From the NCBI GenBank assembly GCA_018340805.1, contig JACMZG010000008.1, forward strand, positions 19,203,096 through 19,267,095: 64,000 bases of DNA, read 5' to 3'. Under the pieces are notes generated by a model. That model was not told the DNA's origin and made no database searches. It saw only the letters and a program-made list of their open reading frames with translations. Position 1 is the first letter of the stretch. Every line of letters begins with the position of its first letter. The position numbers and the translations under genes are program-made. This document shows positions 1 to 64,000 of this stretch, in pieces. Origin of the DNA: Microvelia longipes. Its lineage: Eukaryota > Arthropoda > Insecta > Hemiptera > Veliidae.

Positions 1-2129
1 CTAGGTTGGATGATATCGGAATCCCAGAAATGTCTCCCATGAATGGATTGTCTCCAATAAAAGATAAATCTTTAGATTTAGATTTGGGTGAAAGTGTTGA
101 TGAATTAGTGAATCAGAGACTGGCCAGCCTTCAGGGTGAACTGATCTCCAACAAGACTATAGGAGACCAACTTCTCACAAATTTACTCTTAAAAACAGAA
201 GATAAGAAAATCGACAAAGACAAGCTAGTGAAAGGATCTATTGATCTGGATCTGGGGGAAAGTGTGGACGAATTGGTGAATCAGAGGTTAGCATCCTTGA
301 CTGAGGATATTATTCCAAGTCTTCCCAGCAGAGCGTTAGGGGATGATGTGCTGGTTGGATTGCTTTCTGATACCACATCTATATTCTCTCATATAGAAAA
401 ACCGATTTGCAATACTGAAGTATCATCAGGATACAGTATAGATAAACCCTCTAACTCTCCCTCTCTCTATTCACATTTAGATAAACCAGATAATCAAACT
501 TGTGACACTTTTTCTCCTCACCCTCTATCCAATTATAGCAACAACACTTTGAAAAACTTCTCTGAGACTCCAACTAACGTATTATATTCAAATTTAGATA
601 AGGGTTTGCTCAACTCAGTTAACCCAGAAATGTTCTCAATTGACAAACCAACTCAAAATACGGATTTTAGCGAAACATTAATGTTTAATAAAAACACATT
701 GAAAAATTTTAATAAAAGTTCTGGTAGGAGTTACAATGAGTTGAGTGTAGGGAATGATGTGTTCTTTCCTAAGAGATCTCATAGTTTATCTGAAAGTCAT
801 TCCAATTTGTTTTCTCTGAATAAGCATTCCTCTGATACAAGTTTACTTGATACTCAGTCTTCCTTATGCGCTGATAAACCTGCCTCTAGCCCTGATATTT
901 TTAAACAAGTTTCCTCGCAAATATTAAATGAGTCTTCATCTATATTCTCATCTTTGGATAAAAGTTACAACCCTGCCACCTCGAGTATATTACTGGGTTC
1001 CTCTAATTCAACAAGTCTTTTTAAACTTTCATCTCCTGAAAGAGAAGTGGCCTCTCCAAATTTATTAAATTCAATATTGGACAAACCTGTTACAACTCAG
1101 TTCTTAGAAAAGCCAATGTCAGAGTCAAATAACATTCTTAATAGCATGTTAGAGAAGCGCATCTCCTCTCAGTCTACTAATACTTGTAATGTGGAAAATC
1201 CTCAGAGTTTGGATTGTTTGCTGGATAAGTCTCCTGGAGTTTATAAACCTTCAGATAAATCTGTTACCCAACCTTCAAACATATTAAATTCTATTTTAGA
1301 AAAACCTTTGTCACAATCTGTTTTTACTTGTAAAGCGCCGATACAGACTACAAACATATTGAGCTCTATGCTTGCCAAGCCAAATACTTCCAAGACTAAT
1401 TCATCCAATAGTTTGGATAAACAAGTTTCCAAATCGATCTATAAGACTTCTGATAAACAGGTTGGTGTGTTTAAACCTTCAAAACCTAAGACTGTTTTTA
1501 AGACAAAGGATCAATCTCAACCAAATAACTTGTTTGAAAAACACTCTTCTGTGAGTACTTTTGATAGAGCTGTGTCTTCAAAGATTTTTGATAAATCATC
1601 ATCCACTTGTGATGGATACAACTCAATACAATCATCAAGTAAGTCATCAATAGATAATGTAGTGGCTCAACCTTTCAACTCAATAGAAAAACAACAATCG
1701 GCTAATTTATTGAACTCCATCCTAGAGAAATCTATGCCTTCACAGAGTGTTTACTCTTTAGACAAGTGTGCAGCTCAGCCTACTGACATTTGTACCACTT
1801 CTCCATCTGCTAATTACTCAGTTGATGTGCCTACTAAGCCATCCAGACGGGTCACCTCCACATCTTCTCGATCACTACTGAGGAAATCTCGAAATAGTCA
1901 GTCAGATAATAATAAAAATGGAAATGACGTGTCATCAAGTACATGCTGGAGTAGTGTGAGCTCTAGTTCAGATTTATTTTCACCTCTAGACAAGCGTGTA
2001 TCTGAGTCTACTCAAGACTTGATCAAGTCTCTAGAGAATCTTTCTGCAGAGATCCCAGCTCCCTCTTCTTCCACAGCGGCTCTACAAGACTTCTCTATCT
2101 TCTCCCAACATTTGTCTAGAGGTAACTAA
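1..2129 (+). CDS. 3' part of an unrecognised Ser/Asn-rich motif-repeat protein (partial)
   Basis: The reading frame is open from the left edge to a TAA at 2127-2129, giving about 708 codons. The true start or the upstream exons lie outside the window, because the frame has no stop before position 6 and no convincing start context. I do not recognise the protein. It is rich in Ser, Asn, Leu, Lys and Pro, with no membrane segment or catalytic motif, and is probably mostly disordered. Two kinds of repeat stand out. A 19-residue acidic block starting DLDLGESVDEL and ending NQRLASL occurs identically at residues 24-42 and 80-98 (numbered from the codon at 6). Many short LDKP or LEKP motifs follow, including five copies of the pattern N-[IL]-L-[NS]-S-[IM]-L-x-K near 1060, 1130, 1280, 1350 and 1705. 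The long uninterrupted frame and conserved repeats argue for a real exon. It reads toward the vestigial gene, about 11.9 kb away. Function unknown; a scaffold or regulatory protein is only a guess. Confidence 0.8.
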   Translation, partial: RLDDIGIPEMSPMNGLSPIKDKSLDLDLGESVDELVNQRLASLQGELISNKTIGDQLLTNLLLKTEDKKIDKDKLVKGSIDLDLGESVDELVNQRLASLTEDIIPSLPSRALGDDVLVGLLSDTTSIFSHIEKPICNTEVSSGYSIDKPSNSPSLYSHLDKPDNQTCDTFSPHPLSNYSNNTLKNFSETPTNVLYSNLDKGLLNSVNPEMFSIDKPTQNTDFSETLMFNKNTLKNFNKSSGRSYNELSVGNDVFFPKRSHSLSESHSNLFSLNKHSSDTSLLDTQSSLCADKPASSPDIFKQVSSQILNESSSIFSSLDKSYNPATSSILLGSSNSTSLFKLSSPEREVASPNLLNSILDKPVTTQFLEKPMSESNNILNSMLEKRISSQSTNTCNVENPQSLDCLLDKSPGVYKPSDKSVTQPSNILNSILEKPLSQSVFTCKAPIQTTNILSSMLAKPNTSKTNSSNSLDKQVSKSIYKTSDKQVGVFKPSKPKTVFKTKDQSQPNNLFEKHSSVSTFDRAVSSKIFDKSSSTCDGYNSIQSSSKSSIDNVVAQPFNSIEKQQSANLLNSILEKSMPSQSVYSLDKCAAQPTDICTTSPSANYSVDVPTKPSRRVTSTSSRSLLRKSRNSQSDNNKNGNDVSSSTCWSSVSSSSDLFSPLDKRVSESTQDLIKSLENLSAEIPAPSSSTAALQDFSIFSQHLSRGN

Positions 2130-3060
2130 AATGTTCTTTCTAATTAGTTTCATCCTATGTTACACTTCTGTAGATACTGTTTACTTTTAAATTGTCTGAA
2201 GCTAATATTGCTCAGTAAAATGATTATTCATTTTATCAATCTATTTTAAACAACTCCTTGTATAAATAAAGGATGTTTCTCCTTTCATGGAATCCCTATC
2301 TTGAATAAAAGTGTTTTACTAACTGAATTGATCTATGGTTATTCGTATCACATTACCTCTATACTCTTGTTTTAATCATAGCCTTTAAAACAGTTATTCT
2401 TTCTCAGCATACATCTTTTATTGCTTCTTAACAAAAAATAACAATAAAAAGGTTTAAAATTTGTTGAAATACCAGTAAATTATTAGTTTATCTATCAAAT
2501 GCATTTTTTAATGAATCCTGACATTAATTGATGATTTGATCAATGTTTCAATTTTTTTAGAATCAAAAACAGCGATAGGACAGAAGTTATGATCTTCACT
2601 CGACATCCTCTAATCTGATCAACGCTAAGTAATATTTTATTATCAACCACTTGTTGCTCTTGAGACACCAGATGCTCAGCTGACGCTTATCATCACATGC
2701 TCATTAACTTCTTCCCTCGCTCACATTGGTATTTGTAGAAACTGATTAGAAATTGTGTAAATATAATGTATTGATTTATCGTCTTTGTACCTGATTAGAT
2801 GTAGTTTAAGTTTTGTATGTAAATTTGTTTCCACTATAAGTATAAATTTAAATGTTTGCTGATGATATAGTGTAAATGTAAAATAAAAAAAATATATTTA
2901 TAGAAATATTTTATTTTAAAGAAATGTTTGTAAATATTGATGTTGAAAGTACTAATTGTATTATTTATAGGTTTAGTGCATTTAAATTCTATGTGATCTT
3001 GGTTTTTATTCAGTGAACTCAGGCAAAAATGTATTTTGGAATTTATTCTTGCATTAAAAA
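2130..3060 (+). other. probable 3'UTR of the upstream gene
   Basis: AT-rich sequence following the TAA, with no open frame. AATAAA hexamers lie at 2265-2270, 2304-2309 and 2882-2887, so alternative short and long 3' ends are possible. Two TGTAAATA octamers (2756-2763 and 2929-2936) match the Pumilio recognition element and fall before the distal signal. The extent of the UTR is inferred from these signals only. Confidence 0.5.
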
Positions 3061-4913
3061 AGTAATTAATGTATTTTAAAGTTACAAATGTATTTTATAC
3101 AATTTTTATTATATTCTTAGTTTTGATTTTTGTTAATTTGAGGATATGCCATCACCTCTTATCTCCCATACACTGCCCTACATATTTTATATTGAAGATT
3201 GTGTTAAATTCAAACTAAATTTGTACAATTAGATATTACTCGGTGACATTATAATTTTTAGGTGTTTAAAGGCTAAAGCTTTGAGTCTTAGCTTAATGAA
3301 ACCTCTTGACAATATTAGCTACAATAAATCTCAACTTAATTTCACTTGTGGACTTTCTCAGTTTATTCAACTTCTATAATTAATCAAATCTGTTTATTAG
3401 ACTTAATGAGTGTTCTTTTATCAGTAAGAAAAAATGACATTAAATAAAAAATAAGTAAATGCTAATGATCCTTACACTTTGATGTTTTAAAACTCTCTAA
3501 AAAATTAACATTAGCCCATGCTGCCTTGTTCACTGAATCAACTCTTTGATATACTAACTCTGAATAATTTTTAAAAACAGTGTCTATTTCTCTTTAATAA
3601 ATGTGATATTTTTATTTAGTAATATTTGAATTCATAAATACTTATAAATAAAGATAGATGAATTTTAATGAATCGACATTACCTTAGGTTTTGTGCTTTT
3701 GGTTTAAGTAGGTGGGGATCATTTTTAAAAAATTTACTCTTTTGTAGTTTCTAAATATGAAAATTATTATTAAATTATATTGAAGAAAAGAAACAAATTA
3801 TCTAGAAATCTCATTTATTAGCTTACAGTCAACATGTTACATGGTTACAGCAGGTATTATATTTATTTATTTCATTCTATTTATTCACAAATTCAGTTTA
3901 ATCTGTTTACCAAGGGTGTACTCTAAGTAAAAATCTTCTTATAATGCTCAACTATTTAGTACTTTTTTTAATTCATTTTATACCCCCCCCCCCCCCCCCT
4001 ATGGAAGCACTCGTAAGACCTCAATAATTTTGTTTATTCACTTTAGGATTGTTTTAGACTCCTAAAATTTGTAGTTGAGGAGGAAAGCATCCTATTTAAT
4101 TTACTTTTTCTAAATAGATTTTTTGCTGTAATTATGATTTTAGTGGAATATTATTAAAGAAAGAAATTATGTTTCTCTATTAGGTCCACTAAAAGTATTA
4201 AGAATTGTTTGATGTAAGTGTAAATTTAGAGCGAACTTAATTGCAAGCGGAGCTAGGTGAAATATATTTAAATTTCCTTTTATTTTTCCAATTAAACATC
4301 CAATATATTATTGTGTAATATGTCTATAATGCAAGCTGTTAGGTTGTGACCCTCTACTATGAAAATAAGTTTAAGGTGTCTACTTTCTCTGAATTTCTTA
4401 TGATGTTTCAGTCTTTCATTTACTTAAATTTAACATAAAATTTAATTAATTAGACCTGTTGATTTGATTTTCAAAATAAAACCATGCTTTCTAAAAGCTT
4501 GGATTATAACCGCCAGACCACTAAACAAAATGTGGTAATTTTTATGTTACCGAAATGATTCCCACCCTATTCATAACCGTTTTCTTGTTAACTGTACTAA
4601 ATTAATTATCTCAAGCAATGTACTTTACATTGAAAAAGGAGATTAACTTATGTAAATATTTTGTGAAATAATAATAAATTTTCTATTTTGTTTCAATAAA
4701 ATAAAAAATAAATAGACATAAAACTATTTATTTATGTTTTTCTAACCTTTAGGATGGACTGGAGAGTATTTAAATACATTTATTTAAAAAAGTGTTTGAA
4801 TACATTTTTTAGTTAATCATGGGGATCTTTAGATGATGAGGGTATGAGGGGTATTAATTCCAATTGGTCTCCTAAATCCTAAAATATGCCTTAAAAGGGT
4901 TTTACAAAAAAAC

Positions 4914-4914
<1 letters not shown>
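3061..4914. other. AT-rich intergenic sequence, no gene seen
   Basis: No open frame of note and no recognisable gene. A pure C-run of about 16 bases at 3985-4001 is the only compositional oddity; the rest is AT-rich unique-looking sequence. Confidence 0.6.
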
Positions 4915-4977
<63 letters not shown>

Positions 4978-4982
4978 ATATT
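4915..4982. repeat. (TA)n microsatellite
   Basis: Nearly pure TA dinucleotide repeat, interrupted once near 4966. Confidence 0.95.
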
Positions 4983-5140
4983 AACTAAAATTGCACTGCG
5001 TTCATGTAATTTTATACATATAAAGATACAAATATAAATTAAGAGGCAGGAAGTGAAGAATTAGACAATTCTCAATGGCTATGAAAAAGCTGAAAATGAC
5101 TGGGTATCAGCATGATGCAGCTTTATGTGTAAATGACAAA

Positions 5141-5845
5141 AATCGGGTACGGGTACTTTGGAATCTTAACGATTGTCCTCAGAATATTCAAGTCATTGAA
5201 TTTATACAGCAACACGACTTCGGACTCGCTTCGCTTGTCCTCAGATATCATGTACATCACATCTGTTTTAATCTAAGCGGTCTCCCATCCAGACACTGAC
5301 CGTGCTCGATCCTGCTTAGCTGTTATGATCTATGACAAAAATCATGATACACTTGTTGTATTAAAACGAAACTTTGTTTACTTATTTATTGTCTAATGGT
5401 TTACACTTCAACCAAAGTTCAACTCAACTGGATTATTTTCTGATTTTTCATATTTTTTTTTAAAAAACGTACACAAGTCATATGATATAAATTTAACTAA
5501 TGCTTATAATAAGTTTGAACTAATGCTGATTATAAAATGAAACTTGCACATATGTTATTCTTTTACATGGCTGCAAATGTGTCAAATATCAATCCAATCG
5601 CATTATTTTTTTGCGTTTTATGGTTTTAAAATTTTTTGCAGTTATTATTGTGGTTAAATGACGTCAAAAAATGATTTTCCAGATTGCACAACTACACCGA
5701 TAGACTGATTTTTATACAAATTTCAACTCTGGGAGCTTAGATGATAATGGACCCTCTTATACACACACACCTGAAACAAATGACTCCCGTGTTATCCCAG
5801 TTTCAAATTATTTGCTAACACAAAAATATTTAGATTTACTTAAAG
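5141..5845 (-). mobile_element. 5S-rRNA-derived dispersed element, copy 1
   Basis: Copy of a dispersed family present at least six times in the window with a 5S-like block. On the minus strand it reads from about 5845 down to the 3' end marked by the complement of AATCGGGTACGGG at 5141. The 5S-like block is the complement of 5276-5318: a GGATGGG-type box followed by GA(C)CGC, and an AAGCAG box, in the order and spacing of the 5S internal control region. The roughly 500 bases upstream (in the minus sense) match the other copies, with landmark phrases such as GACGTCAT and GATGATAA. No open reading frame is conserved, so it is non-autonomous. Confidence 0.75.
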
Positions 5846-5849
5846 GGCA

Positions 5850-6466
<617 letters not shown>

Positions 6467-6479
6467 AAACGCTTTCTTG

Positions 6480-6660
6480 TATCGAAATAAAACTTAGTAC
6501 AAAAATCAACCTTGTTAATGTTCCGTCAAAAATATATGTGACGTCATAACCCACGAAAATGACCCCACAAAATTATAAAAATCATAAAGTTTAGATTGGG
6601 CTGACATTTTTTACACATATACTACTACGATTGGTTCAAGAAATACAAAGTTTTATTGTA
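6480..6660 (+). mobile_element. fragment of the 5S-derived element body
   Basis: Contains the family phrases ACAAAAATCAA and TGACGTCAT in the same order as the element bodies at 12520-12600 and 55950-56010. It lacks the 5S-like block and the 3' end. A fragment by comparison within the window. Confidence 0.5.
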
Positions 6661-6661
6661 T

Positions 6662-6838
6662 TGACACAATATAATTGTGCGAGAATGTAACAAGCAAAAT
6701 GCAATGCTACATCTGGAAACTGTTCCATCATTCGACATTCGTCATACTTGATGGCTCGACATAATGTCATGTCCCACTCTGTTTCGTTACGTCTAACTCA
6801 TCAGGGCGCCGACAGAGCCTAAACTCACTCTGACCTTC
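6662..6838 (-). repeat. inverted partial copy of the 317-bp hammerhead repeat
   Basis: The reverse complement matches the tandem units that follow at 6839-7582, so the two orientations meet tail to head near 6838. It contains one full hammerhead core on the minus strand (6776-6819) and stops at a GTGTCAA-type sequence. The separate copy at 43094 stops at the same point. Confidence 0.85.
6776..6819 (-). ncRNA. hammerhead ribozyme motif, inverted copy
   Basis: Read on the minus strand: helix III strand CTCTG, cleavage triplet GTC, GGCGCC, core CTGATGA, helix II GTTA with loop GACG and TAAC, core GAAA, then CAGAG closing helix III. All invariant core positions are present. Confidence 0.7.
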
Positions 6839-7050
6839 AGATGTAGCATTGCATTTTGCTTGTTACATTTCCTTGGTGTCTCTCGCACAATTATATTGTG
6901 TCAACTATTCATGTTTTGCAAAACTCGGTAGTATCAAAATGATATATGTTTTGCTTGCCATGCATGATGGCGGTAAGAGAGCACCGCTCGTCTCTGGTAA
7001 GTACTTCACATTATATTCTTCGGAATTGATTGAAGGTCAGAGTGAGTTCA

Positions 7051-7094
7051 GGCTCTGTCGGCGCCCTGATGAGTTAGACGTAACGAAACAGAGT
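7051..7094 (+). ncRNA. hammerhead ribozyme motif, unit 1
   Basis: CTCTG then GTC (predicted cleavage after 7059), GGCGCC, CTGATGA, GTTA, loop GACG, TAAC, GAAA, CAGAG. Helix III is six pairs and helix II is four perfect pairs. Helix I would be formed by the self-complementary GGCGCC, which cannot fold into a stable hairpin on itself. Cleavage may therefore need two units pairing as a double hammerhead. This is a type III layout (open at helix III). Confidence 0.72.
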
Positions 7095-7367
7095 GGGACA
7101 TGACGTTATGTCGAGCCATCAAGTATGACGAATGTCGAATGATGGAACAGTTCACAGATGTAGCATTGCATTTTGCTTGTTACATTTCCTTGGTGTCTCT
7201 TGCACAATTATATTGTGTCAACTATTCATGTTTTGCAAAACTCGGTAGTATCAAAATGATATATGTTTTGCTTGCCATGCATGATGGCGGTAAGAGAGCA
7301 CCGCTCGTCTCTGGTAAGTACTTCACATTATATTCTTCGGAATTGATTGAAGGTCAGAGTGAGTTCA

Positions 7368-7411
7368 GGCTCTGTCGGCGCCCTGATGAGTTAGACGTAA
7401 CGAAACAGAGT
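7368..7411 (+). ncRNA. hammerhead ribozyme motif, unit 2
   Basis: Identical to the unit-1 motif and exactly 317 bp downstream, with predicted cleavage after 7376. Cleavage at both sites would release a 317-nt RNA spanning 7060-7376. Confidence 0.72.
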
Positions 7412-7606
7412 GGGACATGACATTATGTCGAGCCGTCAAGTATGACGAATGTCGAATGATGGAACAGTTCACAGATGTAGCATTGCATTTTGCTTGTTAC
7501 ATTTCCTTGGTGTCTCTCGCTCAATAATATTGTGTCAACTATTCATGTTTTGCAAAACTCGGTAGTATCAAAATGATATTTTATTGTATTATTAGAATCA
7601 ATTCTG

Positions 7607-8779
7607 GTTTTATTGATTGACATTTATATGTCAAACAAAACATTGCCATTGATTGACATAACAAATGACGTATGTTTACTAATACATTTGATAATTTTCT
7701 TATATCGTGGCAGTATGCCACTTGTATATAAATCAGCATTGTTGATCTAATAAATTGCAACAACCATGTGGCGGCGGAGCGGCTAAGAGGTTTATGACAG
7801 CACCTGCTAGCAAAGCGAGCCTTTTTTCCTATATCAATGTAAATATTTATTGCAATCTAGTGAGTGATATCTTTATTTAATTAATTGATTTTTTTAGTGA
7901 AACAAAAATCTTCATTGATTAATAGATTTTTAATTTTATTGATATATTCTAACGTGAGTTCCGGCTGTAACACATTACTAGTTTGAACTGTAATCAGCCT
8001 AACTGTAGTAAGTGAATTGATTTTATGAACATATTATTTATTAAGAAAGTCGCAATTGAATAGACATATAATGGGTAAATGGTAGGTACAATTTTTATGG
8101 TCATGGATCGAGTTAAGATAAAGCTAAATCCAAATATAACCCTTTTAATTTTACTTTTGTGTGATATTAAATATTCTTGATTTTTTTAAAAATAAATTTA
8201 GTACTCTAAAAAAATTTGATAAAAATGATGAGCTAAAGAAATACTAACTCTTAATATTGTCTTTATGTTGTACAAACCAATAAAAAAACATCCCCTTCAA
8301 TATGTTTAGATAATAATCAGTTATATGGTGTGGAAAGAATTAGGGGGGGGGGAGCACTTGAAAAGAGAGGAGAGCACTTGTAAAGGGGGGCCGTTTCTAG
8401 TGTCGCACTTGAAGTATTAATATCAGTACAACCCTCTCTACATCATTTGCTTTATCGAATAACCCCTTTGTGCTGTGTGTCAGAGTGTGTAGGTTCAGGG
8501 AGACTAAAGAGTCACTTGATATTGGAGTATTAGTTTATTTTATTAAGCTTTAGTTTGAAATATATTAAAAAGTTTGTTTTTTATTTCTCGTCGCTTGACA
8601 TATAGGGGAGGCAGGTGCAACGAGTTATTTGATCAATTTCATTAGTTCTACTTTCTTGTTTCAGTGACTAGGGTATTGATTAGACGTGGAATAATAGTAC
8701 ATCATTTTTACACATCCATTCTTTATGACCTCTTTTGTCGTCTCTTTATCCATATAATTGAGACTTACAATTTGAAAGA
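7607..8779. other. intergenic sequence, no gene seen
   Basis: AT-rich. A G-rich patch at 8343-8390 (runs of G flanking repeated GAGCACTTG) is probably the end of an unidentified repeat. Nothing else supportable. Confidence 0.5.
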
Positions 8780-8963
8780 TGTAAATAATGAAAGGAAAAA
8801 AGTCTCTCCACAAAATAAAACTTTATTGGCAAAGCGCTTTCAACTTAGTAGAGGCCATTGTTTGTTAGGTTTTGCGCTGATGATGTCCTCTAGTTAGGTT
8901 GAAAGCGCTTTGCCAATAAAGTTTTATTTTGTGTAGAGACTTCATTCCTTTCATCATTTGTAA
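8780..8963. repeat. imperfect palindrome with a hammerhead-like core
   Basis: Arms of about 68-72 bases (8780-8852 and 8897-8963) share the phrases AAAGCGCTTT, CAATAAAG and GAGACTT in opposite orientation. The right half contains CTGATGA at 8879-8885 and GAAAGC at 8901. A related single copy lies at 61370-61430. Best read as inverted terminal pieces of a Penelope-like retroelement, by analogy with the other hammerhead-like sites here. Confidence 0.6.
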
Positions 8964-10709
8964 TGGACTCCATTAACGCTCACTCTAAGGATATTGAAAG
9001 ATGTAGTTAAAATTTAGTTTTTTATCAAGTTAAATTGAAATTATGGACCCAGGATGGATCAGAAATTAAAATCTAATGTAGCAATGCTAATACTAGCTTG
9101 TTGTATATTTTGACTGCCGTAATTAAAAAAAAAATATATATTTTCTTTATTTTTGGCTACATTTTCTTGCGGGAAGAATGTTACGAAAAAGACAGAGAGA
9201 GAAATGGATTTACACACAAAGACAGCGGTCTGTCAACAGTGTTGGTCTCAGGGTCTACCTCATACCAACTAAAACTCATTCCGCTAAACCCCTTGACCCT
9301 AAAAAAATTAAATATAAAATAGTCATTTTTTTTAAATAATTTGTCTTATTAATAAAAAATAATAATAAATTTATGTGTTGTAGTAGTATTGGTCGAGTTC
9401 TTTTTAGTCAAAGTGCAAATCAATTGCATTGACTGTTTGCAATTGTACAAAAATGTATGTGTATGCAAATAAAGGTTTTATTCATTTTTTAAAAAAAGCA
9501 AATAATTCTACAATTTAATTGAGATGTATTACGTTGGAATTAAATTAACTGCTAACCATATTTACTCAGGATTTTATGAGGACAATTCAATTATAACATA
9601 CTTTTAACGTCATAAACAAATAAAATCACATAAATAAAATTACAAATATACAAATAAAATACAAATCCCAGTCCCAGCTCAACAAACCAAAGGGGCCCAG
9701 CTATATTTGTGCGAGAGAGCCCAAAATTTAAACTACATTTCCCATTAGCTGATAAGCTCAATTTCAATGAACTATCATGACTATGAAATTACAGTTGTCG
9801 ACACAAGTTGGAAACTACAGCCAAAAGAGTCAAAGTTTTTTCTTAGTAGTAGTTCACAGTATTGTGGTCTGGAAGGTTTGCTCTTAATTTAAGTCTGGTT
9901 GTAGCGTGGTGGAAAGGTTTAAAATTCTTTAGATAGAATCCACTGTGGAGTCAGAAATTCCTTGCAAACCCTTCTCAAGGGCCACCAAATTAAATCTTTT
10001 TATATTGTCCTGTTGGATTTTCCTTCTTTATTTCTAACTTATTTCCTTATTCTGTCCTCTTCCTCTCCCAAATTCCTATTTCCTAAATGTCCCTAGCTCA
10101 ACTCCTTATTGTGTCCCTTCCTAGCTCAACTCCTTATCGTGTCCCTTTTGTCCTTCGACGTCTCTAAGAACCCTTTTCGAGTCAAACTTATCTTATACTA
10201 AGTTTTTAATAAAACAGTATTTGCATGTTTTCTTTTTTTATCTCGAGTTTCAATACCTTCTAGGAGAATATGTGGTTCATTGTTAGATGATTTTTATTAT
10301 GTGCCGAAAAATCGCTTAAGCCAATAATAGCTTTGTCTTAGTAGATAAGAGAATAAGAGATGGATAGATAAATTTGTTTCAAAATAAATTATTTAGAAAA
10401 AGTTAAAATAGATAAATAAGATAGACAGTTTTTGTAAAAACACGTTTTTTAACAATCTTTTTATTTTACATGAATAAATACAAAACAAAAAATAAATACA
10501 TAAATAATAAAAACAAAAAGTATTCATTCAAAAAGCAAGGATACCTCCCACTATAGATCAAAGACCTGTGACGTCAGAGCTACAATATCTTGTTGTTAAT
10601 AATTAAGTTATTTATTCATTATTTAATTTATTTAGTTTTATAATTTTATTTAGATTAGATGGTAGACTTATTCTTACAATTTATGTTCACTAGTTGTTTA
10701 AATTATTAA
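8964..10709. other. intergenic sequence, no gene seen
   Basis: AT-rich unique or degenerate repeat sequence. A short pyrimidine-rich duplication (AACTCCTTAT with TGTCCC) lies near 10098-10145. No supported gene. Confidence 0.5.
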
Positions 10710-10822
10710 TCTAGGTTTCTTAAAAGGGGTCTTATCTAGGTTTTCTTAAAAGGGGTCTTATCTAGGTTTCTTAAAAGGGGTCTTATCTAGGTTTCTTAAA
10801 AGGGGTCTTATCTAGGTTTCTG
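10710..10822. repeat. 25-bp minisatellite, about 4.5 copies
   Basis: Unit built of TCTAGGTTTC, TTAAAAGGGG and TCTTA, repeated head to tail with a single extra T in one copy. Confidence 0.95.
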
Positions 10823-11034
10823 TTTCTTTTATTGGTTACGTTTATTTATATTTTTTTCGATTGATTTACTTTTATTTTCTACAAATGTTGAAGGATTTTA
10901 TTTTCAACACCTAATTTAAAATAATCATTTCTTCATTTCCAAGATTAAAATTATTTAAAGGGACTTTTAGCAATGTTAAAAATTGTATTAATTATTTTAA
11001 ATGTAAAATTTTAATAAAATATTATAAAAACAGG

Positions 11035-11180
11035 GTTGTTCACACTGTATTTTTCACAGGGTTGAACCCCGTTCACACGACTACTGCCGGCGGGCTTGAA
11101 CCCCCTAGAAGGTTGAACCTCTTGTTCAACCTCATAGAGTTTGAAAAATCCATGGAAACGCGGGGTTGAACCCCTGCCAA
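11035..11180. repeat. cluster of GGGTTGAACCCC palindromes
   Basis: Several copies of the self-complementary word GGTTGAACC lie within 150 bases in both direct and broken forms, in a locally GC-rich patch. Possibly the end of an unidentified DNA transposon. Confidence 0.45.
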
Positions 11181-11202
11181 ACCCTAAAAATCTTCATATA
11201 GA

Positions 11203-12315
11203 GGATGTTTCATATAAAGGGTCCACCAAAGAAGGAGGTGATCTGTTCAAAGGGAATAAAAAATGTTATATAATTAAACCCTGATATCCAACCGTTTTCC
11301 CACAAGGTCAAATTTAATATTTTAAAAAATATTTGACCTCACATCATAAAATTGTTAATAGCGTTGAAACTGCTCAAGCTAGAAAGGTGAAATGGTCTCG
11401 TTGGAAAGCTGAGTAAATTTCCTAAAGGACGATTGATCAACTATGTAAAATATTTTGAAACTACTGTCCAAAAATCTGCATGCTAAATGATTTTTCGCAA
11501 TAAACTAAATTTTACGGAATTGTTATAGTAGGGCATTAGAGGAAGTAAGAGGTGAGTAAAAGTTTAGCCAAGAACGGAAAAAAGTTCTCTTATACTTGCC
11601 CTTTAAGAAAATCTAAATATTTTTATATATTCAATAGTCAAAAATGTAAGATATTCTTATATTCTTCCTAGAAGTTGCAAAAACTGTTAATTTTGATCGT
11701 ATAAAAGTGAAAATAATGTGTTATTTTAACAAAATATTTTTTTTTCGAAAGTGAACTAATAATAAGATTTTTAAATTCTAAGGGGTAGATAAACATATTT
11801 TGTTCTTACACAATTTTCTCCAAAACCACTCATTCCCCCCGTTTTAAAGATTTTTAATTATTTGATGTATACCATTTAATTCACATCATATAGAGATATG
11901 CTAAAATGCCAAAAAGTATTAGTTTTTCCAACTTCTAGGAAGAATAGTTTAAAATGTTGACAATTATATGTATGATGAAGTTTAGGTTTTCATAAAGAGC
12001 AATCATAAGAGACGTTTTTTCCGTTCTTGGCTAAACTTTTGCTCATCTCTTATTTCCTCTAATACCCTATAACATAAAAAATCCATAAAATTCAATTTTT
12101 GCAAAATATCATTTTGCATGCAAATTTTTTGGCAGTAGTTTCAAAATATTTGACATAGTTGATCAATCGTCCTTTTGGAAATTTACTCAGCCTTCCGCAA
12201 CGAGACCAATTTCACCTTTATACCTTGAACAGTTTAAACGCTATAATCAATTTTATGATGAGAGGTCAACTATTTGTTAAAAATATTAAAATTGAACTTG
12301 TGGGAAAACGGTTGG
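11203..12315. mobile_element. 1.1-kb fold-back element with long inverted arms
   Basis: The left arm (about 11203-11690) and right arm (about 11915-12315) are inverted copies. Examples are the GGTCAAAT block near 11308 against 12270, the CCGTTCTTGG block near 11570 against 12020, and the CTTCTAGGAAGAAT word at 11928 against its complement at 11667. The left outer end (GTTTCATATAAAG, GTCCACC) matches the arm at 5850-6232; the right outer end is truncated near 12315. No coding capacity is seen. Confidence 0.65.
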
Positions 12316-12479
12316 AACTTGCCCAAAGGCGAGAAGAGAGAACCATGACAAATTTTCATTTATTTTTTTCTACAATATATACAATTTGCTAATTTTCTGA
12401 GAGAAGTGGTTTTCTGGATAAGATGCGTGCGCGAACAGAAAAAGGGTAAAAAGTTTAAATAACATACTTAAAGGTGTAC

Positions 12480-13053
12480 GTCTGTTATCATCTTTGGACA
12501 ACTAATGTTATCATCGTTGAAACTTAGTTCAAAAATCAATCTTTAAATCTAGTTGTGCTATCCAGAAAATATTCTTTATGACGTCATTAACCGGCAATAA
12601 TGATTCAGCGTAAATTTGAAAAAATCATAAAACGCAGAAAAATGTTTCGATAAATTTGAAATTTAGCACGTACCTACGTACTCATAAGACCAATAAATTT
12701 TTTAAGTTTCATCTCTTTAGTATCATTATTTCAATTTAGTAATAAAGGGAAATGCAACTAAGATCCATTCCGCAATACGGCTAGAGTTTCTATTACGGTT
12801 TTTGTCGGATCACAAGTGTTAAGCAGCATCGAGCTACGTCAAAACATGGAGGGATGACCGCTGAGAATAAAACGTTAGTGTGTAAGGTATGAAGACAAGC
12901 GAAGCGTTTCCGATGACGCCCTAAAATATAAATTTGGTGATATCAAATTTTGAGGACGGACGATGCGAGTCTGAAGTAGTGAGGATGAGTCTATTAGCTT
13001 TTCCTCATCCGATATGATGAGAAAAAGTCCCGAGGTACCCCGTACCCGATTTT
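12480..13053 (+). mobile_element. 5S-rRNA-derived dispersed element, copy 2
   Basis: Body phrases (ACAAAAATCA-type start, TGACGTCATTAAC near 12580, TCTTTAGTATCATTA) are followed by the 5S-like block at 12808-12870: GATCAC, GTTAAGCAGC, ATGGAGGGATGACCGC, GAGAATA. This is the order of box A, the intermediate element and box C of 5S rRNA genes. About 180 bases on it ends in GGTACCCCGTACCCGATTTT, whose T-run could stop RNA polymerase III. The first 45 bases of 5S rRNA are not recognisable, so this is not a 5S gene. Confidence 0.8.
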
Positions 13054-13620
13054 ATATGTTTGATATGATATGATGTGTGATAAATATATATGTATTATAT
13101 TTTTGATATGTTGTTATATGTTTCATGTTATATACTGAGTAGTTTCTTTATTATGTTAGATGTTATTAAAGTGCAAGTTAAATTTTAACAGGATTTTATA
13201 ACCTGATTTGGGTTATACACTTCGATAAAAGGCTAAAGCATAGTTGGATAACCTTGAGAAGTTCAATTTGTCTAATATATGAGGAAGGTCGGTTTCGTAA
13301 ATGTCTGTTGTAGTTTTATGTAATATAATATAAATACACCATTATAAGATAGATTATGCATTGCTAATAAATTTAAATATAAAATGTATAATCAGCATAA
13401 ATATACCAATATAATTGTATACATTAACAGCAAAAAAGACAATAATGTTTTTACATTAAGTACCCTAATCGTATAAAAAGAAACAAAAACAACTATATTA
13501 AAATATAAATAAATTATAAAAAAGCTTCATTCCATGAAGTATAAGCTGAGTTTATTAAATATTGTGATAATTTGTTGTAGGGGTTGACTGCGACCGGGTG
13601 TCAGTGCGGCTCGCCCACTG
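13054..13620. other. AT-rich sequence upstream of vestigial, nothing assigned
   Basis: TA- and TG-rich low-complexity sequence with no open frame. A locally GC-rich patch begins at about 13580. It could hold proximal control elements, but none is identifiable by eye. Confidence 0.4.
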
Positions 13621-13650
13621 CTTCGCTCGCTCATTGTGCACTCCGGCCTT

Positions 13651-13658
13651 TATATAAA
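13651..13658 (+). promoter_or_regulatory. candidate TATA box of vestigial
   Basis: TATATAAA immediately after a GC-rich patch and about 330 bases before the start codon. It would place a start site near 13680. An alternative is an initiator-driven promoter using the TCAGT words at 13817, 13832 and 13877. No transcript evidence. Confidence 0.35.
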
Positions 13659-13816
13659 ATAACATCATCTGTTTTTTTGTTAAGTTATGTTGCATGTTTA
13701 ATGAGAATTATTTTATTTGTTTTTAGGTCGTTGTTCTTTATTGTTTATTGTTTTTAAGAGACATATATATAATTATTTGAAGTTAGTTGATAAAAGGGAG
13801 GTGTATAGAGGCGGAG

Positions 13817-13881
13817 TCAGTGTATGGCGGGTCAGTATATGTGGGAGGAGCTTGCGTTGTAAACTTGAGGGGTTTAGTCAG
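13817..13881 (+). promoter_or_regulatory. three TCAGT initiator-like words
   Basis: TCAGT, the arthropod initiator core, occurs at 13817-13821, 13832-13836 and 13877-13881, within 175 bases upstream of the vestigial start codon. No good downstream promoter element is seen at +28 from any of them, so this is only suggestive. Confidence 0.3.
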
Positions 13882-13989
13882 TGCAACGCCGGTGTAGTGA
13901 TCGGATGTGAGCTCCACAGTGTTATTTGTTTATATAAAGATCGCAGTGTTATAACCATAGATCGTGTTCTAGGAGGAACTAGCGGGGCC

Positions 13990-14106
13990 ATGTCGTGCCC
14001 TGAGGTTGTTTATCAAGCATATTATCCATATTTGTACCAGAGGCCGTCAACCTCCTCAGCTAGGCCTCATTTTCCACCTTTTCACCACCACCCTCACTAT
14101 GATCGG
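13990..14106 (+). CDS. vg: vestigial, coding exon 1 (N-terminus)
   Basis: Encodes 39 residues beginning MSCPEVVYQAYYPYLYQR and continuing into a Pro/His-rich stretch that ends HYDR. The N-terminal motif (SCPEV, Tyr, AYYPYLY, Arg) is the conserved start of insect Vestigial proteins. The ATG at 13990 follows GGGGCC and matches the family start. The frame stays open about 90 codons further upstream, but that part shows no similarity and is taken as 5'UTR. The donor is CGG followed by GTGAGT at 14107, phase 0. Vestigial is a nuclear co-activator that has no DNA-binding domain and works by binding Scalloped (TEAD) through its TDU domain to specify wing identity. The next coding exon supported is 39.2 kb downstream. 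Confidence 0.88.
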
Positions 14107-14814
14107 GTGAGTAAAATTTACTCTTCATTTCATTCATTAAGTGCTTAATTTTCTCATTTCTATGTTCTGTTATAATTTGCTATAAAATTATTGTTTAAGC
14201 ACGGATAAAAATTTACTATAAGATATTGTATTGGGGCGTTTTTTTCGCAAGCCACAGTGTCGGCGGTTTACAGGTATCTAGAAATATTAAGATTCTTGTC
14301 TTCCGGGATTTAAGAGGTTTTAAGTATAGATTGCATCGATTGGAAATTTTCGACAACGTGACGTTTCAGTGCTTTGTGGACCGGAAGATTTAAAACTGCG
14401 CTCCGTTTTCGCAGAGATGAAAAAATAGGAACACATTTTTAAGCTTCGGAATTAATTCTAACATCAGCAGGGTGTTGAACAATATCTCCTAAACTACCAT
14501 TTACTGTGTTTTACATTATTATTGTGTTTAAATCAATTCTTAATTTAATGCGTAAATGTCCCAAAAATGTTTATTGAACCTTAAAAATCGTTGAGTGCAA
14601 GCATGTAACTCCAGTTCTATGCCGTCGGCATCGATTTGTGTAGATGTATGAATAATCTATAATTATACTTAAAAATAAGCAAACGCTCTTTAAAACCATA
14701 ATATATACAACAAATAGTATATCATCTAATGAAACATGAAACCGTTCGTAAATCTTGCCGAAACGACCTTGCGTCAGGTCCCTTTATATATGAGTTAATA
14801 TATTAGAATTAATT

Positions 14815-15130
14815 TTAAGGAAAGAGGAAGTTGTACGGACAGAGTTAGTTAGTTCTTCGAGCAGATAATTTATTGTAAGGACAGAGCAAGCAGTACAAGC
14901 AGTTAGTTGTATGAACGTTGAATAAGTTGTCCGAATAGAGAATTAGTTGTACGGACAGCAGAGTTAGTTCTGCAAACAGTGATTACGTTGTGCGAACGGA
15001 CTAAGCTGTACGGACAGTGTTAGTTCTTCGAACAGAGAATAAGTTGTACAAACAGAGCAAGCTGTATGGCTAGATTATGTTGTACGGGCAGAAAATAAGT
15101 TGTGCGAACAGAGTGAGCTGGTTGTATGAA
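14815..15130. repeat. degenerate tandem array of GTTGTACGAACAGAG-like units
   Basis: About fifteen imperfect copies of a 15-20 base unit with words such as TTGTACGGACAG, GTTAGTTCTTCGA and CAGAG. The divergence between units shows it is old. Confidence 0.7.
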
Positions 15131-15163
15131 CAAACTTACTAGTTTGTTTACTTAAGTTTTAAC

Positions 15164-15809
15164 CAGGCGCGGATCCAGACCAAATTCTTGCGGGAGGGGC
15201 GATTTTTGAGGGCGTAGTATAACTTAAGATAGTTTCAGTTCAATAGTAACATTCAAAAAAGTATCAAAGATGCGAGTGAAGCCAGCTTAAGAAAAGTTCT
15301 ATGTTTTTAAGACTTATTTTTGACATCGATAGCAGGCTGTGAAATGTTTCGTAGAGTCGATCAACCTCTAAGCCCAACTAAACACTGAAGTTAAATATCT
15401 TGAATGCTAAAATAATTTAGGGGTTCCCAAAATTGCTTCTATGGGGGCCATCTACCATTCAACTTAATTTTAGCGTATATACCCTTATTGTCACAGGAGT
15501 AAATAACATTTTTTTCTGAGGGTGCCCTACTGCGGGTTAAGTTTATTTATTAAATATTTATATTCATAATTATGTATAAATGCAGGTTTTCTAATTAATA
15601 AACAAACTCTGCGAGCGAAGCGAGCATAAGAGATTTTTTTTTAAATTGGATATTTTTCTAAATTTAACATTTTTTTCTTAAATGGATATAGGATATAGCA
15701 AAAACCATTTAGCCGGCGCCACCTAAGCTTCTTTCATTTTTCCTCAATTTTTTGGTTCTAAAGGGGGGGGGGACGATTATCCCTTCGCCCCCCCGTGCAT
15801 CCGGGCCTA
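15164..15809. mobile_element. hAT-type MITE with perfect 8-bp target duplication
   Basis: Flanked by GTTTTAAC at 15156-15163 and again at 15810-15817. The ends are CAGGCGCGGATCC and, reading inward on the other strand, TAGGCCCGGATGC, which agree at 10 of 13 positions; G- or C-rich tracts follow both. The 8-bp duplication is the hallmark of the hAT superfamily. No open frame, so it is non-autonomous. Confidence 0.75.
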
Positions 15810-15817
15810 GTTTTAAC

Positions 15818-16815
15818 GAAGCACTGTTGCACGAAGATAAGCGTAAAAGACAATGAAGTAAGTTGTACGTATAGAGTGAACTGCAAGGTAATTACGCAAT
15901 CGTAATTATAGATATTCTTCCTTCTTTTAATTGGCTTACAATTTAATTGTTCTGAATCTGAATGTGATAAAATGTCGGATATTAAAATCTCTGGCCTTTA
16001 GCCAAGCAATTTTAATAATTGTCCATGACAACAGCATTGGCTCGCCTAACTTATATTTAAAATTGTGATCTAAAATTAATAACATCTAACAAAATTGCGC
16101 CTATAATTTTAGTTAATCAGTTTATGAAGGCATTAAAATAGATTTCTTACTGACTGTTATAGGCATATGCTAGCATTTTGTATTGTTTAGATATAATTTG
16201 GTTTGGGTAGAAAAAAAAATGATGAAACCTAAATTTAATAATAAGTTATTGTTAAAACCTTGTTGTTAGTTCGTAGAGGCGTAACTATAGGGACCGCTTT
16301 TTTTGTGGGGTGGGGGCTACATTTGAGAGGGCCCAAACTGAAACTGTAGAAGCGCAAATATTTAACAATTAAGCATCATTATTGGTCTCGATTTAAGTTT
16401 TAGGTCCACATTTGTGCACAATACAGACTTTTTATCTATATAAAGCTGAACCAGTGACTAGTAAGAGTTGTACGTGCCATCTTTTACCCTAGGCCATAGG
16501 TCTCATCTCCCCTTATTTATGAATAGGCTCCATTAGATTCTAATATCTATTCCGTCACCAAAAGAGCCCCAATCATAGTTGTCCTTCATCTTTTATTCAT
16601 ATGTATGGGGCCCCCTAAGGGCTCAGTATTGGTTAATCTATATATTTTGCACTACTTCTTAAACCAGAGTAAGATTTTTAACTCTATATCGCGTTCTACG
16701 ATTCTGCCTTATAATTAATAGAGTTTGGTTAATAGTTCAAAAAGTATGGGTGGTATGGGAGTATGAGAATAGTTTAGTTGGGGCACAAATTGTTCTTAGT
16801 TTTCACAATAGTCTA
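15818..16815. other. intron sequence with a possible transposon end
   Basis: Mostly AT-rich unique sequence. Near 16277 a GAGGCGTAACTA word followed by a G-rich stretch resembles a hAT-type MITE end. I could not find a convincing partner end, though a GGGGCCCCC patch lies at 16609. Confidence 0.35.
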
Positions 16816-16820
16816 TCAGA

Positions 16821-16936
<116 letters not shown>

Positions 16937-17571
16937 CACAAAGCCAGGAGTCTTTTTCTTTGAAAATTCGCTATACTTAAGACCAACGGCCATGTGAGAA
17001 CAAATGATACGAAACGCAAAAAGGCCATAGGGGAACTGACGCTGCGGAGCTGAGGTCGGAAGGCACCTTATTTTTCAAACGTTTTCTGCGTTGAAGTGAG
17101 AGGTGAAAGTTTAATATAGTACAGGCATCGGTATAAGTGTACAGGGTTGGTAAGGTAGGCTCTTTGGGGAAAGAATTTCACTTATTTCTATAATATTCTC
17201 CTTCATAATGAGATCTCATATGAAGGAAAAGGTAAAAATAATGAAAAGGAATTAAAATGTTAGGTAATTTGATGGTTTATTTAACTCTCTAATGTACCTT
17301 ATAAGAAAACCATATATGAAATGTTAAATCTTCATCTTATGCTTTCACCTATGCATTCTATATAAAACTATACATGCAGCGAGATATTACTGTCTGTTTC
17401 TTTACTTAAATGCATATTAGAACGAACCCTTTTTACATTTTAAGATTTTAGTTAGTTTTATTATATCAGGCGGCCGCTGCAACGTATCACAACTATTTTT
17501 TATGTCAAAATGATGTCATATTCACTAAAAAATAGGCAAATTTTTAACTATTGGCTTTCTTTGTTCCCTAA

Positions 17572-17573
<2 letters not shown>

Positions 17574-17652
<79 letters not shown>

Positions 17653-17698
17653 ATATATATATAATATTATATATATATATATATAACACACACACACA
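17574..17698. repeat. (TA)n then (CA)n microsatellite
   Basis: A TA run of about 110 bases passes into six CA units. Penelope-type sequence starts immediately to the right. Confidence 0.95.
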
Positions 17699-17699
17699 C

Positions 17700-17920
17700 T
17701 TTGCACCAATCTGGGGATGAGGTTAGAATAATAATAGCACAGCTTTACTTGAAAACAATATATTTTATTCACTTAGCCAACGTTTCGAACTTAGCTGCAA
17801 GTTCTTCATCAGTGCCGGAGAAGACAATATAAATGTAGGTGAGTCATAATATCATGGACTCACCTACACCTATATATTCTTCTCTCCGGATGATGACTGT
17901 TTAGGTTGAAAGCCGGTGTT
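17700..17920. mobile_element. Penelope-like terminal fragment with hammerhead-like core and palindrome
   Basis: On the minus strand 17781-17814 reads CTGATGA, one extra A, GAACTT, a six-base loop, AAGTTC, GAAACG: a hammerhead-like core with a six-pair helix II. To its right 17814-17888 is a palindrome (CCGGAGAAGA and its complement at the ends, GTAGGTGAGTC inside). Inverted termini with hammerhead motifs are known in Penelope-like elements. No coding part is left here. Confidence 0.55.
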
Positions 17921-18042
17921 GAATTTTAGTAAATTAACTTTGCGGAGAGGCTGTTTCGTATTGATTATTATAATACACTCCACCTGCACTTTACCTTAAT
18001 AACGTATAAGCATATATACTTATAGGATGGCTTCATCTAGAC

Positions 18043-18450
18043 CAGTGGTTCTTAACGTGGCCGATATTGCCCCCATGGAGGCGATAAAGTATTCCAAGGG
18101 GATGATGAGACGTAGGGGAGCAATAAAGGGGGCGATGAATACGGCTATAGGTGCAAAAATAAAAATTTAAGCATTTGTTTCCACAATCATATAATTCATA
18201 GCCAGCTTTCGACCTTAATGATATTAGTAAGAAACCGGCCAAGAAGAGTTAGACTCATCTCACCAGCATTGATGATAATTTTTTTTAAGGTCGAAATGCT
18301 GGCTATGTATTGTTAATTGTATGCTTATAGAAAGTCAAATGCTGTTTATACTTAAATTGGAATATTCGTAGACGTAGAGGAGCAAAGAAGGGGGCGATAA
18401 AAATAATATTATTCTATTAATTTAGCAAACTATTTAAATTAATAGAATGA
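18043..18450. mobile_element. hAT-like MITE remnant
   Basis: The left end CAGTGGTTCTTAACGTGG matches the common hAT terminus. Inside are an inverted pair (TTCATAGCCAGC near 18194 against GCTGGCTATG near 18299) and a direct pair of GACGTAGRGGAGCAA-like words (18108 and 18370). A short hairpin lies at 18413-18446. The right terminus is not found. Confidence 0.5.
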
Positions 18451-19174
18451 TACATTTTTTCACGTTGCCTCGCAACAAGTAACGATTCTTTCAAATAAAG
18501 ATCAGGGTATAGGAAAAAGTAAAATCCCTAAACCAACATCTGCATGACATCAAAAATGCAATATTTTAAAATAAAAAAACGAGCCTTCAGCTGGCTTCGC
18601 TCGCATGCTGGGTTAAAATTAAATGTTTAATGTAGCTTAAATTTTGAAAGGAAAATTTGAGCTGTTTATTGTTATAAAAAATAATTGCTTGAATACCGAA
18701 GCGATAAGATTATTCTTTAATATTTTTTAACATTGATATTTGATTTCGATAATAAAGAGGTAGCAAAATCCCTCTTGATTCATAGACATGCAAAAAATTT
18801 CAATTTTTACCAATGTGAAGTAGTAGTGAAGCTTTTGAGGAAAGGCTCTTATCATTGTCCCTTATTATAGATATTGTTAATTGTCTGAATAGTTTAAGCT
18901 AACTATTCTTAAGCTAAACTAACAACGTCCTTAAAATGAATTTCCTTGTTATATTAAGTACCACTACATTGTCGTCTTAAAGATGAGTACTGAGTACATT
19001 GCCCCCCTCCCCTTCCCCTTCCCCTCGAATAATAAGGGGGCCGAGGGAAAGTTGTAGTATTAAATCTATAACAAGTTGTTCTCTTGGTTTGTGTATCTGA
19101 TCGAAGTTCAGCGATGTTCTTTTCCAGATCAGTCTCCAGTCCTTATTGGTATATGTTGCGGGCATTATGGTCAA

Positions 19175-19291
19175 TATATGTGCAGAACTTTAGAACAGCA
19201 AAGGAAAGCATAGGCCATATCATTATATTATTTGCGGGCAATTTTGAATAGATTACGCTTTCCTATGCTGTTCTAAAGTTCTGCGCATATA
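19175..19291. mobile_element. hairpin MITE, 117 bp
   Basis: Arms of about 36 bases (19175-19211 and 19256-19291) are inverted copies: GCAGAACTTTAGAACAGC on the left, its complement on the right. A TA at each end is compatible with a TA-targeting transposon. Confidence 0.75.
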
Positions 19292-19439
19292 CAGTTATAA
19301 AAAAATATACACTGTATTATTAAAGTTCAAACAATCGCTTATTATGGCCCGACGAAGAAAAAATGTTTAGTTATTAAAACTTACATTTTATCTCCGTTTT
19401 ATAGTTTCAAATAATTAAAACTGGTATGTTCATTATAAA

Positions 19440-20585
19440 GTTGCATTCTCAATACTGCGGTAGTGATGTGTCCCTACGTTGTGTTCTGTGACAGCTCAAA
19501 TTTCAACCTATATATGTAATCGTGTGGGACGTTCTTAAACAGCTTGCGGTAGCGTTTCGGAAAATGGAAATTTTAGCAAACCTACTCAACCCGCACAAAT
19601 GATCTAGTGATTAGCATTTGATTGATTACAAAACACCTTAGAGGCCTGACGCAAAAGAAACCTTTCCGTTTTCAAAGTTTTGGAATTTTTCTTACCCCCT
19701 TTTCACCACTTTTCCAATTTAGAGAAGAATACTTTTGTTTTGTTTGGGTTTTAATTCTTGCTGTGCTTAAAGTAGTTTTATTCTTTATTATTTTTATGAA
19801 GGAGTTATGTTTTTTTATCTAAAAAAATGAATATTATCTTGTTATTATAACACAATATTGTTATTTTGTTAGTGTTGTGTCTTTTAAAAGTGTTTAATTT
19901 TTCCTTTTAGTTTTTATTAGTTTAAAGTATTTTTTTTTTTATATTTATATTGTTAGATCAAATTTATTTTTTTAATATTCTCGGTGTTCGCCAATTTGAA
20001 TGGTATAGTTTTATTATCTTTATCAGTTTATTTTATCTTAATGTAATTGTTCTGTATTGTTATACATATTTCTGTTCTCTTGATTTTACTGCCTAAATAG
20101 TATTAAACATGTAGATTCAGGAGTTGAAATGCTTTTAAAAACAACTCTATTAATTACATTTTATAATAAGTACATTACAATATAATAAACTAAACAAGAT
20201 AATACTTCGCCGTTTTGATCGGGCTGGTCAGTTTAAAAATATTTAGACCAAAAAATATAGATTTAAACTTAGACTATATGAAAATTTAAAAAATTCTCAT
20301 TATCATGCATCACACAGGATTAAAAAAATTAAAATTTGAAATAATGAAGAAATTTAAATAAAAGACAGCTCGTCAAAAACAACCTTATCTTCTTCGTCTT
20401 TTTTATCTTCTGTAGAGAAATGTATATTGTTGTTTCAGAAATTCGTTACTAGAATGCGCTAAATTAGCGGCTTTTGCGACCGTAGCGTTGTTATTGTGGA
20501 AGTGGAACCATCATTTTCTGCATCGCAATGACCGCTACACACGCAACGGACGGACGCATCGCTACCGCAGTGTTGTGAATGCAGC
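19440..20585. mobile_element. 1.15-kb element with terminal inverted repeats
   Basis: The left end GTTGCATTCTCAATACTGCG and the right end, read inward on the other strand, GCTGCATTCACAACACTGCG agree at 17 of 20 positions. Similarity continues through GGTAGYGATGYGTCC. The interior is AT-rich with one unconvincing 66-codon frame. A non-autonomous DNA transposon of unassigned superfamily. Confidence 0.65.
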
Positions 20586-21790
20586 TTAACAGTTATAACT
20601 ATTGAAATGAAATGTTCGATATATAAAACATTTAAATTATAAAATTGTCAGTTAAAAAAACATTGACTAATAAGCTTCCAAGATGGACGTTTTCGAAAAG
20701 TTATGTGATGAACTTTACTCTCAGCAGCTTCTTTTCCTGTTTAGCACTAGCTAAACAAACTACCGGCTAATTTTTGAATTGTTGTTTATGTTCTCATTAA
20801 TGTTGTTTTTATAAAATCGATGCTCGTTGGATTAACTTAACGGTCCATATAAGTGGCTAAACATACCCTCTTAATCAATAATAACAAAATATTTTACATC
20901 TCAAAACAAAATAGTTAGCTGAAACCGGACCACTTATCTCGCAATCATAATCGTTGTGTGTATCTTGTTTAGTACCGTAACGTTGTATATTGTGTAAGAA
21001 AAGGTCCAAAATGAAGATAAAATAATAAATATTTAGATGAGACACCTCTATACAATACAAGCAACAATAGCCAGCCGCTACGGCTTTATCTCCGCCATCC
21101 GACCCTGCCGCGCCGCACTCCACATCGTGTTTAACAACCAAATAATAATCTTATTGTTTCTCTTATTGAAAACTTAAAACAAAATTTCCGAAGTCAATTT
21201 CAAATAGAAATCTTTAAATTGTCAGATATTTTCTTACCATACTTTCTACAATAGAACGCTGTTTTCTAGATATTGTTTGTAATTATATTTAAAAATTATC
21301 ATTCATTATTTGGTGAGATATAGATTGACATATATAGTAGTGCTAATACTTTGTCGGTGCTGTGTAAAGATTTTACTGCTTGTTAAATTAAAATAAAGTA
21401 TTGTTAGAGTGTTAGGAAGAGTTATAACGGCTGCAACACCTGGTCACTTAGTTGAGAAGTATTTTACTTAAATGTGCATTTCTTTATCTTCTAAATTTTG
21501 GTTAAATGTGTAATTTGATTGCTATTTAGTATTTTTAAGAAGAATTTTAGTTTTAACTTTTCGGCTTTAATATTTAATTGATTATAAACATTTAGGAGAA
21601 ATAAATATACAATGTTTATGCACTGTATTTTTTAACTTTTAAAATGAATATACTCAGCTATAAGGATAAGGTTTATTTAACAACCAAGCGTTATAACAAG
21701 TAAAGAATACTAAACATATTTTTATATTAAAAAAATTAACAAAATGCTGACACACATGGAATGAGACTACACTACCAACAGGCTTAAAAA
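20586..21790. other. intron sequence, no gene seen
   Basis: AT-rich apart from a GC-rich patch at about 21068-21125 with several CpGs. An 88-codon minus-strand frame crosses that patch but resembles nothing I know, and I do not call it a gene. Confidence 0.4.
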
Positions 21791-21799
21791 TTTTAATAC

Positions 21800-22645
21800 A
21801 AAAAATCGAGAACGAGAACAGGATACCTAAGAACTCTTCCTTATCACATCGAATGCGCTACCTCATTCTCCCTTCTTTGGAATCGCTTCGCTCGTTCTCT
21901 GAATATAGCGGTCACCTATCCAGGCACTGACCACGCTTAATGCTGCATAAATTTTATGATCTAACTAAAACCATTGATGTGGTTTCGTTTCGACGACAAA
22001 TCATTCCCTAAAAAATTCAGTTGGTCGGCAGTCGACGGAAAGATTTGACGACGGAGTGATACGGAGCCAAACCGCATATAGATACATTTGTCGTATTAAG
22101 ACGAAAATTAGTGTACTTATTTATTACGTAAAGGTATATAATTGTATTGAATTTTAACTTCATTGGATTATTTTCCGACTTTTTTTTACAATTTTTTAAA
22201 AACGCACACAATGCATCTGATGAAAATTAAACTAATGCTGATAATGAGATAGGACATATGTTAGTCATAGGACATGGCTACATGCGTACCAAATCTTAAT
22301 CCGATCGCGTTTTTTCGCGTTTTATAATTTTTCGAAATTTGTGCTAAATAATTGTTGTGTGTTATTGATGTCTTAAAAAATATTTTCAGGAAAGCACAAC
22401 AACACCTATAGACTGATTTTTCTATTAAGTTTAACTATAGCATAAATACACTGAGAGCTACGATGATAATAGCCATAAACACACTCACACACATACAGAC
22501 AAACGCAACTTTGAGAAAACCACTCTGGATGCCTTAAAACACCTGAAATTCATAATTAAGGTGACATCCCAGTTTCAGATTTTTTCGTATTTTAGATTTT
22601 TTTTTAATTTTTTACCTACGGTATTAATTTGGAAAAGTTAAAAAA
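21800..22645 (-). mobile_element. 5S-rRNA-derived dispersed element, copy 3
   Basis: Minus-strand copy. The 5S-like block is the complement of 21908-21950 (GCGGTCACCTATCCAGGCA, then the complement of a GCAGCAT box). The far end carries the family phrase ACCTACGGTATTAAT near 22614. The 3' end at 21800 is degenerate but recognisable (AAAAATCGAGAACG). Confidence 0.75.
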
Positions 22646-22650
22646 TTATG

Positions 22651-22825
22651 TGCGGCTTGACGATCATATATCATGGCTTTTTATATGCGGCTTGACGATC
22701 ATATATCATGGCTTTTTATATGCGGCTTGACGATCATATATGGCTTTTTATATGCGGCTTGACGATCATATATCATGGCTTTTTATATGCGACTTGACGA
22801 TCATAATATGACTTTCTATATGCGA
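22651..22825. repeat. 35-bp minisatellite, about five copies
   Basis: Unit contains TGCGGCTTGACGATCATATA and TCATGGCTTTTTATA. It starts directly at the outer edge of the 5S-derived copy 3; the last copies are degenerate and one lacks TCA. Confidence 0.9.
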
Positions 22826-23189
22826 TCATATCAGTGCTTTCTGTTAATATAGGTTACGAGAATTACTCACGTTAAGGACGTCTCAATCAATTAACATAAA
22901 AGCCTTATCCTGTTGTTTCCGGGCTATCAGCATACTTAGCATTCCTTGCTAACAAGTCTCTGTTATTTTGAGAATCTGTTATTATTTTGGCGAAAAACAT
23001 CATTATGCGACTATGTTTCTATATACTTCTCTAGGAAGTTAACAAAAAACGAAGGAAATCATTTTCCGCCTCTATATACTGACAGTCAACTTAGTGTGAA
23101 ACTTTTTAATTTATTCTAATGAAGAAGCGAATAGCAAATTGCTTTTAACTTACATGTTTTTATCAATTATCGTCTTATGGATGAAATGG

Positions 23190-23360
23190 GGCATGTATGT
23201 ATGTTTGTTTCGTATTGTATGAATGTTTGTTTGTTTGTATGTTGTTTGTTTCGTATGTATTGTGTTGTTTTATGTTTGTTTCGTATTGTATGTATGTTTG
23301 TTTCGTATTGTATGTATGTTTGTTTCGTATTGTATGTATGTTTGTTTCGTATTGTATATT
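23190..23360. repeat. 22-bp minisatellite (TATGTATGTTTGTTTCGTATTG type)
   Basis: Tandem units of GTATGTATGTTT and GTTTCGTATT, imperfect on the left and regular on the right. The Cys/Phe/Val-rich frames over it, open in several phases, are repeat translation. Confidence 0.9.
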
Positions 23361-23699
23361 GCAATATGTATATTGCAGTATAGGGTGATATTATCTGTGT
23401 ATTTGTTATGTTTATAATTTATCTAACAACTTGACCCAAAAATAGATAAAACATTATATAGTATAGAGCTACAACAGTTAAAACTTTTAATTTTTCTATG
23501 CAATTTCTAATATTTTTTTATAGTACTGTAAAATGATATATTTAAGCCTTTGAGCAATACTCGAATTACAAAAAAATTGCGCTTATTTTAAAGTGTAATT
23601 TGATTAATAGCTTTAAAAACACAATATTCGCTAAATAAATAAAATGTTATATCTTGATAGGAAATTTAAACACAACAGCTTAAAGTTCTATAATAACAA

Positions 23700-24440
23700 C
23701 AAAAACTAATTATTTAGCTATATATATTTCACCTAACATTGTAGGCATCTTCAGGCATCACAGGTAAATTTTTACAAAATCATAGTTGACTAGATAATTA
23801 CACAGACAAACAGAAAACTTAAAACTAATATCACAGTTAATTAAAACTAATTAACACAGTCAAATAACAATTAAAATAAATAAATTAATAAAAACCGAAG
23901 TGAGATAAACAAAAATTGATAAGAGATGAGAACAAGAAGATATGTATAATATAAAATATGTCAGGCCATATTAAAAATCAAGAGAGAAAATAGCACAAAA
24001 TAATAAATAGATAAGTGGACAAATAAAATAGATATTAAGTTATATCTCATGAATGCCAAGTTAAAGAAAAGGAAAAAAGGAAAGTGTAGTGGTGTCTATA
24101 GGCTCAAAGATGGATGCAATGCTGAGTATGTAGGAGACCTGTAGAGAATAGATGGGCTGAGCACTTAGGGGCTGTGGAGAAGACAAAGAAAGTTAGGTTG
24201 GAAGAAGTTGAGTTAAAAAAGGATCTTGACAACATCAATTCTCTATTAAAGATTGAGACGGGACGGACAAGAATAAATTAGTTGAGAAAAAGAAGATAGT
24301 ACAAGAGTCTCTAAAGGAAAAAGAAAATAAAAAAGAAAAGTATGCACAGAGTTCAGCATTTGCAAAGCACATTCTTGAAACCAACCATGTATGTGACAAG
24401 GAAGAAAAAACCATACTGCATAGAGAGGATTTTGGTCACC
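23700..24440 (+). pseudogene. Penelope-like retroelement relic with GIY-YIG remains
   Basis: At 24087-24150 the + strand reads GVYRLKDGCNAEYVG, the GVY...YVG form of a GIY-YIG endonuclease start. After a frame change there are remnants of a RWAEHL-like block (24153-24170) and, near 24351-24430, a block reading SAFAKHILETNHVCD then HREDFG. That is the pattern of the C-terminal GIY-YIG domain of Penelope-like elements. Stops and shifts make it dead. To the left a minus-strand hammerhead-like core at 23727-23756 (CTGAAGA, T, GCCTA, loop, TAGGT, GAAA) fits the same element class. Confidence 0.55.
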
Positions 24441-24476
24441 AAATATTTATTTTGGTGACCTAATAAATAAGTCTTG

Positions 24477-24756
24477 CACGGTTCGTTTCAATACGTCAAG
24501 TATGTCCATGATTATTTTGGATCATAAAAGTGAAGCAGCATCGAGCATCGTCAGTGCCTGGATGGGTGACCGGTGGAAATAAAACTTACGTGTTCACTAC
24601 TTGAGGACGAGCTAAGCGAATCCAAAGATGTATTACAGTATAAATTTAGCAAGTTGCTTCGGACTCGCTTCGCTCGTCCGAATAGGGAGGATGAACGTAG
24701 CGAATCCAATCCGATATGTTGAGGATAAATTCCGAGGTACCCCTTACCCGATTTTT
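24477..24756 (+). mobile_element. 5S-rRNA-derived dispersed element, copy 4 (short form)
   Basis: The clearest 5S likeness in the window: at 24519-24590 it reads GGATCA, AGTGAAGCAGCATCGAGC, TCAGTGCCTGGATGGGTGACC, GGAAATA, matching 5S rRNA box A, intermediate element and box C. It lacks the 500-base body of the other copies. It ends in GGTACCCCTTACCCGATTTTTT, so a Pol III transcript of about 240 nt would be bounded by the promoter and the T-run. Confidence 0.82.
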
Positions 24757-24804
24757 TGGTGTAACTTTAAATATATATATATATATATTTTAAATAATTA
24801 AATA

Positions 24805-25055
24805 ATCAACCGCCTCCGTGGCCGAGGTCGTTAGAGCGTTAGTCTTTACACTGACCTTTAACACCCACGGAGGTCTGGGGTTCGCATCCCAGGTTACGCT
24901 CTCAGTTTATATAATATTATTGTTTTGATAAATTATCGCCAACTTTAGAATACACTTTGAGAGCATCGGTTGCTACTACCATCCGAAGGTTGTTCCCGCA
25001 GGGTTCATCCCTGATGAGCCGCAAGGCTCTAAACGGGCATTATCATTATTATTAG
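24805..25055 (+). mobile_element. tRNA-derived SINE
   Basis: The head carries a Pol III A box (TGGCCGAGGTCGTTAGAGCG at 24819-24838) and B box (GGGGTTCGCATCCC at 24877-24890), like a Ser/Leu-type tRNA. Helices and length do not make a functional tRNA. A tail of about 110 bases with ACCATCCGAAGG and CCCTGATGAGCC follows, ending in an ATT-type simple repeat (25037-25053). Confidence 0.72.
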
Positions 25056-25138
25056 ATTATTTTAAATAATTTATCGTATATCGGATATATTAATATTTTG
25101 TTAATTTAGAGCTGAAATAATTTGTGTTAAATTCTACT

Positions 25139-25171
25139 GCTGATGATGCAGAGTTACATTCTGCGAAACGT
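25139..25171 (+). ncRNA. hammerhead-like core (Penelope type)
   Basis: CTGATGA, one extra T, GCAGA, loop GTTACAT, TCTGC, GAAACG: the conserved cores are intact and helix II has five pairs, but there is one inserted base after CTGATGA. Helix I and helix III are not clear, so activity is doubtful. Confidence 0.45.
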
Positions 25172-25179
25172 TTAGTTTG

Positions 25180-26240
25180 TATTTTTTAAATATTATTTTT
25201 CTATGAGCACTACAGTCTTCTATAAATTGTTTATATTTTATCAATTTCAATCTCAAATCAAATAAATATTTATTTTAACAGCTTAAATTTCAATGCGTGA
25301 TTTTATTTATACGAGCTTATTAAAAGTTTTATAAACGTTACGTTAAAACGTTTATAAAATAAAATAACAAATGCCAACCCACCTTCCAATCTTCAAAACT
25401 ATTGTTTTGTAAAGCTTACTGAAAAAAGTTATACAAAATTATTGTTTTGTATAACTTATTTAAAAATTCGTACAAAGCCGTTGTTTTGTGTACGCAGATA
25501 CATAGATTTTTGCAGGAATGTATAAATCGTTTTACACAAGTTACATCCTAGTATATTACGGATGAGGTAAGATGGTTTGTAGTAATGTAGTGTTAGAGTA
25601 GTATGGGCGGAGTCTCACCATACTGTAGGCCTCATAACTCATATTTACTCTGACGCTGGATGTGTTTGTAGCATTTCCCCATCCACGACATAACAACATA
25701 TATAAACTAACTAAACCCGCTACTCACCATATTTAATCTATTTAGTATTCAAATTATATCTGTCTCCGACTTATGTCAACAAATGCAACAAGCTATAATA
25801 TGGTTTAAATTAACTATATCGTTTGACATATATATGTTTATGAAGTGTTGAAGCCACAGAACTTATTTGCACCCTTGAGTGGTTAAGTCCGCCTTGTACA
25901 CTTTACTGTTCTACCCTCCCATTCAACAAATTAAAAATGGCTCCTGTCATGTTAATTCACTCCTTTTTTTTTATAAAATACTTTGTATCATTCTTTTATT
26001 TTTCAATACAGTTGTATGCAATTACTACGGTGTTGAGTAATATGGTAACTAAACATTGCTGCAATCATTAGAGAACACTTTATCTTTCAAGTTTAAGGAC
26101 GAAGAAATTAAAAATGAGAATAAAAGATCCTAGGCGACCAATTTTAAATTAAAAGAGTAAGATGGTTAAAACAAAAATTAACTTTACCTCCAGAAGGAAG
26201 AAAAAGTGTACTTTTCTCCCTCAGTTCATGTAGAGGGAAC
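25180..26240. other. intron sequence, no gene seen
   Basis: AT-rich. Contains repeated AATTATTGTTTTGTA-like words at 25398-25490; nothing coding. Confidence 0.4.
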
Positions 26241-26245
26241 TTGAA

Positions 26246-27547
26246 GGGCCCCGTTTCACGAAAGTTCTTTTACGAAAGTCTTGTAAAACAACAAGTAAAA
26301 AGCTACAAGTTCACTAATAATTGTAAGAAATTTGTTTCACTAATGTACAAGTGTAGGCTGTAGTAATTATTAGCGATTGTCATACAATTTTATTAAAAAA
26401 CCTTAGAATAATACTATAGAAGGAGCATAGACTGTAAACACATTGTAATTCTACTGATAACACGAAAGCAGGTTGACTGGTGGTCTTAAGTAGGGGTACC
26501 CCCCTAACAAGAAAACATTATTTTATAAATGTGTTAAAAATATCCACGTATAAAAAAAGATCTTAAGTAACAAATAAAATAACTTAAAACCCTTGCTAAG
26601 TACTTGATAAAATCGGTCTTAGATAGCAAAAGGGTAGATGAATACGAGGATCTACATTTAGTTGACGAAGACTACTTTTAACATAATTTTAATTAAAAAC
26701 GTTGAAATACAATTTAAAATGATTTTTTGTATTATTTTTTATGAATAATCAATCATTAATTAATAACAGAACGCAATAATTTAGCAACCGGAAATATTGC
26801 CAACTTCGTTAAAAACATTTTATTTTGTCAGGTTGGCAGCATTACTTAAGACCGCCAGTGTTATCACCAGTGCTTTCGTGTTATCAGTAGTGCTCTTTCT
26901 ATATATAGTATTATTCTAAGTAAAAAACTCTTGTAAGTTACAATTTTTTCTTGAATCTCGTAGGAAACGAGTATATTTGTGTCGTGTCAAACTCCAATCA
27001 AATTTGATCACAAATCTTATAAACTATTGCACAAAACAACTTGAAACTACAAGTGTCAAAATTAAGCGTTTCACAAAAATCATTAAAATTAATTGTAACC
27101 TACAAGTGTTTTTGTAAACAATTTGTCAAAATATTATTAAAACCCTGTTTTATTAATATTATTAAAACTCAGTTTCATTCATAAGAGTAAATTATTTCGA
27201 ATGCAGTTATTTCTAAAATAAGAGAAGTAATATTTATAAAAAAAAAAAACGTTTTACAAACTTATATTGAGCACTAGATTACTAATAAACTCAAAGTTTG
27301 CGATAAAAACTAAGTTTTAATTAATAAAATGAACTTGTAGCTCTGTCTACCTAGGTTCGGACTTGGGTATAAATTTTACAAGTGAATATTACAAATAATT
27401 GTAATAGACAAAAAAATGTTGTTTATTAAATATAAAAATGCTACAAATCTACAAGTGTATCCTTGGTAACACTTGTAAATTGGTCATTACAAGTTGTTTT
27501 TTACAATTTTTGTAACTTCAAGACTTGTACTTTTGTGAAACGGGCCC
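26246..27547. mobile_element. 1.3-kb MITE with GGGCCCCGTTTCAC ends, host of a nested MITE
   Basis: The left end GGGCCCCGTTTCACGAAAG and right end GTGAAACGGGCCC are inverted. Subterminal regions on both sides are crowded with ACAAGT and its complement, as in several DNA-transposon families. It is interrupted at 26402-26920 by another element. The two AT-rich open frames further right lie outside it. No transposase. Confidence 0.7.
26402..26920. mobile_element. 519-bp hAT-type MITE nested in the 1.3-kb MITE
   Basis: Terminal inverted repeats start CTTAGAATAATACTATA on both sides and continue through GATAACACGAAAGCA and GTGGTCTTAAG-like words. Flanks are TAAAAAAC at 26394-26401 and again at 26921-26928, a perfect 8-bp target duplication. 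It inserted after its host element. Confidence 0.8.
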
Positions 27548-28370
27548 ATAGTCTGAATCTCTTCGGAGAAAAGTAACTACCGGGAATAAAATAGCTTTGG
27601 TTGCCATGGAAACTAGTTTACTCCCGCTCTACAATTTCCCCAAAAGGTAGTAACATTTCGACAACTAGTAACTTGAAGTTTACAAGTTCGACCCTTACCG
27701 GGGATGTACACTTTTTTAAATACGTTTTATCACCGTCTATACAAAATAATTTAAACTTTTACTGGTTTAATGTAAAATTTTGAGACCTTAGATGACTTAA
27801 TTTTCGTTTAATAAATATGGCAACTATTTTAAGCAATTTTTTTATAATTGTAATTGAAAACAACATTCTTATAAATTTGCGTATATTAGACTTTCAAAAT
27901 CAATCAAAGTGTTTAAAAACTAAGTGTTTAATTAGCAAATTATTTAAAAAAACTAATACTAAAAAAATTTTACTAAAAAACTTGTACTTAATAACAGTTA
28001 TGACTTGCAGTATTAATGTCAATAAAACAATTGAATGAGTTGACAATATTAATCCACATGAATAATTAAAATATAATGATAAGAAGTTTATTTGATTTTA
28101 AGTTCCAATTTAAATATTTGGTATAGAATTGGTAGAAAATCTTTGTTTAAGTAAAAATAAAGACCTGAAAAATACTGATTTCCCTATTTTGTAGCGTGAT
28201 AAAGAACACAGGTCTTATATTTTTTCCATTAAAATCTTAAAATTAATTTATTGTTTGATTCATTTATAAGTTTATTTATCAGTCATATTTACTTTAAAAC
28301 TCAATTGAGGAGGGAAACTATATAAAAAATTATTTATTGTCAAAAAAAAAAAGGAACTATACTATTTTAT
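27548..28370. other. AT-rich intron sequence, no gene seen
   Basis: Two short frames of 60 and 73 codons have AT-driven composition (Asn, Lys, Ile, Phe) and no recognisable motif; not called. Confidence 0.4.
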
Positions 28371-28430
28371 AATAAATAATAAAAATAATAATAATAATAA
28401 ATAAAAAATAATAAATAATAATAATATAAA

Positions 28431-28466
<36 letters not shown>

Positions 28467-28545
28467 CAAATAATAATAATAAATAATAATGATAAAAATA
28501 AAATAATAAATAATAATAAAAAATAATAAATAATAATAAAAACAT
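28371..28545. repeat. (AAT)n trinucleotide-rich tract
   Basis: Imperfect AAT/ATA repeat; the Ile/Tyr/Phe minus-strand frame is its translation. Confidence 0.9.
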
Positions 28546-29560
28546 ATACTATTTTAAAACTCGCTATTTCTTATTATACTATTTTCTCTTTTTTGAGGTA
28601 AAAGCTTAACCTAACTATGGGAAAACAAGTCGTTGCTCGCGACCAGTAATTAACTCCCTCAGCTTTGCCTCGTGAGTTAACTTAATGGTTCCTTCAGCTT
28701 TAACCTGAGGAACCAACTTGACTGTCAAGGGAGCAAAAACTCGCTATTCTTTCTTGGTAATTTTATATTTATTTTTTCTCTATATTGTATTATTGTATAG
28801 GTTTCAGAGAAAAAGTTGTCTTTTATTACATTTTACTCGAAACTTATTGTTTTTAAAAAAAAAACTACTAAACCATAATCACATTATTGCAACTCGCTTG
28901 GAAGTTTTATAAGATTGAAAATGATAAAATTTTCATGTAAACAGGAATGAATTCATTCTGGTATGTTGCATATAAATACTATCCAGGTTATATATTGATC
29001 AATAAATCAAATCCTTAATATCAAAACAAGATATGCTGTATTAGTTATTAAATTAAATCATTAAAATTTCGGTTAGAATAAGTAAAATTTAGTCATAAAT
29101 CAGAATTTTATTAATCAGAATGATTTAATTTATAAATGCCATACAAAACAAATCTTATGAAAAAAGTCAGTTTAAAATTTTGGATATGAAAAAATGTTGT
29201 GAACGATTTTGTAATAAGAGGACCTCCTATTATTATGTAAATATGAACCTCACTCCAATATCGAAAGTTTTTACCAATACAGCCCTCTGGCCTCAAAATG
29301 TCTGCCAGTGACAATTTGACAGTCTCTATAGATGCTAAAATTATCAGAATAAATTTCTTATATTTGTTTAGTAAGGCTAAAAACTTATTTTGAGTTCTTG
29401 TCTCCTCTTTTGTACATCTGTGGCAGTAGTTAAGTAGTAAGTGGAAGATAATAATTAAGTACACTGGAAGATAATAATACATATTTTGAGATAAGGTTAC
29501 ATACTTTTATAAATTTTAAATAAATTCATAAATGAATTTAATTTAAATTCATTTAAATTA
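28546..29560. other. intron sequence, no gene seen
   Basis: AT-rich with two unconvincing frames (64 codons +, 123 codons -). A short imperfect palindromic patch around 28640-28720 (GTGAGTTAAC, CTGAGGAACC) may be repeat debris. Confidence 0.35.
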
Positions 29561-29571
29561 TATGAAAAAAA

Positions 29572-29990
29572 AGGTTACGGTGTATCTCGGAACTTTTCCT
29601 CATCACATTGAATTCGCTAGGTCGCATTGAATCCTCACTTCTCACTAGGAACTTGTTTCACTCGTCCTCAGAATATAATATCACCAACTATATAATGCAG
29701 TACGTTTCGGTCTCGCTTCGTTCATCGTCAGACAAAATATATAACATTAGTTTTATTCTCAGCGGTCAACCATCCAGGCACCGACCTAGCTCGAAGCTAC
29801 TTAACTTTTTTGATCCAACAAAAACCGTATATAATACTTGCCGTAATGAAACGAAACTCAGTTTAACTTATTTTTTACGTAATGGGATATACAATTGTAC
29901 TAAAGTTCAACTCAAATAAATTAAAAAAAAAAACGTATTTAAGTCATTTTCTAATAAGTCGAACTAATGCTGGTAATGCTGTCGTCCATA
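29572..29990 (-). mobile_element. 5S-rRNA-derived dispersed element, copy 5 (truncated)
   Basis: The minus-strand 3' end is at 29572. The 5S-like block is the complement of 29760-29806 (AGCGGTCAACCATCCAGGCA then CTCGAAGCTACTTAA). The body is cut short near 29990. Confidence 0.7.
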
Positions 29991-30004
29991 CTTCAATATT
30001 TCAA

Positions 30005-30249
30005 CATTGAGATATTATTACTAAAAGGGCTCTATTGGTTGAATTTTACAACATGGAAACATAGCCTAAACACCTTCTATTATATTCTAGAAAAACTATT
30101 GTAACTTACATAGTAGAACGTTTAGAATACAAAATAAAAACAATCAGTTTCATCCCCCCAAATGATCCAAACTCATTCTCTAAAAGATGTTTTCAAGTCT
30201 CTTAATGTAATGAGATGAGCTATGCCCTCTCTAGTGAAATATCTCTATG
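30005..30249. mobile_element. CATAGAGAT MITE, copy A (short)
   Basis: Starts CATTGAGATATTATTACTA and ends AGTGAAATATCTCTATG. Shares the interior phrases of the two other copies (33492 and 41417), including ACTCATTCTC and TGAGCTATGCC, with internal deletions. Confidence 0.65.
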
Positions 30250-32100
30250 TATACAAATAATTAAAAACAATAGCCTTTTTGTGATACTAACTGTGTACAT
30301 ATTGACTCCAACCCTACGCTCTGGATGTCCATTGTAGGGTTGTAATTTTGATGGATAAATATTTGTAATCATATTGTATGTTTTTATTAAAAAATAAAGT
30401 ATTTAAAAAAAATGAGGTTAAACATGGCACATTCGTTGGTCTATATACATTCGCATTAAATGTCAAATCGCTCAAATTATTTGTCAGCTTTTTATTAATT
30501 TTCGAAAAGTTTTGAGTCATTTGGCATTTCATTGTCGGTTAATGAATTCATAAAATATGTTTGGAATAGACCTAAACATTGGTTACAGGCACAGGAAGAG
30601 CATAAAGGCAAAAAGTGTCCCCACCGTTTTCAAGGAAAATAGATTGGCATGTGACATCTTGTCCCATATAGAGTTTAAAAGTATTGGAGAAGCGTATTAA
30701 GTTTGTTTTTTAGTTTTAAGGTCTATCACGCTTTATGTTACCAAACTTTAATTCAAGTAATTTTTCATTTTCTTAGTATGCATAACCTAATAATTTCAAA
30801 CATGGTAAGTATAACATTAAATATGTTCAATTAACTACTACAAAATTATAAAGAACTAAATTTTCACTCGACGTGTTTATAACCTGCCTACAGGTGGGAT
30901 GTAGTTGTGCTACGAGTGCCGGAGGGAGTAGTGGTGGGAGTCGGCGACACTATTGAGAAGGCCGGATGTGTTCCTTCCTCTTTATATAGTTCCTTGGTAT
31001 TAGGTCATGCACAGACCTAAGAAATTTTTGTAAAAGCTACTCTTAATTACCTTAAAGATAATTCAGATGAAATCCCCATTTCAGATTTAAACCCAACACA
31101 ATCCTTTTTCTATATACCTGCGGTATAAATTATGAAAATTAAAAATGGATCGGTTGGTCTACTTTAGAGCGATGATCTAGTCGTCGAGTTGTATTTGATC
31201 TGATAATTAACCTGAGTCTTGTAAGCAAATGTGGCGTTCACTTGATAAAAATGTTAGTATGCATTTTCCCCCTTGGTAAGCTTTCCTCTGATTATGAAAA
31301 ATAAAGAAAGTAAAAGACAGAGGGGGGAAGAAAAGATCAATTAATTAACCTGCAATATCTGCAAGTATTATAAAAGAATTCTCTGAGTCGGCAAAACATC
31401 AAACGCAAGACATGTTAGTAGATAGGTGCGCGGCGGTGCCGTGCCGCTACACAGCCGTGCGGCGGCGCCGTCACAACTGGAATCTTCCTTCCACCGACAT
31501 CATCACTACACAATTAAACCATTTCACTTTTAAATTTTCATCTTCAGATTTTTAATTTGGAAAACTGCATACCTTCGCAAGAAATTTGTTTCTTTTATAC
31601 TTCTCCCTCATAGTCATATCTCTTTTCTTTGTGATAAAATTAGTAATTTTTTTAACATATCATGTAAATAAGAATAATGAAAGTTGCGTACACGGCAACT
31701 CTGAACGTAAGTCCAACTTAAGTCCAGGACGTAGTAACTTCGGTCAATCTAAGCTACCTCAAAAATATGGACCTTGCCAACCTTATAACATATCTGCGAT
31801 TATACTTCGCAGCCTTGTTTTTATTTATTTTAATAATTTATTTACATATTTTAAACACTTATATATCAAATTATAGCGGCAAAAAGAAAACAAACTTCTT
31901 ATAGAATAACTGATGGAAACAAACATTAATCTATAATTTCTTGTATCACAACACGTATTTATATTCGTTGGTGTTCGTTGGAACACCCAAAAAATGTCAT
32001 GTATAATTTTAAATATGCATAATTTCTTATGCATGCGCTCCTAAAATATATGCTAAATGGTAACAAGAATTGTAGCGTTTCAATCATATTGCCAATCAAA
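30250..32100. other. intron sequence with two GC-rich islands and a 5S-element fragment
   Basis: 30885-30985 and 31420-31480 are markedly GC-rich against the AT-rich background; the second holds GCGGCGGTGCCG-like words in both orientations. 31060-31160 is a fragment of the 5S-derived element body (ACCTGCGGTATAAAT). No exon-like frame is convincing. Confidence 0.4.
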
Positions 32101-32570
32101 ATTTTTTTTTATTAGTTAAATGTCAAGAAAATTAATTTGACCTCTAGTGCGGAGGTCCACAAGTCGGGCGAATTTTGTTGAAATGCGTAACAATCTATTT
32201 CTAGCATATGTTTCCGGTTTATGAACGTGAGGAGTAACATCACTACATTTACTTGTTACTAAGTTTTAAATATTCTTTGTAATTCTTATTCTATATAAAG
32301 AATAAGCGCATATTTATTCCATATAGATGATATAGAAAGCAATCTTTATCATTTCATGATCGGCACAACTAATCATTATTGGAACTCATTTAAAACTCCT
32401 TTTTTTGGTAATTTTAATAATATTTTAGTGCATTTTCATTGAAAAATTCGAAAAACAAATTATAAATTAGTTTGAATGCAACTCCTCATGTTGTAATGCA
32501 TAAACCGGAAACTTATGCATGCAATTTAAAAAAAATTGATCTACTTGCGAACCTCCGCGTCAGAATTAAG
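32101..32570. repeat. diverged inverted repeat related to 50640-51000 and 59570-60180
   Basis: The left side (GTGCGGAGGTCCACAAGTCGG near 32149) and right side (GCGAACCTCCGCGTCAGAATT near 32547) are loosely inverted. ATAAACCGGAAAC near 32500 and CCGGTTTATGA near 32214 are also inverted. A degenerate MITE of the family described at 59570. Confidence 0.45.
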
Positions 32571-33255
32571 TTGTAGTTATAAATTAATATTGTGTAAATA
32601 TGACGATAAAAAGTTATCGACGATACTAACATTTGAACCTGGGAACCCAAGCATTGAGTATTGTGACTCCGGACCGGTGTTATTTGATTTAGGACCCCAA
32701 AAAACGTGCCCAAAACATTGTCTGTTGTCCACCGATTAGCTTAGGGGTATAGGAATGCTGTGTTCGGTTTTGGAAGACGCCTGCTACTGATCTTCAGAAC
32801 TGTGGCTTTCAGTTGAGGGGGTTTATGCATATATATTAATGGTGGTTGCTATCAGTATTTCTCCACGTTGGGCTGTACAGAGCAGTGTAGCAAGTATCTG
32901 GTGAGACAGGAACTGGTGAGGGATGTAAAAACTTGTTGCTGGCGAGTGAGGTGAGAACAATAAGATTAGAGACTAAATAACTAACCATGTGAGACTAAAT
33001 ACTCTGTCGCCTTTTTACCAAGCGACCCACACGCTGAGGCCGCTATTAATCGAGATTTGTTGAGATAAAATATACATGTCAAATGATAAAGTCGTCACTA
33101 ACGCTTAAATCAATTTATTACTTATCCATTTTGTTTGCCTTATGTATTTGTTTGCAAAATAGAGCTTACGCTGATTTGCTTAAAATTTTAAAACCTTTAT
33201 TGATAGTGTTACTACACCCTCAGCATTTACAATTTCAGACACGATGTCTTGAAAC
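32571..33255. other. intron sequence, no gene seen
   Basis: No recognisable element; the 67- and 105-codon frames carry no motif. Confidence 0.35.
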
Positions 33256-33260
33256 CCTAG

Positions 33261-33287
33261 TAATATATATATATATATATAATATAT

Positions 33288-33328
<41 letters not shown>
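33261..33328. repeat. (TA)n microsatellite
   Basis: TA repeat with two phase slips. Confidence 0.95.
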
Positions 33329-33330
<2 letters not shown>

Positions 33331-33491
33331 TTCTTTCTGTAACTGTTGCTTCAATGTTGCATATTCAATATTGCTGATTGCTGTTTTTCCCATGATGTAA
33401 TTAATGTAACATATATGCTAATGTTTCATATGATATAATTTATATATTTAAACAAAACCTAAACATGAGTAGTGGGTTAATTCGCTGAAAT

Positions 33492-33813
33492 CATAGAGAT
33501 AATATTACTAGAGGGGCCCTATAGGTTAAATTGTGAAACATCGAAAAAGTAACCTGACCACCTTGGATTATAAATACAATCAAATAATCAGTACAAAATT
33601 AAAATAACTTATAAAGGAGTAGGTTAAAAATACAAATCAAAATACAAACAATGAGCGGGAAGCCAAAATCAATCGATTTATTATAACTTTAACTCACTCT
33701 TGAAGGATGTTTCAATGAGGTTACACAGAGCCCTTGAGAGCCCCAAAAATATGTTTCAGGCATCTAAATGTATTTCGATAGGCTATGCCCCCTCTAGTTG
33801 AAACCCCTCCATG
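33492..33813. mobile_element. CATAGAGAT MITE, copy B
   Basis: Begins CATAGAGATAATATTACTAG and ends near CCCTCCATG. Flanking octamers GCTGAAAT (33484-33491) and GTTGAAAT (33814-33821) differ at one position, consistent with an aged 8-bp target duplication. About 320 bp, no coding capacity. Confidence 0.7.
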
Positions 33814-33821
33814 GTTGAAAT

Positions 33822-35355
33822 TCACAATATTTAAATAAACATTAATAGCAGGGTCATTGTCAACAGTTTAACATTCTTTATCCAAATTTCTCGATATTCC
33901 AGTTTTATAATAGGAAATGGTTAAAATTTATTGTTTAGCTGTAAGCGTGACAGAAGAAAACTATCAACATTAGCATTCTTATCTAACCTCTGAATTATGT
34001 TTTACTTTTATTTTATAGTTTTATAAACCTAACTTTATAGATCAACTTATTTATAAGAAAATGAAAACTTGAAAAAAAAAACAATTGATAAATTATAAAG
34101 GTTTGGAGTCAAATAAAAAGAACCCATACTTATAAAAAAAAATCAAACTAAAAAAATAAATAAATGAATTAAATTAAAATGATATAATTCTTTAAAAGGT
34201 TTTTTTTACTAAACATCTAATAAAAAAGAACGTTGATTACTTGGTGATCATTTGAATTAAAATTATCAACAATTTTAAATCTCTTCCCTCATTTTCGAAA
34301 ATGATCACCAATTTTCTTTCTTTAGCTGTTTACTTAACTTGAATTATTGTTATACAAAGACATATAAGTATTTTTTATTTATACAAAAGTTTTACATAAG
34401 TTCGTTCCTAAAAGAGTATGATATCAAAAAAATATTAATTTTATGTTATTTTTTGTATTTTTTTTGTTATTTTTACATCTATTATAATTAATTATGATTG
34501 GGGCATTATACATGAATCGATTTGTTTTAATTTTATTAAACTTATCTGCTGACATATATAATTTATACACTTATTATAAAAAATGCCTACGTATACAGGT
34601 GATGTGTAAGAATTTATAGGCTGATACCGGGTTTCCAAAAAACTGGATATCGAAGTTGGAGCATGACTGATGTTTATCTAACTCAGTTAGTCTTTTACTT
34701 CGATATTATATCTTTTTAGTCTTTTCATAAATATTTTATATTTAATCTTTAAGTGTTTTTCTGTTGTTGACATTTTTTATGTATAATTTAATATTTTATA
34801 TATTGTTGTCAACTAAATTTTATGTTTTTCTAATAACAATATTATAAACAATAGGTCAGTTGTGTAATTGAAACTTTTAACTTTTTGTGATGAATAAAGC
34901 CATAAGCTTTATTTATACTCCGAGCATGTAGAGGGCAATTGGGGAAGGAGCCTATACCAGTAAATATTTCGTTTGCCCTGGACACGCAATGTTGCTAATG
35001 TAAATGCTACGTTTCATGAGCATTTCAAGTCAAAGCTTTCCAAACATTTAGGCATGTTTGTGTCATCAGCCTAAATGTTATCTCGTAAACAAGATAGATT
35101 TGCCTGTACCAAGACAAGTCTTGGAATATTAGTTGGATTAACACGATGGATTTAAACTACTACTATAAGTTATTTTTTATTAATTTTACACCCGATTTCA
35201 TTATTTGCTTCCTTATCTTCTTTCTATAGCTACAATCGAAGGAGGGAGCATTAAAATTGGAAAAATGTGACACCTACTTTATTCATTTAATATTGGCCCC
35301 TACTGATCCTAAATGATGTATCGATGGATAAATTCGTACAATTCTTGTAGGAACA
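33822..35355. other. intron sequence with one hammerhead-like core
   Basis: AT-rich. At 35036-35070 the minus strand reads CTGATGA, CA, CAAACAT, loop, ATGTTTG, GAAAGC: a hammerhead-like core with a seven-pair helix II and two inserted bases. Otherwise nothing assignable. Confidence 0.4.
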
Positions 35356-35358
35356 ATA

Positions 35359-35464
35359 CAGGTCAAGCAGCATATCAGGTTCGAAGAAATCTTATCGATT
35401 CCGCTTGCAGGAGCCTAAGCGCAATTGATCAGATTTCTTCGAATCTGATATAACGATTGACCTG
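35359..35464. mobile_element. hairpin MITE, about 106 bp
   Basis: Arms of about 34 bases: CAGGTCAAGCAGCATATCAG at the left, its near complement at the right ending TTGACCTG. Shared arm core TTCGAAGAAATCT. Confidence 0.75.
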
Positions 35465-35508
35465 AATCGGTTCAATTCCAAGTATGGATACGCACTCATA
35501 CCACACAC

Positions 35509-38443
<2,935 letters not shown>

Positions 38444-38549
38444 ATATATAACAAACAATAAGAAAATAGAAAAACAAATCATAAGATTATAAACAACAAT
38501 TAAAAATAACTTACAGATTGTTAAAATATAGAAGGAAAGGATGTACTCG

Positions 38550-38576
38550 AGCTTTCGCCGTGCGGCTTCGTCAGGA
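38550..38576 (-). ncRNA. hammerhead-like core (Penelope type)
   Basis: Minus strand: CTGACGA, A, GCC, loop GCAC, GGC, GAAAGC. The seventh core position is C instead of U (tolerated in hammerheads) and one base is inserted after CTGACGA. It lies about 320 bases beyond the 3' end of the Penelope-like coding remains at 38895-40112, on the same strand. Confidence 0.45.
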
Positions 38577-38894
38577 GTGTAGCACGTACTGGAGGTTAAA
38601 AGGGTTGATGTGCGTTCCAAAAGTAGTGAGACTGCAGCCGGTGTGGTTGGTAAAACTATACACTACCGAACGCTTTCGTTACTATCAAACGATACAGACG
38701 CGTGCTACACGTAATAAGGAGGGTACGGGAAAAATATAAAATATTAATAATAAAAACTAAAAAGTATATAAATGTAAATAAAGATTTTAATAAAAGGAAA
38801 AAAATATAACAGAGTAAAATAAAAAAACTAAAAAGAGAAAAAATAAATAAAATAAAATACTCCTAAAAAAGGGGGGGAAGCTGCTATCTCTGAT

Positions 38895-40112
38895 TGATAC
38901 CAGGAGGAAGTCGAGATTTCGTTACATATTGGTAAGCGAGCTCCATATTCCTTCTGTCACAATCAGAGGTACCGGTAGGGAGGAGACGAAGTGGGCGGAC
39001 AGTAAAACAAGAATTAAATCACTGTTATGATACCTGCATGTATGGCAACAGGAAGAGTGACAGGGTTGTGATTAACCGAATTACGATGGTTGTTCATGCG
39101 TAGGGAAAGGAGGGTTTTAGTTTCACCAATATAAAAAGCGTTACATTGAGTGCACTCTAAAACATAGACTAAATTGGAAGAAGTGCACGTAGTGGAAGAA
39201 GTTATGGGGTATGATATATTAGTAACAGGACTGGTGAACGAGGTAGAAGGATTAAGAATAGGGCAGGTTTTACAAGGTTGGAGAACACGTCTATTACAGG
39301 GATGTATACCAGGAGGATTGTTGTTATTATTAGAATAGGAAGAAGGAGGTTTGGTGTGGACAAAAAGGTTACGGAGGTTAGGAGGACGACGAAAGGCAAC
39401 CGACGGAGGTTTAGGAAGTAGGTCACGTGTGAGAGGGGAGTTTTCCAGGATAGGGAAGGAAGTTCTAAGGACGTTGTTTAATTTGTGAAGACCAGGAAAA
39501 AGGTGTGGTTAAATTAGTACTGGAATTAGATGGTATTTTCAGGGGGAGGACGGGATATATAGGTTTATTAAGTTGTTTATCAATTAGAGGTTCAGGATAT
39601 CCGCGTCGTACGAGGGCCTGAGATAAGTTTTGATTAAATTTATCAAGTCCCTCTCGATCAGAACAGATTCTTTTGCCTCTAACTGTAAGAGAATATGGAA
39701 GGGATTGTTTGGTGTGATAAGGATGACAGGAAGAGTAATGAAGTATTGTTGATGATTTGTGGGCTTGATATGTACTGAAGTTTGGAGAGAACCCTTAGAG
39801 AGGTTAATATCCACATCAAGGAAAGTAGCAGAGCTATCAGAAGAAGACCATGTAAACTTCACACTGTACCAGGTGTTGAGGTCTGAAAGAAAAGATGCTA
39901 ATAGCTCAGGGCCGTGCGTCCAAATCATGAAAATATCATCTATAAAACGGCGCCAGTGAAGAGGTTTGGATGGTTGTCTTGATAGGAAATCTTCTTCAAG
40001 TTTTCCCATAAAGAGGTTACTGTAAGACGGAGAGAATTTAGAACCCATCGCCGTACCTTTAATTTGTAAGTAGAAGTCATCCTCAAAACGAAAAATAATA
40101 TAATAATATAAT
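38895..40112 (-). pseudogene. Penelope-like retroelement, 5'-truncated, RT and GIY-YIG remains
   Basis: Reading from 40112 down: FYLQIKGTAMGSKFSPSYSN, LFMGKLEEDF, WRRFIDDIFMIW and FLDVDINL. These are the palm and thumb motifs of Penelope-type reverse transcriptase (the catalytic pair is IDD). A frameshift near 39745 restores HTKQSLPYSL and RGKRICSDREG; another near 39500 precedes the linker FRRPPNLRNLFVHTK and a Cys-rich CNRR/CKTCP segment. The GIY-YIG domain follows at about 39045-39190 (LVYVLECTQC, AFYIGETKTLLSLRMNNHR), ending in LPPGINQR near 38899. The left part of the protein is missing: the RT begins at a TA microsatellite. Penelope-like elements move by target-primed reverse transcription using the RT and the endonuclease; this copy is inactive. 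Confidence 0.85.
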
Positions 40113-40120
40113 ATAATATA

Positions 40121-40215
<95 letters not shown>
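40113..40215. repeat. (TA)n microsatellite at the Penelope truncation point
   Basis: TA-rich repeat with slips, then short GTAT units to 40238. Confidence 0.93.
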
Positions 40216-40218
<3 letters not shown>

Positions 40219-40239
40219 TGTATGTATGTATGTATGTAT

Positions 40240-41410
40240 ATACTTTATGGAAAGTTTAAGACGTCTTAAACCTACTTTATGACGTCAACACACATTTTAA
40301 AAAATCGTTTGAGTTTGGGTAATAATTTGTGTTGTTTGGTGTTATAATTTATTTTAAAACATTTACGTTTTTTATGTTTTTACAATACATAAACAAAAAC
40401 TAAAAAAAGGTCTCCTGTACCTATAAGAATGATAAGAATGATGGTAATAAGAATGAATTCAACTCTTAAATGACCGAAACTAACGCTTATAAGGTTTATA
40501 ATAAAAGAATTATATAATAATTCTTGTATATTTTGTGTTAATCTCGTATTTGCATCGAAGAGGGATCCGCGTGTCTCGTGCCACGCATGTGTAACAGTTG
40601 TTTAAAACTTTCATAAGTTTCAATTAAAAAAAAGTTTTTTTATATATCCAGCTGCAATGCCATATTTGTCAGGTCCGGTCAACAAAAAAAACTGATAATA
40701 TGCGGGGCATCAGTTTACCTGGATCTCACAAAAAAAGTCCTATGTTAAGATAACAACTACATTTTTTAAAAAATAATACACAACAATTACAATTCTAGTA
40801 TATTTAGTGAGCAATAATTTAACGGATGGCTTGGTAGGGATGATACAAATAATTAATTAGATTAGATGTTTGTGTTTTATGGTTGTTAACGAATCGTATT
40901 TAAATTCTGATCTTGATATAAATATTTACACGTTGAGGTGAGAAAGAAGGAATAATATGCTAATGAGAGCGGAGACCGCATTGGCCACAATGTCAACCAG
41001 ATTCCTACGCATTATATCATATTTGTTGTCATCATCTTTTCAAAAAAACACTTCCTCCACTTTTCTAACAACTTCGTTTTAAAAATATTTATAATTTATG
41101 ATAATAGGCATTAAGTTACCATAATAATTATGTCACAATGGCCATAATAAGCATGTTAAGCGTAGTTTAACTTTAATGGCGAGGTTATATTCAAGTTTAC
41201 TTAAAGGACTTGAACAAACAAACAAACATTTATTGTATTTACCTTTATTTGGTTCGGAGTTTATTTCACGCTATTATCTGTGCTTACGTCCGCATTTCAT
41301 AAATCTACTTGCCATCGGCTGAAGAAGAGGTAGAATCATTTTAACAGTTGTTCCCTGAGTGAATGCCGAAGTTGGTTCGCTCTAGCGGATTTAAGAGCTA
41401 AACTGGTCCG
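40240..41410. other. intron sequence, no gene seen
   Basis: AT-rich. TGACGTCA-containing text at 40277 recalls the 5S-element body but is too short to assign. Confidence 0.35.
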
Positions 41411-41416
41411 CTCCAG

Positions 41417-41735
41417 CATAGAGATATTATTACTAGAGGGGCTCTATTGGTTCAGTGTTGAAATATCGGAAAAATAACCTGACTAGCTTCGACTTTCAAT
41501 GTAGTTAAAAGAAACAGGACAAAATTACAGTAACATATATTAAAGAACGTTCAAATACATAATAAACACAGATAATGTCCGGGAAGGCAAAAACGATTGA
41601 TTTATTATAACCTTAACTCACTCTTGAAGGAGGTATCAATGAGGTTACACAGAGCCCCTGAGAGCCCCAAAAAGATGTTTCAGGCCTCTCAATGTATTAT
41701 GATATACTATGACCTCTCTAGTATATATCTCTATG
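41417..41735. mobile_element. CATAGAGAT MITE, copy C
   Basis: Starts CATAGAGATATTATTACTAG and ends CTCTAGTATATATCTCTATG. Best-preserved of three copies; interior phrases (TTATAACCTTAACTCACTC, GAGGTTACACAGAGCCC) match copy B almost exactly. Flanking octamers CGCTCCAG and CGCTCTGC agree at five of eight positions. Confidence 0.72.
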
Positions 41736-41739
41736 CGCT

Positions 41740-43085
41740 CTGCTGGATTTAAGAGCTAGAACTTTTTCGCTGTTTTTAAATCCTGATTTTTTTTAAATCC
41801 TTAAAAAATATGGGGTGAAATGGTTTTGAACTTTAAGAAAATGGTCTCTATCCCCGTCTATTTAATAACTCTTACCCAAATAGTAAATTTGTTACCACAT
41901 TTGATCATTTTAAAAAGCTGAATTAGATCGTCCCAAAATATTGACCATTTTTAATAAATTCGAATAACCATTACCGGTAATTTTTCACCAAGCTGCTATT
42001 TAACATAAATATTATAAGTTTTTGTTTAAAACCCTTTATTTCTTTTAGTTATATCATAAACATTATATATAATTTAAATGAAATTGAGTTATTCATACTT
42101 TTCTTGACATGAGGGTTATTATACTGTAACTATTGATTGATTCATTTATAACGAATACATTTACAAATGAAATTTTATGAGGGCACAAAAAAAGAAAGCA
42201 GCTGAGAAAAACACGAACTTAAGTGCGTGTGACCGAGGTCCCTAATAGCTATTAATTGTCGCGTTAATTTAAGGTCTTATTTATTGATTGTACGATTGCA
42301 ACGTAAGATCAAATACAGACTTTGTTTGTTAGAGGGGGTATATGAGGAGGGGGTGTTATTTCCCTTTAATCATTCCGTAGTTTTATTCAGTCAACTGGCC
42401 CTTGTGATGAAACCAAGGATCTTGAATAATGGGGATGACGCATTAAGGAACATTTCTGACCCCATGGAAGTTGTATAGAGAAATGGAGCAAACTTACCTG
42501 CCCCTTGGGTATAATAAAAAAAATGCGCCAAACGCAAGTTATGTAGGAAGGCTGTCGAGTTTGCTTCTAAACTTTTCTGTGCTTCTCATGATTGTTACAT
42601 TTTTGGTGCTTGTTAAGTCATTTGTGCTTATTTAATTTTAAATTTTGGACAATACTTTGCCACTTCAGTGAGTGATAATTTAAGTGTGTTTTATTATAAC
42701 CTTCTCAAGCAATTGAATTGTAAGCATGCGCAGTTTGTACCAAGCATATGCAGTTAGGTTTTGACGTGTGTTTCGTGTTGAATTCTCTCTATTTTTTGGT
42801 TTTCGATGGGGTCACTTTTTTTGTATTGCAAATCGATTTAGTGCGTCATCCTCTTTATTTGGGGTTTCAAGGTGTAAGGGAGAGAAATATGAAAACGCGA
42901 TAAGCCTTTTAGAAAATACATTTTTGAAAGTAAAGGTTTCAACTATTAGAGGTTAAAAAGTCACCTCAGTTTTACTGATTGCAGTAACTACTCACAGTTA
43001 TTTCTAACTCATACCTTAGCCTTACCTGAAAATTACTTTTAGGTTTAGCTTTTGCCATTTTTTCCTTATTTATAGCGCATTTATA
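41740..43085. other. intron sequence, no gene seen
   Basis: No recognisable element; 60-75 codon frames only. Confidence 0.35.
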
Positions 43086-43093
43086 TAGGAAAA

Positions 43094-43290
43094 GTATTGT
43101 TGACACAATATAATTGTGCGAGAGACACCTATATAGGAAATGTAACAAGCAAAATGAAATGCTACATCTGCGAACTGTTTCATCATTCGACATCATTGAT
43201 GGCTCGACACAATGTCACGTCCCTCTCTGTTTCGGTACGTCTAACTCATTCAGGCTCTGTCTGCGCCCGATGAGTTAGACGTAACGTTAG
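43094..43290 (-). repeat. diverged solo copy of the 317-bp hammerhead repeat
   Basis: Matches the inverted copy at 6662-6838, including the abrupt end at the TTGACACAATATAATTGTGC phrase. The ribozyme core is damaged (CTGAATGAG instead of CTGATGAG, GTACC instead of GTAAC). A second piece in the other orientation follows at 43252-43283 (CCCGATGAGTTAGACGTAAC). Confidence 0.7.
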
Positions 43291-43399
43291 AATGTACGAG
43301 TTAGAATGTATTTTAAACCTTCTGAGTGGTATTCACAATGTCGGCTGTATTGTGTGTATGTACTATCATTGTATAGATTTTAAAGAGTCATGCCGCAGT

Positions 43400-44163
43400 G
43401 CTGAAACTTTGGTACAAAAACAAATTTTAAGGTCTTTGCTATCCAAAAAACAATATCTATGATAGAAAAAAAAATTGTTAAAATTCAGAATAATGATTGA
43501 ACCGTCAAATTTGGCACGCATAAAGTACTATAGAAGATGTGCTACGTTCTATCTCATTATCAGCTTTAGTTCAATTTGTATCAAATGATGAGTACGTTTT
43601 AAAAAAAATATAAAAAATCATGTACATACGTCAACCAATCAATTATACGTCACAAAAAATATAATTGAGTTGAAATTAGGTATTTCTTTTTGAAAAAATA
43701 GACTTTAGTTCTATAAAAAAATATATAAAAAACAATATATTTAAACTATTTTTTCATCATTAGGCAATGATGACGACGTAATAGTTTAAATATATTGCTT
43801 TTTATAATATTTTGTTGAACTAAAGTCTATTTAAAAAAATCCTATTATGGAGTTCTACACAAAAAGTATACAGGAACATGAAACAACCTGTTGAAATTAG
43901 GTACAAGTGTATCAATTTATTTAATTTAAAAAATTAAGTATATACGCATTTAATAAATACTTGTACTAAGTTTTATTTCAATACGACTAGTATATCTACT
44001 GATTTTGTTGGTTCACTAATTCACTAATGATGGATCACCTTATAAGTTAGGTGATGGCTCACCTAATAAATTAGGTAATTTTCATATTGTGGTGAGGATG
44101 AGGAGTAACGAATTTGATAAGGTAAAGAGGAACAGGTCCGAGGTCCCCCGTACCCGATTTTTT
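43400..44163 (+). mobile_element. 5S-derived element, copy 6, with a hairpin MITE inside
   Basis: The body phrases (GGCACGCATAAAGTACTA, TCTCATTATCAGC) and the 3' end (GTACCCGATTTTTT at 44149-44162) match the family, but the 5S-like block is lost. A palindrome at 43697-43831 (arms beginning AATAGACTTTAGTT, about 50 bases each) interrupts it. Confidence 0.6.
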
Positions 44164-44289
44164 CATATATTATCATTGTAAAACTATAGAAGTATAGTTT
44201 TATTTGCAGCTGATAATGATTGCATAAAGCCAAAATATGACTGTTGACTTTAGGTTGTTTTGGTTTTTTGCAGTTGCTATTTCTTTAAC

Positions 44290-45105
44290 TGTACAATAAA
44301 TTGAAGTAAAGGTAGTAAGCACCGTAAAGTAAAGAAGTAAGTAGTAAGTACAGTAAAGTAAAGAAGTAAGTAGTAAGAACAGTAAAGTAAAGAAGTAGGT
44401 AGTAAGTAAAGAAGTAGTAGTATGTACAGTAAAGTAAAGAAGTAAGTAGTAAGTACAGTAAAGTAAAGAAGTAAGTAGTAAGAACAGTAAAGTAAAGAAG
44501 TAAGTAGTAAGTACAGTAAAGTAAGTAGTAAGTACAGTAAAGTAAAGAAGTAAGTAGTAAGTACAGTAAAGTAAAGAAGTAAGTAGTAAGGTACAGTAAA
44601 AGTAAGTAGTAAGTACAGTAAAGGTAAGAAGTAAGTAAGTAAAGTATGTAGTAAGTACAGTAAAGTAAAAAGTAAGTAGTAAGAACAGTAAAATAAAGAA
44701 GTAAGTAGTAAGTACAGTAAAGTAAGTAGTAAGTAAGTAACAGTAAGAAGTAAAGTAAGTAAGTAGTAAGTACAGTAAAGTAAAGAAGGTACAGTAAGTA
44801 AGTAGTAAAGTAAGTATAAGAACAGTAAAGTAAGTAGTAAGTACAGTAAAGTAAGTAGTAAGTAAGTAAAGTAAGTAGTAAGTAAGGAAGTAAGTAGTAA
44901 GTACAGTAAGTAGTAAAGTAAGTTAAAGTAAAGTAAGTAGTAGTAGTACAGTAAAGTAAGTAAGTAAGTAAAGTAAGAAGTAAGTAAGAGAAGTAAGTAG
45001 TAAGAACAGTAAAGTAAGTAGTAAGTACAGTAAAGGTAAAGAAGTATGTAGTAAGTACAGTAAAGTAAAAAAGTAAGTAGTAAGTACAGTAAAGGTCAAT
45101 AAATT
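44290..45105. repeat. 0.8-kb AGTA-rich minisatellite
   Basis: Tandem units of about 28 bases built from AAGTAAGTAGTAAG and TACAGTAAAGTAAAG, with many length variants. The 282-codon Tyr/Leu/Thr minus-strand frame is repeat translation. Confidence 0.95.
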
Positions 45106-46200
45106 CAATCTTTAATTTTTTAATTGTTAGCATAATTATCTTAAGTTAGATAAAGTTGGAGACGAGACAACTCGTTTTTAACAACTAAGGAACATTTTTA
45201 CGATTATACCTCGTTTTCTCAAAACACGAGTCGTTTTTAAATTTGTTTAAAAGGTTTATTGATTTGCAATAAATTTTACAAATTTAGAATATAATAAGAT
45301 CAACAACCCTGGAAGACATGTGGTGTGGCCTATATAGTGACAGTAACACACGCGTCGTGCCATTACATCCACGAGCCGCCTTAAAACAAAATCCAAAAAG
45401 TCAATACTTTGATCAAGGTAATAAAGTTGGTTCAAATCAGTTAAGAATCAATCTGTGATGGTACACGTGGTTGAATGTACCTGTGAGATGTGCACGTGTG
45501 GTACCAAGTTATTAAGGCGATAACATCGCCTCGCTTGACCGGGTACTTGTCCTCAACTGCATTCGTTTTAAAAAAGTCAAACATATTATTATGTTACTCG
45601 TGTGCATCATCATTACCATAAACTTACTTACTTTCTCTAAAATACATCTCTTTATTAACCCGCTAATCTTATAACTTCGCAATAAGTCAATTCGGATTTA
45701 CATATTTCATGCTTCCTTGTTAATCATATTGTTGCTGCCAACGCTTGGCAGCTCTCTATAATTATATTATCTTTTACTGAAATACTATACTTTTTCCTAA
45801 TCATACATTTTTAGTTATATTTGTTAACGATTATTTTCATTTCGTGCTCTGCACATTTATCGCATAAAGTTGAGTGTGATGGATTTTTTCTCAGAACAGT
45901 AAGCGCGAAGCTTTTTGCGAACAGAGCCTCTGCCTCTCTTATCTCCACACGTATGCAGCAATCAGTTCCTTTTACACAGGCGAGTCTGTACCTTTCTAGT
46001 GTGACGTTTCAATTCGTATAAAAACATGAAAGTTATCAAAGTTACATAGGTTAGGTCTATTCAGCCTGGGTTGGAAATAGACCTTTATAGCTGAATTGAA
46101 AACTGGCTGAACCAAAAGTCATCAGAGATTATTGAATAAAATAAGAATAATAAAGCATCACGTTATTTCAATAAAGATCACATACCAGTCAAATTCTGAA
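45106..46200. other. intron sequence, no gene seen
   Basis: AT-rich with a few CpG-containing phrases near 45350; no supported feature. Confidence 0.35.
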
Positions 46201-46204
46201 GTAG

Positions 46205-47575
46205 ACGTCTATTGACAAATGCCTTGTATAAGCACAAAATTGTTCTTATTGACGAATGCCTGTATAAGCAAAAAAAAATAATCGTTAATTATTTGTTATT
46301 GACGAATGCCTATATAAGCACAAAATTCTTTTGTTATTGACGAATGCCTATATAAGCACAAAATTATTCGTTAATTATTTGTTATTGACGAATGCCTATA
46401 AGCACAAAATTATTTTTAATTATTTGTTATTGACCAATGCCTGTAAGCACAAAATTATTTGTTATTGACGAATGCCTACAAGCAAACAATTATTTGATAT
46501 TGACGAATGCCTATAAGCAACAAATTATTTGTTAATTATTTGTTACTGACCAAAGCCTATAAGCACAAAAATTATTTGTTATTGACGAATGCAAAAGCAC
46601 AAATTTATTCGTTAATTATTTGTTATTGACAAATGCCTATTAGCACAAAATTGTTTCTTATTAACGAATGCCTATAAGCAAAAAGTTATTCGTTAATAAT
46701 TTGTTATTGACGAATGCAAAAGCACAAAATTATTCGTTAATTATTTGATTTTGAGGAATGCTTATAAGCAAAAAATTATTTGTTATTGACAAATGCAAAA
46801 GCACAAAATTATTCGTTAATTATTTGTTATTGACGAATGCCTATAAGCACAAATTTATTATTTAATTATTTGTTATTGACGAATGCCTATAAGCTCAAAA
46901 TTATTTGTTATTGACGAATGCCTATAAGCAAAAAATCATTCGTTAATTATTTGATATTGACGAATGCCTATAAGCAACAAATAATTTGTTAATTATTTGT
47001 TACTGACCAATGCCTATAAGCACAAAATTATTTGTTATTGACGAATGCAAAAGCACAAAATTATTCGTTAATTATTTGTTATTGACGAATGCCTGTAAGC
47101 ACAAAATTATTTGTTATTGACGAATGCCTGTATAAGCAAAAAAAATATTCGTTAATTATTTGTTATTGACGAATGCCTATAAGCAAAAAGTTATTCGTTA
47201 ATAATTTGTTATTGACGAATGCAAAAACACAAAATTATTTGTTAATTATTTGATTTTGAGGAATGCTTATAAGCAATAAATTATTTGTTATTGACGAATG
47301 CAAAATAACAAAATTATTATATAATTATTTGTTATTGACGAATGCAAAAGCACAAAATTATTCGTTAATTATTTGTTATTGACGAATGCCTATAAGCACA
47401 AAATTATTTGTTATTGACGAATGCAAAAGCACAAAATTATTCGTTAATTATTTGTTATTGACGAATGCCTATAAGCACAAAATTATTTGTATTGACGAAT
47501 GCTATAAGCAAAAATTTATTCGTTAATTATGTTTTTGACGAATGCCTATAAGCACAAAATTATTTGTGTCACAAA
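46205..47575. repeat. 1.37-kb minisatellite (TTATTGACGAATGCC type)
   Basis: About thirty-five variants of a unit with TTGTTATTGACGAATGC, a variable CTATAAGCA or AAAAGCA, then CAAAATTATT. Short units alternate irregularly with longer ones carrying an extra CGTTAATTA. No spacer diversity, so not a CRISPR-like array. Confidence 0.95.
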
Positions 47576-47579
47576 TAAT

Positions 47580-48915
47580 TTTGACAAAATAAATTATGCG
47601 CAAAAAATTAACAGATATACAAAACAAAATAATAATTAAATTTAGTGAATTATAGCATTTATTAATGTTTCAATTATAATAAAATAAAATTATGGTTTTG
47701 AATTCATAAAAAAATTAAATATTCTCTTTTAAACTAGATTGATAGGGCTCATCCTCACCAATATATACCTACGGTCAAAAGATTGATAGTAGATCAACAT
47801 AAATAGATATAACAGCTGTACCATTTAAAAGACAAACAATAGTTCTTCACGGATCAAGGGAGAAATAAGTTTTCCAACCCTGTAAGAGATAACTTTATCA
47901 AATCCCTAGGCTGCAAGGCCAAATAAATTTAATTGGCTCCTGAGCCTGGCCGAGGAATTTACTACCAATGCTAACTCGAGGAAGTCGAAATAAATTGAAA
48001 GTTGATTTTTTTAAATCTAACACATTAATAATTATAGAATTTCTACAAGCATAACACACTGAGGCAGCCTATGCGTGTAAGGTTTGCGCAGGCTGACAGG
48101 TGACCTACTCTGGTAGTATTGCTTCCTTACCTCCTAAAAAGAGTGGAAAAGCAAATCATTAAAGTTTGTTTCAAATTAATTTTAAATTTCTTAAAAATAT
48201 TAACAACTTAGTATAAAAAATTACGAGATTTTATGAAGGAATAATAAAAAATCCATTTACTTATAAACTGAGAATATTGTTTTCTTTTTTTTATTATTTA
48301 TGTTTCATTTTAGAAAATTGTGTTTCATTTATGGATTTATAAGATTAATAACATTAAATTAAATAATAATAATAAAAATGACAATAAACCGTGTTATTAT
48401 TATAATTTTATGAGACAAGCTGATAATATCATGTAAACATGTATTGAGTATTTATTACTGTCATTTAAATAAATTACTTTGAAACATCTGAAAGAGATTT
48501 TTTTAAATATTATACTTTAAAAATATTATTATATAAGCGTATTCATGTATTCCATTAAAATAAAAGTATACAGTATATATATTATAAAACCATTAACACG
48601 AAAACTGTAAAAATAATTAACCATATTAAGTACTACATGTATTTCATAACTTACATATTGAACATCATAATGGAAACCCAATATGCGGTGTTATTACATT
48701 CTGTAAATAGCTAAATATTATTTAATTAGTTTTATTCCTTTCTCAAAATACTAATAAAATTGACTAGTGTTTCAAAATCTTTTTTGTAAATTGTTTTTTC
48801 CTTTTTCGCACGTTAACGTTAACTTTCGTTTGATTAAGTTATTTAAGAGTTAATTAAGTTTCGTTTGACTTAATTGTTTAGCTAAAAGTCACTAGGAGTC
48901 AAAAAGGCCCGAAGT
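47580..48915. other. intron sequence, no gene seen
   Basis: AT-rich unique sequence without recognisable elements. Confidence 0.4.
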
Positions 48916-48922
48916 CCGGATT

Positions 48923-49103
48923 CAGGCCCGTAGCCAGCCAAAACTCGCAGGCGGAGGGGGGGGGGGTGAACCATATTCCTGAGGGGGGCTAAATTCATAC
49001 ATCTGCAAGGGAATTCCACTAAAATCTATTTCGTCAGAGGGGGTGAAATTTTCGCTTGGGGCAGGGGCGATGCCCCCTGGCCCGGACCTGGACTACGGGC
49101 CTG
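48923..49103. mobile_element. 181-bp hAT-like MITE (CAGGCCCGTAGC ends)
   Basis: Ends CAGGCCCGTAGCCAG and CTACGGGCCTG are inverted, with G-rich interior tracts. Flanking octamers TCCGGATT and TCCAGATG agree at six of eight positions. Confidence 0.72.
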
Positions 49104-49920
49104 TCCAGATGTTACTTTGATCTAAGCCACCGGAAGTTAATTTGACGAGATTACATGCGAGGTTACGGTTCTACGAAAATTCTAACGTGTTATGCAAAAT
49201 CAGCAGTTTGTGTCATAAACTTCAACTTCAGTTTATGACATGAAACCTTATTATAGTCAACAACAACTAACTATACCCTTATAAAGTAGAGGACGATAAC
49301 ATAAGAGTGTTGCTACAACAACCTTCTACTCCTCCATTTTTGTTAGCCAAATTATATTGTAATAATATATTACTTACTATAAGTGAATAAATTATTCTGT
49401 TACAGATTTGTTTATCATTTTTAATATTACAATTTTAGTCAAAGCTCTATAAATGAATAACCAGCATGTTCATTAAGTTCATACTGAGGACGGGTGTAGA
49501 GTTTATACTCGAACATTTAATTACACGGGGTATGCAGCGGAAACATGATGTTTGAACACAATTGAAATGATTTATTGTAATAATATTAGCACGCGTAAAT
49601 GTGTTCTGTGTTGGAATACTCGGTTTTGGCAAAACGTCAAAATTTTGTTATAAAGGTCAGGCCTTGTATAGGAAATGATCAGCTTTTTATTTTACTGTCA
49701 AATGAAACTATCATTCAAATAACTATCGCCTTCTATTCATCTATCTAACATAAAACGAGATGTAAATTTTCCATCTGCCATAGATTTAATAATCTGATAT
49801 GACTTGCTTCTTTGTTCTATAAGCAAATCAGAGGGTATAGCTGTGGGAGGTGACAGCATTACGCATTACATATCGTTCGAAACTGTTTATAACCTAAACC
49901 TCAAATACAAATAATTCTGA
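49104..49920. other. intron sequence, no gene seen
   Basis: No supported feature; a 61-codon minus-strand frame has no motif. Confidence 0.4.
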
Positions 49921-49929
49921 AAATTCTGA

Positions 49930-50645
49930 CCTTTAACCTCCTCCTTCTCCTCCTAACTATTGCTTATTGTAATTTTTAACTTTTAACCTCCTCCTTCTCC
50001 TCCCAACTATTCTTTATTGAAATTTTTTAACTTTTAACCTCCTCCTTTTCCTCCCAACTATTCCTTATTGAAATTTTTTAACTTTTAACCTCCTCCTTCT
50101 CTCCCAACTATTCCTTATTTGTAATTTTTAACCTTTAACCTCTCCTTCTCCTCCTAACTATTCCTTATTGTTTTTAACTTTTAACCTCCTCCTTCTCCTC
50201 CCAACTATTCCTTATTGTATTTTTTTAACTTTTAACCTCCTCCTTCTCCTTCCAACTATTCCTTATTGTAATTTTTTAACTTTTAACCTCCTCCTTCTCC
50301 TCCCAACTATTCCTTATTGTAATTTTTAACCTTTAAACCTCTTCCTTCTCCTCCCAACTATTCTTATTGTAATTTTTAACCTTAAGCCTCCTTCTCCTCC
50401 CAACTGTTGCTTATTGTAAAAGTTTAACCTTTAACCTCCTCCTTCTCCTTCCAACTATAGCTTATTGTAAAATTTTAACCTTCTCCTATTCCAACTATAG
50501 CTTATTGTAAAATTTTAACCTTCTCCTATTCCAACTTAGCTTATTGTAAAATTTAACCTTCTCCTATTCCAACGATAGCTTAAAAATTTAACCTTTAACC
50601 TCCTCCTTCCAACTATAGTTTATTGTAAAAATGTAACCTTTAGCT
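49930..50645. repeat. about 44-bp pyrimidine-rich minisatellite
   Basis: Some sixteen units of TTTAACCTCCTCCTTCTCC, CAACTATTCC and TTATTGTAAT. The right-hand units are shortened (TTCTCCTATTCCAAC). Strong strand asymmetry: the + strand is mostly pyrimidine. Confidence 0.95.
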
Positions 50646-50679
50646 CCCTCTCTTACCACTCATCTAATGCGACTCGCAA

Positions 50680-50850
50680 CTCATTTGTTTTGTATTTTTC
50701 AAAGAAAATGTGCTAACTCCTTTAAAGATAAACAGTAACTAAGCTTTAAACTAGTGCAAATAATATAGTGCGTACTGCTAATTTTAGAGTTTTGTATAAT
50801 CAACTGGATAATTATGCGCATTTCCTTCGAAAAATACAGACAAAATGAGC
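50680..50850. mobile_element. MITE with TTTTGTATTTTTCAAAGAAA ends
   Basis: The left end CATTTGTTTTGTATTTTTC and right end GAAAAATACAGACAAAATG are inverted, with GTGC/GCGC and CATTTTC-type steps inside. A second copy lies at 60015-60180. Both sit beside the AACCGGAAC-type repeat. Confidence 0.65.
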
Positions 50851-51890
50851 AATGCTTATGACAAATGGGTAACTGCTTAGGATCTTGAGCATAAACCGGA
50901 ACCTAATGCAAGAAATGTGTCGTAAAGCACGGAATCACGCATTCCATATTAAATTCGCCTGATATGAGGACCACCGCGCCAGAATTTTATGAACTACGAT
51001 AAGTTATCGAAGGTTCTTATCACGTCGTGTTATGTGTTATAAGTTAGTCTCATAAAACTCAAGAAAAAGTTAGGATAGAAATTCCAACAAATCACGTCAA
51101 ACTTCTTAAGTTTCATTAATAAAAACTTTTGCCCCCAATAGCAAATCCAATAAAATAAAATTAATTATTAGGAAAGAGTTAGGAAGGATTTTTCCGGACC
51201 AACTTTGGTCCATAACTTATCCGGCTTGATTATGAGTTTTTATTGGGTATTAGTTTTACCGAGGTGGATCTATCTAAAGATTTCACGCTTTAGTAAGGGA
51301 TGGAAAGTCATTAATAGCCGAGAGATGATGAAGAGGGACGCTCAAGAATTTTAATATCTTGTGCCGGACAAGACAAGGTATTGTGTTCACCCTTTGATAG
51401 GACCCTCCGACCCTATACTCTCCCTACAACTTTTCTTTTAATAAAATACTTGTTATTTATTATGATTGTGTTCTATTTAATATGATGGTACTGATCCCTT
51501 ACTATCGACACGAGTGGGTCCTTGTGTTATTAGTTTTTATCATTAGACATATCTAATATTTGATTGTCAATAAGAGGGAATGTTTTATGAAGCCATACAC
51601 CTGCCTTATAACATGCAGATGAGATATCTGCGTCTCAGTCATCAGCCATTCACTTAACCGAATGTTATTGCTATGCACTTGAACCTTATTTCATCTTTTG
51701 AAAATCAATGTAGAGCAACTTTTTAGAAGATAACGCTAACAGTGTCAGTGATTAGAATTCCTAACTCTCGAATCTGTATAAACTGTTATTATCGACAGTG
51801 GTTATTTTAGAAGTTATACTGTCTTAGTCCTTGCGTTTGCTATAATTACCCTATTTGAAACTTTGACGCAGTAATGTTAAGTAAAAATTA
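50851..51890. other. intron sequence, partly shared with 59570-60010
   Basis: 50880-51000 contains GCATAAACCGGAACC and ACCACCGCGCCAGAATT, related to the tandem-like repeat at 59570. The remainder shows nothing assignable. Confidence 0.4.
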
Positions 51891-51894
51891 TTAC

Positions 51895-52642
51895 AAAAAA
51901 ATCGGGTACGGGGTACCTCAGAACTTTTCTCATCGGATTCGCTAAGCTCATCCTCCCTACTTCGGACTCGCCTTCAGAATATACAATTCGCCAAATTTAT
52001 ACTGCGACACGTCTTCGGACTCGCTTCGCTCGTCCTCCAGATAGTAAATGTAAATCCGTTTCATTCTCAGCGGTCACCGGTACAGCACTAACCACTCTCA
52101 ATGCTGCTTAATTTTTATGATCCAACAAAAATCATGGATATACTTGTTGAACGAAAATTAATGTACTTATTTAATAAGTAAGTAAAGGTTACTTTACTTA
52201 TTATACTTGTACTAAATTTCAGTTCAATTGAATCATTTTCTGATTTTTTACAATTTTTAAATCACATGTGTTATTCTTATACATGGCTACATACGTGCCA
52301 AATCACAATCCGATCGCATACTTTTTCCGCGTTTTTTATTTTTTTTTTTGAAATTTTGCTGAGTCACTATTGTGGGTTAATGAAGTCATAAAAAAATTAT
52401 TTTCCAAATAGCACAATTACAGCGGTAGATTGATTTTTTACGAAGTTTCAACTCTCTAGCACACTGGGCACTACGATGATAACAGACACACACACAGACA
52501 GGCAACTTTATAAAACCAATCAGGGGGCCTGTAAAACACCTGAAACGGATAATTTCGGTTTCATCGCGGTTTAGGATTTTTTTTTTGCAAACACAATAAT
52601 TTTCTATATACCTACGGTATAAATGAGGAAAAGTAAAAATCT
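51895..52642 (-). mobile_element. 5S-rRNA-derived dispersed element, copy 7 (full length)
   Basis: A complete minus-strand copy of about 750 bp. The 3' end is the complement of AAAAAATCGGGTACGGGGTA at 51895. The 5S-like block is the complement of 52070-52122. The 5' end carries ACCTACGGTATAAATGAGG at 52617. Body landmarks: TGATGATAACAGACACACA-type, AAGTTTCAACTCTC, CCAAATCACAATCCGATCG. Confidence 0.8.
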
Positions 52643-53280
52643 ATGAGAAAAAAATGTTACAATTCCTTGTTACAACAAAAAGTATAATGACATGTTGGCT
52701 CTGACTTTCTTAATGACTCGGATGGGTAGATATAATGTCATGTGATATGAAATCTTTCTCTTTCTACTAATAAGTATGCAATACCACACGTCACTTATTC
52801 GTCTTGCCATAGACTATTCGGCACGCCTTTCTTCAACGAAAAGTCCTACAGGCCTTGAGATTGGGTCAAAGGAGGTAATAGTCATTACTTTAATTACCTA
52901 ATGAAGTCTCTGCATGTAATAATTACTAGGACTCAATATTACGTCTATACATACTATTCTATCTTAAGACTTGTTAAGGTCTTCCTAGTCCTCATCTATT
53001 TGTTCAGGCTCCAGTACGCAAGGTAGTATCTTAGGCTTTATTCTTTACACCCTTGATATGTCCGTCCACTAATCTTATAGCCTTTTCAGATGATAAGGCC
53101 TCTATTAATAAAAGTCAAGTTACACCCAGCACCATCTTCTACTTCTTTGAAAAACTGTGCTTGTCACGAAAAGCTTTACGTCAGGTCTTCTTAAAGACAC
53201 TCTTTCTCCAGTCGCACTTAACCAGGTTTAGAAATCTTAGTATTTTAAGTATATTGACGACTTATTTGTATTGTTGGCAG

Positions 53281-53391
53281 ATGGTGCGAAGTAGTTCGAT
53301 GGGTGAAACGGTTTCACCCGGTTCATCGATAGCGTCATCATCCCACTCACACACACATTCGCATGATCTTAAAGACAACGCGTATCTTAAG
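53281..53391 (+). CDS. vg: vestigial, coding exon 2
   Basis: Thirty-seven codons, phase 0 at both ends, between an acceptor ending TTGGCAG and a donor GTAAAT at 53392. It reads MVRSSSMGETVSPGSSIA, then SSSHSHTHSHDLKD and NAYLK. The Ser-rich stretch with a His/Ser repeat ahead of an acidic residue and a Tyr-Leu pair resembles the segment of insect Vestigial just before the TDU domain, whose start is typically YL followed by SCVxFTxYxGD. The TDU itself must be in exon 3, beyond the window. Joined in frame to exon 1 it continues HYDR to MVRS. The open frame extends upstream of the acceptor by 76 codons without similarity, and that part is taken as intron. Confidence 0.72.
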
Positions 53392-55766
53392 GTAAATATC
53401 TAATACTTTTTATTTTTATCAAATACGGAATAAATATTATCATGCTATATATTTATTTCCAGGATTCATCCTAACCTTAAAGTTGTTATATAGTTGTTTT
53501 AATGCGTTAAAAGAGTAACTGTGTTCATTTTAATTATGGATCATTATAATTATAATGAAGTAAAAATTAACAAATTATTGTTAATGAAATGAATTTTGAA
53601 TTTAATTCTATGTTTTGTTTATGATTTTTATTTGGATTAGTCGCGGGTTTAAGCTAGATACTGGATTTTGTCGTAGCTGCAATAACACGATGTCCTAGAG
53701 CAGTGCAAAAACTCTGAAGTTTACTCTATGGGAGGAATCTTAGTGATCATGGCAATAAATTAATCAATGCTTAAGGCTGTGCCAAACACATCAATTTATC
53801 TGACGCGGTTATCTAAGAAAAGCTTGAACCATTTCAACTTAAGTTTGTTTAGGTGTTTTATCAATTTACTTTTTAAAGTTAATCCATTCTTAATTAATCA
53901 AATACTTGATTAATTAAGTATGGACCAACTTATATAATTAATGCTACAATCACACAACAACAGTTAATGCAGTTACAAAGATAGTCGATTCCATAAAAGA
54001 TTAAAATTCATTTCATGTCATTAACTCACTTGTCAAATAATGATTACGATCAATCTAGTGTTTAGTTGTTTCCGAAAGTATAATACTATCTATTTCGTTA
54101 ACAAACTATCTATAAAATAAAGGATAACATAAACAAACTGGAGTTAGAATCTGAACGTTACAAGTAAACCAAGGATTATGCGAGCTTGTAGCGATCCTAA
54201 CAACACGGGCGACCTGCCCTACTCGCATTTAAGTCACACCAAGCTAGCTTTAAAAACAATTTAAAATTATTACTATAAGATAAAAATACAGGTAGACTTG
54301 TAGCTTTGTCCTTTTATAAAACTAATTATTTGTTTTTTGTTTTAATTGTGAGGCATTGTTCTTGCGGGGACTTACTCGGGCTCCTAACTCCATTAGTCAC
54401 TCAACTTATCCCTTACAGCTTCTTTTTTTAAGAAAAAAACATTTACTTCTTCTATGTTCGTTCCTCTTTATTTTATTTATAGTATTAATTTTATTTTATT
54501 TTTTGTGTGCAAAGTTTAAAACTATTCCAGATACTTATAATAGTTATAGAGGACTGAATTATATAAAATACACTCGGGTATACTGAATCAGATTAAAGAT
54601 TTCTACTGAGATACAAGGAATCAGAAAAAGAATACATTTTATACGTCGAGTTTTAAATAAAGTTCAAACATTAGCTATTTTAAGTAAGACGCTTGGTTTT
54701 GATTTCTCAGAATTTCTTTTTTTATTTTTCTTAAAACTGCTGTCTTATCCTAGAATTGTATCGTTGCCAAGACCAGAGGCTTGTTCATACGATAGTTGGT
54801 TCATCATGTCATGAGCATGACATAAGATGAAGGTTTCCTATAGCCATCCAAGCCGTCATCGATAATATAAGTATTTTTCATGAGAAAAACTTCATTGTTC
54901 TTCTAAAGTATGTTAAACTCGTATCTTCTATTTTTTACAATAAAAGTTGCCATGTATGGAAAGAAGCTTACCTATCTTATTTATGAAAATTACGCTAGTA
55001 ATGTCGTCAGCGTGAACGGCAGAGGAGGGGATCGATTCCGAATCCAAAAATATTTATATATCTTATTGCTTTATATCAAAGTGTCTTGTTGAATTTGAAG
55101 GACCAAGACACAAAGAGTTGAGGCTGTTATTATATTTCAGAGTCTAAGAGTGGTGAAACGTGGACATTTGATGAAAAAAGTGGTTGTCACATTTTTATCT
55201 TCACTTGCCCTACTGATATGAGAGATGTTTAGATGTTATGTAGTTATGGAGATGTTATGTTTAGAGATGATGTGTATGAGACAAATGTTTTTATTTGATA
55301 CTTGTGATTTTTGCAAATAATGAAAAATGGGATGCATTATAATTGAATACAGCTTCCAATATATTGGTACGTCAAAAGACTATAGGCCTATTCCTGCATT
55401 TAACAATGGTTAAGGATAGCTCGATAAAATGTTATATTAATCGGAAATTTCGATTGAAGGATAAATTAGGCACAAGCTTTGTCGGATCTCTTTGTCCTAA
55501 ATGTTTATTTATATTCGGTTGTCTTGCATTCTGAATTGTCTTTTTTGTTTGTCTAGTTTATTTTTAAGTCTATATTTTTTCAGAGTACACTACGCTAATT
55601 TCTGAGCTCCGCAGATATCTATCTTAAATAAATAGTACTTAGTGAACCACTTATCGTTCTCTTTAAGTTCAATATTTATAATTTTAGCCAAGATGAAAGG
55701 ATTGCCACTTGTTCCGCCTATTTGCATATGACAAGAAAATTTAATTTTTTTTAATAGTAAACCATA
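53392..55766. other. vestigial intron 2, first part, no element seen
   Basis: AT-rich. Small frames at 54356 and 54910 have no motif. No repeat family of this window recurs here, so it is the longest repeat-poor stretch after exon 2 and a reasonable place to look for control elements. Confidence 0.4.
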
Positions 55767-56452
55767 TTTTTACTTTTCCTTCTGTTTGCAAAAAAATCCG
55801 AAACCGGGATGTCGCCGGAATTATCCGTATAAGGTGTTTTTAATGCCTCCTGAGTGGTTTTTTACATTTTTTTCTGTCTGTATGAGTGTGTCTGTTATCA
55901 TCGTAGCTCCTAGTGTATTTATGCTATAGAGGGTTGAAACTTTGTAGAAAAATCAGTCCACCACTGTAGTTGTGCTATTCGGAAAAAATATTTTTATAAC
56001 GTCATTAACCCCAATAATGGGTCAGAAAATTTTTAAAAAATCATAGAATGGGGAAAAAATGATGCAATCGGATTGAGATTTGGAGATTTGCCAAGTTTCA
56101 TCTCATTATCAGCATTATTTCATTTTTTTATTGAATGAATTGCGCACGTTTTTTAAAATTGTAAAAAATCGGAAAATGATTCAATTAAGTTAAAAATAAG
56201 TACAATGTGTATACTTAACTTTATAAATAAGTACATCAACTTTCGTTTCATACAAAAGTATATTCATGATTTTTGTTGGATCAATAAAAATTAAGTATAG
56301 CATTGTGTTAGTGCTGTATGGGTGACCTCTGAGAATAAAACGGAAGTATTTACTATCTGAGGACAGCAAAGCGAGTCTGAAGTTGGGATATTGAGCGTAA
56401 CGAATCCGATGTGATGAGGAAAAGTTCCGAGTACTCCGTACCCGATATGTAT
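55767..56452 (+). mobile_element. 5S-rRNA-derived dispersed element, copy 8
   Basis: Plus-strand full-length copy. The body contains TGTTATCATCGTAGCTCC, ATAACGTCATTAACCCC and TTTCATCTCATTATCAGC. The 5S-like block is at 56277-56342 (TTAAGTATAGCATTGTG, TGCTGTATGGGTGACCTC, GAGAATAAAACGG), more diverged than copy 4. The 3' end GTACTCCGTACCCGATATG lacks the T-run. Confidence 0.78.
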
Positions 56453-56459
56453 AATTGTA

Positions 56460-57620
<1,161 letters not shown>

Positions 57621-58675
57621 TATCCTGAAGCGGTTTTATTTTTACTTTGTGACGCAATATGCTTTTTTATGATTGCATTGAACATTTATTAAATTTATAA
57701 AAATAAGTATTAACGCTTGACATATTATATCGGAATTATGATTAACAATCATTGAAGAATTTTTCTTAAAACCAACAAACGTCTTAATCATTATTAACTA
57801 CTTATGTTTCAACTACACGAATATTTTATAATCAATCTTCAGTTATTCAGTAGAATATCTAGACATACTAATTATTTTATACAAGTACTGCTTAAACTAT
57901 TATGTTCTTGATGTAAGCAATTTTAGAGCTATTGATTAGATCAGAAGGCTTTTAGTTCAATTTTACATGGGTGTCTAATATACATTTTTAAGAGAAACAT
58001 AAAATTATAAGCAAACAAGCATCACTACTATAGTTGCACATTGCATGTTTCTTAAAAATCACATATAGGGGCTAGTTTCTTGCTTAAAGCTCAAAACATC
58101 TTCTTTTAACCTTTCTAAAATATTAGGTCTTTAGCACTTCAACATTTATATTTTAGTAAATTTGATACCTTTTAAATATTTTCGGATTGCCTTCTAAAAT
58201 ATTAGATTGATATTAGATTATACCTTAAATTTGTTTCCTTTAAATTTTTTTTTTTTTTTTTATTTATTCATTTTTTATTAATATGTTTATTTCCTATTTT
58301 ATTTTCTTATGTTTATTATTTTATTTTTACTTTTTATTTTTTTTAAAACTAAACATAGTATATTTATAAGTTTATTATTTTCTTAAATCACTCTTAATTC
58401 TTTGTATAGTTTTATTTTATATTATCTATCCGCTACTAATATTTTGTTTTAATATTCATTACTCATATAGATAATGTATGTATATTACATTATTTAAATT
58501 TTAATCCAATGCCTATTAATGAACCCTATTTACTATTATTAAAAATCTTGTACTTATTTCTTTTTTAAGCGAATTTCCTTTGGAAATTCGGCTAATGGGA
58601 TAGGCGTCATGGCGGAATTCGAACTCGGACACGACACAAATCCGTTTCAGAGGTCCTAATGACGAAAAAAAAATT
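57621..58675. other. AT-rich intron sequence, no gene seen
   Basis: T-rich low-complexity patch at 58237-58340; no supported feature. Confidence 0.4.
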
Positions 58676-58679
58676 TCGC

Positions 58680-58681
<2 letters not shown>

Positions 58682-58770
<89 letters not shown>

Positions 58771-58836
58771 TATATATATTATATAATATATATATATATA
58801 TATTATATATATATATATAATATATATATATATATA

Positions 58837-58889
<53 letters not shown>

Positions 58890-58920
58890 ATATTATATAT
58901 TATATATATATATATATATG
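58682..58920. repeat. (TA)n microsatellite, about 240 bp
   Basis: TA repeat with many slips; overlapping Tyr/Ile frames are not genes. Confidence 0.97.
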
Positions 58921-58939
58921 TAATGTATGTATTTCTAGA

Positions 58940-59540
58940 CACTTCTTGTAAACACTGTATCTTACGAACGGAAACACTTTTTTAACCAAACTTGGTACAA
59001 AAATCAATCTTAGAGAGGACACGAACCAGGTTTTTGTGACGTCATTAACCCGGTTTGCTGACTCAAGCAAAATTTTCAAAAAATCGGCAAAATTCAAGGG
59101 TTAATATTTTTTGCCGCGAAAAAGGTCAATATTTATGTTTTTTGAGACGCTGAATCGAATGAAACCAGTCCGATGTCGATACGACCACTATAAGTGACCT
59201 AAAAATCAAAAAACCATTCTAAATTCCCCAAAAACCAAAAATTTAGGTCGATAAAAATAAATTTCGAGTAGGGTGTAGTTTCTATGGTAATTTTGGGCGC
59301 TGAATCGAATGAACCGGTCCGAAGTCGATACGACCACTTTAAGTTACCAAAAAGTCGAAAAAAACCACAAAAATTATAGAAAACCAAAATTACGGTCGTT
59401 GAAAATTAAATATCGACTAGGGTGGTTCGTTTTCAATGTTTTTTGGGCCTCTGAGATGAATGCCAGTGGTCCGGAGTCAATACAACCACTCAAACTCAGG
59501 GTACCTGGGTTCACAATCCTGGAAGGGTCGATCATTTTTT
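58940..59540. repeat. degenerate tandem repeat of about 180 bp plus a 5S-element body fragment
   Basis: GCTGAATCGAATGAA followed by GTCCGAAGTCGATACGACCA recurs at 59147 and 59289 and, more diverged, near 59450. 58988-59080 contains the ACAAAAATCAATCTTAG and GACGTCATTAACCC body phrases of the 5S-derived family. Confidence 0.6.
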
Positions 59541-59544
59541 ATCG

Positions 59545-60180
59545 TTTTTAGCGAATTTCCTTTTTTTACTTAAATATAAGTTTTACAACTAGAGAAATAA
59601 TTCTGGCGCGGTGGTCTGCATATCGGGCGAATTTCCTTTGGATGCGAGCACTCAAACCCAGAGTACCTGGGTTCAAATCCTAGTAGGGACAACAATTTTT
59701 TTATCGTTTTTTTTATCGTTTTTTTTACCTAAATATAAGTTTACAACTAGAAAATAATTCTGGCGCGGTGGTCCGCATGTCGGGCGAATTTCCTTTGATG
59801 CGTGTTTCCGTGCTTTTTATATAAGTTTACAACTACTAAATAAATAATTCCGGCGCGGTGGTCCGCTGTCGGGCGAATTTCATTTAGAATACGTGTTTCC
59901 GTGCTAAACAACCCATTTCTTGCTTATGCAAGAACCATGCCCATTGCGTGGTTCCGGTTCATGCTTTAGAACCTAAGCAGTTACTCAATTGTCAAGCACT
60001 GCTCGTAACGTCATTTTGTCTGTATTTTCCAAAGAAATGCGCGTAAAACCTTTAAAGATAACTGACTAAGCTTAAAGATAAGTAACTAAACTTTAAACTA
60101 GTGCAAATAATAGTGTGTACTTCTAATTTTAGAGGCATAGTTTGTACAACAACTGGATGATTAATGCGCATTTTCTTACA
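59545..60180. repeat. tandem TTCTGGCGCGGTGGTCCGCA units running into a MITE copy
   Basis: The unit of about 110-175 bases with GGCGCGGTGGTCCGCATGTC and GGGCGAATTTCC occurs at about 59603, 59759 and 59851. 59890-60010 has GAACCATGCCC and GGTTCCGGTTCATGC. 60015-60180 matches the MITE at 50680-50850. Related diverged copies are at 32101-32570 and 50851-51000. Confidence 0.65.
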
Positions 60181-61360
60181 TTAAATGTAAAAGTAATAAA
60201 ACTTTTATACATATAATATAAATATATTTATTACCTAAGGAATAGCTTTTTTTATTAAAAGACATTAAAGTCGATACATTTTACATTGGCCGTGTTATTA
60301 ACAGTCAGTATTTCTCTATAACTGGTTCAATACTTAATTTTAACATGACGATATAAAAGTATCACGGAGACAGCTTGGCTATTTGAGTGAAAAATCTTAC
60401 CAGCCTTGTATACAAATTGAAAAAATACAACTTTATTTTTATAAATGTTAATTAGCTAATAAAAATATAACATGTACGAAGATGAGCTATAAATAAATGG
60501 TACAGAACTTCGCCAGCTGTATGTTTTGCGAGTTAGTACATGACGAGTTATTATAGAAGGAACTTGTAGTTGTATCACTGACATGACCAGGTCTTCTAGT
60601 TTTATATGTCAGATGATGACACTTGGTAACTTATTAAATAAGTGAAAGTTAATAGACCGAACTGTTTGTACTTTAGACTGATTGACTATTCCACGCATGT
60701 TTTTATATGTACTGAGAATCTTCGTATATTTACAACGCAGAAATATATCGAAGATTTTTTAACTTTCTTTGGAGATTTTATAATATGTAAACATGCCAAC
60801 ATATTACTGCCTTTCCTCAGTCCTTATCTATTAATATGAGACCTTAATAAAAAAAGGTATGAGAGATCAAATCAAATACGAACTACCAAAAAGAATTATA
60901 CCATCCAAATCTTTTTTAACAGGAAAAATGGAAAAAATACAAAAAGGGAAGGTTGGATCTATACTGAGTATTTGATTCGACTTGATCTTTGCAAACAATT
61001 TCAATTTTAGAATGAACAATTACTAACCTATATAGTCACCGTGAAAATCATTTTTGTTTGCTGTTGGAACTAGTTAAGACAGATCTAGTATCATGTTTTG
61101 CTCTTTCATCTATAAGATTTTGGTGCTTTGATTATTGTTCTGTTAAGGAACTGGTCACAAGCTAGATTGAAAATCAACTATAAAAGTGAATTTTCCATTA
61201 CTTTATCTCTCTCATTAAGTAAAAATCTTTACACTTTTCTATTTTATTAAACGATACAGAGATATTATAATGGACAGTCAAAAAAGTTGTGACATGAAAA
61301 ATGTTTACAAAAAAGAAAAAAGCAGTCCAAAAAATAGTTGAAAAATAAAAGAGGAAGAAG
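60181..61360. other. intron sequence, no gene seen
   Basis: AT-rich, no supported feature. Confidence 0.4.
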
Positions 61361-61560
61361 TCTCTCTACAAAAACATATTTCTTTATAGCAAAGCGCTTT
61401 TAACCTAACAAAAGGCCATCATCAGTGCTAGCCGTTGAATAAATAAGAGGGTGATAGATGAGTCTTGCCAATCAGATATCAAAGATTAAGTCTATCTTTG
61501 ATATCTTGTCAGTAAGACTCATCTTTCACCCCTACTCCATTAACGCTCACCTTAGTTTTC
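61361..61560. mobile_element. Penelope-like terminal fragment with hammerhead-like core and palindrome
   Basis: Minus strand 61399-61428: CTGATGA, T, GGCCT, loop, AGGTT, AAAAGC, a decayed hammerhead-like core (first G of GAAA lost). 61449-61542 is a palindrome (GGGTGATAGATGAGTC left, GACTCATCTTTCACCC right; centre near 61490). The left part resembles the palindrome at 8780-8963. Confidence 0.5.
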
Positions 61561-62000
61561 ATAGTCGAAAAACTTTTTATTTTATAAGTTTTGATTTTAG
61601 GTGTACCAAATATCTGGTGTATCAAGTTATAGACATAGGCTATTAAGAACTATGGAAACAGTTATATAGTAGAGAACGTCCATTCATAAATATTCCAAGT
61701 AATTTTTGTAGATATTTAAAAAAGTCTGGGTTATCTGGTCAACAATTTTACCAAGCGACCTGAATATTTGTGTACAAGGGTAAAAGGAAAGGAGAAAAAT
61801 GTGAGAAAAATGTGATTGGAAGAATGTTTGAAGCCGCAAATGATTGGGTAACCTCAGACTAATTCTTTCTACCATGTGAACGGAGCTCCAGTCGCACTTC
61901 TCTACCCTTTATAATATTTGTAATCACTTTTATCTCGCTTTTTAATTTTACTCTTTTCTTAATTATTATTATTATTTCTATTTATTATTAGAATTAGCAT
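61561..62000. other. intron sequence up to the assembly gap
   Basis: No supported feature. Confidence 0.4.
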
Positions 62001-62902
62001 NNNNNNNNNNNNNNNNNNNNNNNNNNNNNNNNNNNNNNNNNNNNNNNNNNNNNNNNNNNNNNNNNNNNNNNNNNNNNNNNNNNNNNNNNNNNNNNNNNNN
62101 NNNNNNNNNNNNNNNNNNNNNNNNNNNNNNNNNNNNNNNNNNNNNNNNNNNNNNNNNNNNNNNNNNNNNNNNNNNNNNNNNNNNNNNNNNNNNNNNNNNN
62201 NNNNNNNNNNNNNNNNNNNNNNNNNNNNNNNNNNNNNNNNNNNNNNNNNNNNNNNNNNNNNNNNNNNNNNNNNNNNNNNNNNNNNNNNNNNNNNNNNNNN
62301 NNNNNNNNNNNNNNNNNNNNNNNNNNNNNNNNNNNNNNNNNNNNNNNNNNNNNNNNNNNNNNNNNNNNNNNNNNNNNNNNNNNNNNNNNNNNNNNNNNNN
62401 NNNNNNNNNNNNNNNNNNNNNNNNNNNNNNNNNNNNNNNNNNNNNNNNNNNNNNNNNNNNNNNNNNNNNNNNNNNNNNNNNNNNNNNNNNNNNNNNNNNN
62501 NNNNNNNNNNNNNNNNNNNNNNNNNNNNNNNNNNNNNNNNNNNNNNNNNNNNNNNNNNNNNNNNNNNNNNNNNNNNNNNNNNNNNNNNNNNNNNNNNNNN
62601 NNNNNNNNNNNNNNNNNNNNNNNNNNNNNNNNNNNNNNNNNNNNNNNNNNNNNNNNNNNNNNNNNNNNNNNNNNNNNNNNNNNNNNNNNNNNNNNNNNNN
62701 NNNNNNNNNNNNNNNNNNNNNNNNNNNNNNNNNNNNNNNNNNNNNNNNNNNNNNNNNNNNNNNNNNNNNNNNNNNNNNNNNNNNNNNNNNNNNNNNNNNN
62801 NNNNNNNNNNNNNNNNNNNNNNNNNNNNNNNNNNNNNNNNNNNNNNNNNNNNNNNNNNNNNNNNNNNNNNNNNNNNNNNNNNNNNNNNNNNNNNNNNNNN
62901 NN
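62001..62902. other. assembly gap of 902 Ns
   Basis: Unresolved bases; frames across it are meaningless. Confidence 1.
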
Positions 62903-62949
62903 GCGAACAATCCCTATTGATAGAAAGATCCGAGACTCCCACCCAAGTA

Positions 62950-63554
62950 AAGTAACAACTTTATTTTATTTATTTAGCATGCTAATCATTCCAATCTAAA
63001 AAGGACTTAAAAATGTTATTATAATTTAACCGGTTTGCTACGATATATTGTAACTCGCGAACCCCCTTATGACTTTCCATAAAACCTCAGGCTCCGGACC
63101 AATGACCCATTCTAAGATTCGACATAAAACAAAAACAGATGCGGCTATATCCGCTCTTAAACATCATTATAAAAATGAAACCTTTGCTTTTTCGGAATTT
63201 AACCCTCAGATTAGAAAGAACAATCAAGAACAATTGCAGATTCCATACATGTTTATTCCAACATCATGGAACTTAACTCAAATAGCCCCTAGAAAAGTAA
63301 TATTAAATGTGTTTACTTCTCCCAATGATAATTAGAATTTGCACCTATTATTATTATTTGTTTATAGAATTAAATAATAGACATAATATGTTAAAGTCCA
63401 ATATGAAAATTATTGTTTATATTTAATGAGGCAAATGCAAATGTATCAATGTAACTCATAAGCAAATAAAGATCATATCTTATCTTTAAAATATATATAT
63501 ATTTAAATATATATATATATATATATAATAAATAATATATAAAATATATATATA

Positions 63555-63586
<32 letters not shown>

Positions 63587-64000
63587 AATAATATATAATA
63601 TATATTTAGCAAGGTAAAATATTTGGAACAGAGCCCAACGAAACGTCCACCCACTTTCTCCCCCTTCCGTCATCCGAACAACCTAAAGCGAATTCAACAA
63701 ATCCGCTTAAACTTGATATTAATAAAGAAAATCGTTTAAATGAAAATACTTCAATGATATACTTCAGAATATAAACATCATTGGTTCTTAACAACTTATA
63801 ATTATTTATATATTTTCCTTTCTTTTCCGGTTTAACGAAACACTTACAAAGCGGACAAAAGAAAAAAAAAATAAATATGAAAATTAATTCCACATTGAAA
63901 AAATAAACGCCTTAGTTTCAAACATGTCTGAAACTTAACTCTATATATAATTCAATATTTAATGCATGTAACGACACTTGGGGGGTCCTACGGAACATTT
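62950..64000. repeat. indel-rich duplicate of 56460-57620 after the gap
   Basis: Same order of landmarks as the reference copy: GTAACAACTT, GCTACGATATATTGTAACTC, TGTTTATTCCAACAT, AATAGCCCCTAGAAAA, TA microsatellite, TTAGCAAGGTAAAATATTT, CTTCCGTCATCCGAACAACC, TCCGCTTAAACTTGATATTA, GCATGTAAC. It differs by many one- and two-base deletions, so it may be an unpolished or alternative-haplotype copy. The 88-codon frame at 63069 exists only through those indels. Confidence 0.75.

Follow-up and report, generated by a model that had tools for sequence, protein, structure and literature searches.

How does a short non-coding repeat with hammerhead ribozymes come to stand in a genome as two opposed arrays, and what kind of enzyme put it there? 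The question is raised by one locus in a 64,000-nucleotide stretch of Microvelia longipes DNA (contig JACMZG010000008.1; hereafter the window, with coordinates counted from its first letter). A preliminary description had reported two direct hammerhead cores 317 bp apart plus an inverted third at the left, and sequence, BLAST and TRF (6838-7579, period 317, 98% matches) agree on this. It had also read the repeat as bounded by hammerheads between 6662 and 7582. Instead, the insertion spans 6663-7578, is flanked on both sides by TTTTATTGTATT, and ends at about unit position 162 on the left and 203 on the right, where position 1 is the base after the predicted ribozyme cut. The third motif is present, but the layout around it had been missed, as it belongs to a second, inverted arm. 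The head-to-head arms, their fixed outer ends (sites A and B), the target duplications and the signature of Penelope-like elements (PLEs) were all absent from that description. The features are:

6651-6662, no strand: left target-site duplication TTTTATTGTATT, from sequence
6663-6839, minus: left arm, unit 1-162 plus 289-317, inverted; outer end is site A
6665-6679, minus: hairpin A, stem CACAAT/ATTGTG; the left arm stops just 3' of it
6776-6818, minus: type III hammerhead core, inverted copy; RF00008, 37 bits
6838-6839, no strand: the two arms meet here by their 5' ends, overlapping by 2 nt
6838-7059, plus: right arm, first partial unit (unit 96-317)
7052-7094, plus: type III hammerhead core 1; RF00008, 37 bits; predicted cleavage after 7059
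7060-7065, plus: helix I of core 1, GGCGCC
7060-7376, plus: right arm, complete 317-bp unit in ribozyme-cut phase
7369-7411, plus: type III hammerhead core 2; RF00008, 37 bits; predicted cleavage after 7376
7377-7578, plus: final partial unit of the right arm (unit 1 to ~203), with site B as its outer end
7566-7578, plus: hairpin B, TATCA-AAA-TGATA, at the outer end; from sequence and fold
7579-7590, no strand: right target-site duplication TTTTATTGTATT, from sequence
43096-43286, minus: old diverged copy of the 317-bp unit, ~86% identity over 166 aligned columns (BLAST)

The unit has a GC content of 0.42 and no continuous open frame. In the window, the left arm has a 12-bp internal deletion (unit 127-138), and the old copy carries a short inverted piece at its inner end.

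The three cores read CTCTG-TC^GGCGCC-CTGATGA-GTTA-GACG-TAAC-GAAA-CAGAG (^ marks the predicted cut). They have the CUGANGA...GAAA core, an NUH triplet and helices II and III in type III order, and the motif is consistent with the two predicted cuts. Each matches Rfam RF00008 (Hammerhead_3) at 37 bits (E = 5e-6 in a 1.4-kb stretch, 2.4e-4 in the whole window). The score falls short of the gathering value of 48.5, and a scan at that threshold gave no match; the looped helix I is absent. Indeed, no stable looped helix I with a loop I-loop II contact was found, the helix I strand being a loopless GGCGCC. The matches and the sequence bear out the type III order that had been proposed, and the reduction of helix I to GGCGCC holds across the family: the palindrome is intact in 170 of the 174 units covering it, despite its CpG. 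Positions 1-34 are unchanged in 139 of 174 units. A type I reading was rejected, as by eye no helix I partner adjoins the core.

Comparing the helices with the rest of the unit had been suggested as a check. The substitution rate is lower in the hammerhead (0.0029) than elsewhere (0.0052, six hypervariable positions excluded), a weak contrast from one family whose copies are mostly 95-99% alike; it is no more than suggestive of conservation because the units are non-independent and the loci were picked by similarity. Looking for other loopless hammerheads of type III with a relaxed pattern revealed no second family: the pattern matched 62 times genome-wide and never in the control, and by eye 61 of the matches are decayed copies of the 317-bp family and one is probably chance. 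There is therefore no covariation evidence. A genome search with RF00008 found no match among the 68 scored of 80814 first-look candidates, and the control genomes were likewise without a match.

Without a looped helix I, how might such a hammerhead work? The expectation that a monomer folds poorly into the hammerhead agrees with predicted energies, in which the pairing without helix I reaches -6.2 kcal/mol versus -12.0 for the free optimum. The proposed double hammerhead joined through GGCGCC also appears possible, at a predicted -28.5 versus -24.0 for two free monomers (2 x -12.0), although an unproductive duplex at -33.6 is predicted to be more stable still. We infer that the loopless hammerheads should act mainly as pairs through GGCGCC. 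This would resemble the double hammerheads of newt, axolotl and ASBVd, in which an unstable helix is rescued by palindrome pairing of two hammerheads; the weak shared helix is described as helix III in axolotl (PMC7229834) and in ASBVd and newt (PMC3088659), and would be helix I here. PLE hammerheads, which are minimal type I forms without helix III, may also cut as dimers (PMC7761336, citing Cervera 2014 and Lunse 2017), whereas the retrozyme hammerhead would pair via helix I. A loopless palindromic type III hammerhead would represent a second design for ribozymes acting in pairs. In the anole, a PLE hammerhead was reported to cut only with protein present, and insertion of that element in vitro did not need hammerhead cleavage (PMC11167929). 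By analogy, protein-dependent cleavage and insertion without cleavage may apply here too.

The insertion in the window is one of many. A 32-base core, allowing up to 2 mismatches, occurs 6549 times (3233 + 3316) in the 664.6-Mb genome and 0 times as a reversed control, so the core lies beyond chance, and the dispersed retrozyme-like family that had been foreseen is there. The exact 33-base core had no match in viral contigs. We sampled 20 regions around the best genome matches, chosen by similarity to the window unit; eight of 30 further loci (the others lay inside fetched regions or the window); 8 core-search loci; 16 regions on contig C505 (4 + 12), from the core-search listing; and the window itself. 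The 57 clusters, minus five duplicate rows, came to 52, of which 35 are two-armed with both ends inside, 10 are one-armed pieces, and 7 are cut by a fetch edge or by N.

Thus 35 of the 45 complete clusters are two-armed, mostly as opposite arrays whose 5' sides meet in the middle, with arms of 0.1 to about 11 units. Their outer ends are fixed at site A (~161) and site B (~205), ~44 nt apart: classified ends fall at unit 154-167 or 197-214, within windows (150-170 for A, 196-216 for B) that were set after the first loci had been inspected. Every script-classifiable two-armed insertion, 32 of 32, carries A plus B, with A on the left in 16 and B on the left in 16; none of these 32 has A/A or B/B ends. 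The script left three of the 35 unclassified (L020, L066 and L072). L020 has B at its right end and, by eye and allowing for its duplication, A at its left, while the ends of L066 and L072 stay unclassified. Among one-armed copies, all eight classifiable ones end at A (two pieces of L052 are unclassifiable), and the readable ends of the 7 cut clusters are A in two and B in four.

The ends also carry scars of insertion. Repeats of at least 10 bases, corresponding to 10-14-bp target duplications, flank 26 of the 35 two-armed loci versus 17 of 1190 mismatched flank pairs; the other nine two-armed loci lack an end repeat of that length. The family is not satellite DNA, as it consists of dispersed short arrays with duplications and fixed ends. 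In the predicted fold, site A lies just 3' of the hairpin CACAAU-UAU-AUUGUG, and site B just 3' of UAUCA-AAA-UGAUA, which is seated on a GCAAAAC/GUUUUGC stem; between the two comes the 12-nt sequence GTTTTGCAAAAC, a perfect palindrome. Compared with 100 shuffles, the circular fold is predicted to be only modestly stabler (z -1.8). Where the arms meet, the 32 simple loci (L044, L066 and L072 were excluded as complex) show an overlap of 1-6 nt in 14, a flush junction in 4, and filler of 1-10 nt in 8, 11-40 nt in 4 and more in 2.

Head-to-head inserts, short target duplications and a tail on one end are the architecture of PLEs. In a rotifer, PLE inserts are described as inverted pLTRs set head to head with an optional 31-bp tail on one side, and their duplications, where present, are 8-10 bp, some inserts having none (PMC3846280). 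The retrozyme tail is ~44 nt, compared with 30-40 nt in PLEs. A biochemical counterpart is reported for the anole (PMC11167929): the purified protein of its PLE cleaves both strands and extends them, beginning at two neighbouring internal sites within an AC-rich stem loop; the sequence that separates these start sites corresponds to the genomic tail. That source reports no strand difference in the start site. Unlike autonomous PLEs, the 317-bp unit encodes nothing, neither a reverse transcriptase (RT) nor a GIY-YIG endonuclease.

PLEs are present in the same genome. The window itself holds a remnant (39014-40102, minus strand) with RVT_1 and GIY-YIG matches, both just under the Pfam cut-offs, and downstream of it (38554-38574, minus strand) a minimal hammerhead-like motif, CTGACGA-AGCCGCACGGC-GAAA, then CTCGAG. 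The remnant is separate from the 317-bp unit, which lacks an RT or GIY-YIG frame. Reading the remnant (38.3-40.1 kb) and the old copy (43.1 kb) as one element was rejected, with ~3 kb between them and no visible link. Genome-wide, the RT of the window PLE has at least 152 matches; among the listed neighbours within 5 kb, nine pairs are head to head and none tail to tail, by eye. In one tandem PLE (L081), an RT match falls in a frame of 832 aa and a GIY-YIG match in a partial copy upstream; L081 also holds a minimal hammerhead-like motif. Relatives bearing species names are from animals, at 49% identity or less (best 120 of 291). Two RT matches stand out for their reading frames: G000:C707:6062827-6063183 lies in an unusually long open frame of 2241 aa, and G000:C518:24225283-24225639 in one of 1953 aa, with two stops noted.

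Three inserts were drawn from the nine head-to-head PLE pairs before their ends were seen. In each, one end is short and the other exceeds it, the difference being 38, about 39 and about 33 nt. An 11-bp duplication is present at one insert; in the other two the duplication is unreadable because they lie in TA-rich repeats. The unit showed no similarity (best E 0.63) to six regions fetched as PLE 5' parts (L075-L080), a weak comparison because L075-L078 have no visible PLE start and only two of the six visibly hold one. By analogy with these elements, we infer that PLE machinery inserts the 317-bp retrozyme.

We therefore favor, at a probability of roughly 0.7, a reading in which this is a non-autonomous, animal-type retrozyme whose circular RNA would be copied into DNA by PLE machinery, starting from the two sides of a staggered break. 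Twin priming by an L1/RTE-like enzyme of the LINE type likewise yields inverted, head-to-head copies with target duplications. Such an enzyme starts at the RNA 3' end, and the second primer invades at random, which should scatter one of the outer ends; here both are fixed, B included, in all 32 insertions with A plus B, and by eye none of the listed insertion ends has a poly(A) tail. Twin priming is accordingly very improbable. We give similarly little credence to self-priming of a cDNA on an antisense template followed by integration, even though this was proposed in 2013 for head-to-head PLE repeats (PMC3846280). It predicts a palindrome at the inner junction, whereas the inner arm ends differ in position and 14 of 32 overlap by only 1-6 nt, and the two outer ends differ systematically as A and B.

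If PLE machinery did prime on both strands, what was its template? The inner arm ends are scattered over the unit, and after exact base-by-base extension none of 70 lies at positions 1-3. A pile-up of 8 arms at unit position 1 looked like run-off at the cleaved 5' end, but was an artefact of the monomer query, since every one of the 8 goes on for another 2-21 nt. As many as 51 of 70 arms cross the ribozyme cut (45 that have two or more aligned segments, a number that complex loci may inflate, and 6 extending 4-21 nt past it). Because they run across the cut, their template was not a cut linear monomer, but a ring or an uncut multimer.

The two arms of an insertion also share source variants: their mean distance is 0.078 versus 0.205 when permuted, and none of 20000 permutations was as low (23 loci, seven variable positions; L017 combines two insertions, and a small number of loci are truncated). 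For example, 44G is common to every covered unit of both arms of L043, whereas the two arms of L042 differ. Mixing within arrays was tallied in 23 arms of four or more units, and affects positions 194, 64, 65, 132 and 44 in 7, 7, 6, 6 and 3 arms, respectively. Positions 44, 64/65, 132 and 194 are recurrently mixed in arrays that are otherwise rather uniform, such as L040, L042, L037 and L031; possible causes are base modification in the RNA, stuttering of the RT and a heterogeneous template. A single uniform ring explains the mixed arrays and L042 only with one of these additions, and a 317-nt ring as the template is supported only indirectly, by the arms that cross the cut site and the lack of arm ends at positions 1-3.

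The closest competitor keeps the two-ended PLE insertion and replaces the ring with a linear multimer, transcribed from an existing array and left uncut. We consider it unlikely, though it deserves more weight than either alternative above. A multimer could account for the mixed variants in some arrays and for the plus arm of L033, in which units 4 and 7 share a multi-variant haplotype, and cleavage may be inefficient if the hammerhead needs a partner. It fits less well with variants that both arms carry in all their covered units, as with 198A in L020 and 64-65TG in L036, or in nearly all, as with 110T in L039 (5 of 6 units in one arm and 5 of 7 in the other), although such uniformity could also come from a multimer array that was itself derived from one ring. 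Moreover, there is scant room for captured upstream transcript, as the gap at the junction stays within 33 nt at 30 of 32 loci.

In the ring reading that we prefer, transcripts of genomic copies would be cut at GTC^GGCGCC by hammerheads acting mainly in pairs through GGCGCC, and the freed 317-nt RNA would close into a ring. A Penelope-like RT-endonuclease would bind this ring near hairpins A and B and make a ~12-nt staggered cut with 3' overhangs, to which the observed duplications would correspond. Both 3' ends would then prime reverse transcription, one strand from A and the other from B, giving the A/B ends that we find. Each cDNA would cover part of the ring or circle it up to about eleven times, and end-joining would unite the two cDNAs head to head at the observed junctions.

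A bolder version of this model, which we advance tentatively and put at somewhat under even odds, would make the ribozyme a one-way lock. By trading the looped helix I for a palindrome, only multimers would cut themselves, and the closed monomer ring would be safe. The ring would then serve as an endless template, on which an asymmetric PLE dimer would start at A and B for the two strands of the same break. If this is right, head-to-head double arrays made by rolling-circle copying would be a general signature of animal retrozyme movement.

How does this family compare with known retrozymes? Non-LTR retrozymes of metazoans are described as non-coding tandem repeats of 150-450 bp with a hammerhead and a GC content under 50% (Cervera & de la Pena 2020, PMC7229834), and the family resembles them in its 317-bp length, GC content of 0.42 and non-coding tandem hammerhead repeats in arms of up to ~11 units. 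According to the same source, target duplications of metazoan retrozymes, when present, exceed 4 bp, like the repeats of at least 10 bases in 26 of 35 two-armed loci, and these retrozymes coexist with hammerhead-bearing PLEs. Their hammerheads are type I, unlike the type III form with a loopless palindromic helix I found here, and in the text of PMC7229834 the word 'inverted' is absent, so that this term, at least, is not used there for a head-to-head layout.

Type III hammerheads in tandem are shared with plant LTR retrozymes (PMC4918200; features via PMC7229834 and PMC7761336), for which a circular RNA intermediate is reported (PMC7229834, PMC7761336). The plant elements are described as having LTRs, a primer binding site, a polypurine tract, 4-bp duplications and circles of 600-800 nt (PMC7229834, PMC7761336). 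They have 600-1000 bp between hammerheads, whereas here the spacing is 317 bp, the duplications are 10-14 bp and the ends are fixed and internal. The unit also departs from most type III hammerheads, whose helix I is reported to be 6 bp long and looped (PMC7936874), in having no such loop; the animal type III hammerheads noted in that source, in HDV-like RNAs and in termite and dipteran genomes, have longer helices. Among the papers that searches of the open-licence literature listed, we recognized no description of head-to-head or palindromic type III features in retrozymes.

The enzyme that moves animal retrozymes is treated as an open question (PMC7761336): the repeats are said to show no motif that betrays an autonomous helper (PMC7761336), and PLEs are named as strong candidates for a helper of metazoan retrozymes that the literature treats as unknown (PMC7761336, PMC7229834). 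Because the insertions examined here bear a PLE-type scar, the class of helper can be read from the DNA. The rule of one A plus one B end offers genomic support for two-strand priming from two RNA sites, as seen in vitro for one PLE, without a strand difference (PMC11167929).

Several other motifs in the window were noted. A (TA)n tract of 229 bp lies at 6232-6460, ~190 bp left of the insertion; TA-rich tracts also host two of the three PLE inserts that were read. CTGATGA...GAAA core-like strings occur at 25140 (plus), 17783 (minus), 8877 (plus), 35037 (minus) and 61379 (minus), the first two with a helix II that is complementary by eye; all five are possibly decayed minimal hammerheads of PLE type. 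A fold-back sequence at 8820-8922 has inverted ends of ~25 nt (8820-8844 and 8898-8922) around its core-like motif, and a similar string lies near 61379 on the minus strand. Finally, 19175-19291 (plus) matches Rfam mir-1245 at 44.4 bits, below the gathering score of 79, and is perhaps a repeat-derived hairpin.
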